DNA from: Candidatus Vecturithrix granuli
Lineage (GTDB): Bacteria > Moduliflexota > Moduliflexia > Moduliflexales > Moduliflexaceae
DNA: 51,797 nt
Reading direction: 5' to 3'
Assembly (NCBI GenBank): GCA_000739535.1
Contig: DF820466.1
Coordinates: 403,779 to 455,575 of the forward strand
Made by a program: the position numbers and the translations under genes. The notes under the pieces are model-generated. The model had not been told where the DNA came from and ran no database searches. It was given only the letters and a program-made list of their open reading frames with translations. Below are positions 1 to 51,797 of this stretch, one piece after another. Position 1 is the stretch's first letter. Each line of letters begins with the position of its first letter.

Positions 1-51
1 AAAGAGCTAACACAGTTAAAAACAATGTATAATATCTGACTTTTTTATATG

Positions 52-92
52 AGTGCGTAATGTGAGAATTTAATATTAGTGCGTAACGTGAG
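52..92. repeat. short direct repeat pair, AGTGCGTAAYGTGAG
   Basis: Two 15-base copies, AGTGCGTAATGTGAG at 52-66 and AGTGCGTAACGTGAG at 78-92, are spaced 26 bases apart and differ at one position. They sit directly before the avd-like gene fragment. They could be the edge of a mobile or tandem repeat, but no further copies are seen in the window. Confidence 0.6.
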
Positions 93-263
93 TTACCCAT
101 TTATAAAGCGGCCTTTGACCTGAATTTGTATTTCGAGCAGATCGTGCGAAACTTCAGCCGCTACCATAAATACACATTGGGCACGGAACTGCGGGAGCGG
201 AGCCGGAACTACACGGATTGGGTTTACAACGGATTGCGGGGCAATTACAGGAATGGTATATAA
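87..263 (+). pseudogene. avd-like (diversity-generating retroelement accessory protein) N-terminal fragment
   Basis: The plus-strand frame from 87 reads LPIYKAAFDLNLYFEQ and then IVRNFSRYHKYTLGTELRE. This is very like the first helices of the four-helix-bundle accessory variability determinant (Avd) of diversity-generating retroelements. Avd proteins are about 110-130 residues and help the reverse transcriptase in mutagenic homing. Here a stop codon (84-86) lies immediately upstream with no in-frame start. Avd-like sequence ends near position 207, and the frame runs into unrelated repeat sequence (NYTDWVYNGLRGNYRNG) before TAA at 261-263. No reverse transcriptase, template repeat or target gene is in the window. 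I read it as a broken remnant. The family call comes from pattern recall, not alignment. A 94-codon minus-strand frame over the same bases looks like a shadow. Confidence 0.55.
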
Positions 264-306
264 GCAAGAATCGGGGAAACTACACGGATTGAGTTTACAA
301 AGGATT
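204..306. repeat. imperfect direct repeat inside the avd debris
   Basis: A unit of about 33 bases containing CTACACGGATTG followed by GTTTACAA occurs at 204-236 and again at 274-306 with a few substitutions. The first copy forms the foreign tail of the avd fragment. It may be a degenerate template/variable repeat or a simple local duplication; the sequence does not decide. Confidence 0.5.
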
Positions 307-387
307 ATCAAGATAAGAGGTCGAATGGAAAGCTCCTGGAAAAGAATATAGCCCCAGAAGAAGATTCTCTTCAGCAATCATCAAGGC

Positions 388-789
388 TTACCAACATTCA
401 ACCTGTAATCCTTGTATCCGGTTGAATTCGCGTACATTCGTTGTCGCCAGGGTATGCTGGTGTACCAGACAGGTCGCGGCAATCCAGGTATCGTGCAATC
501 CGATTACCGTTCCTTTCGACTTGAGTTCCGCCCAAATTTGTGCGTGTTTGCGAACAATCTGGAGATCGATCGGCAAAATTGGGAACTGTTTCAGAATGGC
601 TTCAACAAACGCTGAACGTTTCGTGCGAATTCTGAGATTAGTTGCCCGCCACACCCCATGCAGCAGCTCGCTGGCGGTGATCACAGAGACAAATCCTTGG
701 TCATCTTTCCGACCTTGTATTTTTTCAGTAAGCACGATTCGTTCTTTTTCTGCTTCAATCAAAATATTGGTATCAATCAAGATGCCCAT
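388..789 (-). CDS. PIN-domain ribonuclease toxin, VapC family
   Basis: The 133-residue protein has the PIN-domain layout: an N-terminal acidic motif ILIDTNILIEAE (Asp6), SELLHG with the second acidic residue near residue 41, LHDTWIAATCL with a third near 99, and TTNVREFNRI near the end. PIN toxins are Mg-dependent RNases that cleave tRNA or rRNA when released from their antitoxin. Length matches VapC (about 130 residues). It lies 65 bases downstream of a small gene that fits an antitoxin, on the same strand. The Shine-Dalgarno GAGGAA is rather far from the ATG, so it may depend on translation of the upstream gene. No loss of catalytic residues is seen. The RNA target cannot be inferred. Confidence 0.88.
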   Translation of the reverse strand: MGILIDTNILIEAEKERIVLTEKIQGRKDDQGFVSVITASELLHGVWRATNLRIRTKRSAFVEAILKQFPILPIDLQIVRKHAQIWAELKSKGTVIGLHDTWIAATCLVHQHTLATTNVREFNRIQGLQVECW

Positions 790-854
790 GGATCACGTAA
801 TTCCTCGGTGTTGAACTGTGTACGGATAGCGTCAAGGTCCTTCGCAAAATCGTT

Positions 855-1052
855 TCATTCAGCGTCAGAAAGGCGCGGTAATGATTTAAAAATTTTCGGA
901 AGTTCGCCTAACCGAACTCTCACAGGTGTGGTACCCTCTTTCGATTCGGGTAAGACCACCACCATTAAGCGCGCATCGGGTTTCAAGATAAAGGGTTCAT
1001 CAAGACAAATTCGTTCCCCATCAAAATGCGCGGGTAATGTTAATAATGGCAT
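855..1052 (-). CDS. probable antitoxin partner of the PIN toxin
   Basis: This is a 65-residue protein beginning MPLLTLPAHFDGERICL and continuing through LDEPFILKPDARLMVVVLP. This beta-rich opening is typical of a family of small proteins commonly encoded just upstream of PIN toxins, which I take as the antitoxin. The start at 1052 is set by a strong AGGAGGTG six bases upstream; a GTG codon at 1061 lies within that ribosome site and is unlikely. The C-terminal part (ELPKIFKSLPRLSDAE) would be the toxin-binding tail by analogy with VapB. It probably forms an operon with the toxin and autoregulates it. The name VapB is not used because no AbrB, RHH or Phd DNA-binding fold can be proven by eye. 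Confidence 0.7.
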   Translation of the reverse strand: MPLLTLPAHFDGERICLDEPFILKPDARLMVVVLPESKEGTTPVRVRLGELPKIFKSLPRLSDAE

Positions 1053-1162
1053 CCAAATCACCTCCTTTCATATTGCTCGTGAACATTATTTTCTCTCTAA
1101 ATAACCATATTTGCCCTGAGCACGCCTGTCAACATTTTTGCTCAAGCGAGAACTACGGACAT

Positions 1163-2926
1163 CTATAAGTTCTCATTGCTTGCCGTAAGTGCATGGGTGA
1201 TTTCACGTTGCAGGGTTGCAAGCTGCTGGCTGAAAGTCGTCAGTTCTGTTAAGGCGGTGTTGAGTTCATCGTGTTCGGCGCGGCAGAAGCGGTCAACCGG
1301 GCTGGTGGTCTCTTTGATTTGCTCAAACGTGGCCTGCATATATTCGTCAAACTCATGGGCAATGTGCTGTTTTAAATCGGCAATGAGTTCTTGAATGCTT
1401 GTATTAAAGGCTTCTTTGGCCTGCCGCCGTTTGCGGGGCAGGATGAAAAATCCGGCTGTCACCAATGCGCCGGAAGCTAAAACGCCGGTAATATCCAGCA
1501 GCAGCGTGGAAAAAATGGAGACCAGTACGGCCCCGATCCCAATCGCGCCGACTTCGGCGGCCGCAAAATGGATCATAGCGTTCTGAAAGGTTTTTAAAAT
1601 TTTGCGGCTTTCCTGCTGGTAATCAAAGGTTTTAATCCGGTCACGCGCCTGATGAATCACGCTTTTATAAATTTTGTCGCGGTCGTACCCAAATTGTCCG
1701 CCCACTTCCCCTAAAATCTTATCGCGGTACAGATCGTGATTGAGCTGCTGGTTATAGTAATTCAAGGTATCATCCCAGGCTTTCATACTCTTTTTCACCA
1801 TCCAATCCGCTGCCTCGGTTAATACGTCTTCGATCTGCTGGCTCGAATCTTTCACAACCAGGGTGTTAAATTGCAGTTCGGCTTTGTCTTTGGAGGTAAT
1901 GTCCCAGATGTTCCGCAATTGCAGGAAATCATCCACAAAATCGTAGGCCCGGTTACGCAGATCGAGCAGAATATTTTCCACTTTGAGGATAAAACGGGTA
2001 GAGTGTTCTTTCAAATCCTCCTGCGTGTAGGCCAGTTGTTTTTCCACCTGACGCAGACGGCGCATATCTTCAGCAATGACCGTTAATTTCTCATGCAGAC
2101 TATTCTGGGCGGTCTGGCATACCGGCTGAACCGTATAGATCGGATTCAACAGTTTCAGCCGAATCCGCTCCTTTTCATTCAGCGCCTGAATCAGATAGCG
2201 TTCAACCTCGTCAAAACGGCTCTGTTGCAGCAGATCCTCGTTCTTTGTCTGTTTGGCTTGAAACGCCTGTTTGACCGACACAGGAAAGACGATCGGATCA
2301 ATTCCCAGAATCTTTTGTCCTTCGGTGTGCAAATAGGTCAGAATAACGTCAATATCTTCTGGTTCTTTGGTATCAATTTTGTTGAGTAAAAACAGAATTT
2401 TGCGTTTCCATTTGTGACTGATCAATTCCAGGAATTCTCGTTCACTGTCGGTCAACGGGCGATCAACTGAGATGACAAAAACTACAAAATCCGATTGGGG
2501 GATGAAATTCATGGTTAATTCATCGTGTTCCCGAATAATCGAATTGGTGCCAGGAGTATCAACAATATTGACATTTTTTAGCAACTCCAGAGGGAAATGT
2601 GTCAATCTGAGATTGTCAACTACGCGTGAACGCGATTCTTCGCCGTATTTGAGAATATTGATGAGATCTGTCGTCGGTGTGGGGCCTTCTTCCAGAATTT
2701 TCTGTTCCAGAAGTGTATTGATAAATGCGGATTTTCCGGAGTTAAATTCCCCGACTACTACGAGCAGAAACAGATCTTCCAGGCGATCGATGGCTTCACG
2801 CACATGGGTTGTCTCCTCTGGCAGAACACCGATTTTCACCAGACGATTGTATATATTCCATAAAAGTGTTTTTTCTGCTTGTACCCACGCGTGATATTGT
2901 TCTTTGAGCACTGTTTTCCCTTCCAA
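1163..2926 (-). CDS. dynamin-like GTPase
   Basis: This 587-residue protein has all GTPase motifs of the dynamin superfamily: P-loop GEFNSGKS (59-66), switch I threonines in TPTTD (83-87), DTPG (123-126) and NKID (182-185). Long helical and coiled-coil stretches follow, and near residues 480-520 two adjacent hydrophobic segments (IGAVLVSIFSTLLL, ASGALVTAGFFIL) precede a basic RKRRQ patch, as in bacterial dynamin-like proteins that insert into the inner membrane. Family members remodel or protect membranes. The start is a TTG at 2926: AGGAGGG lies six bases upstream, whereas longer readings run into RNase R. The gene diverges from rnr and has its own strong promoter (2988-3016). No second dynamin gene is adjacent, although many bacterial dynamins are encoded as pairs. 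Confidence 0.87.
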   Translation of the reverse strand: MEGKTVLKEQYHAWVQAEKTLLWNIYNRLVKIGVLPEETTHVREAIDRLEDLFLLVVVGEFNSGKSAFINTLLEQKILEEGPTPTTDLINILKYGEESRSRVVDNLRLTHFPLELLKNVNIVDTPGTNSIIREHDELTMNFIPQSDFVVFVISVDRPLTDSEREFLELISHKWKRKILFLLNKIDTKEPEDIDVILTYLHTEGQKILGIDPIVFPVSVKQAFQAKQTKNEDLLQQSRFDEVERYLIQALNEKERIRLKLLNPIYTVQPVCQTAQNSLHEKLTVIAEDMRRLRQVEKQLAYTQEDLKEHSTRFILKVENILLDLRNRAYDFVDDFLQLRNIWDITSKDKAELQFNTLVVKDSSQQIEDVLTEAADWMVKKSMKAWDDTLNYYNQQLNHDLYRDKILGEVGGQFGYDRDKIYKSVIHQARDRIKTFDYQQESRKILKTFQNAMIHFAAAEVGAIGIGAVLVSIFSTLLLDITGVLASGALVTAGFFILPRKRRQAKEAFNTSIQELIADLKQHIAHEFDEYMQATFEQIKETTSPVDRFCRAEHDELNTALTELTTFSQQLATLQREITHALTASNENL

Positions 2927-2987
2927 ACGAATTCCCTCCTTTTTCCTGTGAAATGAGCAATCGAAATCTGATACACGCCTGCTAACT

Positions 2988-3016
2988 CTTATATAAAAAT
3001 CCTCATAATTAGTCAA
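2988..3016 (-). promoter_or_regulatory. sigma-70 type promoter for the dynamin-like gene
   Basis: On the minus strand TTGACT (3016-3011) is followed after 17 bases by TATAAG (2993-2988). The predicted start of transcription is about 55 bases before the TTG codon. Confidence 0.7.
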
Positions 3017-3055
3017 CAGACATTTCTTCAAAAAATACGGGAGCCAAGAAAACCT

Positions 3056-3085
3056 TTGACAAAAAAATGATGAACTCTGTAGGGT
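3056..3085 (+). promoter_or_regulatory. weak candidate promoter for rnr
   Basis: TTGACA at 3056-3061 lies 34 bases before the rnr ATG, but the -10 region (GTAGGG or TGTAGG) is poor. The short leader and weak -10 make this tentative. Confidence 0.3.
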
Positions 3086-3094
3086 GGTTGAATT

Positions 3095-5209
3095 ATGATT
3101 GATAAATCTATGATTCTCGAATTTTTCAATGCCTCGCCCGCGAAAACGATTGCTGAAAAAGATCTTATCCAACGCCTTCAGATCGAGGGCGACCAGCGGC
3201 ATGAGTTCAAAAAACAGTTGCGAAATCTCATTGCCAGCGGCGAGATTGTTGAAGTCAACAAGAAGCGGTTTGGCCTGCCGGACCAGTTGAATTTGCTGGT
3301 GGGGTATGTACAAGCCAATCGCAAGGGATTTGCCTTTGTGGTCTCCAAACACAAAGACCGAGATGATCTCTACATCAGTCCAGAGCATTTGTACCATGCC
3401 ATGCACGGCGATCTGGTCGTCGCGCAGGTGCTTCGCAAGAAATCCGGGAAATTAGATGAAGGTAAGATTCTGCGCATCCTGCAACGCGGCCAGAATCGGG
3501 TGATTGGAACCTACCTGATTCAGGGAAACAAGGATTTTGTATTGCCTGAAGATAGTCGAATCCCCTATACTTTGTTCATTGATGAAGCCAATACCCTGGA
3601 TGCCAGACCAGGACAGATTGTTGTGGCTCAAATTTTAGTTTCTGACGAACATTGTCGTCATCCTGAAGGGGAAATTGTTGAAATTCTGGGGTTTCCGAAC
3701 ACGCCGGGGATGGATGAAAAAATTATCATTCAGACGCACAATCTGCCGGCAACATTTCCCCAGGTCGTCCTTGATGCGGCCGACAGCCTCTCTGACCGGA
3801 TTCCTGCTGAAGAAATTCAACAACGCCTGGATTTACGGGATCAATGTATTTTTACGATTGATGGAGAAAATGCCAGAGACTTTGATGACGCCGTGTCCAT
3901 CGAACGCCTGGAGAACGGCCATTATAAACTCGGCGTCCACATTGCAGATGTCAATTTTTATGTGCCTGAAGCGAGCGTTCTGGATCAGGAAGCCTATCAG
4001 CGCGGCACGAGCGTCTATTTCCCGGACCGGGCGATTCCGATGTTTCCTGAACATCTGTCCAGCAATGTTTGTTGTCTGCGTGAGGGACAAGATCGCCTGA
4101 CCAATTCGGTGTTGATGGAATTTGACCCGACCGGCAAGCAAGTCGCGTATGATATCAAAGCCAGCGTGATCTGCAGTAAACAGCGGTTTACCTACACGCT
4201 GGTGCGTCAGATTCTCAAAGATCAGGATGAAACGCTGAGGCAGCAGTATCAGGATTTTCTGCCCTCGTTACAGACCATGAAAGACCTGTCCGAATTGTTG
4301 TTGCAGCGGCGTGTGCAACGCGGCAGCCTGGATTTTGATCTTCCGGAACCTGAGGTCGTGCTGGATATTCAGGGACGCGTGGAAAATATCTTGAAAGCCG
4401 AACGAAATTTAGCGCATCGGATGATCGAAGAATTTATGATTGCTGCCAACGAAACCGTGGCATCTCATATCACCTGGATGCAGATTCCGATGATCTACCG
4501 CACCCATGATGCTCCGGCCGATGAAAAAATTTCCGGTTTAAATGACTTTCTTGGCTCCTTAGGGTTGCGGTTGCAGCGCGGCAATCAGCTTCATCCGAAA
4601 GATTTTCAAAAATTGCTGCACCAGGTTCGGCACAGACCCATCGAACATTTAGTGAATATTCTGGCATTGCGGGCCATGAAGCAGGCGCGCTATTCGATCA
4701 AAAACTCCGGCCATTTTGGGCTGGCTTCTACGTGTTATACCCATTTTACTTCACCGATCCGCCGCTATCCAGATCTCATTGTGCACCGGATTCTCAAAGA
4801 GATCTCGCAGGGTACAGGCTTTTCTGTGCAAGACGTGGAAAAGCAGCAACAAATGCTGGAAACCATCGCCGAACATTCTTCCTTGCGCGAACGCGCGGCC
4901 ATGGAGGCCGAACGTGAAATCGTCCTGATCAAAAAGTTACGTTTTATGCAGGATAAAATCGGCGATATTTTTGATGGCGTGATCAGCGGCGTCACCTCCT
5001 TTGGTCTGTTTGTGGAGCTGCGCGAATATTTTGTCGAAGGCCTGGTGCATGTGACGCAACTACATGATGATCATTATCACTATCACGAAGAAACCTATAG
5101 TCTGGTGGGCGAACAATTTCGTAAGCGATACCGGATCGGGGATAGTGTGCGCGTACAAGTGGCGCATGTTGATCTGGGTCGGCGTCAGATTGATTTTCAC
5201 CTCCTGTGA
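3095..5209 (+). CDS. rnr: ribonuclease R
   Basis: This 704-residue exoribonuclease of the RNB family degrades structured RNA 3' to 5'. Order of parts: N-terminal winged-helix domain (about 1-65), two cold-shock/OB domains (about 65-240), the RNB catalytic domain with the metal-binding signature DGENARDFDDA at 256-266, and a C-terminal S1 domain (GDIFDGVISGVTSFGLFVEL region, about 624-702). Length fits RNase R rather than RNase II, which lacks the winged helix. There is no long basic tail after S1. The ATG at 3095 has only a weak ribosome site. The 3' end overlaps the convergent response-regulator gene by 13 bases, and no terminator is seen between them. Confidence 0.95.
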   Translation: MIDKSMILEFFNASPAKTIAEKDLIQRLQIEGDQRHEFKKQLRNLIASGEIVEVNKKRFGLPDQLNLLVGYVQANRKGFAFVVSKHKDRDDLYISPEHLYHAMHGDLVVAQVLRKKSGKLDEGKILRILQRGQNRVIGTYLIQGNKDFVLPEDSRIPYTLFIDEANTLDARPGQIVVAQILVSDEHCRHPEGEIVEILGFPNTPGMDEKIIIQTHNLPATFPQVVLDAADSLSDRIPAEEIQQRLDLRDQCIFTIDGENARDFDDAVSIERLENGHYKLGVHIADVNFYVPEASVLDQEAYQRGTSVYFPDRAIPMFPEHLSSNVCCLREGQDRLTNSVLMEFDPTGKQVAYDIKASVICSKQRFTYTLVRQILKDQDETLRQQYQDFLPSLQTMKDLSELLLQRRVQRGSLDFDLPEPEVVLDIQGRVENILKAERNLAHRMIEEFMIAANETVASHITWMQIPMIYRTHDAPADEKISGLNDFLGSLGLRLQRGNQLHPKDFQKLLHQVRHRPIEHLVNILALRAMKQARYSIKNSGHFGLASTCYTHFTSPIRRYPDLIVHRILKEISQGTGFSVQDVEKQQQMLETIAEHSSLRERAAMEAEREIVLIKKLRFMQDKIGDIFDGVISGVTSFGLFVELREYFVEGLVHVTQLHDDHYHYHEETYSLVGEQFRKRYRIGDSVRVQVAHVDLGRRQIDFHLL

Positions 5210-6207
5210 TCTATTTCGCCTTCATTCTGATTCTTGCGTCGATCCACAAGATAGTTACTGCCGGCAAGCGTTTTAAGATACTTTTTGAGTTCCGCGCCAA
5301 CCTCCCCAATCTCGGCAAAGTGCGTAAATATTCGGTTAAGATTGGTCACAACCGCAATTGAAATTGATGTCATGGGGTAGCGAGTAATTTCTCCATTGCG
5401 ATTTTCACTTTCGATATACCCCTGTTTGAGACTTTCTTCATCATAGTATTTTCGGATTTCCCAGTCAAAGGTCCTGATAATTTGGCGGCATAACTCATCC
5501 ACTTTTTCTGGAGCAGCAATGAACACAAAATCATCGCCGCCGACGTGCCCGACAAAATCATGACGATTGGCAGAGTTTCTGATGATCTGGCCGGTTTCAA
5601 AAAGGACACGATCCCCCTTCAAAAATCCGTATTTATCGTTAAAGGCTTTGAAATTATCCAGGTCTGCATACCCTACTGCGAACGTCTGATTGTCTGCCAG
5701 ACGTTTCATCAGTTCGCGTTCAATACTCATGTTTCCGGGAAGGCGCGTTAATGGATTGGCATCAAGACTTAGTTCATTTCGTCGGAGCAAAGCTTCGACC
5801 CGGGCAATGAGTTCTTCTTGATGAAAGGGTTTGGTGATGTAATCGTCGGCACCGATGACTAATCCTTCGATACGCATATCGATTCCACCCTTTGCTGAAA
5901 GAATAATGATGGGAATATAGCGCGTGGCAAAATCAGCCCTTAGTACTTTGCATACCTCAAATCCATCCATATTCGGCATCATAATATCCAGGATGATCAA
6001 ATCTGGATTTTTCTGAATCGCCTCCTGAATCCCTTCAACACCATTTTCTCTGGTAATGATTTCATAACGAAGCGTCATTTCAAGAATCCCGGCAATCAAG
6101 ACCCGGGCTACTTCATCGTCATCGATAATGAGAATCTTCTTTTTAGGTGAGCCAGAATATGCAGGCATCGGATTTGAAAACATGGCAATGCAACTCACAA
6201 TATCCAA
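5197..6207 (-). CDS. response regulator with GGDEF output domain
   Basis: This 336-residue protein has an N-terminal receiver domain (about 24-142: acidic pair DDD at 29-31, phospho-acceptor Asp74 in IILDIMMP, Lys126 in TKPF) joined to a GGDEF domain (about 150-325). The signature is GGDDF (223-227) instead of GGDEF/GGEEF, and the usual DxLTGLxNR is NPLTRLPGN, so diguanylate cyclase activity is uncertain. The substrate-side AVGYADLDNFKAFND is well kept. No RxxD inhibitory site is evident just before GGDDF. It probably acts as a phosphorylation-controlled c-di-GMP enzyme or sensor. Start uncertain: TTG at 6207 follows AAAGGAA closely; GTG (6198) or ATG (6183) are alternatives that keep the receiver intact. 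No kinase is adjacent. Confidence 0.87.
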   Translation of the reverse strand: MDIVSCIAMFSNPMPAYSGSPKKKILIIDDDEVARVLIAGILEMTLRYEIITRENGVEGIQEAIQKNPDLIILDIMMPNMDGFEVCKVLRADFATRYIPIIILSAKGGIDMRIEGLVIGADDYITKPFHQEELIARVEALLRRNELSLDANPLTRLPGNMSIERELMKRLADNQTFAVGYADLDNFKAFNDKYGFLKGDRVLFETGQIIRNSANRHDFVGHVGGDDFVFIAAPEKVDELCRQIIRTFDWEIRKYYDEESLKQGYIESENRNGEITRYPMTSISIAVVTNLNRIFTHFAEIGEVGAELKKYLKTLAGSNYLVDRRKNQNEGEIDHRR

Positions 6208-6239
6208 CAGTTCCTTTCGTATAAAAATGTTTCATACAA

Positions 6240-6268
6240 ATCATCAATTTCTGCATAACCTTTGTCAA
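6240..6268 (-). promoter_or_regulatory. candidate promoter for the response regulator-GGDEF gene
   Basis: On the minus strand TTGACA (6268-6263) is followed after 17 bases by GATGAT (6245-6240), four of six matches to the -10 consensus, about 33 bases before the proposed TTG start. Confidence 0.45.
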
Positions 6269-6348
6269 CTCATTATAAAATCTTGTCAACAATTATCATG
6301 GAAAATTATTCTCACAAGAAACCCGCAAAAAGAAACTGCATCATTTTC

Positions 6349-6377
6349 TTGACAAGCCTGGATAAATAAAATAAGAT
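6349..6377 (+). promoter_or_regulatory. promoter of the secretin cluster
   Basis: TTGACA (6349-6354) and TAAGAT (6372-6377) are separated by 17 bases, with more AT-rich -10-like hexamers (TATACT, TATAAT) just after. It lies about 190 bases upstream of the secretin gene, leaving a leader that contains the palindrome at 6430-6460. Confidence 0.6.
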
Positions 6378-6429
6378 ATACTATAATACTGTGATGAGCG
6401 ATTATGAATGATTTTTTTGCACATTAGAA

Positions 6430-6460
6430 GAAACCAGGTTTTTGGGAAAAACCTGGTTTC
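6430..6460. repeat. intergenic palindrome, AAACCRGGTTT family (copy 1)
   Basis: This is a 14-base perfect stem GAAACCAGGTTTTT with a 3-base loop. Related palindromes lie at 13354-13384, 26189-26221 and 45021-45054, all between genes. Here it is in the leader between the promoter and the secretin gene, so it could attenuate or stabilise the transcript. Confidence 0.75.
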
Positions 6461-6564
6461 TCAGCCTGTCAAAACTGAAAAAAATTTTATTCATAATTAT
6501 TTATATTCGTATTTGTCATACAACATACACATATTATCAGCATCTTTAAAGAATGAAAGGTATC

Positions 6565-8880
6565 ATGAAACATTGGTGTATTGTTATCTGCATGGTTTAT
6601 CTCATGCTGGGATGTACTCATCAGCCTCAGAAGTCGACTGTAAGCACAACCGCATCACACCCGGAGTCCGAAAAACCGCAGGAGCCTGTTGTTGTGACGC
6701 CAGTACCAGAAGAACAGACTGCTGAAACTGTCCACAAGCTCGATGAATTTTTGGAACTCACGCCTGTTGAAGATCTTCATAGCCTAGAAAAAGAACAAAT
6801 TCCTGTTCCTCGCGGTTCACACGTTCAGGATTCTTTTAATCCTGGACAAGTTGAGGCGTTGTCAGCGCCGACTCCTGTAGCGTTACAGGCGCAGGTCCTT
6901 CCATCAATAGACGCGCCGCAAACGCGGGAGAATGCTCCGAAAGGCATTGGCCTGAATTTCGATAACGCCGATATTTACGATGTCACCAGAGTGGTAAGTG
7001 AAATTACGGGTAAAAGTTTCATTGTTGATAAAAGTGTACAGGGCACGGTGACAATTTTCTCTGAATCCACCTTAACGCCTGATGAAGTCTTTGACCTGTT
7101 TAAAACGGTGCTGGAACTCAATGGTTTAGCCATTAAGCAAGTCGGCGATTTTTATAAGATTGTGCCTGCTGAACCCAAACGATATTTACAAGAGGATTCA
7201 GGCACCCTCTTAACCCAGGAGGATCAAATTGTCACGCGGATTGTGAAACTGAAACATGTACGGGCTGAAGATGTCAAAAATGCGATTCAGTCGCTGATGC
7301 CTTCGGACAAAGAGATTGTGGTCTATCCTGATGCCGCCAAGGGGGATACTCTAATTATTACGGATATTGCTTCCAATATGGCCAAAATTTTGGATCTGAT
7401 TAAAGAGATTGATGTGAGCAAATACGATAATCAATATTTTCAAATTTTCCCCATTGAATATGCCGATCTCTCGGAATTAATTCACGATTTGAACCAGATT
7501 CTTTCTCTTCAAGAAGACGCCTTCGCAGAGCCAACGGTTCAACCGGCTCAACCAGCGGATGGGCAACAGGACCAATTTCCCTCGACGACGATTGTGTCGC
7601 CTGGCACCCGGACACGTATTCATCCGATTACGCGATTAAATGCGTTGGTGGTCTCAACCAATAACCCTGAGGTAATTACGCTTGTCAGAAAATGGATTGA
7701 TATTTTGGATCAACCTCAAATACAGGGTTTTGCCGCAACGGCGTCTCCAAACGAGCGGATCAATCATGTCTATGTAGTTCAATATGCCAAAGCCGAAGAA
7801 TTGGCCCCTTTACTGGCTCAGGTCTATGACGAAGTGATCGAACCAGCGCAGCCTCCGACGGATCAGGATCAGGATCAACAGCAGCAGCCATCAGCGCAAG
7901 CGCCAACAACTGAAGAGACAGGTCCGCCGCCGGAATTCATCTTTGACGCGAAAAGTAATTCGATTATTATCAGATCCACCGAGACTCAATATGCCGATAT
8001 TAAAAAATTGTTAGAAAAATTGGATCAGCGACCGCTTCAGGTGTTGATTGACGTGATTATTGCAGAAGTGACCCTGGATGACAGCGAAATTCTCGGCGTA
8101 CGCGGCATGCTGGTAAGCCAGGATCAGGTGACGATCGGCAACGAGACCAATTCAGTGAATTCAACCGCAGAAACCGTGTTCAATAACGTGCTTCCCGAAG
8201 GAGCGGAGGGGTTCACCTATGCGGTCACTGCGCCAGGACGATTTTTAGCCAAGCTCAGAGCCTTAGCGACTGAAAATAAGGTGAAAATTCTTTCTGATCC
8301 GCATATCCTGGTACGTAATAATCAAGAAGCCGTCATGAATGTCGGTTCACGCATTCCGATTAAGGAAACAACCGGGACCGGGGATGACGTGAAACAAACA
8401 ATCAAATACGAAAATGTGGGGATTATTCTGACTGTCACGCCTCAGATCAATTTTGACGGGGATGTCGTCATGGAAATCAAACAGGAGGTCAGCGACGTCG
8501 GTCAGGAGCAATTTGGGGATACCGGGGCCGCCTCTTTTACGAAACGCGAAGCGACGACTTCCGTGATTACGCAGGATGGTCATCCGATCGTGATCGGCGG
8601 ATTGATCCAAAATCGTGATGAAAATAACGTGACCGGGGTGCCGTTGTTAAAAGATGTTCCCTTGCTTGGGCGATTATTCCGACATACCGAGAAAAAAAAT
8701 CGGCGGCAGGATCTCTTCATTCTGGTCACGCCGCGCGTGATCCGGACCCCTGGACAGGGATGGATCGTGACTGACAATGTGTTAGAACAACGTGTGAAAG
8801 AACTAGAAAAATTATTTAATCGTGAAGAAACGGCTTCTGACAAGGTCAAAGAGTTTCTTCGCAACCGAATAACTCCATAG
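6565..8880 (+). CDS. gspD: type II secretion system secretin, lipoprotein form
   Basis: This 771-residue outer-membrane secretin of the GspD family forms the gated channel for type II secretion. The ATG at 6565 has AAAGG just upstream and gives a signal peptide ending in the lipobox LMLGC (Cys17); an ATG at 6553 is possible. An unusually long acidic, Pro/Gln-rich linker (about 20-125) precedes the N0 domain (127-202), then N1-N3 domains (about 220-490; N2 and N3 carry low-complexity Gln/Pro inserts such as QPAQPADGQQ) and the C-terminal secretin pore (about 500-735) with VPLLKDVPLLGRLF and LFILVTPRVI. Classical GspD proteins are not lipidated and rely on a pilotin; lipid-anchored secretins such as HxcQ are known. 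No gspC, gspE-gspM genes are adjacent. Confidence 0.9.
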   Translation: MKHWCIVICMVYLMLGCTHQPQKSTVSTTASHPESEKPQEPVVVTPVPEEQTAETVHKLDEFLELTPVEDLHSLEKEQIPVPRGSHVQDSFNPGQVEALSAPTPVALQAQVLPSIDAPQTRENAPKGIGLNFDNADIYDVTRVVSEITGKSFIVDKSVQGTVTIFSESTLTPDEVFDLFKTVLELNGLAIKQVGDFYKIVPAEPKRYLQEDSGTLLTQEDQIVTRIVKLKHVRAEDVKNAIQSLMPSDKEIVVYPDAAKGDTLIITDIASNMAKILDLIKEIDVSKYDNQYFQIFPIEYADLSELIHDLNQILSLQEDAFAEPTVQPAQPADGQQDQFPSTTIVSPGTRTRIHPITRLNALVVSTNNPEVITLVRKWIDILDQPQIQGFAATASPNERINHVYVVQYAKAEELAPLLAQVYDEVIEPAQPPTDQDQDQQQQPSAQAPTTEETGPPPEFIFDAKSNSIIIRSTETQYADIKKLLEKLDQRPLQVLIDVIIAEVTLDDSEILGVRGMLVSQDQVTIGNETNSVNSTAETVFNNVLPEGAEGFTYAVTAPGRFLAKLRALATENKVKILSDPHILVRNNQEAVMNVGSRIPIKETTGTGDDVKQTIKYENVGIILTVTPQINFDGDVVMEIKQEVSDVGQEQFGDTGAASFTKREATTSVITQDGHPIVIGGLIQNRDENNVTGVPLLKDVPLLGRLFRHTEKKNRRQDLFILVTPRVIRTPGQGWIVTDNVLEQRVKELEKLFNREETASDKVKEFLRNRITP

Positions 8881-8889
8881 GGTCAGATC

Positions 8890-9486
8890 ATGAGATCACA
8901 GGCGTACATATATCATTCAGGCGTGAAGTGTCTTTGCTTTAGAGTTGGTTGGGGGATAGCCCTGCTGATGTTGAGTCTTTTTTTTGTAGGCTGCGGAAAG
9001 CCAGGAAATTCCGCCAACAATTATACGAATTCCATTGTTACAATAACATCCTTGAATGACAATCAACCATTCCAATCCGATGTTCTGACCGATGGCTACG
9101 CAACTGACGATGTCATTACGGCAAAACTTCAGTGCGATTTCAGAGCGGCTGATGACGATCCCACAGCTCCCGACGGCCCGTCAGTGTTCGATACGATTAT
9201 CTTTCACAGTTACCATGTCGGGCACCAACGGAGCGACGGCGGCGCGAACCCTTCGGATTTCACCGCCGGACTCACTCTCAGTGTGGCTCCCGACAGTGAA
9301 GCTGAGGTAAACGTTGTGATTGTCCGGGCCTTTGATAAAAATCGATCTCCTCTGGAAGAGTTACGTGATGATGGAGAAATTTTTACTACCACGACGCTCA
9401 CGTTGTACGGACAGGATGGCTATGGCAATGATATTGCCGTGAGTGCGTCACTTGCCATTTCTTTTGCGAATTTTCCTGATGAATAA
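8890..9486 (+). CDS. lipoprotein of unknown function in the secretin cluster
   Basis: This 198-residue protein has a long N-region, a hydrophobic stretch (WGIALLMLSLFFVGC) and a lipobox FFVGC with Cys near residue 35, so it is probably an outer- or inner-membrane lipoprotein. The mature part is rich in Asp, Thr and Ser with alternating hydrophobics (VTITSLN, TTTTLTLYGQDGYGND), suggesting a beta-sandwich domain. I do not recognise the family. It starts 9 bases after the secretin stop, so it is almost certainly co-transcribed and may be a secreted-complex partner. The ribosome site is weak (GGGTCAG). Confidence 0.75.
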   Translation: MRSQAYIYHSGVKCLCFRVGWGIALLMLSLFFVGCGKPGNSANNYTNSIVTITSLNDNQPFQSDVLTDGYATDDVITAKLQCDFRAADDDPTAPDGPSVFDTIIFHSYHVGHQRSDGGANPSDFTAGLTLSVAPDSEAEVNVVIVRAFDKNRSPLEELRDDGEIFTTTTLTLYGQDGYGNDIAVSASLAISFANFPDE

Positions 9487-9517
9487 TGGTCTTTGAGCTA
9501 TAGAATGATTGGCAGTA

Positions 9518-9621
9518 ATTAAATTGTCAGCGCCCTCCGCTCGTTGAGCGAAGTCGAAACGAGCCTTTACCCGTTTTCCCTTCGACTCCGCTCAGGAAAC
9601 GGTGGTCACTGACAATTTAAT
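9518..9621. repeat. long intergenic inverted repeat (REP/MITE-like)
   Basis: Perfect 13-base termini ATTAAATTGTCAG (9518-9530) and CTGACAATTTAAT (9609-9621) enclose an inner inverted pair TGAGCGAAGTCGAA / TTCGACTCCGCTCA with one mismatch. The whole can fold into a long cruciform. The inner TTCGACTCCGCTCA motif resembles repeats common in several environmental bacteria. It holds no gene and separates the two lipoprotein genes. Confidence 0.8.
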
Positions 9622-9637
9622 CACTTCCGAATGATTC

Positions 9638-10420
9638 ATGGTCTATAAAAAGTCAACATTGTATCTGATTGTCGCGCTATTGGCCATTTCGGCCCTCATT
9701 TTGGGATTGATCATCGGCTGTGATGAAAAGCAAATCAAATCGCCAGTCGTTGGCTCATCTGCCGGAAGTGGTCCGGTTGGCGGTGGAGATGCTCAGAAAA
9801 TTCGTTTAACTGCCAATCCTTCAAGTACGATTACGGCCGTAGGGGAAGAGCAGGCGATAGTCAAAATCACAGCCATTGTAGAAAATAACATTGGACAGCC
9901 TATGCCGGATGGCACGGTGGTCTATTGGACTGCCACGGTTGGTTCTTTAGATTCTGTCACGACCACAACCAGTAACGGCGCATCAACCGTCACGCTGACT
10001 TTTCCCAAAGCTTTCACCGGCTCCAGTGTAGTCACGGCTATCGCTGGAGATGCCACAGATTCTATTACCATTAACGTGGTAAATGTCACGCCAACCCCGA
10101 CAGTTACAGCTACACCAACTCCAGCATTAGGATTGGTAGTAAGTGCTTCAAATACTACGATTCAGCATGGGGAATCAACGACCATTACAGCCTATGCCTA
10201 CAGAGATGGTCAACCGGAAGCGGGTGTGCAAGTGAATTTCAGAGTTTCTGGGGCCGGAGTCCTGCAACAGAGCGCAGGGATAACGGATGCTGCAGGAATT
10301 GTAACTGTGACCTTAGTTGGACAGAACACTTCTACCTCAAGTGACCAAACGGCAACAGTGACTGCGACTACTAATGATAACCGATCCGGAACTATATCAG
10401 TGATTGTTGAGCATCAGTGA
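9638..10420 (+). CDS. lipoprotein with two invasin-type (Big_1) Ig-like domains
   Basis: This 260-residue protein has a signal peptide with lipobox LIIGC (Cys28). A Gly/Ser spacer precedes a first Ig-like domain (about 53-148: IRLTANPSSTITAVGEE, DGTVVYWTATVGSL), a Thr-Pro linker (TPTPTVTATPTP, about 151-163), and a second Ig-like domain (about 165-258: NTTIQHGESTTITAYAY, GVQVNFRVSGAGVL, ITDAAGIVTVTL). Big_1 domains are typical of invasin/intimin and other surface proteins. The protein is probably displayed on the outer membrane, perhaps alongside the secretin. It follows the 9518-9621 repeat, so it may be transcribed with the upstream pair or on its own. Confidence 0.8.
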   Translation: MVYKKSTLYLIVALLAISALILGLIIGCDEKQIKSPVVGSSAGSGPVGGGDAQKIRLTANPSSTITAVGEEQAIVKITAIVENNIGQPMPDGTVVYWTATVGSLDSVTTTTSNGASTVTLTFPKAFTGSSVVTAIAGDATDSITINVVNVTPTPTVTATPTPALGLVVSASNTTIQHGESTTITAYAYRDGQPEAGVQVNFRVSGAGVLQQSAGITDAAGIVTVTLVGQNTSTSSDQTATVTATTNDNRSGTISVIVEHQ

Positions 10421-10514
10421 GCGTTACTCATGAAGTGAAAATTGTTCCTGCATTCTGTGTCGAAGAAATGGCGCAGAATGTGGGCACAAGTTCGAATCAG
10501 ATGAATGGTAACAA

Positions 10515-11804
10515 ATGAAGAAGATGATGAAAAGAGTGTCCCCCAAAATACGTATTCTTGTGCTTGTGTTCCTATGTCTGGTGTTTGCCGTGTGTTATTC
10601 CTCAGGCCAGAGCAATCCGGTGTCTGAGCACAAGATGATCGAAGACATCACGAAACTGCTGTTAAGTGAAATCAGCAAACTTTCCTCGCGCATTACTTAT
10701 TTAGAGCAGCAGAATAAAACCCTCACGCGCATGGTAACCAAATTAATGGAAGATCAGGGGCGTGGCGGACAATTGCTGCCGGATCAGGTCAGGGATCATT
10801 TAGCGAAAATGTACACTTTGCCGAAAGTAGTCAGTTTTTGTAATGAACGCATTCCGCTGGATCGCTGGGATGTGTGGCAGCGATTAGATAGTGAATTCTT
10901 TACCTTTTTAATTGATCAACGTCAGGTGATTTTATGGTTGAAACGTACCGGTCAATTCTTTCCCTACATTGAGGAAGAACTGGATCGGGCCGGATTGCCG
11001 GATGATTTAAAATATGTGACCATTGTAGAAAGCGGGTTACGTGCGAGTGCGACATCCAGCGCAGGTGCAGCCGGTTTCTGGCAGTTTATCCAATCAACTG
11101 GGGATCACTATGGTCTGGAACAGAATTCCTGGCTGGATAACCGCCGAGATCTCTATGCCTCAACCCAGGCGGCAATGAAATATCTGCAAAAGTTGTATGG
11201 CATGTTTCACGACTGGCCTCTGGCCCTGGCTGCCTATAACTGCGGTGAAGGACGAGTACAAAACGCTATGTACAATCAGGGCGTTCACAATTATTATCAG
11301 TTAGAACTGCCGCGTGAAACCGAACGCTATGTGTTTAAAATCATCGCCGCTAAAATCATTCTCTCCGATCCCAAACGCTATGGATTTTACATTGATGAAC
11401 AAAATATGTTTCCTCCCTACCAATTTGAAAAGGTGGCAGTCAATTTAGCGCAGAGTACCCATCTGCGCGAGATTGCGCGAATGTATGGCTCGTATTACCG
11501 GGAATTTCGCTTATTAAATCCTGAGATCCAAACCGATTCTCTGCCGGCCGGCACCCATACCCTCAAAGTGCCCAAAGGCTGGCAGCAGCTTGTCAAAACC
11601 CTTCCCCAACACACTATTTCAACGACGGATTATACTGTTATGAATGATAACAGCATTATTTACACCGTGAAGCCTGGGGACAGCGTCAGCAAAATTGCCC
11701 AACAGTTTAGCGTCAGCGTCAGCAATATCAGAAAAATCAAGGGTCGCGATCCCTCGTTATCAGAAATCTACCCCGGCGAACAACTCCTGATCGTCACAAA
11801 ATGA
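10515..11804 (+). CDS. membrane-bound lytic transglycosylase with LysM domain (MltD-like)
   Basis: This 429-residue protein has an N-terminal hydrophobic segment (about 12-30), a short coiled coil (about 40-80), an SLT transglycosylase domain (about 140-260) with catalytic Glu172 in VESGL, followed by SSAGAAGFWQF and AAYNCGEGRV, and one C-terminal LysM domain (about 383-428: YTVKPGDSVSKIAQQF). It cleaves peptidoglycan glycan strands to 1,6-anhydro products. The order matches MltD, but the N-terminal LVFAVC is a poor lipobox, so it may be anchored by an uncleaved helix. It ends the secretin cluster; local wall cutting would help a secretin cross the peptidoglycan, an inference from position only. 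Confidence 0.88.
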   Translation: MKKMMKRVSPKIRILVLVFLCLVFAVCYSSGQSNPVSEHKMIEDITKLLLSEISKLSSRITYLEQQNKTLTRMVTKLMEDQGRGGQLLPDQVRDHLAKMYTLPKVVSFCNERIPLDRWDVWQRLDSEFFTFLIDQRQVILWLKRTGQFFPYIEEELDRAGLPDDLKYVTIVESGLRASATSSAGAAGFWQFIQSTGDHYGLEQNSWLDNRRDLYASTQAAMKYLQKLYGMFHDWPLALAAYNCGEGRVQNAMYNQGVHNYYQLELPRETERYVFKIIAAKIILSDPKRYGFYIDEQNMFPPYQFEKVAVNLAQSTHLREIARMYGSYYREFRLLNPEIQTDSLPAGTHTLKVPKGWQQLVKTLPQHTISTTDYTVMNDNSIIYTVKPGDSVSKIAQQFSVSVSNIRKIKGRDPSLSEIYPGEQLLIVTK

Positions 11805-12259
11805 TTATCATTTTGACAACGAACTCACGTTAACTCGTATGGTGGCGCAAAAACGGACTTTTGCCCCCAGCGTACTTCGTGTATCGTCAAAAAAGTGTAT
11901 TTCCGATGATATCTGGTGATTAATGTTATTTTTAGTGTTTTGGGAATGATTTTTCGAATTTTCTGAAACAGAAGGCATATTAGGTTTCGGGAAATCGCTC
12001 CGCTCATTCCCGAAGCAACTCGTTATGTGGGCATTATCAAAAAACTGTCCGAAGTATTGTTGATAATATCTGACAATTAATGTTATTTTTCGTTTTCATA
12101 TACTTATAAATTTAAACCAAAGTTTTTATTGACAAATATTCTCCTGATTGGAATTTTGTTAACAGGAAGGATGGATTTCCATAGCGTACGCTCGCCCGAC
12201 ACAATGAAAATGAACTGTGAGTCGTACCCCGGACCTTCTTGTCTGGAAAGAGGGGTTTC
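11805..12259. other. intergenic region with an imperfect duplicated segment
   Basis: About 450 bases without a credible gene. A segment near 11877-11941 and another near 12027-12096 share TATC followed by an A-run and then ATATCTG and ATTAATGTTATTTTT, as a diverged direct duplication. A TTGACA at 12129-12134 with a weak -10 near 12152 is the best promoter for wtpABC. At 12184-12206 a sequence with GCCCGACACAATGAAAAT resembles one at 41757-41785 before the palindrome array, so it is a dispersed repeat. Confidence 0.5.
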
Positions 12260-12318
12260 GTACCGGTGAACAGCCCTGTTCACCAAATCTTTCGACGAAC
12301 AAGACTGTTCGTCGGTAC
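12260..12318 (+). repeat. double hairpin in the wtpA leader
   Basis: Outer GTACC / GGTAC arms (12260-12264, 12314-12318) enclose two perfect hairpins: GGTGAACAG/CTGTTCACC (12265-12284) and GACGAACA/TGTTCGTC (12294-12313). It ends about 12 bases before the AGGAGG of wtpA. It may be a repeat element or a structured 5' leader; it does not match a molybdenum-cofactor riboswitch that I can recognise. Confidence 0.7.
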
Positions 12319-12343
12319 ATCTATTTTCAAAGGAGGAAATATC

Positions 12344-13333
12344 ATGATGCGATGTAAGAATGTGATGAAAAAAGCCGGGATGGTGATAATGGTCTTAACG
12401 AGCCTGGTCCTGATGGCATTTTCAATCCAAGCCGAACCGCAAGGGGATCTCATTATTTTTCATGCCGGCAGTTTAGCTGTGCCGTTTGAGGAGATGGAAA
12501 AACAATTTGAAGCAAAATATCCGCAGGTCAATATCCTGCGCGAAGGCGGGGGGAGTACAAACCTGGCACGTATGATTTCGGAAGTCGGCAAACCCGCAGA
12601 TATTATGGCTTCGGCCGATTATATCGTCATTGATAAAATCTTAGTTCCCGATTACGCCGCCTGGAACGTTCGTTTTGCCACAAACCAGCTTGTGCTCTGC
12701 TATACTGACCAGAGTGAATATGCTAGCGAGCTGACGGTGGACAATTGGTACGATATTTTAGCCAGAGAAGGCGTAGTCTGGGGACATTCGGATCCTAACC
12801 TCGATCCTTGCGGTTACCGCAGTCTGATGGTATTGCAACTGGCAGAAAAACACTACAACATTCCCGGTCTGTATGACAAAATCATCGCAAACCGTCCGCA
12901 AGAAAATATTCGGACGAAATCGGTAGATTTAGTGTCGCTCCTGAAAACAGGGAATATGGATTATGCCTGGGAATACCAGTCGGTTGCGGTTCAACACGGA
13001 CTGAAATACCTGGTACTGCCGGATCAAATCAATCTGGGAAATTATGAATACGACGATTTCTATAAACAAGCAGTGGTTGAAGTTGCCGGCAGCGAACCTG
13101 GCGCCAAAATTCAACAGATCGGTCAATCTGTAACCTATGGCGTCACAATGCTTCGAGAGGCTCCAAACCCGGAAGCGGCGATTGCCTTTCTGCAATTTTT
13201 GATGGATCCTGAAGGCGGGCTGAAAATCCTGAAAGATCAGGGACAACCGCCCTTTATCCCGTGCCGCGTTCCGACGCAGGAGATGAAAGCAGAACTCCCG
13301 GAAGTCTTACAATCATTGGTTGAAGTCAAGTAA
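12344..13333 (+). CDS. wtpA: tungstate/molybdate-binding protein of an ABC importer
   Basis: This 329-residue periplasmic binding protein has a signal peptide ending near FSIQA (about residue 34). The mature protein starts [16 protein letters not shown], followed by [15 protein letters not shown] and [12 protein letters not shown], the hallmark of the WtpA/ModA oxyanion-binding family, closer to the archaeal-type WtpA than to E. coli ModA. It delivers tungstate or molybdate to WtpB/WtpC for molybdo- or tungsto-enzymes. The start at ATG 12344 follows AAAGGAGGAAATATC. The longer frame from 12239 would translate the leader hairpins and is rejected. Tungstate versus molybdate cannot be decided by eye. 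Confidence 0.88.
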
Positions 13334-13353
13334 TCAAAAAACTCGCAGATGAA

Positions 13354-13384
13354 GAAACCGGGTTTCTCAGAGAAACCCGGTTTC
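13354..13384. repeat. intergenic palindrome, AAACCRGGTTT family (copy 2)
   Basis: A 15-base perfect stem GAAACCGGGTTTCTC with a one-base loop ends only 7 bases before the wtpB start codon, so it occupies the normal ribosome-binding region and may control wtpB translation. Confidence 0.8.
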
Positions 13385-13391
13385 AAAAAAG

Positions 13392-14192
13392 ATGAAACCC
13401 TCTCGAAAAAAGAAGATCGAACCGGCATTTTGGGTTGCGGTGTGGTGCAGTGCGACAATTCTCGCGTTTATTCTGCTGCCTTTAATTCAGATGTTCATCT
13501 CGCCTTCCCTGCAAGATCTGAAGGTAACAATTCAGGACACCGACGTGCTCCGCGCCATCTGGTTGAGCATCTACACGGCGGCGCTGGCCGCCGTGATTTC
13601 GTTCGTATTTGGTACGCCTTTTGCATACTTGTTGGCGCGAAAAACTTTTCCGGGTAAAAAAATCGTGGAAAGTATTATTGATCTCCCGATCGTGATTCCT
13701 CATCCCGTAATTGGCATTGCCATTCTGGGATTAGTCGGCAAAAATCACTGGATCGGCCGCTGCTTGCATAGTTTGGGAATACGCATTATGAGTTCGGTCG
13801 CCGGGATTGTTGTCGTATTAATCTTTGTCGGCCTGCCATTTTATATCAATACCGTGAAAACCGGATTCGAAGCGATTCCTGTGCGTTTAGAGCATGTGTC
13901 TCGCAGTCTTGGAGCACCCTTTATTGCAACTTTTTTTCGCATCACCTTTCCCCTGGCCTGGCGTTCCATGCTCGCCGGAATTATTATGTGCTCAGCACGC
14001 GCCATCAGTGAATTCGGGGCAGTGGTGGTCGTCGCGTACCATCCGATGATCGCGCCAATCTTAATTTATGAACGCTTTACGGCCTTTGGCATGAAATATT
14101 CGCAGCCAATATCGGTATGGCTTATTCTCGTGTGTCTGGCCCTTTTTGTTTTGTTGAGATTCGTCTCTTTACCGAAAAAACAGGAACAATGA
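13392..14192 (+). CDS. wtpB: tungstate/molybdate ABC transporter permease
   Basis: This 266-residue inner-membrane permease of the CysT/ModB type has about six hydrophobic helices and the EAA-loop signature HVSRSLGAPFIATFFRITFP (about residues 156-176) that contacts the ATPase. It forms the channel for the oxyanion captured by WtpA. It starts 58 bases after wtpA, with the palindrome at 13354-13384 directly ahead of the ATG, and its stop overlaps the wtpC start (ATGA). No classical Shine-Dalgarno is visible apart from the A/G-rich tract AAAAAAG. Confidence 0.9.
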   Translation: MKPSRKKKIEPAFWVAVWCSATILAFILLPLIQMFISPSLQDLKVTIQDTDVLRAIWLSIYTAALAAVISFVFGTPFAYLLARKTFPGKKIVESIIDLPIVIPHPVIGIAILGLVGKNHWIGRCLHSLGIRIMSSVAGIVVVLIFVGLPFYINTVKTGFEAIPVRLEHVSRSLGAPFIATFFRITFPLAWRSMLAGIIMCSARAISEFGAVVVVAYHPMIAPILIYERFTAFGMKYSQPISVWLILVCLALFVLLRFVSLPKKQEQ

Positions 14193-15226
14193 TCGAACTT
14201 GAACGAGCTAATATTCAGTTTACCGATTTTCACGTCCGGAACATCACTCTTTCCATTCAAAGTGGCGAATTTTTTATGCTGCTTGGCCCGACAGGGGCCG
14301 GAAAAACTGTCATCTTAGAAGCTATTGCAGGATTAATCCCGATGACAGAGGGCCGCATCATCGTGAACCAGCGCGACGTGACTCATCTCCCTCCTGAACA
14401 GCGTGGTATCGGGATTGTGTATCAGGATTATGCGTTATTTCCCCATTTATCGGTGTGGAAAAATATCCTTTATGGCTTACGTTACTACCATCGGAATGAA
14501 CAGGAATCTTCCGCCTGGATTGAGTGGTTGGTTGAAGAACTTGGCATCCAGACGATTCTGCACCGCACGCCAACGAATTTAAGCGGCGGCGAAAAACAGC
14601 GCGTGGCTCTGGCGCGGGCCCTGGCTGTCCATCCTTCCGTCTTGTTATTGGATGAACCGCTTTCGGCCTTAGATCAAAACTTTCGCGAGGGTATCCGGGA
14701 CTTACTGAAAAAATTGCACCAGGACCTCCAAATTACCTTTCTGATGGTGACGCACGATTTTTCTGAAGCCTTATTTCTGGGAGAACGCATGGCCATCCTG
14801 AATCACGGTCAACTTGAACAGGTGGGAACTGTTGCTGAAGTGTTTTATCAACCGACGAATCCGTTTGTCGCCGAATTTGTCGGCATGAAAAATGTATTTC
14901 CGGCAAAGTTTCATGGTCAAAAAGCCGTTTTACCAACGCTTGAACTTCAACTCGCAGAGCTTCCGCCCGAAAATAGTCAATATATCGGCATCCGTTCTGA
15001 AGATATTGTACTCAATCCTGAAAACCCTCCAGCAAGCAGTGGAAATCTTCTCGAAGGCAAACTCGTCGAAATCAGCCATCGAGGGGTCTATCATCAGGTT
15101 TCAGTACAAGTCGGAGAGGCGCTTTTTACGACTTTTCTTCCAGGTAGTACCGTATTTGCCATGCAGCTTGCTCCGGCGAGCACTGTCCATTTGAGTATTA
15201 AACCCTCTGCAATTCATGTGTTTTGA
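14189..15226 (+). CDS. wtpC: tungstate/molybdate ABC transporter ATPase
   Basis: This 345-residue ATPase energises WtpAB. Walker A is GPTGAGKT (33-40), Q-loop VYQDYALFP (78-86), ABC signature LSGGEKQR (131-138), Walker B VLLLDEP (151-157), and the switch His in LMVTHDF. A C-terminal domain (about 235-345, with YIGIRSEDIVL) is of the TOBE/MOP type that often binds molybdate and may give feedback control. Start at 14189 overlaps the wtpB stop, so the two are translationally coupled; an upstream reading from 14117 lies inside wtpB. The 3' end overlaps a convergent gene by 13 bases. Confidence 0.92.
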   Translation: MIELERANIQFTDFHVRNITLSIQSGEFFMLLGPTGAGKTVILEAIAGLIPMTEGRIIVNQRDVTHLPPEQRGIGIVYQDYALFPHLSVWKNILYGLRYYHRNEQESSAWIEWLVEELGIQTILHRTPTNLSGGEKQRVALARALAVHPSVLLLDEPLSALDQNFREGIRDLLKKLHQDLQITFLMVTHDFSEALFLGERMAILNHGQLEQVGTVAEVFYQPTNPFVAEFVGMKNVFPAKFHGQKAVLPTLELQLAELPPENSQYIGIRSEDIVLNPENPPASSGNLLEGKLVEISHRGVYHQVSVQVGEALFTTFLPGSTVFAMQLAPASTVHLSIKPSAIHVF

Positions 15227-15519
15227 ATCTGATTCTCCCGGGCTTTTCTGGTCTCATGTAATCTCGCAAGTATTTGTCTCCCTCTTTCGACGCGTTCCCA
15301 TAGCACGGCTTCGTCTGCCGGATAGTCAAGTTGGAGTTGATTCAAACCATAGGGACAAAAAAGCAGGTCGTCGAAATAAAAATTTCGGCAAATATCAGGC
15401 CGGCGTTCATAACACCGGCAAAAGTAGAGTCCCTGTACGCGAATTAAATCCGGGCAGGGAAATGGGCCTGACTTTGGCGACATCGTCTTGCAGCAGCCCC
15501 CACAGTGCAAACAATACAT
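15214..15519 (-). CDS. CxxCxxCC-type metal-binding protein (YkgJ-like)
   Basis: This 101-residue protein starts MYCLHCGGCCKTMSP, i.e. the CxxCxxCC motif of the zinc/iron-chelating (UPF0153, YkgJ) family, with later conserved cysteines in FCRCYERRPDICRNF and FCPYG. Eight or nine cysteines probably hold a metal or Fe-S centre; the function of the family is not settled. The ATG at 15519 follows AAAAGGAAA on the minus strand; a longer reading upstream overlaps the DedA gene. It is the last gene of a three-gene minus-strand operon and converges on wtpC. Confidence 0.75.
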   Translation of the reverse strand: MYCLHCGGCCKTMSPKSGPFPCPDLIRVQGLYFCRCYERRPDICRNFYFDDLLFCPYGLNQLQLDYPADEAVLWERVERGRQILARLHETRKARENQIQNT

Positions 15520-15544
15520 CGCGTGTTTCCTTTTATTTTTGAAG

Positions 15545-16141
15545 TTATGGACGTTTTCGCCTGCGCCGCAGCAGAAAATAGACACCCAGCCCCAGCAGGG
15601 CCACCCCGGCCAGGACGCCGCTCAGGTCGCTGACCAATTGGCTGATCGATTCCCAGTTGCTGCCGAAAGTAAACCCCAGACCGCCAAAGAAGGCCAGCCA
15701 GGTGATCTCGCCAGCGGCGTCGTAAATCAGAAAACGCCAGTAGGTATAGCCGCTGCTACCGGCAATGAGATTGGTCGGAATCGCCAGGGGAGTGACAAAA
15801 CAGCGGGTCAGGTAAATGGCAAAGGCGCCGCGCCGGTCAAAGACGGTCTGTGCGTTTTTCCAGGCGGCTGATTGCCCAAAACGAGGCTGCACCCAGGTTT
15901 TCGCCAGGCGTCCCATGGCGTAACTTGTGCTGTCGCCCAGTACAACCCCGACTAATCCGAGCAGAAAGGCTGTGCGCCATTCCATTACGCCTTGCTGCAT
16001 AAAAGCCCCACCGGCCAAGACGACGAACGTGCCGGGAATGGGTGTGCCTAATGCGCTGATATATAACGTGACACTGAACATCAATGCGCCGTAATTCAGA
16101 ATGCTGGTCAGAAAAAATTCGGTCAGATTGAATTCACTCAT
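15545..16141 (-). CDS. DedA-family (VTT domain) membrane protein
   Basis: This 198-residue inner-membrane protein has the DedA/SNARE-associated pattern: PIPGTFVVLAGGAF near residue 34, LGDSTSYAMGRLAKTW, FDRRGAFAIYLTRCF and PLAIPTNLIAGSSGY, with a C-terminal helix and an Arg-rich tail (RRRRKRP). Family members are lipid scramblase/flippase-like proteins (undecaprenyl phosphate or phosphatidylethanolamine recycling). Start at 16141 overlaps the stop of the upstream gene (ATGAGTGA), indicating coupled translation. An in-frame start at 16201 would lie inside that gene. Confidence 0.85.
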   Translation of the reverse strand: MSEFNLTEFFLTSILNYGALMFSVTLYISALGTPIPGTFVVLAGGAFMQQGVMEWRTAFLLGLVGVVLGDSTSYAMGRLAKTWVQPRFGQSAAWKNAQTVFDRRGAFAIYLTRCFVTPLAIPTNLIAGSSGYTYWRFLIYDAAGEITWLAFFGGLGFTFGSNWESISQLVSDLSGVLAGVALLGLGVYFLLRRRRKRP

Positions 16142-16538
16142 TGGATGGTCCGGGTTGCGGGGGCAGCGTCTGTCGATACTGCTGAATGGCTGCCTTGACA
16201 ATTTCGATAATTTTTCCTTTTTCGCTGAAATGGTAGAGGTGATGAATCCGAAATAAACTGCGTTTACGGTTTTCAGCTGCCGGGATGTTCAGGGCAGTAA
16301 AGAGGTAGTCTTCGGGCACGTTGTAAGCTTTTGCAATATAGGGCACAGTCATCCAGCCTCGAATAGCTTCAATATCAGCCGTTTCCGGATTCAAACTCGT
16401 ATGGGCAAGACGAATGTGCGAACGGATTGCGCGAAAACCGAAGAAGCCGATCAACGCCAGGCCGACAACGATCAGAATAAGGCATACTCTGCGCTCATTG
16501 GGCGAGCAGCGAGGTTGGCGGTCATCTAAAGCAGTCAT
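16134..16538 (-). CDS. small single-pass membrane protein, DedA operon
   Basis: This 134-residue protein has one transmembrane helix (about 18-37: VCLILIVVGLALIGFFGF) followed by a soluble domain containing ADIEAIRGWMTVPYIAKAYN and VPEDYLFTALNIP. That helical module looks like a small helix-turn-helix-like fold found beside DedA proteins in other bacteria (recall, not alignment). It is first in an operon with the DedA and CxxCxxCC genes and has a strong promoter. Function unknown. Confidence 0.7.
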   Translation of the reverse strand: MTALDDRQPRCSPNERRVCLILIVVGLALIGFFGFRAIRSHIRLAHTSLNPETADIEAIRGWMTVPYIAKAYNVPEDYLFTALNIPAAENRKRSLFRIHHLYHFSEKGKIIEIVKAAIQQYRQTLPPQPGPSNE

Positions 16539-16590
16539 ACGATTTTTCTGTTTCCCTTGCGCTGAGCGATGCGCTCTGACGGTTTGATTT

Positions 16591-16618
16591 TTGGTTGAAA
16601 GACATTTTGTTTTATAAT
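16591..16618 (+). promoter_or_regulatory. candidate forward promoter toward recJ (P1)
   Basis: TTGGTT (16591-16596) and a perfect TATAAT (16613-16618) are separated by 16 bases. Its -10 overlaps the -10 of the opposing promoter. Confidence 0.5.
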
Positions 16619-16642
16619 AGCGACAGATGCAATCCCTGTCAA
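16614..16642 (-). promoter_or_regulatory. strong promoter for the DedA operon
   Basis: On the minus strand TTGACA (16642-16637), 17 bases, then TATTAT (16619-16614). It is the best-scoring promoter seen in the window and shares its -10 with the forward P1. Confidence 0.75.
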
Positions 16643-16726
16643 GTCTGAGAATGAATGTTTATGCATCTATTACCCGGAATATTTTCGCCCGTATCACAAT
16701 ATTTCTCAATAATTCCGGCGAAAAGC

Positions 16727-16757
16727 TTGACAAGGTTGAGTCATTTATTTTTAAGAT
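16727..16757 (+). promoter_or_regulatory. candidate proximal promoter of recJ (P2)
   Basis: TTGACA (16727-16732) followed after 19 bases by TAAGAT (16752-16757), the same -10 hexamer as in the secretin promoter. It lies within the upstream extension of the recJ frame and so supports the later start codon. Confidence 0.45.
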
Positions 16758-16831
16758 ACCAGAAAGACAAACGTCCCAGGTCTCCTGGGCTTCGGAAATC
16801 TTATACCCCAAAACTGAATGATAAGCGAGCA

Positions 16832-18517
16832 ATGATGCTATCGTTAACTAATAAGCAGTGGCAGATTTTACACGAGAACGACGGCGGGCCAATTCTGGCG
16901 ATGCTGACTGCGAATCGGCACATTGATGATTTTGACGCATTTTGTCGTCTGAGTTTTGCGAACAATCTGCACGACCCGTTTCTGATGCCGGATATGCAGA
17001 AGGCCGTGGATATGCTGCGGACCGCGCAAAAAGACCACTGGCGCGTGATGATTGTCGGCGATTACGACGCTGATGGCATTACGGGCACGGCTTTGTTGTA
17101 TGAAACCTTTCAAGCCCTGGGAATCCAGCAGGTCATTTGCCGTTTGCCGCACCGAATTCATGACGGCTATGGGTTTCAACCCCATATCGTGCAAGAAGCG
17201 ATCCGGGATCATGTGAATCTGATTATCACCGTTGACAACGGCGTCAGTAGTTACGAGGCGATCGAACTCGCGAAAGCACATGGCATCATGGTGATGATCT
17301 GCGATCATCATACGATCCCTGAGATCCTGCCGCCGGCCGACGTCATTTTGCATCCGAAGCTCGAAGGCTGTGAGTATCCGTTCAAAGACCTGACTGGCGT
17401 GGGTGTGGCCTTCAAGTTCGCGCAAGCCGCGTGTCCGCGTTTGATGTCGTCCGAAGAGGCCGAACGTTTTTTAAAATGGAGTTTGGATTTAGTAGCAATT
17501 GGTACGGTGGCTGATTGTGCGACCGTCATGGGCGAAAACCGAGTTTTGATTAAATATGGCCTGATGGTGATCGAAAAAACCCGGCGTCCGGGCTTGCAAA
17601 ACATGTTAAAAATGTGCATGGGGCGAACTCCGGCCTATGATACGACACTTATCGGGTTTCGTATTGCGCCGCGTATTAACGCCGCCGGTCGCATCAGCCA
17701 TCCGGATTCCAGCCTGAAATTGTTGTTGACAAAGAACGTTTTGGAAGCGAATCTGCTGGCGAATGAACTGCAAACTCTGAACGCCAAACGCCAGCAAAAA
17801 ATGCAACAATCCGTCGAACAGGCTAAATTGCAATTATACGATCAAATTCTGCGGGAAAAAATTTTGATCGCGAAAAGTAAAGAATGGCATCCCGGCATTG
17901 TCGGCCTGATCGCAGGGAAATTAATGGAAGAATACTATCGCCCTGCGATTATTTTTCATGAACGCGACGATGGCATATTGGTAGCTTCAGCCCGCAGTAC
18001 CGAACATTTTAATATCATCCGGGCGCTGACGCAGCACAAGGAGTTGCTGCTGCGTTTCGGTGGACATTCCCAGGCTGCTGGATGTTCGGTTGCGCCCGAC
18101 AAGTACGAGGCGTTTTGTGAAAAAATGAAAGCCCTGGCAGACCAGACGCTTGCTGACGAGCACCTGCACCCGTTGTTAAAAATTGACTGTGAATTGCTGC
18201 CGGAACAAGTGACCATGGAATTAAAGCGTCAGATCGATCTGCTGGAACCCTACGGAATTGGCAATGAACGTCCACTGTTTTTGTTGAAACATCTGGAAGT
18301 GCAACGTATGAATGCGGTGGGCAATGGCGGAACGCATCTGCAACTCTGGTTGAAGTTCAACGGGAAAACCCTCAAGGGAATTGCTTTTCAACAGGGCCTC
18401 TTAGCTGAAAAACTCAAGACTGGCGACCGCATCAGCGTGGCCTGTCATCTGCAAGAAAATACCTGGAATGGGGAAACCTCATTGGAAATTGAAGTTGTTG
18501 ATGTGCAGCGAGAATAA
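16832..18517 (+). CDS. recJ: single-stranded-DNA-specific exonuclease RecJ
   Basis: This 561-residue DHH-family 5'-3' single-strand exonuclease acts in recombination and mismatch repair. Motifs: DYDADG (77-82), TVDNG (133-137), ICDHH (156-160), a DHHA1 domain with GGHSQAAG (about 409-416) and an OB-fold at the C-terminus (about 455-560). Start chosen at ATG 16832 (second ATG at 16835) because the length then matches the family and a promoter-like sequence lies in the upstream 59 codons. RecJ works with RecFOR or RecQ; none is adjacent. The DUF72 gene follows after 18 bases. Confidence 0.93.
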   Translation: MMLSLTNKQWQILHENDGGPILAMLTANRHIDDFDAFCRLSFANNLHDPFLMPDMQKAVDMLRTAQKDHWRVMIVGDYDADGITGTALLYETFQALGIQQVICRLPHRIHDGYGFQPHIVQEAIRDHVNLIITVDNGVSSYEAIELAKAHGIMVMICDHHTIPEILPPADVILHPKLEGCEYPFKDLTGVGVAFKFAQAACPRLMSSEEAERFLKWSLDLVAIGTVADCATVMGENRVLIKYGLMVIEKTRRPGLQNMLKMCMGRTPAYDTTLIGFRIAPRINAAGRISHPDSSLKLLLTKNVLEANLLANELQTLNAKRQQKMQQSVEQAKLQLYDQILREKILIAKSKEWHPGIVGLIAGKLMEEYYRPAIIFHERDDGILVASARSTEHFNIIRALTQHKELLLRFGGHSQAAGCSVAPDKYEAFCEKMKALADQTLADEHLHPLLKIDCELLPEQVTMELKRQIDLLEPYGIGNERPLFLLKHLEVQRMNAVGNGGTHLQLWLKFNGKTLKGIAFQQGLLAEKLKTGDRISVACHLQENTWNGETSLEIEVVDVQRE

Positions 18518-18535
18518 GAAGGGAAAATTTGCGTT

Positions 18536-19300
18536 ATGATCCTTGTCGGGACCTCCGGTTTTAGTTATGCTGATTGGGTGGGGCCTTTCTACCCTGAATC
18601 CTTATCAAAACAGGACTTCTTAACGTTTTATAGTCAGCACTTTCGCACGTGTGAATTGAATTTTTCCTATTATCGTCTTCCGACTGCTCAGACCTTAGAA
18701 CGTATGGCAGACAAATCTGGAGGACAGGTGGAATTTGTGCTCAAAGCGCATAAAGAAATGACGCACGAGCGTACAGAGAACGCACAGGTGTTTCCCGCCT
18801 TCAAGCATGCGTTAGCTCCCCTGATCGAACGATGTCTCCTGGGTTGCGTGCTCGCGCAATTTCCTTATTCATTTCACTGTACGCGGGAGAATCTTGATTA
18901 TCTGAGTTATTTCAAAGACCAGATGGAATCTCTGCCGGTGGTGATTGAGTTTCGTAATCGTGCATGGCTCAAAGAATCCACGTTTGCTTTTCTGAAAGAC
19001 TTACACTACGGCTTTTGCTGCGTGGATGAACCGCAGATGCCCGGATTGCTTCCCCCTGTGGCGGTCGCCACATCGCCGATTGGCTATGTGCGCTTTCATG
19101 GACGAAACCAGGCCAAATGGTGGCAGCACGATGATCCGGCGGAACGCTATAATTATTTTTACAGCGAACAGGAACTCCAGGAATGGATTCCTAAAATTCA
19201 CGCGCTTGAAAAGGTGACGGAAAAAGTGTATGTGTTTACGAATAACCATCCTGAAGGCAAAGCTGTTCAGAATGCAACACGTTTACAAGAATTGCTCTAA
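18536..19300 (+). CDS. DUF72 (YecE-like) TIM-barrel protein
   Basis: This 254-residue protein starts ILVGTSGFSYADWVGPFYP, the DUF72 signature, with later PVVIEFRNRAWL, GYVRFHGRN and YVFTNNHPEGKAVQNA, which are also typical. The family forms a TIM barrel and is widespread, but no reaction is firmly established. It starts 18 bases after recJ and ends 20 bases before the hybrid kinase, so the three are probably one transcript. Confidence 0.87.
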   Translation: MILVGTSGFSYADWVGPFYPESLSKQDFLTFYSQHFRTCELNFSYYRLPTAQTLERMADKSGGQVEFVLKAHKEMTHERTENAQVFPAFKHALAPLIERCLLGCVLAQFPYSFHCTRENLDYLSYFKDQMESLPVVIEFRNRAWLKESTFAFLKDLHYGFCCVDEPQMPGLLPPVAVATSPIGYVRFHGRNQAKWWQHDDPAERYNYFYSEQELQEWIPKIHALEKVTEKVYVFTNNHPEGKAVQNATRLQELL

Positions 19301-19320
19301 TCTTTTTTCACAGGTGAATT

Positions 19321-22242
19321 ATGCCGCATACCACTCCAGGCTTACATGAAATGGATCCCAGGCTCTTCCAGATCATACTTGAATCGCTCCATGCCGGAGT
19401 AACGCTCAGTGACAGGACAGGAAAATTCGTTGTTTTTAATCCCATGATGGAACAGATCACGGGTTATACAAAAGCAGAAGCCAATGCCTCTGCTGATTTC
19501 CTGGCCTTATTATCGCTTGATCCGTTCGAATATCAAACTGCGCTCAAGCGGTTACAGGAATTGGACGTCTCACGCCAGTTACATGAGATTGAAACGACAA
19601 TTCGCGCTAAAGATGGAACGGTCAAAACGCTCCTGGTGACTACAACAATCATTCAGTATCACGCTCAGGAGTGGTTTTTAAGTGTGTATCATGATGCAAG
19701 CGAGCGTAAACAGGCGGATAAAATGCTTCAGGAAAGCCTTGAGCAGGTTGAAAAAGCCAAGCAAGAATGGGAAGCCACAGCAGATTCGATGGTTGAACTG
19801 ATTTGTCTGGTCGATCGTTATAGTGGGGTTCTCCGGGCAAATCGTACCGTCGAAAAATGGCACCTGGGCAAGGTCGCTGCGCTTAGAGGGTGTAAAATTC
19901 ATCCGCTTCTTCATCCGGAATGTCGAGATCTTGCCTGTCCGTTAGCTCAATTTTTGTGCGGCGCCTGGGAGAATTTGCAACACAATTCCCCCTCCACGGC
20001 TGAATTTACGGATCCTCTTCTTCAACGCGATATCAACATTCAGGTTCGACCGCTTTTTTTACGACCCGCAAGTGGTGTGAAACCCCCAGACAGTTTCGCG
20101 GTGATTACCGTACGCGACATCACTGAGCGTAAACGTTTAGAAGAGCATCTGCGGGAAGTGAATAAAGCCCTGGAAGCCGCGCATGAAGAAACGCAGCGCA
20201 AAGCCAAAGAAGCTGAATTGGCAAATGAGGCCAAAAGCGCCTTTCTCGCGGCCATGAGCCATGATATCAGGACGCCGATGAATGGTATTATTGGTATTAC
20301 CGAATTAGTGCTGGAAACCGAATTAACTCAGGAACAACGCGATTATCTGAATGTGATCCAGTCATCGTCACAATCTTTATTAAAACTTCTGAATGATATT
20401 CTCGATTTTTCCAAGATTGAAGCCGGACAACTTTTTTTGGAACAATCGCCGTTTCACCTGGAAAGTTCCATTGCCAGCATTGCCAACATGTTGGCATCTC
20501 ATGCACACCAGAAAGGGATCGAATTGCTCTGGGAAATAGATCCGGCTATTCCGCTGAACCTGCTCGGCGATCCGTTGCGATTGCAAGAAATTATCACGAA
20601 CCTGATTGGGAATGCCATTAAATTCACGAGTCAGGGCGAGATCGTCCTCAGTATTTCCCACAATCATCTTGCCATCCCTGCTTCTGATTCGAAGACAATA
20701 GAATTACATTTTCAAATCCGCGACACGGGTATTGGGATTTCAGAAGAGACGCAGTTGAAAATTTTTGAAGCATTTCAACAGGCGGATCATTCCATCACGC
20801 AGAAATACGGAGGGACAGGTCTTGGTCTGACAATTGCAGAGAAACTGGTCAAATTGATGCATGGCAAGTTGTGGGTGGAGAGTCAGAGCGGACGGGGAAG
20901 CGTCTTTCACTTTACCGCCCGATTTGGCTTGCAAAATCCTGCGGAATGCCGTTCGCCCTTGCCGCGGCAGATTGATATGAATCTGGAGAGCACGCCTGTC
21001 CTGATTATTGATGACAATCTCTCATCCCGTGAAATTTTGATGAAAATGATAGACTCCTGGGGAATGCCGGCGACCGGAGCGGGAAGCGGAGCGGACGGGT
21101 TACAGCAGATCGCTCGCGCAAACAGCCAGGGAATGCCATATCAGATTGTCCTGCTCGATGCCCGGATGCCAGATATGGATGGGTTTGAGATTCTTAGCCG
21201 GTTACAGGGCGATCCCGTGCTTAAACGCACGATTTTCATGTTAACCAGTGAAGCCTTTTGGAAAGAAAAAAACCAGAGCCAGTCCTATGGGATCGGCGCG
21301 TGCATTCTCAAGCCTATAAACCCTTCCTTGCTTTTTGATTTGATAATCAGTATTTTAGACAAATTCACCATTGAGTGCAGAGGGGAATCGTCTGAACAAA
21401 ACGCCTGGGAACATGAGGAATATGCTAAAAATCCCGACTTCGACGAAAATCGCGAAAAATTTCCGGCATTGCACATTCTGTTAGCCGAGGATAATGAAGT
21501 GAACCAAATGGTGGTGGAAAAATGGCTGCGGAGACGCGGCTGGACCATCACGATAGCCCAGAATGGACAGGAAGTCCTGGATGCGCTTGAAGGAGAAACT
21601 TTTGATCTGATTTTGATGGATATCCAGATGCCGAAAATGGATGGGATGATAACAACCAAAATAATTCGAGAACGGGAGGAACAGACCTGCCGCCATATTC
21701 CGATTATTGCGTTCACCGCGCACGCGATGGAAGGAGACCGGGAACGCTTTCTTAAGGCTGGCATGGACGCCTATGTGGCCAAACCACTTAATTCGAAACA
21801 ACTGTACGCCGCTATTGATGCCTGTCTGATTTCCCAAAAGCCAGAACCTGCCAAAGAGGAGAATCGTATGGCAGGTTCTCAGGAACCGCTCTTAGATTTC
21901 GAAGCGTTACTCCATTCATTTGACAATGATGGGGAGTTTGTCCAGGAATTAGTGACAATCTATCTCAAACAAAGTTCTCCGGAGATTTTACAATATATTC
22001 AAGAGGCAATCGAACAACAAAATTCAGAGTTATTAGAAAAAGCTGCCCACCGATTAAAAGGTGCTTCAGCCGTTATCGGGGCAAAAGATATTTATAGTAC
22101 AGCAAGTCAATTGGAAGAAATGGGGCGATTGCAACAAATCACAGACTCCTACCCCCAATGGCAATTACTGATTCAGCAGATGGAAGCGCTCGAAAAGTTT
22201 GTAGAACAGCACATCGGTCATTCCCTGTCGCTTTCTTCATAA
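19321..22242 (+). CDS. hybrid sensor histidine kinase (PAS-PAS-HisKA-HATPase-REC-REC-HPt)
   Basis: This 973-residue kinase has no transmembrane segment and is probably cytoplasmic. Layout: PAS domain (about 14-128), a second PAS-like domain (about 148-268) with a cysteine-rich stretch GCKIHPLLHPECRDLACPL, a coiled coil (270-305), HisKA with phospho-His314 in SHDIRTPMNG, HATPase (about 415-535; Asn431, DTGIGIS, GGTGLGLTI), receiver 1 (about 558-680, Asp613), receiver 2 (about 717-838, Asp767 in LILMDIQMP) and an HPt domain (about 855-960, His910 in AAHRLKGAS). Receiver 1 seems less typical: its LTSEA/CILKPIN region keeps Lys664. The phosphorelay may run His314-Asp767-His910 to an unlinked regulator such as the receiver-GGDEF protein at 5.2-6.2 kb, which is inference. 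Confidence 0.92.
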   Translation: MPHTTPGLHEMDPRLFQIILESLHAGVTLSDRTGKFVVFNPMMEQITGYTKAEANASADFLALLSLDPFEYQTALKRLQELDVSRQLHEIETTIRAKDGTVKTLLVTTTIIQYHAQEWFLSVYHDASERKQADKMLQESLEQVEKAKQEWEATADSMVELICLVDRYSGVLRANRTVEKWHLGKVAALRGCKIHPLLHPECRDLACPLAQFLCGAWENLQHNSPSTAEFTDPLLQRDINIQVRPLFLRPASGVKPPDSFAVITVRDITERKRLEEHLREVNKALEAAHEETQRKAKEAELANEAKSAFLAAMSHDIRTPMNGIIGITELVLETELTQEQRDYLNVIQSSSQSLLKLLNDILDFSKIEAGQLFLEQSPFHLESSIASIANMLASHAHQKGIELLWEIDPAIPLNLLGDPLRLQEIITNLIGNAIKFTSQGEIVLSISHNHLAIPASDSKTIELHFQIRDTGIGISEETQLKIFEAFQQADHSITQKYGGTGLGLTIAEKLVKLMHGKLWVESQSGRGSVFHFTARFGLQNPAECRSPLPRQIDMNLESTPVLIIDDNLSSREILMKMIDSWGMPATGAGSGADGLQQIARANSQGMPYQIVLLDARMPDMDGFEILSRLQGDPVLKRTIFMLTSEAFWKEKNQSQSYGIGACILKPINPSLLFDLIISILDKFTIECRGESSEQNAWEHEEYAKNPDFDENREKFPALHILLAEDNEVNQMVVEKWLRRRGWTITIAQNGQEVLDALEGETFDLILMDIQMPKMDGMITTKIIREREEQTCRHIPIIAFTAHAMEGDRERFLKAGMDAYVAKPLNSKQLYAAIDACLISQKPEPAKEENRMAGSQEPLLDFEALLHSFDNDGEFVQELVTIYLKQSSPEILQYIQEAIEQQNSELLEKAAHRLKGASAVIGAKDIYSTASQLEEMGRLQQITDSYPQWQLLIQQMEALEKFVEQHIGHSLSLSS

Positions 22243-22418
22243 CTTCTGAGAATGGGAGCATGAAGAAAAATCCTTCGTGCACGTGTGCTTGAGATGTCGG
22301 GCAGAGATACAGATGAAAATCGCCTGACAAAGAGAATTCATATTTTTCCTTGCATTTTTTAGATAAAAGAATCACAGCGTATTCTGGAAAATTTGAAAGG
22401 TGCTGGCGTTTTCCATAA

Positions 22419-22441
22419 ACACGCCTGATGTTCAGGCGTGT
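22419..22441 (-). terminator. hairpin at the end of the small helical gene
   Basis: A 10-base perfect stem ACACGCCTGA / TCAGGCGTGT with a 3-base loop overlaps the stop codon of the minus-strand gene. Only a short T stretch follows on the minus strand, so it may be a weak terminator or a transcript-end stabiliser. It could also serve the convergent kinase transcript. Confidence 0.4.
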
Positions 22442-22656
22442 ATCAGTGGAGTGAAATGTTTTGGCGCAGTGAAGTGGTATTCCCGTTTAATGGAATTTTC
22501 CACATCTTGCAGCGATTGAATGACTTCTGAAATCAGCAGAGCCTGTTTGCTCCGCAGATCGTGCTGTTCCAGACGATCTGCATACACAATCGATTCTTCG
22601 AGAGTATAGAGTTTTCCCAGGGCAGTTGTCAATTCACTCAAAATATCTGTATACAT
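22432..22656 (-). CDS. small helical protein, unknown function
   Basis: A 74-residue acidic protein, predicted almost entirely helical (ILSELTTALGKLYTLEESI, SKQALLISEVIQSLQDVEN), with no signal peptide. The very good ribosome site AAGGAGGTGAACCT before the ATG and an undisturbed frame make it a real gene. It lies alone on the minus strand between the kinase and paaK. The family is not recognised; a small regulatory or scaffold protein is possible but unsupported. Confidence 0.65.
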   Translation of the reverse strand: MYTDILSELTTALGKLYTLEESIVYADRLEQHDLRSKQALLISEVIQSLQDVENSIKREYHFTAPKHFTPLIHA

Positions 22657-22756
22657 AGGTTCACCTCCTTGAATTTACTTCTTAGACGAAGTGAAGGAGA
22701 GGGGGTTTGATGAAAAGCGTGGTTTTTTGAAAAATTTTTTCAGGGGAAGGAGTAGA

Positions 22757-24064
22757 ATGACGATGTATTGGCAAAAAGATATTGAAACAATGCCGATTTC
22801 CGCATTGCAGGCTCTGCAACTGCAACGCCTCAAAGAGATGGTACGGCGAGCTTCGACCTCATCCTACTATCAACAACTTTTTCAGGAACATGGGGTGACT
22901 GTTGAAGATCTGCAACAGATCGATGATATTCATAAACTTCCGTTTACGACAAAACAGGATTTACGCAATGGGTATCCCTATGGATTTTTAACTGTTCCCA
23001 AAGACGAAGTTGTGCGCCTGCACTCATCTTCTGGAACCACCGGTCAGGCGACTGTGGTTTTTCATACCACCCATGATATTCAAGATTGGGCGAATTTGAT
23101 GGCGCGTTGTATGTATATGACCGGGGCCAGAAAATCGGACGTGTTTCAGAATATGACCGGCTATGGGATGTTTACCGGTGGGCTCGGCTTCCATTATGGC
23201 GCCGAACGCTTGGGGGCTCTGACTGTGCCGGCCGGATCAGGTAATAGTAAACGCCAGATCCGGTTTATGAAAGACTTTGGAACCACGATTCTGCATATCA
23301 TCCCAAGTTACGCCCTCCATTTGCTCTCCGTGTTTGAGGAAGAAGGCGTTGATCCGAAAACCGATCTGTGTTTGAAAACAGTCTATCTTGGGGCTGAACC
23401 GCACTCTGAACATACGCGCCGACGAATTGAAGGCGCCCTGGGAGTGAAAGCCTACAATTCCTACGGATTATCTGAAATGTATGGTCCCGGCGTGGCTTTT
23501 GAATGCCCTGAGCAGCAAGGCTTGCACATTTGGGAAGATAGTTATTTCGTGGAAATTATTGACCCCCAAACCCTGAAGCCGGTATCTGATGGGGAAGAAG
23601 GCGAACTGGTACTCACCACCTTAACCCGCGAGGCCATGCCGCTGATTCGGTATCGCACCCGAGATTTAACCTCAGTCTGTTCTGAACCATGCGCCTGCGG
23701 CCGCACCCATAAACGCCTGAGCCGGATTAAAGGTAGATCGGATGATATGTTCATTGTCAAAGGAGTGAATGTTTTCCCGATGCAGGTTGAAACCGTACTC
23801 ATGAGCATTCCCGAAGTCGGCACCAATTACGTCATTGAACTGGATACTGAGGAAGAAATTGATGTGATGACCGTCAAAGTCGAAGTGCAAAGCGATTTTT
23901 TCCTCGGCGATGTTAAAGGTTTGAAAGCGTTACAGCAAAAGATTACTGCCGCCTTACGCAGCGAGGTGCTGTTTACGCCGAGAGTCACGCTGGTTGAACC
24001 AGATTCTATCCCCGAAGCGCAGGGAAAAGCCGTGCGAGTCATCGATCACAGACAACAGCACTAA
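22757..24064 (+). CDS. paaK: phenylacetate-CoA ligase family enzyme
   Basis: This 435-residue adenylate-forming ligase activates phenylacetate (or a related aryl acid) with ATP and CoA. It shows the phosphate-binding loop SSGTTGQATV (91-100), YNSYGLSEMYGPG, YRTRDLT and the C-terminal GRSDDMFIVKGVNVFPMQVE hinge. The start at 22757 follows GGGAAGGAGTAGA; an upstream GTG/ATG reading from 22691 is less likely. It is followed 20 bases later by a double-ACT gene, a pairing usually found with indolepyruvate ferredoxin oxidoreductase (iorAB) for aromatic amino-acid catabolism. Here iorAB is absent, so the CoA-ligase reaction may be reversed or the partner encoded elsewhere. Confidence 0.9.
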   Translation: MTMYWQKDIETMPISALQALQLQRLKEMVRRASTSSYYQQLFQEHGVTVEDLQQIDDIHKLPFTTKQDLRNGYPYGFLTVPKDEVVRLHSSSGTTGQATVVFHTTHDIQDWANLMARCMYMTGARKSDVFQNMTGYGMFTGGLGFHYGAERLGALTVPAGSGNSKRQIRFMKDFGTTILHIIPSYALHLLSVFEEEGVDPKTDLCLKTVYLGAEPHSEHTRRRIEGALGVKAYNSYGLSEMYGPGVAFECPEQQGLHIWEDSYFVEIIDPQTLKPVSDGEEGELVLTTLTREAMPLIRYRTRDLTSVCSEPCACGRTHKRLSRIKGRSDDMFIVKGVNVFPMQVETVLMSIPEVGTNYVIELDTEEEIDVMTVKVEVQSDFFLGDVKGLKALQQKITAALRSEVLFTPRVTLVEPDSIPEAQGKAVRVIDHRQQH

Positions 24065-24084
24065 ACAAGAAAAAGGAGGACGCC

Positions 24085-24510
24085 ATGATTGCCAATCATA
24101 TTTCTGTGTTTGCCGAAAATAAGCCCGGACGACTTGAACATATTACCGGAATTCTGGCGGAGGCCAACATCAATATTCGGGCTATTAAAATTTCTGATCT
24201 GGGAGAATTTGGCGTGATCAAAGTGCTCGTCAATGATCCGGATGCCGCCTATCAAGTTTTGAAAGACGGTCATGTGTCCGTGTCTAAAAAGCCGATTGTT
24301 GTCGTTATTATGGATGACAGGCCCGGCAGACTGCACGAAGTCTTCAAGATCCTCACCCAGCATAACATTAACGTTGAAGATTCTTATGGATTCACGATAG
24401 GTGAAAAAGGGATTTTAGTCGTGGAGGTCGCCAATGTGCCCGAAGTGTCGGACATGCTGAAACATTCCGGCCTGCATCTGCTAACCAAAGAAGAAATTTA
24501 CGCTTTGTAA
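24085..24510 (+). CDS. tandem ACT-domain protein
   Basis: This 141-residue protein consists of two ACT domains (about 1-68 and 70-141), each opening with a PGRL motif (AENKPGRLEHITGILAEANI and MDDRPGRLHEVFKILTQHNI). Such stand-alone ACT proteins usually bind amino acids and regulate a neighbouring enzyme, here the phenylacetate-CoA ligase 20 bases upstream. The ribosome site AAAAAGGAGG is strong. It ends the operon, with an intrinsic terminator 18 bases after the stop. Confidence 0.87.
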   Translation: MIANHISVFAENKPGRLEHITGILAEANINIRAIKISDLGEFGVIKVLVNDPDAAYQVLKDGHVSVSKKPIVVVIMDDRPGRLHEVFKILTQHNINVEDSYGFTIGEKGILVVEVANVPEVSDMLKHSGLHLLTKEEIYAL

Positions 24511-24528
24511 TCCTGCTATTGTTCAGAG

Positions 24529-24561
24529 ACTTCCGAGGTTTTCAAAACCTCGGAAGTTTTT
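24529..24561 (+). terminator. intrinsic terminator of the paaK operon
   Basis: A 14-base perfect stem (ACTTCCGAGGTTTT at 24529-24542, arm 24544-24557) is followed by a T-run. The convergent permease gene ends at 24584, so it may work in both directions. A related but different hairpin occurs at 39803-39835. Confidence 0.8.
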
Positions 24562-24583
24562 CACCTGCGTTCCGCTTCCGGTA

Positions 24584-25717
24584 TTAGTGCGAACATGAGC
24601 ACGAATGCTCATCGCAATGTTTGTGATCCTGGTGCGTATATCGGCGATACCATGGAACCAGGAGACTTTTGAGCAGTAACCCCAACAAGAAGATTGCTGC
24701 AGTAATGCTCAACCAATACGGCAGAATTTCTGCGGCACTTCCGACAATGGCCGAAGCTGGAATATTCAGCCAGATATAGAGCCTGTCAAGCAGTAATCCC
24801 AACAGGACCGAGCATATTGCAATACTTCCCAGGTAGATCGCGGTTGTGCGCTGGCGAAACATCCCATACACCACTGAAATCGTAGCGGCGTTGGTAGCAG
24901 GTCCGGCAAGCAGAAATACCAGAGCCGCTCCGGGACTCACGCCTTTCAAGATGAGCGCTGCGGCAATTGGGGTAGAAGCCGTGGCGCAAATATAAAAGGG
25001 AATGCCGATCACGAGCATGAGCAGCATGGAATGAACACCTCCATACAAGTAAGTTTTCAACAGGTTCTCCGGAATGACCACGGTAATGACTCCGGCAATG
25101 GCAACGCCAATCAGCAGCCATTTGGCGATGTCGTCTAAAATTTCTCCAAATCCATAACGTAAGCCCGCATAAAGTTTTTCTCCGAGAGTATGATGGCGGC
25201 GATGGACTTCCGGCTCGCAATTTTCCCCATTGCAGCAGCCATCAACCTTACACGTGCGATCAATTGGTGTTTCGATAGGAAGGTCCTGGTAGGATCGTCC
25301 CAGAAAATTTTCGGCGATTCCTGCTGTGATTGCGGTTAGAAATGCGGCAATCGGACGAAAAATGGTCATGATCGGATCAAGCAGCGCGTAGGTCACGGCA
25401 AGAGAATCTACCCCGGTTTCCGGTGTTGCAATTAAAAACGACATGGCTGCTCCGGTATTGGCCCCCTGTTTTTTCAACCCTGCTGCCGCTGGTACCACAC
25501 CGCACGAACATAATGGCAAAGGAATACCAATGAACGCCGCATAGATCACGGATTTTATCCGTCCTTTTCCAAGATAGCGGGTAATGGTGTGTGGAGTGAC
25601 AAAAATGTGCAGAATTCCGGCTGTCAAAAATCCCAGGCAGATATACGGTGCCATTTCTACAAAGGTTTCCCAACACGCCAGGGCGTATTGGACAAAATAG
25701 GTCAAAATCTGTTCCAT
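24584..25717 (-). CDS. heavy-metal (probably zinc) permease, YraQ/SO_0444 type
   Basis: This 377-residue membrane permease of the DUF318 group has two homologous halves: PLPLCSCGVVPAAAGLKKQG followed by an ATPETG motif in the first, and YICATASTPIAAALILKG with LAGPATNAATI in the second, with 8-10 helices. A cytoplasmic Cys/His loop (CKVDGCCNGENC, EPEVHRRHH) and a His/Cys-rich tail (HQDHKHCDEHSCSCSH) look like metal traps. The family includes arsenic and metal efflux permeases; the upstream SmtB-type regulator argues for zinc or a similar divalent ion. Start at 25717, 13 bases after the regulator stop, with GGGAG ahead; the longer frame from 25792 overlaps the regulator. Confidence 0.85.
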   Translation of the reverse strand: MEQILTYFVQYALACWETFVEMAPYICLGFLTAGILHIFVTPHTITRYLGKGRIKSVIYAAFIGIPLPLCSCGVVPAAAGLKKQGANTGAAMSFLIATPETGVDSLAVTYALLDPIMTIFRPIAAFLTAITAGIAENFLGRSYQDLPIETPIDRTCKVDGCCNGENCEPEVHRRHHTLGEKLYAGLRYGFGEILDDIAKWLLIGVAIAGVITVVIPENLLKTYLYGGVHSMLLMLVIGIPFYICATASTPIAAALILKGVSPGAALVFLLAGPATNAATISVVYGMFRQRTTAIYLGSIAICSVLLGLLLDRLYIWLNIPASAIVGSAAEILPYWLSITAAIFLLGLLLKSLLVPWYRRYTHQDHKHCDEHSCSCSH

Positions 25718-25730
25718 CAAGGTGTTCTCC

Positions 25731-26102
25731 CTAAACTTTCTCAGATAAATGAGCCACGCCCTGCGCAATAATCTGAGAGACATGCTCATCATCTAACGAG
25801 TAAAACATGTATTTTCCCTGTTTACGATACTTTACCAGACCAGATTGTTTCAGGATGCGCAATTGATGAGAAATCGCCGATTGATTCATCTTCAGCACTT
25901 CTGCCAGATCCTGCACGCACATTTCCGACGAGTATAAGGCGTAAAGAATTTTGATGCGGGTGGAGTCTCCAAAAACTTTGAAAAAATCGGCCAAATCATA
26001 CAACACTTCATCTTTCGGCATTTTTTCCATGACCTGCATAAACACGTCATGATGAATCACCTCTCTCGTCTCAGGTGTGATGGCTCTCCTCTTTTTTTCC
26101 AT
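25731..26102 (-). CDS. ArsR/SmtB-family metal-sensing repressor with an alpha-5 zinc site
   Basis: This 123-residue winged-helix repressor has recognition helix NQSAISHQLRILKQSGLV (about 73-90) and wing KYRKQGKYMFYSL. The last helix has Asp105, His107, His118 and Glu121: exactly the DxH(10)HxxE spacing of the SmtB/CzrA alpha-5 zinc site. The single Cys62 in MCVQDL matches SmtB rather than the CxC arsenic/cadmium site. It should dissociate from DNA when zinc (or cobalt) binds and so induce itself and the downstream permease. A 20-residue N-terminal extension is present. Its ribosome site is CAGGAGGAATTA. Confidence 0.92.
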   Translation of the reverse strand: MEKKRRAITPETREVIHHDVFMQVMEKMPKDEVLYDLADFFKVFGDSTRIKILYALYSSEMCVQDLAEVLKMNQSAISHQLRILKQSGLVKYRKQGKYMFYSLDDEHVSQIIAQGVAHLSEKV

Positions 26103-26133
26103 TAATTCCTCCTGACATATATCATTTGATTAC

Positions 26134-26149
26134 ATGAACATTTATTCAT
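26134..26149. promoter_or_regulatory. predicted SmtB/ArsR operator
   Basis: ATGAACATTTATTCAT is an imperfect palindrome (ATGAA...TTCAT with one more matched pair inside), the form typical of SmtB-family operators. It overlaps the -10 and transcription start of the regulator-permease promoter. Confidence 0.7.
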
Positions 26150-26175
26150 ATATTGTTATGAACTCTATTTGTCAA
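26147..26175 (-). promoter_or_regulatory. promoter of the metal-sensor/permease operon
   Basis: Minus-strand TTGACA (26175-26170), 17 bases, TATATG (26152-26147), about 45 bases before the start codon and overlapped by the operator. Confidence 0.65.
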
Positions 26176-26188
26176 GAGCGAATGATAA

Positions 26189-26221
26189 AAAAACCGGGTT
26201 TTTTGAAAAAACCCGGTTTTT
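26189..26221. terminator. palindrome of the AAACCRGGTTT family acting as bidirectional terminator (copy 3)
   Basis: A 16-base perfect stem AAAAACCGGGTTTTTT with one loop base ends in T-runs on both strands. It lies after the helicase gene and before the zinc-sensor promoter, and would stop read-through into the metal operon. Confidence 0.7.
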
Positions 26222-26249
26222 AAAATGTTAACTTGCTCTGTGAAAACGC

Positions 26250-29200
26250 TTACCCGCATCCCGGGCACATTCCAGCGCGCCTGTATTCACAAAGCTCACA
26301 GAAACTTTTATCGCTGGTCATTTCAAGGGGATTTTTTGTCAATTGCTGCAATGCTGTGAGCAATTGCTCTTCAAAGCGTTTGAGGGCTGACGGAGACAGA
26401 TCGATCGCTTCATACCGGCATCCGGGAAAGGTAAAAAAGAGAATACCGTTCACTTGATCGGTTTGCAGCAGGCGTGAAACCGCCAGCGCATAAATCTGCA
26501 TTTGCACGTCGTAGCCATGGCATCGAATTTCTTCCTCAATCTGTTCCGTCCCAATTTCGTTGGTCTTGTAGTCGAGAATCGTCCAGGTTTGACGCTCAGG
26601 ATCGCGGAACAGTACATCGAGAATTCCTGATATTCTCGCCTGTCCGAGGCTCAAATATAAGGGGTATTCACGATGGATTTCTATGGAATACGCCAGCAAT
26701 TGCTGCAATCCTGTGTTGACATAGCTGCTGTAGGCGTGTTGAATCGCGTCGTCCAGGTGCATTTGTTCGCGCTTCTGAGGGGAGATCTGCATGGATTCGA
26801 GTAGCCCTGCGATGGCGGCGGATCGTTCCTGAATCTCCATCTCACGATCAAAGAAGCGTTCTTCGAAGAGTTTATGAATAATGACGCCGCGCTGCGCTCC
26901 GAATTGCTGAGCCTGGTCGCGTTCTTCATCAGAAGCGGGTTCTTCGTTTAAGGCTGTCAGAAAGGGCTGGAGCAAAGTATCATTCAAATGTAAAATCTGT
27001 TGATAATAGTATTTCCGCGGACATTGAAACAGAAGGTACAGGGTGGAGGGGCTGATCTGGAAAAGAGTGATGCTCTGCGCATTGAGTGGGTGAAAATTGT
27101 GTTCTAAGATTTGGGTAATGGGTGAAGGTTCCGGGTTTTCAGAACCGACAGTATCCATCAGATGTTCTAATTCAGCCAGGCGGCGTGTTGCAGTTTTCTG
27201 AGCGTCGGATATACTGAGTGATAGCGCATCAATACTTGTGCGAACCGGGATCTCTAATTCAAAAGGCTTGTCTGACCGGGAAGTCTCATCTATAATCATC
27301 ATAGAGTGGCGCGTCAGAGCATCCTGAAGCGGGAAAATCTCGTTCAGCCAGGCCAGCCAGGAGTTCGCCGCTCCCTTTTGCCTGAACGTGCCCGACAGAA
27401 TCAGATGTTCTTTCGCGCGCGTACAGGCCACATAAAGCAAGCGTTTCATCTCCGCATCGGTTTTTTCTTCGTTCAGCCGTTTCAGATATTCTCTGAGAAC
27501 CGTTGTTTCAGGTTCAAAATTCTTTTCCGGGTGAAGCCCTTTGATTCCGGCGGCAATTTCAACCGAGTCCGGGGTACGCGCAATCGCATCAAGATACACA
27601 GATTCGCTGACGCCGTAATTAAAGGGGCGATCGAGTTCCGGGACGAACACGACCGGAAATTCAAGACCTTTGGCCGCATGAATGGTCATAAGCTGCACAA
27701 CGTTCATCCCTTCCGCGTGCATCTGAGCCTCGCCTTCGCGTTCGGCCGTTTCAATCAGTTGATCCAGATAAGTGATAAACTCGCTTAACGCTTGAAATCC
27801 TTCACGTTCAAAGTTACGCGCCAGATCAAGGAATTTTTCGATATTCGCGCTTGCCTGCCTGTCTTGCTGACCGAAGGCCAGAATGCCATATAATCCGGTA
27901 TCATCCAGGATTTGCCGCAGTAAGTGGGTAATCGGAATTTTGTTCGCCTTGCTTTTCCAGGTACTTAACAGGCGAAAAACCTCTTTGAATTGAGGCGGAT
28001 TCAGTTCAGCAGGAATCAGGTCGCTGTGGTTTGCATGAAACTGTAGTTTTTCCCACAGCGTCGCCGGAATCTTATCTGAAACCTCTGTTCTTGATTCTGT
28101 GAACCCATCTGTTGCCGCATACAGCAATTGGTCGTCGGAAAAGTTCAATAAGGGCGACCGTAAAACGCCTGCTAACGGAATATCCTGACGAGTATCGCTC
28201 AACACGCGCAGCAGATTCGTGAGATCATAAATCTCCTGCTGCTGGTAAAATCCGATTCCTCCAGCCACAATAAAAGGAATCTGAGCGGTCCGCAGCGCGT
28301 CCTCATATTCCTTTAAACGGGTACGGGTGCGCAGCAGAATCGCAAGATCGCGGAAATTACGCCGGACGTGCTGTTCCCTGGCCTCTTCGCCGGGATCCGG
28401 GGCTTGCACCAGTTCAAGAATGCGCCGGGCAATAAGCCTGGGTTCCTCATACTCATCAGCAGCGGTTTCCGCCTGAGTGCTCTGATCAACCAGCAAAAAT
28501 TCGACCGGAACAGCGTGCGTTGAATCGTCAGTATTCTTTTCCTCCCTGCGACATGCCAGAAGTTTCTGATGCGGCACATCATACGGGCGATTCGGATCAA
28601 AGGCCGGCAGAAAAAGGCGAGCAAACAGATAGTTAAAGAAAAAGATTAACTCTTTGCGGGAACGAAAGTTTTCGGCCATGATCAATTCACCGGTCAATGG
28701 CGATTGCCATTGAGGTCGATCTCCACGTTCCGGGATTTTCGGCACGGAATCAAGCAGATGATGGATGGCGTTCGTCTGCTGCAATTCCTGACGCACCGCG
28801 CTGAACACCGAAACTTCAGCCCCGCGAAACATGTAAATTGATTGCTTTTCATCCCCAACCACGCAGAATTTATGCTCCGCAAGTCCCTGCGCGCTGATCC
28901 CCAGTTTTTTGATGATCTCCCATTGCAGATGATTCGTATCCTGAAACTCATCAACCATGATGTAATCGTAACGCCGGGCGAGCAGGGTGTGCATCTCCGC
29001 GTTGTTTAACAAAGCTAAAGCGTGTTCTTGCAAGTCATCAAAATCCAACAACCGCCGCCGTGATTTTTCTTGTTGAAACAGGGGATAGACTTCAAGCAAC
29101 AGTTTCGCTAAAGCTTGCTGGATTGCAAATCCGATCTGTTCAAGCGATTCCTGAAGCTCGTACACCAGCAGATGTCTGGCATGAAGCGTCTTAAGCACGT

Positions 29201-30083
29201 CAAAGGCTTGCTTTAAGCGCACATTACGATTATCTTCCTGCCAGGCTTTGGTGACGCCGATTAAACTGCAATTTTTGCGAATCATTCCCAGAGTGGCAAT
29301 CTGTTCATTCAGCGTGGTTTGCTGTCGAAATTCCGCATCATATTCAAAGATGCTGAGGCAGCGACCGGTCAGTTTGCCGCGATCAGCCACAGGAATGACC
29401 GCCTGAATAGTTTCAATCGCTTCCTGCCAGGCCTGGCTTGTAGTGATGGTCTGGACGCCTTGCTGCAAGGTCTGTTCAACAAGCGCAGTGATGCGGTTCA
29501 AATAATTCGAAAAACTTTCCTGACTGATCTGATTCGCCCAGGGCAGACTGCGTTCGCGCGTCTCGATGAGTTGCACGAGAATATCTCTGAGTGTACGGGG
29601 GGATGACCACAAATCAGAGAGGATGCGCAGATTCGGATCCCTGGCGTCTGAACGCTGGCGCAGAAAGTCATCAACCAGGCGGATAAGATGAATGTGTTTG
29701 AGAGCCTCATCATAGACCTCAAAATTCGGGTCAACTCCGGCTTCGATGGGAAATTCGCGCAGTAATCGCTGACAAAAACCATGAATGGTTGAGATCGGAG
29801 CCACCGGGAGTTTTTCCAGCACTGCTTCCCATCGCCGCGGATCTCCGAATCCACTGGTAATCCGAACCAATACCTGCTCACGGATGCGCCCTAACATTTC
29901 ACCAGCAGCTTTTTCCGTAAACGTAATCGCTACCACCCGGCGCACCTGATAGTTGTTATTTTGCAAACACCAGAGGTAACGTTCGACTAATACGCTGGTT
30001 TTTCCTGAACCGGCTCCGGCTGTGACGGCGATATTGCGAGAAATATCACAGGCCAGTTTTTGTGAATCGGTAAATGTCAGCAT
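26250..30083 (-). CDS. AddA-like UvrD-family helicase with C-terminal nuclease
   Basis: This 1277-residue superfamily-1 helicase fused to a PD-(D/E)XK nuclease resembles AddA/RecB. Walker A is AGAGSGKT (22-29), motif Ia AITFTEKAAGEM, motif II YIMVDEFQDT, motif III GDEKQSIYMFRGA, motif V MTIHAAKGLEFPVVFVP and motif VI LLYVACTRAKEHLIL. The nuclease part has GVIIHKLFEERF, GILDVLF and ILDYKTNE. Four cysteines (FQCPRKYYYQ, then Cys1262, 1265, 1273, 1276 in CELCEYRRAGMCPGC) resemble the Fe-S staple of AddB/Cas4-type nucleases. It should process double-strand breaks. No addB or recC gene is adjacent. Start at 30083 follows GAAGGAAGAG. Confidence 0.88.
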   Translation of the reverse strand: MLTFTDSQKLACDISRNIAVTAGAGSGKTSVLVERYLWCLQNNNYQVRRVVAITFTEKAAGEMLGRIREQVLVRITSGFGDPRRWEAVLEKLPVAPISTIHGFCQRLLREFPIEAGVDPNFEVYDEALKHIHLIRLVDDFLRQRSDARDPNLRILSDLWSSPRTLRDILVQLIETRERSLPWANQISQESFSNYLNRITALVEQTLQQGVQTITTSQAWQEAIETIQAVIPVADRGKLTGRCLSIFEYDAEFRQQTTLNEQIATLGMIRKNCSLIGVTKAWQEDNRNVRLKQAFDVLKTLHARHLLVYELQESLEQIGFAIQQALAKLLLEVYPLFQQEKSRRRLLDFDDLQEHALALLNNAEMHTLLARRYDYIMVDEFQDTNHLQWEIIKKLGISAQGLAEHKFCVVGDEKQSIYMFRGAEVSVFSAVRQELQQTNAIHHLLDSVPKIPERGDRPQWQSPLTGELIMAENFRSRKELIFFFNYLFARLFLPAFDPNRPYDVPHQKLLACRREEKNTDDSTHAVPVEFLLVDQSTQAETAADEYEEPRLIARRILELVQAPDPGEEAREQHVRRNFRDLAILLRTRTRLKEYEDALRTAQIPFIVAGGIGFYQQQEIYDLTNLLRVLSDTRQDIPLAGVLRSPLLNFSDDQLLYAATDGFTESRTEVSDKIPATLWEKLQFHANHSDLIPAELNPPQFKEVFRLLSTWKSKANKIPITHLLRQILDDTGLYGILAFGQQDRQASANIEKFLDLARNFEREGFQALSEFITYLDQLIETAEREGEAQMHAEGMNVVQLMTIHAAKGLEFPVVFVPELDRPFNYGVSESVYLDAIARTPDSVEIAAGIKGLHPEKNFEPETTVLREYLKRLNEEKTDAEMKRLLYVACTRAKEHLILSGTFRQKGAANSWLAWLNEIFPLQDALTRHSMMIIDETSRSDKPFELEIPVRTSIDALSLSISDAQKTATRRLAELEHLMDTVGSENPEPSPITQILEHNFHPLNAQSITLFQISPSTLYLLFQCPRKYYYQQILHLNDTLLQPFLTALNEEPASDEERDQAQQFGAQRGVIIHKLFEERFFDREMEIQERSAAIAGLLESMQISPQKREQMHLDDAIQHAYSSYVNTGLQQLLAYSIEIHREYPLYLSLGQARISGILDVLFRDPERQTWTILDYKTNEIGTEQIEEEIRCHGYDVQMQIYALAVSRLLQTDQVNGILFFTFPGCRYEAIDLSPSALKRFEEQLLTALQQLTKNPLEMTSDKSFCELCEYRRAGMCPGCG

Positions 30084-30202
30084 AAGCTATGCTCTTCCTT
30101 CATACATTGAATAGATATAGGATTTCAGTACAGGCATCATATTGCTCATGCCGAAGGTTCAGAATCATGTCAAGGGAAAAGCTCAACATAAACGTTTAAA
30201 CC

Positions 30203-30231
30203 TTGACAAACTTCCCAATGATTCATATTTG
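30203..30231 (+). promoter_or_regulatory. candidate promoter for cdsA
   Basis: TTGACA at 30203-30208 with TATTTG after 17 bases; the -10 is weak. It is the only clear -35 between the divergent helicase gene and cdsA, where nothing else of note is seen. Confidence 0.4.
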
Positions 30232-30290
30232 ATAACAAAAGTTTTTATTAGCATTATTACAGAAAATAACAACGAGAAAGTGAGAGAGAC

Positions 30291-31106
30291 GTGCATAGAA
30301 CACGAGTCATTACAAGCATTGTCGGATTAGTAGTGTTATTGTCATTAATTGGCTGGGGCAATCCGTTGATCTTTTGGGTAGCAATCAGCAGCGCGACCGT
30401 GATTGGTCTGATCGAATTTTATAAAATCATCCAGGCGCGTGAGCTTCCGGTCTATTTTTACCCGGGGGTCTTCCTGGGCTGGTTGTTCTCTCTGGCGGCC
30501 TTAGTCTCTTCATTGTTTACCGTCTCATCTCTGACAGATTTTACCCTGACTTTAATTGTGGTAGCTATCTTTTTGTACGCCCTACTCTCGCGCCAGACCT
30601 TATCAGAGTGCATCCCGGCTTTAGCGCTCACCGTATTCGGAATTTTTTATGTCGCCTGGTTATTCAATCACCTCACATTTCTGAGAGTATTGCCTCATGG
30701 AAAACGTTTTGTGTTTTATCTGCTGTTGATTGTCTGGTCTGGCGATACCGGCGCGTATTATACCGGCTCGTTTTTCGGAAAGCATAAGTTAGCTCCCCTG
30801 ATCAGCCCCAAAAAAACCATTGAGGGTGCCTTAGGCGGAACCGCCGCCAGCCTGATCGCTTCGATTATTGCAAAATTGACCTTTTTGCCGCTGCTCTCTT
30901 ATGCCCATGCGCTTATATTGGCCTTGTTAATGGCGATCATGGCTCAATTAGGAGATCTTTGCGAATCAATGCTTAAACGCGCTGCCAATGTCAAAGATTC
31001 CGGCACCCTTCTTCCGGGTCATGGAGGTATTTTGGATCGAGTTGACGGCGTGATGTTTGCCGCGCCGGTGCTGTACTATTACGCGGTGTTATTTTTGCTG
31101 GCGTAA
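30291..31106 (+). CDS. cdsA: phosphatidate cytidylyltransferase
   Basis: This 271-residue polytopic membrane enzyme makes CDP-diacylglycerol from phosphatidate and CTP, the branch point of phospholipid synthesis. It has about eight helices and the CdsA signatures SGDTGAYYTGSFFGKHKLAP, SPKKTIEG and DSGTLLPGHGGILDRVDG. The start is a GTG at 30291 with GAGAGAG ahead. In many bacteria the order is uppS-cdsA-dxr-rseP; uppS is missing here because the helicase gene lies directly upstream on the other strand. Confidence 0.95.
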   Translation: MHRTRVITSIVGLVVLLSLIGWGNPLIFWVAISSATVIGLIEFYKIIQARELPVYFYPGVFLGWLFSLAALVSSLFTVSSLTDFTLTLIVVAIFLYALLSRQTLSECIPALALTVFGIFYVAWLFNHLTFLRVLPHGKRFVFYLLLIVWSGDTGAYYTGSFFGKHKLAPLISPKKTIEGALGGTAASLIASIIAKLTFLPLLSYAHALILALLMAIMAQLGDLCESMLKRAANVKDSGTLLPGHGGILDRVDGVMFAAPVLYYYAVLFLLA

Positions 31107-31159
31107 GCTGAATGTGGATAACGATAGATTTCCTGATATGAGTAATTTCGTTTGAATTC

Positions 31160-31222
31160 TCTCGCAAAGCCCGCAAAGCTCGCAAGGGATTCATTTTCAA
31201 GAGCTTTGCGGGCTTTGCGAGA
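31160..31222. repeat. 22-base perfect inverted repeat between cdsA and dxr
   Basis: The arms at 31160-31181 and 31201-31222 are perfectly complementary (core CGCAAAGCCCGCAAAGC) with a 19-base loop. It ends 18 bases before the dxr start and could attenuate or insulate dxr. It is a separate family from the other palindromes here. Confidence 0.8.
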
Positions 31223-31240
31223 AACTGAAAAAAATTATTC

Positions 31241-32416
31241 ATGATGACTCAAATGAAGAAAAAAATTGCTGTGTTAGGTTCCAGCGGTTCTATCGGCGTC
31301 AATACGCTCAATGTTGTCGCGCAGTTTCCTGAACGGTTTGAGGTGATCGGCCTGGCAGTTCAACGCAATATTACCCTGTTGGAACAACAAATTCGTCAAT
31401 TTCACCCGCAAATAGCGTCTGTGGCCGATGAAGCTCTCGCCGCAGAACTCCGTAAACGCTGCGCGGATTTGAAAGTTGAAATTCTGGCAGGCGAATCCGG
31501 AGCCATCCAGGTGGCAACTCATGCTGACATGGATATGGTGATCTCAGCGATTGTCGGCTTTTCCGGATTAATTCCGACTTATCGGGCGGTGCTGGCGCAT
31601 AAAGAGATTGCTTTAGCAAACAAAGAAACTCTTGTGGCAGCCGGCGCCTTAATCATGCCTGAAATCGCCAGACAACAAGGGACATTACTGCCTGTAGATA
31701 GCGAGCATCACGCAATTTTCCAATGCTTGCAAGGCCATCGGCGCGAAGATGTGCATAAAATTTTGTTGACAGCTTCCGGCGGACCGTTTCGACAGTTTAC
31801 CCGGGAGCAATTGCAATCTGTCACTGTGCAGCATGCGTTGCGGCATCCGAATTGGGCGATGGGTAAGAAAATTACCATTGATTCCGCCACCTTGATGAAT
31901 AAAGGTCTGGAAGTGATTGAGGCGCACTGGCTGTTCGACATTGCCTTTTCTGAGATTCAAGTCGTGGTGCATCCACAAAGCGTCATTCATTCGATGGTGG
32001 AATATGTGGACGGATCGATAATTGCGGAACTGGGTGCGCCGGATATGCGCATCCCCATCGCGTATGCGTTATCTTATCCTGAGCAAATGGCAATTGACGC
32101 GCCGCGCTTAGATTTTACGACCTTAAAAGCCTTGACCTTTGAAGAGCCTGATCTACAAAAATTTCCCTGTTTGCATTATGCGTACCAGGCCGGAGAAATC
32201 GGAGCAACCATGCCAACGGTGTTAAATGCGGCGAATGAGATTGCGGTAGAGGCATTTCTCCAGAAACAAATCGGTTTTGTGGATATTGCTGCCCTGATTT
32301 TACAAGTGATGGACGCCCATGTGGTCAGACCCTTGATCACAATTGAGGATGTGGTTGAGGCCGATCACTGGGCCCGAGAAAAATCAAAATCCTTATTGAC
32401 AACCATGAAAAAGTAG
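31241..32416 (+). CDS. dxr: 1-deoxy-D-xylulose 5-phosphate reductoisomerase
   Basis: This 391-residue enzyme catalyses the first committed MEP-pathway step, NADPH-dependent conversion of DXP to 2-C-methyl-D-erythritol 4-phosphate. N-terminal NADPH loop AVLGSSGSIGVNTL (10-23), ANKETLVAAGALI, metal site LPVDSEHHAIFQCL, ASGGPFR, flexible-loop HPNWAMGKKITIDSATLMNKG. Two starts are possible, ATG 31241 and ATG 31253 (MKKKIAVLG); neither has a good ribosome site, so the upstream hairpin may matter. Confidence 0.95.
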   Translation: MMTQMKKKIAVLGSSGSIGVNTLNVVAQFPERFEVIGLAVQRNITLLEQQIRQFHPQIASVADEALAAELRKRCADLKVEILAGESGAIQVATHADMDMVISAIVGFSGLIPTYRAVLAHKEIALANKETLVAAGALIMPEIARQQGTLLPVDSEHHAIFQCLQGHRREDVHKILLTASGGPFRQFTREQLQSVTVQHALRHPNWAMGKKITIDSATLMNKGLEVIEAHWLFDIAFSEIQVVVHPQSVIHSMVEYVDGSIIAELGAPDMRIPIAYALSYPEQMAIDAPRLDFTTLKALTFEEPDLQKFPCLHYAYQAGEIGATMPTVLNAANEIAVEAFLQKQIGFVDIAALILQVMDAHVVRPLITIEDVVEADHWAREKSKSLLTTMKK

Positions 32417-32548
32417 TGTATTGTTTCAGGTAAAAAGATGTAACTCCAAAGATTTCTCACAGAAAAGGGTTTCTGAATATTGCCTGAAAACGAATGTTCT
32501 GCTACAGTCAATACTTCGAACAGTTTTTTGAAAATGCCACAATGACGG

Positions 32549-32587
32549 GTTATTTCGGGAAAAAGTCCTCGGAATTCCTGAAATAAC
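32549..32587 (+). terminator. hairpin with T-run after dxr
   Basis: GTTATTTC (32549-32556) pairs with GAAATAAC (32580-32587), extended inward with mismatches and followed by GGTTTTTA. It may end part of the dxr transcript; the rest of the 270-base gap (32417-32686) holds no gene. Confidence 0.4.
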
Positions 32588-32686
32588 GGTTTTTATAAAA
32601 TTTATTGATACTTACTTCAAGACAACTTGCCTCAAATTGGGAGTTGGAATCGTCAGCTTCACAATCTGAGGTGAGAATATATCACA

Positions 32687-33982
32687 TTGGTTACCATTAT
32701 TTCTTTTTTGTTTGTGTTAGGAATTTTAGTGTTCGTCCATGAATTCGGCCATTTCATCGCGGCCAAAAAAGCCGGGGTGTATGTGGAGACTTTTTCCATT
32801 GGCATGGGACCCAAGCTGCTTAAAAAGAAATACGGCGAGACCGAATATTGTCTCTCAGCTATTCCGTTAGGCGGCTATGTCAAAATGAAAGGGGAGAATC
32901 CTGATGAAGACCTTACCGGCGCATCGGATGAGTTGACGTCAAAATCAATCCCAGTGAGATTCAGCGTCTTTTTGGCCGGGCCGCTGATGAATATCCTCCT
33001 TGCGATTGTGTTAGTGTCATCAGTCTTTTATATCGGGATTCAAATGCCCAAATATCTTGAAGATCCGCCGGTGATTGGCTGGCTTGACGAGGATTCTCCG
33101 GCAAAAGACATGGGGCTAGAAATTGACGATCTGATCCTGTCGGTTGGAGGAGAACCAGTGCATACGTGGGAACAGGCGATGTTATACATTGCTTCCGCTG
33201 GCGATCATGCGCTGGATATTGAAGTTCAACGCGGAAACACCATCCATACTGTGACAGGTACCCCTGAAGTCATTAAACAACTAGGCGCCGGGTATATTGG
33301 TATTCAACCGATCATGAAGCCGATTGTCGGAGGGTTACAAGTCGGATTTCCTGCCGAAAAAGCCGGATTACAGGTAGATGATGAAATTATCGCCATTAAT
33401 GATCAGCCGGTTGTTCATTGGGATCAGTTAGTGGATATTGTGAGCGCGAACGCGAATCAGGAATTGCACGTGATCGTCTTGAGAAACGGGCAGACGCTTC
33501 AACTTTCGGTTACGCCCAGAGAATACAATGATCGCGGATTTTTAGGAATTAGTTCTCAAACCCTGGTGGTGATGAAAAAATATGGAGTTTTGGAATCTAT
33601 TTCGCGCGGCGTGAAACGCTGCTGGGAACTCACTGCCATGACCTTTGATCTGCTGCGGCGTCTGGTGACATTACAAGCTTCGGTGAAAACGGTTGGCGGA
33701 CCAATTATGATTGCGCAGATGTCGGGGGAAGTCGCCAGACAGGGACTTTCTGAAATGCTGAATTTTATGGGGCTGGTCAGCTTGAGCCTGGGGATTTTTA
33801 ATCTGTTGCCGATCCCAATTTTAGACGGTGGACACATTTTCCTGCTGCTCGTAGAATTCCTGAATCGTAAACCCTTGAGCATTCACAAACGCGAATTGGC
33901 TCAGAAAATCGGGTTGCTGATCCTGATCCCGTTGTTTCTCTTCGTTTTTTACAACGATATTGCCCGGCTTATTGGATGGTAA
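32687..33982 (+). CDS. rseP: RIP metalloprotease RseP (site-2 protease family)
   Basis: This 431-residue inner-membrane zinc protease cuts anti-sigma factors and leftover signal peptides within the membrane. The first helix carries HEFGH (His18, Glu19, His22); two PDZ domains lie about 115-190 and 205-280; the C-terminal NLLPIPILDGGHIF supplies the third zinc ligand (Asp). The start is a TTG at 32687 (stop TGA at 32672-32674 rules out a longer frame); GAGGTGAG is 14 bases upstream, rather far. No rseA or rpoE is present in the window. Confidence 0.93.
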   Translation: MVTIISFLFVLGILVFVHEFGHFIAAKKAGVYVETFSIGMGPKLLKKKYGETEYCLSAIPLGGYVKMKGENPDEDLTGASDELTSKSIPVRFSVFLAGPLMNILLAIVLVSSVFYIGIQMPKYLEDPPVIGWLDEDSPAKDMGLEIDDLILSVGGEPVHTWEQAMLYIASAGDHALDIEVQRGNTIHTVTGTPEVIKQLGAGYIGIQPIMKPIVGGLQVGFPAEKAGLQVDDEIIAINDQPVVHWDQLVDIVSANANQELHVIVLRNGQTLQLSVTPREYNDRGFLGISSQTLVVMKKYGVLESISRGVKRCWELTAMTFDLLRRLVTLQASVKTVGGPIMIAQMSGEVARQGLSEMLNFMGLVSLSLGIFNLLPIPILDGGHIFLLLVEFLNRKPLSIHKRELAQKIGLLILIPLFLFVFYNDIARLIGW

Positions 33983-33986
33983 GGTG

Positions 33987-35069
33987 ATGCAGCCAAGACG
34001 CCGGACAAAACAAATCTGGGTAGGAAACCTGCCGGTTGGCGGCAATGCGCCGATCTCCGTCCAATCAATGACCAAAACCGATACCCGCGATGTTGCGGCA
34101 ACGGTGGCGCAAATTCATGCACTGCAACAGGCGGGGTGTGAAATTATTCGTTCCGCCGTGCCGGATCTGCAAGCAGCCAAAAGCCTTGGTCCGATTAAAC
34201 GCAGCATCGCTATTCCCCTGGTGGCTGACATTCATTTCGATTACACCCTGGCTTTACAAGCCATCGAACAAGGAGTTGATGCTATCCGCTTTAATCCGGG
34301 CAATATTGGTTCGGAAGATCGGGTCAAAGCCCTGGTGGAGGCTGCCGGCACCAGAAATGTCTCTATCCGAATCGGGGTCAATGGTGGGTCCTTGGAAAAA
34401 GATCTGCTTGAGAAATATGGTAGCTCCACGCCTGAGGCTCTGGTTGCCAGCGCGTTGCGCCACGTCGAATTGCTGGAAAAATTCGGTTTCACGAATCTGA
34501 AAATTTCCCTCAAAGCGTCAGACGTTCCTCGTACAATCGCAGCCTATCGTTTAATCGCCCAACGGGTTGATTATCCCTTACATATCGGGGTGACAGAAGC
34601 CGGCACCGTCAACGTCGGCACGGTCAAATCTGCGGTTGGCCTGGGTATCCTCCTGTCGGAAGGCATTGGCGACACGCTGCGAGTGTCGCTGACTGGCAGC
34701 CCTTTAGATGAAGTGCGCGTCGGTTATGACATTCTCAAGTCGTTGAATCTACGGCAGCGCGGTCCCGTGATTACGTCCTGTCCAACCTGCGGCCGCACCG
34801 AAATCGATCTGGTTGCGCTGGCGACTCAAGTGGAACAACGCCTGGCGCATCTCACGTATCCGCTGCATGTGGCCGTGATGGGCTGCGTGGTCAATGGTCC
34901 CGGCGAAGCCAGAGAAGCCGACCTTGGCATTGCCGCCGGGAAACAGATTGGTCTGCTTTTCAAGCAAGGAGAGGTCGTCGGAAAATTTCCTGAACATGAA
35001 TTGCTGGAGGCGCTGTGCCGTGAAGCTGAAGCTCTCGCGGCCTCACTCTCGCGCAAAATGCTATGCTGA
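33987..35069 (+). CDS. ispG: 4-hydroxy-3-methylbut-2-en-1-yl diphosphate synthase
   Basis: This 360-residue Fe-S enzyme carries out the penultimate MEP step, reducing MEcPP to HMBPP. It opens with VGGNAPISVQSMTKTDT, has VADIHFDYTLA and INPGN-like FNPGNIGS, and the [4Fe-4S] ligands in SCPTCGRTEID and MGCVVNGPGEA. Length fits the short bacterial form. Start ATG 33987 lies 4 bases after the rseP stop, with GTG 33984 as alternative; an earlier TTG at 33960 would overlap rseP. It overlaps the following gene by 7 bases, so rseP-ispG-DUF502 is a tight operon. Confidence 0.95.
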   Translation: MQPRRRTKQIWVGNLPVGGNAPISVQSMTKTDTRDVAATVAQIHALQQAGCEIIRSAVPDLQAAKSLGPIKRSIAIPLVADIHFDYTLALQAIEQGVDAIRFNPGNIGSEDRVKALVEAAGTRNVSIRIGVNGGSLEKDLLEKYGSSTPEALVASALRHVELLEKFGFTNLKISLKASDVPRTIAAYRLIAQRVDYPLHIGVTEAGTVNVGTVKSAVGLGILLSEGIGDTLRVSLTGSPLDEVRVGYDILKSLNLRQRGPVITSCPTCGRTEIDLVALATQVEQRLAHLTYPLHVAVMGCVVNGPGEAREADLGIAAGKQIGLLFKQGEVVGKFPEHELLEALCREAEALAASLSRKMLC

Positions 35070-35749
35070 CTCGCTTACGCCGCAAAATACAACGAACCTT
35101 TTTGGCGGGATTGCTCGTATCAGTTCCCACCATGCTGATCTTTTTCCTACTCAAATTTTCGGTGAACTATATTGATAAAGTGAGCGCTCCGATTGTGCAG
35201 CGTTTGTTCCATTTTCACGTGCCGGGAATAGGAGTATCCTTGACCATACTGCTCGTCCTGGCCGTCGGTTTTTTGGGCACCAATATCCTGGGGAAAAAAA
35301 TAGTGGCGATTGGCGACTGGCTGTTTTCCAGGATTCCTCTGGTACGGAATATTTATACGTCGGTCAAACAGATCATCGAAACCGTGTTCTTTGCCGCGAG
35401 TAAACCGTTTCAACAAGTGGTACTCGTCTCGTATCCCATGGATGGCGTCTATGCGCTTGGATTAGTGACGCGTGAAGTATCTCCCAGTATTATGGCGGCC
35501 CAAACAACTATGCCGGATCGTCCTTCTGATGAACCGCAGGCGGCTAATGAAAAAGTGTTGAGCGTGTTTATCCCCAGCACTCCGAATTTTACCGGCGGCC
35601 TGTTAGTCATGTATCCCGAACGTGATACGATTCCGCTCTCGCTGAGCGTTGAAGAGGGATTTAAATATCTGATGACCGGCGGCATCCTGACGCCTGAAAA
35701 ACAAGAAGAAGACGAAAAACAGGAGGAATGGGACTTATTTTTGTATTGA
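35063..35749 (+). CDS. DUF502 membrane protein
   Basis: This 228-residue protein has two hydrophobic segments (about 13-33 and 57-77) and the DUF502 landmarks RTFLAGLLVSVPTMLIFF, GFLGTNILGKK, RIPLVRNIYTSVKQ and FIPSTPNFTGGLLVMYPE. The family is widespread in Gram-negative bacteria without a proven role. It is translationally coupled to ispG. The C-terminus is acidic (EKQEEDEKQEEWD). It ends 4 bases before the stop of the opposing jetC-like gene. Confidence 0.88.
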   Translation: MLTRLRRKIQRTFLAGLLVSVPTMLIFFLLKFSVNYIDKVSAPIVQRLFHFHVPGIGVSLTILLVLAVGFLGTNILGKKIVAIGDWLFSRIPLVRNIYTSVKQIIETVFFAASKPFQQVVLVSYPMDGVYALGLVTREVSPSIMAAQTTMPDRPSDEPQAANEKVLSVFIPSTPNFTGGLLVMYPERDTIPLSLSVEEGFKYLMTGGILTPEKQEEDEKQEEWDLFLY

Positions 35750-35753
35750 GTTC

Positions 35754-38700
35754 TTACCCTGCCTTTAAAGCTTCTTTGCGAGCGTGATATTCTTCAATGG
35801 TCAAGTCGTACACCGCCGAATTCTGGCGGTTTTTATTTTCCGTGTAATGCACCGAATGGATAAAAGGCTCCACCACATTGATTTTATCCAGCGGCGTCAC
35901 CACCATGAGCTGCAAATTCAATTGTTTGAACAACTCCATCGCAAACATAGCGTTTTCCGGGTCAACCTTACTGAAGGCTTCATCTACCACCACAAAGCGG
36001 AAAGATTTCGACTGATACCCGTTCTGATTAATGCCAAATTGATATGCAATGGCTGAAGCCAGAATCGTATAAGCTAATTTGGCTTTTTCGCCTCCTGATA
36101 AGCCTTGCGAGTCATCGTAATAGCGTTTCGGGCTGTTATCTAAGCGATGTTTTTCCAGTGCGCCGAATTCCAACCAGTTACGGACATCTGTCACTTTTCT
36201 GCGCCAGGCTTCATCATTGGTCATGCGTTCGATAATCGCTTTCACTTTTTTGAAACTGATTTCCAGTTCCTCGGTTTCGTGCAGACGGGTGATGTTCGAA
36301 AACACATCCCGTAGGGATTGTCGGAACATCGAAATCCCTGCTTCTCCGTGATCGCGCACGTCTTTGTGATCAATTTGAATATAGGTCGGCGGCGTGGCGT
36401 GAAATTCGATCTGCTGCAAGGAGGCGTTTAGTTCCTTGATGCTGGCTTTAATGGCTTTAAATTGTTTATCAAGCGAGGCTTCAAAACCGGCAAAGTTCAC
36501 AATGACCCGTTCATTCAACCAGGTTTTAAAGCGTTGTTCGTGCCGGGGCAAATCTTCCTCTTTAATTCTGGTGTATAACGCCCGGTATTCGTCCAGAAAT
36601 TCGGGCGAATCTTGCAGATCAAGGCTATCCGCGGTCCAGCTTGGATATTTCTGCGTCACCTCTTCCGGCGGAATTTTAAAGGCGTGCATCTTACGCACCA
36701 GCGCAAGTTCAATTTTGGATTGCTCCTGACGCTGATCTTTGAGCACGCGATACACGCTGTCGCGTAGATTGGCCGCCACAGTGTCGAGATTCTGTAAAGT
36801 TAAAGAGGTGTTGATGGCTTGTAAGTGCGGCTCAAGGCGCGGAAAATATTCGTCGAGTTTAATATGTGCGTAAGCCTGGAGCACAGCCTGACTTTCAGTG
36901 TGCTGCTTCTGGTATTCCTGTAAATCCCGTTTGAGATTGGCGCGATGGTCTGCCAGGCGTTCCTCCTCTTTGCGTTTTATGAGAATGGCATCCTTCACCT
37001 GCTGTAACTGGCGTTCCAATTCCTGCAACAAATCCGACCCGTCCTTCAAACGCTGTTGTTCATCGGAAAGCTGTTGAATGTGCAGTACGTGTTTTTGCCA
37101 GTCAATTTCGTGATAATCGCTGAAGGTCAGGAATTTATTCAGCAAATCCCGCGCGGCGCTCAATTCTTCCCGGGTGTGCTCCAGGTCTTTAATCCGGGCG
37201 GTTGTGTTCTGGATTCGATTTTCCAGAGTGCGGCGCTGGGTTTGAATCAGATCAATTTTCGCGCTGTTATCCCAGCCTAAAATATAGTTGTTCTGACGCA
37301 CCACGTGCAGCCGGTCATCTTTTTCGTGGCGTTCATTGTTCTTGATCAACCCTTCCCGCGTCAGGGCTTTTTCATAGCGTTGAAAGTCTTCCAGGCGTTC
37401 GGTGCAGATAAAATTGTAAGATTTTTGCAGTTGCGTTTTGATCCAGTCGTGATAGACCGAATTGGGATCGATTTCCAATTTTGTCAACAGACTGTCAGGA
37501 TGGCCTTCTTCCCGGAACTGTTCGACCTGGTAGGGATCAACGCGAAAATAGACGATGCGCCCCATCAAGTCGGTTGAATTCACATATTGGTTCACCTGGC
37601 GGTAATATTTTTCCGGAACTAAGAGGATCAGTGCAAAATTGTGCAGCAAGCGTTCAATTGCGCTTTCCCAGGTTTTCTCTGTGTGTTTGACCTGAATCAA
37701 CTCGCCGATAAACGGGATTTCCTCTTCCGAGGCCCTCAAATGATCTAAAATTCCTTTGCGAATCGAAATATTTTTCAGCGGAATCTGGTTTTTCCGTCCT
37801 TCAAGCGAACGGATTTCTTCCAGCAGGGTGTTATTTTCCTGTTTATAGGATTGCAGCAGACTGCGTTGATCCGACCATTGTTCGTGCAATTCGGGCAGTT
37901 GTCGTTCGATCTGCTGTTTATGCGTTTTGGCGCTGCGCAGAATCTCGTAAAATCCCTGCTCATCAGGGGCTGCCGGATAACGCAGCATTTCTGCCAGCGT
38001 ATCGTATTCCCGCGCTTTCTGTTGTTTGGCGTTCCGTTCTTTGCTCAGGCTGCTGATTTCGCGGTCAATATTGCGAATCTGTTCACCGGTTTCATCTTTA
38101 CTGATAGCGATTTCAATCTCGGTGCGCTGCGCTTCTGACCGTGAAATTTCCTGGCGGAGGTCTTCAAGCTTGTGTTCGATGCGCGTGAGTGCCTGTTCTT
38201 TGCGCTCGCTGGCTTGTTCCAGCAAGGTCAGACGTTCTTTGGCAAAATAGGCGGGCAGGATGTCCAGAGTCTCTTCCACGTTATGAATTTCGGCCTCAAT
38301 CGCCTGGTATTCCTTCCCCTGTTCCAAAATCGGTTCCAGGAACAGGAGTTGTTCTTTCGCTTTTTCAATCGTGGTGTGGACAGAGAGCAAATTATCGTAA
38401 TGCTCGCGCAATTTTTTAAACTCTTCTTCAATATCCGTCTCTTCCAGCATATTCGTGCGGATAAATTCATTCAAGTTGCCCAGGACTTTAATCCCGACGG
38501 TGTGGGCAAACAGACTCAAGGCTTTTTCCGATTTAAAGCCGAAGACTTTTGAGAATTTCTGACTGTATTGCGTAAAACTGTCAAACAGTTCTGTCCTGTC
38601 AATCTGGCGCAGACGGCGTTTCCAGTCGCCGGCCGGATCGAGCGGAATAAAATGCTCTTGAATCGTCAATTGGTGCGGCGAAAAGAGATAGACCCGTTTT

Positions 38701-39128
38701 AATTCGTGATTACTGAACCAGCGCACCTGAGCTAAGGCAACCTCCTGGCGCAGGCCGGCGTCGCGGAAAACGGCTAATAGAATGGAATAGTCGTTTTTAC
38801 TGCGCAGATATTGCGTGACTGCCGTCGAACTATTCTCGTATTGAATATTGCCATAAGCTCCTAAACAATAGGATTTTTCATCCCGTTCGCGGCGATTGTC
38901 GGCTCCGGAAGATTGATTGTAAAAGCGTTTAGACGTGGGGACGAGCAGCGTCAATAGGGCGTCAACAATCGTGGTTTTGCCGGAACCGTTGGCCCCGGTG
39001 AGCAATGAATGTTTGCCCTCGGGCGCTAAGCGCCAGATTTTTTTGTCAAAAGTGCCCCAATTGTACATTTCAACAAATTGCAGGCGAAATCCCGCAACTT
39101 CATTATTGACATCAAACAATGTCGGCAT
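35754..39128 (-). CDS. jetC: Wadjet-type SMC/MukB-like ATPase (JetC family)
   Basis: This 1124-residue protein has head-coiled coil-hinge-coiled coil-head organisation. Walker A is GANGSGKT (45-52), with the family-typical AGFRLQFVEMYNWGTFD ahead; long heptad helices flank a hinge near residues 430-640; the C-terminal head has the signature GLSGGEKAKLAYTILAS and Walker B FRFVVVDEAFSKVD. This is the JetC (MksB/MukB-like) subunit that, with JetA, JetB and the toprim nuclease JetD, extrudes and cleaves small circular DNA. Here only a JetB-like gene is nearby, 843 bases upstream beyond an inserted opposing gene, and no jetD follows. There is no clear ribosome site before the ATG. Confidence 0.88.
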   Translation of the reverse strand: MPTLFDVNNEVAGFRLQFVEMYNWGTFDKKIWRLAPEGKHSLLTGANGSGKTTIVDALLTLLVPTSKRFYNQSSGADNRRERDEKSYCLGAYGNIQYENSSTAVTQYLRSKNDYSILLAVFRDAGLRQEVALAQVRWFSNHELKRVYLFSPHQLTIQEHFIPLDPAGDWKRRLRQIDRTELFDSFTQYSQKFSKVFGFKSEKALSLFAHTVGIKVLGNLNEFIRTNMLEETDIEEEFKKLREHYDNLLSVHTTIEKAKEQLLFLEPILEQGKEYQAIEAEIHNVEETLDILPAYFAKERLTLLEQASERKEQALTRIEHKLEDLRQEISRSEAQRTEIEIAISKDETGEQIRNIDREISSLSKERNAKQQKAREYDTLAEMLRYPAAPDEQGFYEILRSAKTHKQQIERQLPELHEQWSDQRSLLQSYKQENNTLLEEIRSLEGRKNQIPLKNISIRKGILDHLRASEEEIPFIGELIQVKHTEKTWESAIERLLHNFALILLVPEKYYRQVNQYVNSTDLMGRIVYFRVDPYQVEQFREEGHPDSLLTKLEIDPNSVYHDWIKTQLQKSYNFICTERLEDFQRYEKALTREGLIKNNERHEKDDRLHVVRQNNYILGWDNSAKIDLIQTQRRTLENRIQNTTARIKDLEHTREELSAARDLLNKFLTFSDYHEIDWQKHVLHIQQLSDEQQRLKDGSDLLQELERQLQQVKDAILIKRKEEERLADHRANLKRDLQEYQKQHTESQAVLQAYAHIKLDEYFPRLEPHLQAINTSLTLQNLDTVAANLRDSVYRVLKDQRQEQSKIELALVRKMHAFKIPPEEVTQKYPSWTADSLDLQDSPEFLDEYRALYTRIKEEDLPRHEQRFKTWLNERVIVNFAGFEASLDKQFKAIKASIKELNASLQQIEFHATPPTYIQIDHKDVRDHGEAGISMFRQSLRDVFSNITRLHETEELEISFKKVKAIIERMTNDEAWRRKVTDVRNWLEFGALEKHRLDNSPKRYYDDSQGLSGGEKAKLAYTILASAIAYQFGINQNGYQSKSFRFVVVDEAFSKVDPENAMFAMELFKQLNLQLMVVTPLDKINVVEPFIHSVHYTENKNRQNSAVYDLTIEEYHARKEALKAG

Positions 39129-39369
39129 AGGTTTTCAGGTCATCTGTCAAGTTATAAGTTACCCGGTTCGTAGTCCTCATTTTTGCTTATTCTTCATTCT
39201 TGGAGTTCTTTCACAGGCATTGGCTAAAAAGAAGCAAGATCTTTGTCAATAAAAACTGTGAAAAAATTATTGACGTACAGGCTCTTCTCTTGCATGCTCT
39301 CTCTCGCTCCATAAATACTGGAGTTGTGGGTTTTGAAAAGTCAACACATCACAACAAGGAGGGATTCGT
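39129..39369. other. intergenic region with a dispersed-repeat fragment
   Basis: Contains GGTTCGTAGTCCT (39164-39176), also found at 43669-43681, and TTATTCTTCATTCTT (39187-39201), also present at 40888-40902. A weak promoter for the SRPBCC gene (TTGACG at 39270-39275) is possible. No gene is seen. Confidence 0.4.
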
Positions 39370-39795
39370 ATGCCAAAAGTGTATGAAAGTGCTGTTATTA
39401 CTGCGCCAAGACCACAAGTGTGGGAAAAAATTCGAGATTTTAATGCGCTGCCGGCGTGGCACCCGGCCATTGCCAGCAGTGAACTGGAAAATGGCGACTG
39501 TGTGGGCTGTGTTCGTCATTTTTTTCTGCAAGACGGCGCCGAACTGCGTGAATGCTTGTTAACCCTTTCTGATCTGGACTGCACCTGTGTGTATAGCATT
39601 CTGGAATCGCCCATGGCCTTAAAAAACTATGTCGCAACGTTGCGGCTTTATGAAATCACGGCGACAAATCAGACCTTTGCCGAATGGTTCGCCTATTTTG
39701 ACGTGACAGATTTGAGCGCTGAAGAGGATACTGTGAATACGGTGCACGGCGTCTTTAAATCTGGCTTAGAAAGCCTGGTGAAATTTTTTGCCTGA
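39370..39795 (+). CDS. SRPBCC (START-like) family protein
   Basis: This 141-residue protein has the helix-grip fold pattern of polyketide cyclase/Bet v1-like proteins: AVITAPRPQVWEKIRDFNAL followed by PAWHPAIASSELENG, then LLTLSDLDCTCVYSI and a C-terminal helix FKSGLESLVKFF. It would bind a hydrophobic ligand, unknown here. A strong AAGGAGGGATTCGT precedes the ATG. It lies on the plus strand inside the gap between the jetB- and jetC-like genes, apparently inserted, flanked by short repeats on both sides. Confidence 0.8.
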   Translation: MPKVYESAVITAPRPQVWEKIRDFNALPAWHPAIASSELENGDCVGCVRHFFLQDGAELRECLLTLSDLDCTCVYSILESPMALKNYVATLRLYEITATNQTFAEWFAYFDVTDLSAEEDTVNTVHGVFKSGLESLVKFFA

Positions 39796-39802
39796 AAAAC
39801 GC

Positions 39803-39835
39803 AGACTTCCGAAGTCTGGCAGATTTCGGAAGTCT
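39803..39835 (+). terminator. hairpin after the SRPBCC gene
   Basis: AGACTTCCGAA (39803-39813) and TTCGGAAGTCT (39825-39835) form an 11-base perfect stem just after the stop codon; the T-run is absent. It resembles the ACTTCCGA hairpin at 24529. Confidence 0.5.
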
Positions 39836-39885
39836 CAACTACAATTATACTCCTGCTCTGGGACAGAAGTTCTTCCTTTTCAGAC

Positions 39886-39925
39886 CTTGTCGGACAAGTC
39901 AGAATTGTCCGACAGGTCCGACAAG
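39886..39925. repeat. nested palindrome CTTGTCGGAC family
   Basis: CTTGTCGGAC (39886-39895) pairs with GTCCGACAAG (39916-39925), and the left part CTTGTCGGACAAG is itself a palindrome. It lies between the SRPBCC gene and the end of jetB. Confidence 0.65.
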
Positions 39926-39971
39926 CTCTGTTAGCAAGAACTTCTCTCCCAAAGCACTACACACTTTGACT

Positions 39972-40577
39972 TCACTCAGCGTCCGGCGATTGTCGAGCGG
40001 GGTCAAGACCAGCATAGGCGGCTAGTTTCTGCCTGATCTCCTCCAGTTTTTCATGGGTAATTTTCGCTTTAATAATCCGCCGCACTTCATACCGCCTGTC
40101 GTCGCTATTGCCATTTTCTTGTTCTGTTTCTTTTAAAAAACCCAGGCGAACTACAGATTGGATGGTTTTATCAAATCGTTCCAGCAGCCTGACTTTATTC
40201 GGCGACTCTTTAAAGAAAATTTCGATTTTTTCCTGAAGCTCTTTGGTGCTGACAAAACATTTGCGCGATTCAATATCTTTGACATCAAACTCTTCTAAAA
40301 TTTCCCGCAAGAGCACACACAGCAGCGTCACCTCATAGGATAATGGCGTTCGCCGCACCAAACGCGGCAGTTTGTTCTCTTCCGCCTCAGGCTGTTTCAA
40401 AAACGCAAATCCCTCGCGTTCATCCAGGTGTAATTCTAGCCCGATTTTGGCAAAATAGTCGCGCACCGGGATTTGATAAGTCAATAAATCGCTCCAGGTG
40501 GTTTTCTCCTCATCGTAGAGCACATCCTGGAGCAATTTGATAATCACGTGCGCATATTCAACCGCTTTATTTTCCAT
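39972..40577 (-). CDS. jetB: Wadjet JetB-like (DUF4194, MukE-like) protein
   Basis: This 201-residue protein has the DUF4194 pattern: VIIKLLQDVLYDEEKTTWSD, YFAKIGLELHLDEREGFAFL, then LVRRTPLSYEVTLLCVLLRE and later DKTIQSVVRLGFLKET. It is the kleisin-associated winged-helix subunit (MukE-like) of the Wadjet condensin. The start is taken as ATG 40577 (MENKAVEYAH) with AGAGGAAACAG upstream; a longer frame reaches 40703 and cannot be excluded. In complete systems jetA (DUF3375) precedes and jetC follows directly; here jetA is absent and jetC is separated by an opposing gene, so the operon is interrupted. Confidence 0.83.
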   Translation of the reverse strand: MENKAVEYAHVIIKLLQDVLYDEEKTTWSDLLTYQIPVRDYFAKIGLELHLDEREGFAFLKQPEAEENKLPRLVRRTPLSYEVTLLCVLLREILEEFDVKDIESRKCFVSTKELQEKIEIFFKESPNKVRLLERFDKTIQSVVRLGFLKETEQENGNSDDRRYEVRRIIKAKITHEKLEEIRQKLAAYAGLDPARQSPDAE

Positions 40578-40725
40578 TAGAAATCTGTTTCCTCTCACAC
40601 GCAACATTTGAAGCGTCTTCCCAACACAAAGATTTCTTCTGTTTGAAATGGGGGATTTGGTCAAGTTTAAAGCAAACGTGCGATGAAATTTTTCTGTCGT
40701 CAACCAGAATGTTCGATAAAAAGTA

Positions 40726-40754
40726 TTGACAGGTTATCCCTGTCCTGATAAATC
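40726..40754 (+). promoter_or_regulatory. candidate promoter for the membrane protein gene at 40911
   Basis: TTGACA (40726-40731) and TAAATC (40749-40754) at 17 bases; an ATAAAT is offset by one. The remaining sequence of 40578-40910 shows no gene. Confidence 0.4.
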
Positions 40755-40910
40755 AATACGAATAGCATTGGGTTGTTTCGGGCATGAGGTATAAATTCTC
40801 AAAATCTCATAACTACCTATCAATAACTTTCTTTCACATGATTGATGAGAATAGCGGTTATTCATTAAAAATCAGGACATTCTTGTTTATTCTTCATTCT
40901 TATAGTTACT

Positions 40911-41684
40911 ATGATATGGTTTACGATTAAAAAAACATTTTTTGATCTGTGGGATCATTTGTTCAGCATTTTTATGCTGAATTTCGGCGGAGTGCTGCTC
41001 TTTGGATTGCTATTGTATTTATTCCAATTTTTGAGCGTTCAGCCTTTGTTGAGCGTGTGTGGAGCAGGAATTGCGCTACTGATTTTCGGACAGTATCTCG
41101 GCGTGGCGGCTCTGATGACGCGAGAAATCTCGGACTATGTCACGCCTGATGTGAAACAGGTCTTTCGTTATCTGCGCGAGGTCTGGAAAGCATCGCTTGT
41201 ATTCAGCGTGCTGGTTGCGCTGCAACTTCTTATAGTGCTGGTCATTTTACCCTGGTATTTACATATAGGGGGGCTGATCGGTATGGCGATCATGAGCATT
41301 ATTTTTTGGAGCAGCGTGCTCTGGTGGCTCGCCAGTCAATATTATTTTCCCCTGCACAGTCGCATAGAGCGACGCCCCGGGAAAATGATCTTTAAATGTT
41401 TCATTCTGTTATTTGATAATCCCGTGTTTACGCTGGTGCTTGCGGCAGGTACGCTGCTTATGGCGGCGCTTTCTCTGATCACCGCGTTTCTGTTTCCGGG
41501 GATTGGCGGCATTCTGCTCTGGCATCAGGTCGGCGGCAAGCTCAGGTTCTACAAATACGAGTATCTGGAACAGCACCCCGAAACAAATCGTGCGCCCATT
41601 CCCTGGGAAACCTTGTTACACGAGGAACGTGAACGAGTGGGAAAACGGACGTTACGTAACATGATCTTTCCGTGGAAAGAATAG
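40911..41684 (+). CDS. polytopic membrane protein, DUF624/YesL-like
   Basis: This 257-residue protein has five or six hydrophobic helices (for example LNFGGVLLFGLLLYLFQF, SLVFSVLVALQLLIVLVILP, FTLVLAAGTLLMAALSLITA) and a basic cytoplasmic tail ending NMIFPWKE. The layout resembles YesL-type DUF624 proteins, whose role is unknown. It has no clear ribosome site and no operon partner: the palindrome array follows. Confidence 0.6.
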   Translation: MIWFTIKKTFFDLWDHLFSIFMLNFGGVLLFGLLLYLFQFLSVQPLLSVCGAGIALLIFGQYLGVAALMTREISDYVTPDVKQVFRYLREVWKASLVFSVLVALQLLIVLVILPWYLHIGGLIGMAIMSIIFWSSVLWWLASQYYFPLHSRIERRPGKMIFKCFILLFDNPVFTLVLAAGTLLMAALSLITAFLFPGIGGILLWHQVGGKLRFYKYEYLEQHPETNRAPIPWETLLHEERERVGKRTLRNMIFPWKE

Positions 41685-41689
41685 GGTGT

Positions 41690-41753
41690 ACTGCGAAACT
41701 CAGTTTTGCGGGCGTAAAAGACAATTTCATGCGACATTTTTAAAGGAGTTGTC
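41690..41753 (+). repeat. degenerate copy of the GCGAAACT palindrome (copy 0)
   Basis: TGCGAAACTCAGTTTTGCGGG forms an imperfect hairpin, followed downstream by GCGACATTTTTAAAGGAG and an ATG (41755). The order hairpin, ACATTTT, AGGAG, ATG is the same as in the better copies. Confidence 0.6.
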
Positions 41754-41789
41754 ATGAGTGTAGGCTCACCCGACGCAATGAAAATCAGA

Positions 41790-41868
41790 TGTCCCGCGAA
41801 ACTCCAGTTTCGCGGGCGGATGACTGGTGCGCGAAACTGGAGTTTCGCGCTACATTTTCATAGGAGTT
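41790..41868 (+). repeat. double-hairpin palindromic element ending in a ribosome-binding site (copy 1)
   Basis: Two hairpins, CCCGCGAAACT/AGTTTCGCGGG (41793-41816) and GCGCGAAACT/AGTTTCGCGC (41829-41850), are followed by TACATTTTCATAGGAG and, 6 bases later, an ATG (41873) that opens only a 20-codon frame. Copies 2 and 3 are at 41929-42005 and 51733-51797. Confidence 0.85.
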
Positions 41869-41928
41869 ATTCATGTGTTGTGGCAAACGCACCACGGCGA
41901 ATAAAAATTTTATGGTCAGGGGAAGATG

Positions 41929-42005
41929 GATGTAGCGCGAAACTCCAATTTCGCGGCTATCAACGATGCGCGAAACTGGAGTTTCGCGCTACATTTTCAG
42001 GGGAG
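41929..42005 (+). repeat. double-hairpin palindromic element ending in the ppnP ribosome-binding site (copy 2)
   Basis: TGTAGCGCGAAACTCCAATT opens the left hairpin, and GCGCGAAACTGGAGTTTCGC the right one; the terminal CGCTACATTTTCAGGGGAG provides the Shine-Dalgarno sequence for ppnP (ATG 42013). The whole element is an inverted repeat from TGTAGCGC to GCGCTACA. Confidence 0.88.
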
Positions 42006-42012
42006 ATGAAGA

Positions 42013-42294
42013 ATGTTTAAGGTCAACGAATATTTTGACGGTAAGGTCAAATCAATCGCATTTCAGACGTCAGAAGCCCCGGCAACCATAGGCGTGATGG
42101 CAAAAGGGGAATATAAATTTGGCACAGCGACAATCGAATACATGACGATCATTACTGGCAAGCTCACCGTAAAATTACCGGACAGCGACGAATGGAAGAC
42201 GTACCAGGTCGGCGATACTTTTATCGTCGCCAAAGACAAAAAATTTCAACTGAAGGTGGAAGAAGATTCATCGTATCTTTGCTTATACAAGTAG
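42013..42294 (+). CDS. ppnP: pyrimidine/purine nucleoside phosphorylase, PpnP family
   Basis: This 93-residue single-domain cupin of the DUF1255/YaiE family opens [17 protein letters not shown] and shows [29 protein letters not shown] and [19 protein letters not shown]. Family members phosphorolyse nucleosides with broad base range for salvage. Full length for the family. Its ribosome site is the end of the palindromic element just upstream, so its expression may depend on that repeat. Confidence 0.9.
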
Positions 42295-42435
42295 GATTAA
42301 GGAACGATGGCAATTTTTACGAGTTCTTCAGGAGTGTCAAAGCTCGACTTTGACTGCGAAAGCAAAGCTTTCGCCCTGTACTGCGCCAATGAACGCATTC
42401 AGCCCTCCTCTGTCGGAGGGCTGGGGATGTTGCTT

Positions 42436-43575
42436 TTATTGGCCATCGTTCACATGTTCAGAAACCAGATAACGGATATTGCGTTCCTCTAAATAGCCCA
42501 ACAGCTTTTGAAAACAGTTGGCGTTTGCGCCCAGATATTCCGGCGGATTAATGCCTTTTCTGGTGAAATCGCCGTTCAAAACCAGGCGAGCGGCAGCGGT
42601 ACAGGTATAACCGGTGGTACGCGCCATGGATGAGGTTTTCGTGTCTGCATCATACTTGTCGAACATGTGATACGTATAGGTTTTCCTCTGCCCGTTTTCC
42701 ATTCCAACCACGTTGATGTGCATCACGGTAAACTCATCTTCTTCCGGCCCGAGTTTCCACATTGGAAATAACAACGCAGTCGTGACATCGAGCGGACGGA
42801 TTTTCACGCCTTTGACCTCGATCGGTTCTTTATCGAACAGTCCGGTTTCCCGCAGAACGCGCATATATTCGATATGTCCCGGATAGCGCAGGGTTTTCTC
42901 TTTCATGTTCGGGACAGTCATCGTTTTGACTAAAGTACGTAACCCATCGGTATTAAACGCTTCTAAGGTGCCAATCGGATCGATCTCGATATATTCGGCG
43001 TCGGACATCGCGGGTTTGGTGACAATCTTCCCGCCTTCAACCACGCGCGCCGGGCGTGTATATTCTTCTACCACATCAATTGGTGAAAACGGGGCTTTAT
43101 ATTCGTAGGGCCAACTTCGTTTCACCGGTAGTCCGCCGACATAACATTCAAAAGCCTGCACCTCCATCAAGGCGTTATGATACCCTAAAATGATGTTATC
43201 CATGCCTGGCGCAACGCCACAATCGGTTAAGACGATCACTTCATGCTTTTGCGCCAAATCCTCAAGTTGAAAGGGATCTTCATCAAAAAAGGAAATATCC
43301 ACCACATTTTTTCCGGCTTCAATACAGGTTTTGAGCATTTCAAAACCCATAAACCCGGGAACTGCACCGATAACAAGTTCCGCATCTTTAATGATTTTCT
43401 GAATCGTCGCTTTCTCTGAAAGATCGGCGGCTTTCACCTGAAGCGGATGTTGAGCCTTCAACACCTCTAAGCGTTGTTGATTCAGATCGCTCAGTATAAC
43501 CTTGTATTCACGGCATAAATCAATGGCAATGGCACTGCCGACCATGCCTGCTCCAAGCACAACAATGTTTGACAT
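42436..43575 (-). CDS. saccharopine dehydrogenase-like NAD(P)-dependent enzyme
   Basis: This 379-residue enzyme has an N-terminal Rossmann domain with VVLGAGMVGSAIAIDL (GxGxxG, 8-13) and a C-terminal catalytic domain typical of saccharopine dehydrogenase/lysine 6-dehydrogenase-like proteins (TDCGVAPGMDNIILGY, VGGLPVKRSWPYEYKAPFSP, LRYPGHIEYMRVLRETGLF). The substrate is uncertain: lysine or a polyamine-type imine reductase/dehydrogenase are possible. The start at 43575 follows AGGAGGGGAAAAGAC; the longer frame to 43650 is unlikely. It stands alone; no lysine-pathway neighbour is seen. Confidence 0.85.
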   Translation of the reverse strand: MSNIVVLGAGMVGSAIAIDLCREYKVILSDLNQQRLEVLKAQHPLQVKAADLSEKATIQKIIKDAELVIGAVPGFMGFEMLKTCIEAGKNVVDISFFDEDPFQLEDLAQKHEVIVLTDCGVAPGMDNIILGYHNALMEVQAFECYVGGLPVKRSWPYEYKAPFSPIDVVEEYTRPARVVEGGKIVTKPAMSDAEYIEIDPIGTLEAFNTDGLRTLVKTMTVPNMKEKTLRYPGHIEYMRVLRETGLFDKEPIEVKGVKIRPLDVTTALLFPMWKLGPEEDEFTVMHINVVGMENGQRKTYTYHMFDKYDADTKTSSMARTTGYTCTAAARLVLNGDFTRKGINPPEYLGANANCFQKLLGYLEERNIRYLVSEHVNDGQ

Positions 43576-44017
43576 GTCTTTTCCCCTCCTAATGTAAATA
43601 TAGCACGAAATTATATTTCGCACACTTTGCACAATTCCCTGCTTTGTCAAAATTTGAATAACAGGTTCGTAGTCCTGACTTTAATCAGAAAACTCGCTAA
43701 AGCGAGAACTACGAGCTTATTATCTAAACTTTGGCAGAGCAATACTCTTTTCTCAACTTTTCGCTGTTCTGTTGAAGGAACGTTTTCTTGTCAAGTAGAC
43801 TTCATGGCAAAAGTGAACATTTTTGAGCGAAATATGAACGTATTTCCCTGAAAAAAGTGCTTGACAAAGTTTGGAAACATCTTTGAAAAACACTTTGGCG
43901 TGTTTATTCAGAATTCTTGCGCACTGAGTTATGCACATTGTGGAGGAAATGAGCAGAAATTCTGTGTGAAGGGATTCGTAACCAATCATTTCAATATTTT
44001 AACAAGGAGGAAGTTCT
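43576..44017. other. intergenic region with promoter and repeat fragment
   Basis: About 440 bases. A repeat-like inverted pair GTAGTC(CTGA) and AAGCGAGAACTAC lies at 43675-43710; AAGCGAGAACTACG also occurs at 1144-1157. TTGACA at 43861-43866 with TGAAAA after 17 bases is the likely promoter of the binding-protein gene. Two direct TGAAC-containing motifs (43817, 43834) could be an operator. No gene is seen. Confidence 0.4.
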
Positions 44018-44995
44018 ATGAAACTGAAACATGTGCTTGTGTTATCCTTAGCCCTGTTCATGATGTTGTCCGGGCTGGCCGTCGCTGAGGACTATGAAAT
44101 CGTGACAGTCGTCAAAATTGCCGGAATTCCCTGGTTTAACCGGATGGAAGAAGGCATTGTGCAGGCTGCCAAAGATTTAGGGGTCAATTCAACCCAGGTT
44201 GGACCATCAGAAGCCGATCCGGCGCAACAGGTCAAGATGGTTGAAGATCTGATTGCCAAAGGGGTTGACGCAATTTGTGTGGTGCCTAATGACGCCAAAG
44301 CCCTGGAACCGGTGTTCAAAAAGGCTAAAGAACAAGGAATCATCGTCTTAACCCATGAATCACCGGATCAGAAAGGCGCGGATTGGGATATTGAGACGAT
44401 TGATAACACCCAATTTGGGGAAAATCACTTTGAAAAGCTGGCCGAACTCATGGGCGGCGAAGGGGAATTTGCGCTCTTTGTCGGGTCTTTAACGGTTCCG
44501 TTACACAATCTGTGGGCGGACATTGGTCTGAAATATGCTGCGGAAAAATATCCGAACATGAAGCTGGTTACCGACCGGATTCCCTGCGGCGAGAGCGTCG
44601 AATTATCGCACACTAAAACTCTCGAATTGTTGAAAGCCTACCCGAATTTGAAAGGGATCGTCGGATTCGGTAGCCTTGGACCGATTGGCGCGGCCCAGGC
44701 GTTGAAAGAGAAAAATCTGTGCGGCGATGTGAAAGTCGTCGGGACAGTGTTGCCGGCGCATGCCGCACGGTATCTGAAAGAAGGCTGTATGCAATACGGC
44801 TATCTGTGGGATCCGAAAGACGCCGGCTATGCGATGGTCGCGGTCGCCAAAATGATGCTTGAAGGTCAGGAAATCAAAGATGGCGTGGAAGTTCCCGGTC
44901 TGGGAGCCGCTAGTGTGGACGCCGAAGCTAAAGTCATTAAAGTGGATGCCATTCTCAATATTACTCCGGAAAATGCGGCTGATATAGGGTTCTAA
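44018..44995 (+). CDS. sugar-type ABC periplasmic binding protein (LsrB/RhaS-like), orphan
   Basis: This 325-residue binding protein has a signal peptide ending AVA-ED (about residue 23). The two-lobed sugar-binding fold is shown by VKIAGIPWFNRMEEGIVQA, GPSEADPAQQVKMVEDLI, ICVVPNDAKALEPV, LTHESPDQ and LKGIVGFGSLGPIGAAQALK, closest to AI-2/rhamnose-type proteins (LsrB, RhaS). The ribosome site AAGGAGGAAGTTCT is strong. A perfect palindromic terminator follows 26 bases after the stop, and no permease or ATPase gene is nearby, so it is transcribed alone. It may feed a distant transporter or act as a chemotaxis/sensor ligand protein. Confidence 0.87.
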   Translation: MKLKHVLVLSLALFMMLSGLAVAEDYEIVTVVKIAGIPWFNRMEEGIVQAAKDLGVNSTQVGPSEADPAQQVKMVEDLIAKGVDAICVVPNDAKALEPVFKKAKEQGIIVLTHESPDQKGADWDIETIDNTQFGENHFEKLAELMGGEGEFALFVGSLTVPLHNLWADIGLKYAAEKYPNMKLVTDRIPCGESVELSHTKTLELLKAYPNLKGIVGFGSLGPIGAAQALKEKNLCGDVKVVGTVLPAHAARYLKEGCMQYGYLWDPKDAGYAMVAVAKMMLEGQEIKDGVEVPGLGAASVDAEAKVIKVDAILNITPENAADIGF

Positions 44996-45020
44996 CTCAG
45001 CGAGCGGAAGTTTTTAGCGC

Positions 45021-45054
45021 AAAAACCCGGTTTCTTCGAAGAAACCGGGTTTTT
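45021..45054 (+). terminator. perfect palindromic terminator of the binding-protein gene (AAACCRGGTTT family, copy 4)
   Basis: This is a 34-base perfect palindrome: the 16-base arm AAAAACCCGGTTTCTT and its complement, ending in a T-run. It ends the orphan binding-protein transcript and could also act for the convergent iclR gene. Confidence 0.8.
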
Positions 45055-45112
45055 AATTCTCTTGTACTATTCTGTAATTACCATGCTAAACAAGCATGCC
45101 GTTATTCATTTG

Positions 45113-45931
45113 TTACGTGAATACATCAGATCGAAAGCCCAACGCTTGCGATATTTCCAGCGCAGTTGCCATGACATCGTCTTTCAAGACGCCCTGGATT
45201 TTCTCTCTGGTAATTCGGATCGCCGGGCCGGAAACACTGACAGCCGCCACTGTCAAACCTATCTTGTTTCGAACCGGAGCGGCGACACACCGGATGCCTA
45301 ACTCGGCCTCCTCATCATCAACCGCATACCCCCGGGCGCGTACAGCCCGAAGATGATCTTTCAGTTGCAGCGGATCGGTGATTGTGTTTGCTGTTTTCTG
45401 AACAAACTTCATCTCGCGAAGCATGGCATCTAACTCATCATCAGGCAGTTGAGCCAGCAACACTTTTCCAAGCGAACAGCTATTGGCCATGTTGCGCTGC
45501 CCCACCTTGGAACTTGCACGTAATCCGATAGAATCATCTTCTGATTCAATTTTTTCAATGTAAACTACTTCTGCGCGGTCAAGAATGGCGAGATACGCCG
45601 TCTCGCGGGTCTTTTCAGAGAGCGCAGCAAGAAACGGCTCTGCCTCTTTGCGGATATTGATTTGTTCGAGCAAACTGTTGCCAAGTTCCACTAATTTGAA
45701 CCCCAATGAGTAGTTTCGCGTTTCCGAATCCTGACGGACAAAGTCAAAATACATGAGCGACGACAGGATGCGATGCGTCGTTCCTTTCGGAAGATCAACT
45801 TTCGCCGCCACGTCACCCAGGCTGATTCCGCGAGAACTGCGAGCCAGGACATCAAGGATGACGGAAACTCTCTCAATGGTTTGAATAAGGTTCCTTGGCT
45901 TCGGATTGCTCGAGAATTGTGTGGTATTCAT
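45113..45931 (-). CDS. IclR-family transcription regulator
   Basis: This 272-residue regulator has an N-terminal winged helix (about 14-75: TIERVSVILDVLARSSRGIS, LPKGTTHRILSSLMYF) and a C-terminal IclR effector domain (about 90-262: YIEKIESEDDSIGLRASSKV, NSCSLGKVLLAQLP, YAVDDEEAELGIRCVAAPV). It probably senses the carboxylate imported by the Tct transporter. It follows tctA after 117 bases on the same strand and has its own promoter region with one of the three 15-base sites, suggesting autoregulation. Ribosome site AGGAACGT. Confidence 0.9.
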   Translation of the reverse strand: MNTTQFSSNPKPRNLIQTIERVSVILDVLARSSRGISLGDVAAKVDLPKGTTHRILSSLMYFDFVRQDSETRNYSLGFKLVELGNSLLEQINIRKEAEPFLAALSEKTRETAYLAILDRAEVVYIEKIESEDDSIGLRASSKVGQRNMANSCSLGKVLLAQLPDDELDAMLREMKFVQKTANTITDPLQLKDHLRAVRARGYAVDDEEAELGIRCVAAPVRNKIGLTVAAVSVSGPAIRITREKIQGVLKDDVMATALEISQALGFRSDVFT

Positions 45932-45994
45932 ACGTTCCTGCTATTCTACTTTCTTAATAGGGATTGATAAAGCGTTCTTTAATAAAGAACGGAG

Positions 45995-46009
45995 TTTCTT
46001 AATATGGAA
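45995..46009 (-). promoter_or_regulatory. putative IclR operator at the iclR promoter
   Basis: TTCCATATTAAGAAA on the minus strand matches the 49296 site at 12 of 15 positions. It lies just downstream of a TTGACA (46041-46036) and a weak -10, near the expected transcription start, 64 bases before the start codon. A further palindrome GTTCTTTAATAAAGAAC lies next to it (45974-45990). Confidence 0.5.
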
Positions 46010-46048
46010 CATCCATAGAAATCATCCCCACGGCCTGTCAAGTTTTTT

Positions 46049-47551
46049 TCAGAGTTCCTTACGCGCCTCTTTCTCCATCGATTTTTTAATCCGATAGTAC
46101 GAAGACACCATCATCAACACCGCAACAGCAATCAGCGTGGCACTAATAGGCCGTTTAAAGAAAATCAACGGATCGCCGTGCGAAATAATCAAGGCCCGCC
46201 GCAGATTTTGTTCCGCCATCGGCCCCAGAATCAAAGCTAACAAGATCGGCGAAACCGAGTAGTCGTAATACTCCATAAAATAGGCAAGAAGCCCAATAAC
46301 CAACGACAGCCCCACATCAAAAAAACTAAACCGCATCGAATAGGAGCCGACAACGCAGAGAAAGAAAATCACCGGCGTCAGAATTCTGCGATCAATATTA
46401 ATGATGCTGGCAAACAGTTTAGCGCCGGACAGGCCGACAATCAACAGGATAAATTGCGCCATGATCATTCCGGCAAAAATGGGATATATCACGTCAAGAT
46501 GATCGCGAAACAACATCGGCCCGGGTTGAAGCCCGTGAATTGTCAGGGCTCCAAGCAGCACTGCCGTGACCGCATCACCAGGAACCCCCAGGGTCAGCAT
46601 CGGGATCATCGCGCCGCCTGTTGCGCCGTTATTGCCGGCTTCAGGAGCCGCAACCCCTTGCAAGACACCAGTGCCGAATTTTTCAGGATGATCTGACGAC
46701 CGCTTCGCTTCGCCATAACTGACAAACGCCGCCACTTCACACCCGGTTCCGGGCACACTGCCGATGAATGTTCCTATCAACGCGGATTTAAAGATCGTGC
46801 CCAGGACAGAACGGATCTCCTGGAATGTCGGCAAAATATGCTCGATTTTCGATTTGACATGCGGCACAAGCTGCATCTTTTCAATGTTGCGAAAGACCTG
46901 TGCGTATCCGAAAAGGCCGATTAAGGCCGGGATAAATGTCACACCGCCTAACAAATTCCGCGAGCCAAATGTGAAACGGGCAACTCCAGACAATGGGTCA
47001 AATCCGATTGTGGAAATCAATAGCCCGAACAATGCCGTCATCACTCCTTTTAGCAGGGAACGCCCGGAAACCGTCACAATCATCCCCAATCCGAAAAACG
47101 CCAGCGCAAAGAATTCAGACGGGCCGAACCTCAGACCAAATTTGGCGATCTGGGGAGAGAGAAAGGTCATAACAAGCGCCCCGATTGTTCCTCCTAAAAA
47201 GGAGGCCACGGTCGCCACCCCAATGGCTTTTCCCGCCAGACCCTTCTGAGTCAGAGGATACCCGTCTAATACGGTTGCGGCTGCCGAGGGCGTACCTGGC
47301 GTGCGGATAAGAATACTGGAGATCGATCCTCCGTAAATCCCGCCGCAAAAAATTCCTAACAGCATAAGCAGTCCCTGCACCGGCGGACGCCCGAAGGTAA
47401 ACGGAATCAGGAGCGCACACCCCATTGTGGCCGTTAATCCCGGAAGTGCCCCGACAATAATTCCGCCGGTGATGCCGAGGAACACATACAGAAAATTGAT
47501 CGGGTCCAGCAATACTGTCGAAAATGCCTCGTAGAGTAATTGAAAGTCCAT
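46049..47551 (-). CDS. tctA: tripartite tricarboxylate transporter, large membrane subunit
   Basis: This 500-residue subunit of about 12 helices has the TctA signatures GALPGLTATMGCALLIPFTF and CGGIYGGSISSILIRTPGTP, then SAAATVLDGYPL, and the mirrored ESVPGTG-like GSVPGTGCEVAAF. It is the cation-coupled carrier of the TTT family; with TctB and the periplasmic TctC it imports citrate or other carboxylates. It is the third gene of the tctCBA operon, 12 bases after tctB. Confidence 0.94.
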   Translation of the reverse strand: MDFQLLYEAFSTVLLDPINFLYVFLGITGGIIVGALPGLTATMGCALLIPFTFGRPPVQGLLMLLGIFCGGIYGGSISSILIRTPGTPSAAATVLDGYPLTQKGLAGKAIGVATVASFLGGTIGALVMTFLSPQIAKFGLRFGPSEFFALAFFGLGMIVTVSGRSLLKGVMTALFGLLISTIGFDPLSGVARFTFGSRNLLGGVTFIPALIGLFGYAQVFRNIEKMQLVPHVKSKIEHILPTFQEIRSVLGTIFKSALIGTFIGSVPGTGCEVAAFVSYGEAKRSSDHPEKFGTGVLQGVAAPEAGNNGATGGAMIPMLTLGVPGDAVTAVLLGALTIHGLQPGPMLFRDHLDVIYPIFAGMIMAQFILLIVGLSGAKLFASIINIDRRILTPVIFFLCVVGSYSMRFSFFDVGLSLVIGLLAYFMEYYDYSVSPILLALILGPMAEQNLRRALIISHGDPLIFFKRPISATLIAVAVLMMVSSYYRIKKSMEKEARKEL

Positions 47552-47563
47552 ATATCTCCTTGT

Positions 47564-48022
47564 TTAAAAGGTGAAGCTCAGCATTCCCGTGGGGATGGGA
47601 ATCACCAGAAAATACCGGAAGATCGCCCAGACCATCAGGGCTACCACAACAGAACTGAACACGCGCTTGACTATCCCTTGCTGATGCAGAAAGGCCATCA
47701 ACGTAAACAAAAACACACAGGTCCCCATGGCGAATCCGATCACTTGCATCAGAAGCAGATACCCGATACACAGTGCAATGGCAATGAGCATCTTTATGAA
47801 ACCATGCCTGTCGATGTGTTCTGTCTGGGATAAGGCTTTGCCCTGGATGGCCCGAATAATCAAAACAATGGCACAGATGCCCAGGATCATCGAGAGGAGT
47901 TGGGGAAAGAGGTTCGGCCCGTAAATATAAATCACCGTCTGACGGTATTGGTAGGACTTCCAGAATACCCACACACTCAACACAAGTAACCCGATCCCAA
48001 CTCCGATATCCGGTTTTTTCAC
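47564..48022 (-). CDS. tctB: tripartite tricarboxylate transporter, small membrane subunit
   Basis: This 152-residue protein has four hydrophobic helices and the TctB landmarks YGPNLFPQLLSMILGICAIV and VSLLM-like GIVKRVFSSVVVALMVWAIF. It partners TctA in the membrane. An overlapping 285-codon frame on the same strand (47115-47972) reads out of phase through tctB and tctA and is not a gene. Confidence 0.88.
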   Translation of the reverse strand: MKKPDIGVGIGLLVLSVWVFWKSYQYRQTVIYIYGPNLFPQLLSMILGICAIVLIIRAIQGKALSQTEHIDRHGFIKMLIAIALCIGYLLLMQVIGFAMGTCVFLFTLMAFLHQQGIVKRVFSSVVVALMVWAIFRYFLVIPIPTGMLSFTF

Positions 48023-48110
48023 GTTCTTTCTCTCCTTTCCAAATTGTTGCTCAAAAGAAAATTGGTATCGAAAGCAGCCATTTAGCCACTTTCGATACCT
48101 GTGCTCAGTT

Positions 48111-49085
48111 TTACTGCAAAGGCTTCAATAATCCCACAGCATCCAACGCAGGTTCCAACGTTTTTTCCATCCCATCCAAAAATTGTTTAAACTCTTCAGG
48201 GCCTTTATAGATCAGAGGAATCGCCAATTCTGCTGCCAGGTCTTTGAATTCCTGATCCTCAAAGCACTGTTTGAGGCCTTTTACAAGGATCTCCAGCACT
48301 TCCGGAGGCGTTCCTTTGGGAGCCGCCAAACCACGCCAGTCACTGATTGGTTCGGAAGGGAATCCTGCTTCCGCATAGGTCGGCACATCAGGCATCGCAG
48401 GATTACGCTCATCAGCCGCTATTGCCAGGACGCGAATCTGACCGCTTTGATACAGTTGGAGCAATTCGTCAACCCCTGCCGGCACCACATCCACATGTCC
48501 GCCAAGCAATGCGGTTCTGGAAGGAGCAGCGCCATCAAACGGCACATACGTAAACTCGACATCGTTCTCCGTCGCCAGAGATGCCATTGCTAAATGCCAT
48601 GCGCCGCCAGCACCCGTATGGCCGACAGTTAATTTCCCTGGATTCGCTTTGGCGTAATCCATGAGTTCTTGCATGGTTTGCCACTGAGCGTCAGCCTTCA
48701 CGGCGATCACTCCTACACTGCGGTTCAACAGCATCAGCAAGTCGAAATCCCGGTAGGACAGGTCTGCCAGGCCCATCAACCGGTAGGTGCTTAACTGTGT
48801 GGTAATCATCGTGATCGTATACCCGTCGGCCCTGGCATTCGCGCCGTCGCCCATGCCCACAGCCCCCATGCCGCCGGTTTTATTGACCACGTTCACATTC
48901 ACTCCGAAATATTGTTTCGCATTTTTCACCAGGGCTCTGGCCAGAGTATCCGTACCACCCCCGGCAGACCAGGGACAAATCATGGTAATATCTTTTTCCG
49001 GAAAATCCGCAGCGTGGGCAAAGGGGATTGTTAACACCATGACAAGACTTACGACAGCGATGATCACACCAACTTTCCTGAACAT
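48111..49085 (-). CDS. tctC: tripartite tricarboxylate transporter substrate-binding protein
   Basis: This 324-residue periplasmic protein has a signal peptide ending AHA-AD (about 25) and the TctC/Bug fold: ITMICPWSAGGGTDTLARAL, VVNKTGGMGAVGM, GHTGAGGAWHLAMA, HVDVVPAGVDELL and DWRGLAAPKGTPPEV. It captures the carboxylate; the exact substrate is unknown. Start at 49085 with AGGAGGTAAGGTT; a longer frame to 49163 includes leader sequence. First gene of the operon. Confidence 0.92.
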   Translation of the reverse strand: MFRKVGVIIAVVSLVMVLTIPFAHAADFPEKDITMICPWSAGGGTDTLARALVKNAKQYFGVNVNVVNKTGGMGAVGMGDGANARADGYTITMITTQLSTYRLMGLADLSYRDFDLLMLLNRSVGVIAVKADAQWQTMQELMDYAKANPGKLTVGHTGAGGAWHLAMASLATENDVEFTYVPFDGAAPSRTALLGGHVDVVPAGVDELLQLYQSGQIRVLAIAADERNPAMPDVPTYAEAGFPSEPISDWRGLAAPKGTPPEVLEILVKGLKQCFEDQEFKDLAAELAIPLIYKGPEEFKQFLDGMEKTLEPALDAVGLLKPLQ

Positions 49086-49295
49086 AACCTTACCTCCTCC
49101 TATCGTGAAATTTATACTATGGCACCCGGTAACGCAAACTCCTGCTTTACAGAAATACTGCACTACCAGAAATGCCGGAATCAGGCCGGAAACACACGTT
49201 CCGCTATGAAATCTTCACTTCTACAAACGCGTTCCTTTTCCGTGCGAACAAGAGTGCGAGTCACAATGCCTGTTGAGGAAAAGAATCTCAATATG

Positions 49296-49310
49296 TTTCA
49301 TATTGCGAAA
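49296..49310. promoter_or_regulatory. putative IclR operator near the tctC promoter
   Basis: TTTCATATTGCGAAA, a TTTC-N7-GAAA pseudo-palindrome, about 211 bases before tctC. A minus-strand TTGACA (49359-49354) lies just upstream, so a repressor here would block a start near 49320. The adjacent GAAACGATGTTTC is itself a near palindrome. Confidence 0.55.
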
Positions 49311-49455
49311 CGATGTTTCTTGATATGATATGCTGAAAAGGTTATGTAAAATTTGTCAAGTATTTTTAATTTTTTTTTTACCTGAATGAAATCGTCTAAT
49401 TTTTATGACCGCGAGGTTTACTGGAAGCTGCTGATTTTTAATTATGGAAATGTAG

Positions 49456-49470
49456 TTTCGTATTGTGAAA
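49456..49470. promoter_or_regulatory. second putative IclR operator upstream of tctC
   Basis: TTTCGTATTGTGAAA matches the 49296 site at 13 of 15 positions and lies 160 bases further upstream, compatible with a loop-forming or activating site. Confidence 0.5.
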
Positions 49471-49825
49471 TATGATAATCTCGGCTCTCTGTGATTTTGA
49501 TCGCAACATTATTCACTGCGGTCGATACCCATTTGGCTTGAAAAAATGTTGCGTTATCTCATAAGCAATGCTGGCAGCATGTGCTCAATTGGGGGAAAAT
49601 TAAAAGCAGTACTGGCGTAATGATATTGGCGAGAAGAAACGGTAAGGTTGCCCGAAATATGGCGCCAGTACCAGGTCGTGAAATGGCTGAGGCCACATTT
49701 AAACACATTCCCACCAGCGGCGTCAACCTTGACAGAGGCCCAATCGGCCTGATGCAATGCCTCTCGAACATCGGCTTGCCATACCAGGGAGGTTTTCAGA
49801 AACCTCGCAGGTTCCTTGCTGTTGT
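49471..49825. other. intergenic stretch with a possible gene remnant
   Basis: A minus-strand frame (about 49554-49790) reads ASVKVDAAGGNVFKCGLSHF followed by TTWYW, which recalls the ends of Ig-like repeats in surface proteins, but it has no ribosome site or conserved start and is short. An imperfect palindrome AGGTTTTCAGAAACCT lies at 49789-49804. I consider it a probable remnant, not a gene. Confidence 0.3.
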
Positions 49826-50944
49826 TTATTTTTGTTTTGGCTCGATCAGAAAATCCAGGGACCGAATCTTCCAGATTAGACCCCCGATGAACACGACCGC
49901 ACTCCAGAAGATGGTCAAACGTTTTTGGCGGGCGATGTATTCGAAATAGGTGGGCGTGAGATCCTCCTTGAAATCCTCTGAACCGACGAGAATCCGCGCC
50001 GCCGAGCCTTCGAACATGACCTTGATGTCGCCCTGGTCTGATGTGGTCAATTCCAATCGCCGGGTGACAGGGCTTTTCAACGTTAAATATTCCCCGTCCC
50101 GGAGGTCTTTTTTCAGGTCGGTTTCTCGCAGCGTGATCCGCCCTGTCCGCAGCGCAGAGACAAAATGACCGAAGGTCGACGGATATTCGGTGACAAAGTC
50201 CAATTTTTGCGCCGGAACATCCCGCAGCCGCCAGGCGGTTGAGGTCGTCAATGTCAACAACACCGGAACTGCGCCGGTTTGCGCAGTGGTGAACGTCATC
50301 GTTTCCGGAATCTCAGCAGCAATTTCAAGTGGGATTGGTTCGCGGTCTGCGCCGGGTTCGATGGTCACGCTGGCCTGCTGCACCTGCAATGTGCCGGTGA
50401 GCGCCGCCTTTTTGACAAAAAGTTGGAGTTCCTTCCCCTGGATACCAAACTCGATCTCCGCGCCGGCCGCAATGCGCAAATCGGTCACATTAATCTCCGC
50501 GCCGCGCACATCGAGTACGGCGGTTCCATCTGCGGCGTTGACCGGAGATCCTGGCAAGACGCCCGGCGCATCAATGCGAGCCAGGTTATCAATGGTCAGT
50601 TTGTTCCCGACAAAACAGGCTCCGGTCTGGCCAAGCGGATTGCACGACCACTCCTTTTGCAGCGTGAATCTGACATTCTCGGTCGTGACTTCCAACGCGA
50701 CATGCGTAAAATGAATCCGCAGGGTCCAGGCCAGGCCTACCAGCAGTACGGCCACGCCTGTCACCACCATGGCCCATTTGCGCAGCGCGGCGTGCTGCGC
50801 GGGCGCGAACAATTTCGTGGCCGTATCCGCCCATTCCAAATACTGTTTGACCGCGCCAACGTCGTTGTTCTCCAACTTCTGCGTTGCCTCCTGAAAGCGG
50901 CGGGCGCGTTCGGCGTAAAACCATTGCAGTTTGTTGTTTGCCAT
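49826..50944 (-). CDS. two-helix membrane protein of unknown function
   Basis: This 372-residue protein has a charged helical cytoplasmic N-terminus (1-55), a transmembrane helix (about 57-75: WAMVVTGVAVLLVGLAWTL), a large extracytoplasmic beta-rich region (about 80-340) with repeated short strands (LDVRGAEINVTDLRIAAG, GTLQVQQASVTIEPG), and a second helix near the C-terminus (about 344-360). I do not recognise the family. GGGGAGGTAAC before the ATG is a good ribosome site and lies inside the end of the upstream gene, 6 bases away, so the two are coupled. Base composition is visibly more GC-rich than in neighbouring genes. Confidence 0.7.
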   Translation of the reverse strand: MANNKLQWFYAERARRFQEATQKLENNDVGAVKQYLEWADTATKLFAPAQHAALRKWAMVVTGVAVLLVGLAWTLRIHFTHVALEVTTENVRFTLQKEWSCNPLGQTGACFVGNKLTIDNLARIDAPGVLPGSPVNAADGTAVLDVRGAEINVTDLRIAAGAEIEFGIQGKELQLFVKKAALTGTLQVQQASVTIEPGADREPIPLEIAAEIPETMTFTTAQTGAVPVLLTLTTSTAWRLRDVPAQKLDFVTEYPSTFGHFVSALRTGRITLRETDLKKDLRDGEYLTLKSPVTRRLELTTSDQGDIKVMFEGSAARILVGSEDFKEDLTPTYFEYIARQKRLTIFWSAVVFIGGLIWKIRSLDFLIEPKQK

Positions 50945-50950
50945 GCGCCG

Positions 50951-51724
50951 TTACCTCCCCACCAGAATGCGCGCGGTGGTGGTTGGTTTGATCCACTCCC
51001 CATGCTGGTTTTGCGCGGTGATTTCCACGTAGAGTTCTCCGCTCGCGCTGGCCGGTAACAGAATCACAATCGGTTCGCCAGGGCGATAGGTCGCTTTGGG
51101 TGTGGGCTGCCAGGCGCACAAGCCACTGATCACGTCGTTTACCATATCGCCGGCGCGCCAGCAGACATTGTTGACCTCACCCGACGACCGCACATAGAGC
51201 CGGACTTTGCCATCGGACGCCCCGGGCTGCGACGTTGCTGCCGTTCTAACCGGAATATACGTTTTCTGCTGTTCATTGCCAATCCAGCCGAACACCCCGA
51301 TCTTGCTGCTAGCAAGCGCTTGCGGCAACAGCACCTCGTTCACCGGCCAGATCAACGTTTCTCCGGGTTGCAGCGCGGCATCCAGGCGATAATAGGTTTT
51401 CAGCGGAATACCGACCGCGCGGATGGCGATGGGCTGCTTCCGGCTCAACGGCGCAGACAGTTCGATGATCTCTTTGGAATCGAGCGCAAATTGGAAGGCG
51501 CCGTCCGTCACACCGACAATATCCAGCACGGCTGCCGAGACTTCCGATTGATACAGACCTTCGCAGCGATTGCCACGCGCGCGATATTGGATGACCGGAT
51601 TGTCCACCGGCCGAATCCGCGGGTCGCATTGTTGCGCCAGGCCCAACTGCGCCAGCCCCAGTATCGCCGTCACGCCCAGAATCAGACGTGTGAATTCTAT
51701 CATTCGTCTCGATTTCTTTTGCAT
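50951..51724 (-). CDS. exported protein of unknown function
   Basis: This 257-residue protein has a signal peptide (about 1-31, ending GLAQ) and a mature part with four cysteines (QQCDPR, GNRCEGLY, NNVCWRAG, SGLCAW) that could form two disulfides. The middle suggests beta domains (AFQFALDSKEIIEL, GETLIWPVNEVLLP). The NRCEGLY motif looks conserved but I cannot name the family. The ATG at 51724 follows CATAGGAG, which is the end of palindrome copy 3. It probably acts in the periplasm or on the surface with the coupled membrane protein at 49826-50944. Confidence 0.7.
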   Translation of the reverse strand: MQKKSRRMIEFTRLILGVTAILGLAQLGLAQQCDPRIRPVDNPVIQYRARGNRCEGLYQSEVSAAVLDIVGVTDGAFQFALDSKEIIELSAPLSRKQPIAIRAVGIPLKTYYRLDAALQPGETLIWPVNEVLLPQALASSKIGVFGWIGNEQQKTYIPVRTAATSQPGASDGKVRLYVRSSGEVNNVCWRAGDMVNDVISGLCAWQPTPKATYRPGEPIVILLPASASGELYVEITAQNQHGEWIKPTTTARILVGR

Positions 51725-51732
51725 TTTCAATT

Positions 51733-51797
51733 CTCCTATGAAAATGTAGCGCGAAACTCCAGTTTCGCGGCTGTCAAAGATGCGCGAAACTGGAGTT
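51733..51797 (-). repeat. double-hairpin palindromic element, window-truncated (copy 3)
   Basis: Read on the minus strand, the element ends AGTTTCGCGCTACATTTTC then ATAGGAG and the start codon of the exported-protein gene, exactly as in copies 1 and 2. GCGCGAAACTCC (51750-51761) and GCGCGAAACTGG (51782-51793) mark the two hairpins. The distal end is outside the window. Confidence 0.8.

What the first reader, a model, noticed from the sequence alone, without database searches (positions are those of the whole stretch)
35754..40577. Split Wadjet pair: jetB and jetC separated by an opposing gene, with no jetA or jetD
Seen: a JetC-like SMC ATPase with intact Walker A and signature motifs and a DUF4194 JetB-like gene, both on the minus strand, separated by 843 bases holding a plus-strand SRPBCC gene flanked by short repeats and palindromes. 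Known: Wadjet (JetABCD) needs the kleisin JetA and nuclease JetD to cleave plasmids. Inference: either an inactivated Wadjet with intact coding frames, or a reduced MukBE-like condensin that has lost its nuclease and serves another task. Two large uninterrupted frames argue that the proteins are still made.
Basis: partly seen in the sequence, partly recalled or inferred. Interest (0 to 1): 0.68.

Follow-up and report, generated by a model that had tools for sequence, protein, structure and literature searches.

The report
Nuclease-free Wadjet as probable chromosome condensin
In this uncultured bacterium (candidate phylum KSB3 kin) an anti-plasmid defence machine has lost its DNA-cutting part, its remaining three genes lie at separate places, and the usual chromosome-folding complex is missing, so the disarmed defence motor has probably taken over chromosome folding.

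Summary
In detail: intact jetC (35754-39128, -) and jetB (39972-40577, -) lie 843 bp apart around a plus-strand SRPBCC gene, with no jetA or jetD in the window. The reading needs correcting. The kleisin jetA is not lost: one intact copy lies on another contig of the same assembly (G000:C12:47048-48466), and JetA and JetC trees agree that it is the original partner. jetD is found nowhere in the assembly. In the only same-family relative held (G001, a KSB3 MAG) jetA-jetB-jetC is a compact operon, also without jetD. The three proteins are under strong purifying selection. Both genomes lack all three markers of the normal bacterial condensin (ScpA, ScpB, SMC hinge); two genomes of the sister family have all three and lack JetA and JetC. 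Best explanation: a type I Wadjet lost its nuclease, replaced Smc-ScpAB as the chromosomal loop extruder, and its operon later broke up in the window's lineage. A P. aeruginosa MksBEF origin by JetD loss, and MukBEF replacing Smc-ScpAB, are already proposed; a third, recent case showing both steps appears new. Function is inferred, not shown. Outside KSB3 the JetD-loss/Smc-loss association is only suggestive (p = 0.06).

The parts
35754..39128 (-). jetC: SMC-like ATPase of type I Wadjet (1124 aa), only copy in the assembly
   Evidence: PADLOC PDLC00512 JetC1 1197 bits; JetC in PDB E 5e-51; single copy; motifs intact
39972..40577 (-). jetB: KITE subunit, DUF4194 (201 aa), only copy in the assembly
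   Evidence: PF13835 E 3e-40; JetB1 210 bits; single copy; AlphaFold model pLDDT 88, best fold matches JetB 8dk1/8as8 and then MukE
39370..39795 (+). SRPBCC (polyketide cyclase 2-like) gene between jetB and jetC; not part of the relative's operon, so read as an interloper
   Evidence: PF10604 E 1e-16; in G001 jetB and jetC are adjacent
39803..39956 (.). nested inverted repeats between the convergent ends of the SRPBCC gene and jetB; dispersed palindromes of this genome
39802..39818 (-). terminator-like hairpin after jetB, suggesting that jetB and jetC are separate transcription units
   Evidence: consensus scan only

Best explanation
The window holds two of three genes of a nuclease-free JetABC complex (SMC ATPase JetC, KITE JetB, and the kleisin JetA on another contig). 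It derives from a type I Wadjet plasmid-defence system that lost the nuclease JetD. I propose that it now works as the cell's chromosomal condensin: JetC dimers joined by JetA and JetB extrude loops of chromosomal DNA with ATP and compact and separate the chromosome, in place of Smc-ScpAB. Without JetD, stalling on a small circle no longer leads to cutting. Once the genes were housekeeping, the operon was free to break up, which happened in the window's lineage. Shown here: presence and intactness of A, B and C; no JetD match; no ScpA, ScpB or SMC-hinge match; JetD-bearing nearest relatives; purifying selection. Inferred: that the three proteins assemble, extrude DNA and act on the chromosome.
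For: Intact single copies of JetA, JetB and JetC. No JetD_C match in G000 or G001, while the same search finds JetD in 15 other genomes and the C. glutamicum control. G001 has the jetABC operon with no jetD beside it (L019 is the same contig, named KSB3). ScpA, ScpB and SMC_hinge all absent in G000 and G001 and all present in the sister-family genomes G002 and G003, which in turn lack JetA and JetC. JetC and JetA trees both make G000+G001 one clade (100) with JetD-bearing Saprospiraceae L020-L023 nearest by path. Between G000 and G001: JetB 78%, JetC 72%, JetA 66% identity, i.e. 95th, 84th and 70th percentile of 147 reciprocal best hits (median 54%); pN 0.13-0.21 against saturated pS 0.73-0.81. 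Precedents: P. aeruginosa MksBEF probably came from JetABCD by JetD loss and acts on the chromosome; MukBEF replaced Smc-ScpAB in enterobacteria (review PMC10586767).
Against: No experiment. Both assemblies are about 93% complete; G000 has 10.75% estimated contamination. Only four genomes of the order were available. MukBEF was not searched for genome-wide. Outside KSB3 the association of JetD loss with ScpA loss is weak (7 of 29 against 1 of 24 with the KSB3 pair included, Fisher p 0.059; independent tree pairs 2-4 in favour, 0 against, p 0.125-0.5), and about 17 Chitinophagaceae, 3 myxobacteria and 2 Anaerovibrio lack JetD beside jetABC but keep ScpA. JetD could lie in the missing few percent or be replaced by an unrelated nuclease.
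Confidence: 0.6

Rival explanations
1. JetABC is still a plasmid-control system: it traps and compacts small circles (as proposed for Smc5/6 on viral circles) or works with an unrelated nuclease encoded elsewhere, and the chromosome is handled without a condensin.
For: All three proteins stay in type I Wadjet families. Nuclease-free silencing by SMC complexes is an accepted idea (PMC10586767).
Against: No gene other than A, B and C is kept at the loci of both genera. It leaves the joint absence of ScpA, ScpB and SMC unexplained.
Confidence: 0.17
2. JetABC is an accessory second condensin, like P. aeruginosa MksBEF, and Smc-ScpAB or MukBEF is present but was missed or lies in unassembled DNA.
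For: About 93% completeness for both genomes. In Chitinophagaceae nuclease-free jetABC coexists with ScpA. MukBEF was not searched for.
Against: Three markers are missing in each of two independent assemblies. In the sister family ScpA, ScpB and SMC hinge lie mostly on different contigs, so one gap would not remove all. The same searches find them in G002, G003 and G031.
Confidence: 0.13
3. A decaying Wadjet remnant: JetD was lost and the split genes are on the way out.
For: The operon is broken, jetA is on another contig, and palindromic repeats sit in the gap.
Against: All frames and ATPase motifs are intact. The same nuclease-free state is shared by two genera that differ at about 34% of JetA residues, with pN 0.13-0.21 against saturated pS. 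The trees give ordinary branch lengths.
Confidence: 0.05
4. Misassembly or contamination makes an ordinary jetABCD look split.
For: 10.75% estimated contamination.
Against: Only one jetA, jetB and jetC exist. C12 and C18 have like composition (G+C 0.466 and 0.480). G001 C7 carries the orthologue of jetA's C12 neighbour (ftcD) beside orthologues of two genes at 24.6-26.1 kb of this window. G001 lacks jetD as well.
Confidence: 0.05

Closest known systems
Type I Wadjet (JetABCD / MksFEBG / EptABCD)
   Same: JetA, JetB and JetC are sequence members of type I families; the order A-B-C is kept in the relative G001
   Different: no JetD nuclease in either genome; genes dispersed in the window's genome; Smc-ScpAB not found
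MksBEF of Pseudomonas aeruginosa
   Same: SMC + kleisin + KITE without nuclease, probably by loss of JetD; works on the chromosome (PMC10586767, PMC7485682)
   Different: there it works beside Smc-ScpAB; here Smc-ScpAB is missing, and the proteins sit among JetD-bearing type I Wadjets, so this looks like a separate and more recent loss
MukBEF
   Same: sole condensin that replaced Smc-ScpAB in its lineage; related folds (JetB model matches MukE, JetA model matches MukF)
   Different: JetC is 1124 aa and a JetC1, not MukB; the genes form no muk operon
Smc-ScpAB
   Same: the role proposed here
   Different: ScpA, ScpB and the SMC hinge were not found in the genome

Membership tests
Wadjet type I defence system (JetABCD) | JetA kleisin (DUF3375) | tested here: met
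   G000:C12:47048-48466, E 7e-105; JetA1 469 bits
Wadjet type I defence system (JetABCD) | JetB KITE (DUF4194) | tested here: met
Wadjet type I defence system (JetABCD) | JetC SMC ATPase with intact ATPase motifs | tested here: met
Wadjet type I defence system (JetABCD) | JetD nuclease | tested here: not met
   no JetD_C in G000 or G001; no JetD beside the loci
Wadjet type I defence system (JetABCD) | genes in one operon | tested here: not met
   split over C18 and C12; A-B-C operon kept in G001
Wadjet type I defence system (JetABCD) | cleaves or restricts small circular plasmids | not testable with these tools
   needs an experiment
MksBEF-type nuclease-free condensin | SMC + kleisin + KITE without MksG/JetD | tested here: met
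MksBEF-type nuclease-free condensin | sequence kinship with Mks proteins | tested here: inconclusive
   JetB passes the MksE cut-off (48.7 against 27 bits) but scores far higher on DUF4194; no P. aeruginosa MksB was placed in the tree
MksBEF-type nuclease-free condensin | acts in chromosome organization | not testable with these tools
   needs Hi-C or a knock-out in a cultured carrier
MukBEF | MukB with full-length similarity | tested here: not met
   only residues 17-99 match the MukB N-terminal model, 26.8 bits
Smc-ScpAB | SMC hinge, ScpA and ScpB present in the genome | tested here: not met
   none in G000 or G001; all in G002 and G003

The most novel reading that the evidence does not exclude
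A plasmid-defence SMC complex (type I Wadjet) lost its nuclease and became the sole chromosome condensin of a KSB3 family, replacing Smc-ScpAB. This would be a capture independent of MukBEF and P. aeruginosa MksBEF, with the steps still visible in living lineages: JetABCD+Smc, JetABC+Smc, JetABC alone.
Probability: 0.55. Interest if true: 0.75.

Novelty: new variant of a known kind. Interest (0 to 1): 0.6.

Why it matters
How MukBEF displaced Smc-ScpAB is an open question; one proposal is that chromosomal MukBEF and MksBEF descend from defence systems. A lineage where a recognisable type I Wadjet without its nuclease is the only condensin found would be a recent natural repeat of that step. 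[quoted passage not shown] Automatic defence finders should not count such loci as immunity.

Tried and rejected
IFDR motif at the JetB N-terminus (the JetD contact described for Wadjet): not conserved even in JetD-bearing relatives here, so uninformative. PF11796 was searched as a JetD N-terminal domain but is DUF3323, an unrelated family, so that search says nothing. A JetD relic at window 46-258 (-): tblastn E 6e-5 in 1.27 Mb with one of the JetD queries and three stops, but a JetD profile gives 3.9 bits; not accepted. Campylobacterota as a further case: rejected, because a JetD-bearing Sulfurovum also lacks ScpA, ScpB and SMC hinge. JetC relatives in viral contigs: none by two pattern searches. 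The first genome-contig scan with a single protein found nothing. JetB has no sequence match in the PDB; the fold search settled it. P. aeruginosa MksB was not added to the tree; MukBEF was not searched for genome-wide.

Full report
Observation. The window holds jetC (35754-39128, minus) and jetB (39972-40577, minus), separated by 843 bp with a plus-strand SRPBCC gene (39370-39795). Profiles place both in type I Wadjet: JetC1 1197 bits and JetB1 210 bits, DUF4194 E 3e-40 and SRPBCC E 1e-16. Walker A, signature and Walker B motifs are intact. Inverted repeats fill 39803-39956; similar palindromes occur at several other places in the 1.27 Mb of this genome that I sampled, and none in 0.9 Mb of G001.

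The missing genes. A genome-wide search finds exactly one DUF3375 kleisin, intact, on contig C12, between an ftcD-like gene and a dipeptidase-like gene (names from my reading of the translations). JetA1 469 bits; the best PDB matches are JetA by sequence (E 7e-17) and by fold (E 5e-14, though the model is only moderately confident, pLDDT 72). The JetB model (pLDDT 88) matches JetB of P. aeruginosa and E. coli, then MukE. jetB and jetC are single copy. No JetD_C is found, although the search recovers JetD in 15 other genomes and in the C. glutamicum control.

The relative. The only other same-family genome held, G001, carries jetA-jetB-jetC in one compact operon with no jetD beside it and no JetD_C match anywhere. 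Its contig appears in the named collection as KSB3 bacterium DOLJORAL78_50_49 (L019). So JetD is absent in both genera, probably since their common ancestor, and the dispersal happened in the window's lineage.

One genome, one complex. JetA and JetC trees agree: the window genome and G001 are sisters at 100, and Saprospiraceae L020-L023 are the nearest rows by path (L022 is in the JetC tree only). All four of those carry jetD, partial at a contig end in L023. C12 and C18 have like composition, and G001 C7 joins the orthologue of jetA's neighbour (ftcD) to orthologues of two genes at 24.6-26.1 kb of this window. These points speak against contamination as the source of jetA.

Selection. Among 147 reciprocal best hits between samples of the two genomes (median identity 54%; a few are antisense frames, which lowers the baseline) JetB is at 78%, JetC at 72% and JetA at 66%. 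pN is 0.13-0.21 while pS is saturated at 0.73-0.81. These are not decaying genes.

The condensin gap. ScpA, ScpB and SMC_hinge have no match in G000 or G001, while G002 and G003 of the sister family have all three and no JetA or JetC. In the sister family the three genes lie mostly on different contigs, so one assembly gap would not remove them together.

Wider survey. 78 loci with JetC relatives were collected. Most carry jetABCD; jetD is absent nearby in Chitinophagaceae, Selenomonadaceae, three myxobacteria and a few others, with genome-wide JetD_C absent in most. Most of these keep ScpA. ScpA-less, JetD-less cases outside KSB3 are a Spirochaetales MAG (G040), a Treponema MAG (G041), a Bacteroidales MAG (G054), a Campylobacteraceae MAG (G043, discounted) and a Selenomonadaceae MAG (G064, which has an SMC hinge). 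For G040, G041 and G043 the jet locus runs off the contig, completeness is not known for any of them, and the SMC_hinge model misses even ScpA-positive spirochaetes. The association is 7/29 against 1/24, Fisher p 0.059 (the KSB3 pair is counted in it), and not significant on the tree. I therefore rest the argument on the within-order contrast and treat the wider pattern as a lead.

Mechanism. From known SMC biology: JetABC is a loop-extruding SMC dimer of dimers, and JetD cuts when extrusion on a small circle completes. Without JetD the motor could run on a chromosome harmlessly. Liu and colleagues (PMC10586767) propose that P. aeruginosa MksBEF arose by loss of JetD and that MukBEF replaced Smc-ScpAB; [quoted passage not shown] The KSB3 family fits a third event in which a recognisable type I JetABC is the only condensin found. 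My searches of the held library found no report of this (no hit in the KSB3 genome paper PMC4312070 for 'SMC', 'segregation' or 'chromosome'); subscription papers and preprints were not searchable.

Verdict. Observation confirmed; interpretation partly right. New variant of a known kind, moderately high interest, function unproven.

Noticed in passing
window 39803-39956; also L232, L218, L213, L133, L227, L240, L237: Families of short dispersed palindromes of this genome, absent from the sampled G001 DNA; they may mark rearrangement points such as the break-up of the jet operon.
   Followed up: partly
window 40819-40910: The stretch upstream of jetB next to the 40911 gene carries another dispersed repeat with many copies elsewhere in the genome.
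   Followed up: no
window 46-258 (-): Weak JetD-like tblastn match with three stops beside a 946-base run of N just left of the window; not supported by the JetD profile.
   Followed up: partly
L057 L059 L065 L067 L069 L071 L072 L074 L076-L083: A JetABC operon without adjacent jetD is widespread in Chitinophagaceae alongside ScpA, in varying chromosomal contexts; in L060, L062 and L070 jetD sits one or two genes downstream.
   Followed up: partly
L086, L088: Selenomonadaceae JetABC without jetD lies among housekeeping-like genes (folate genes in L086, ribF-like and pnp-like genes in L088, by my reading of the translations).
   Followed up: no
L061: Niabella hibiscisoli has a jetC broken into many frames next to an intact jetA.
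   Followed up: no
L015 8001-8435: Treponema saccharophilum plasmid pTS1 carries only the C-terminal fragment of a JetC about 62% identical to the window's.
   Followed up: partly
L041, L036 (G078, G043): Sulfurovum and a Campylobacteraceae MAG show none of ScpA, ScpB or SMC hinge, with JetD present in Sulfurovum; what folds their chromosomes is unclear.
   Followed up: no
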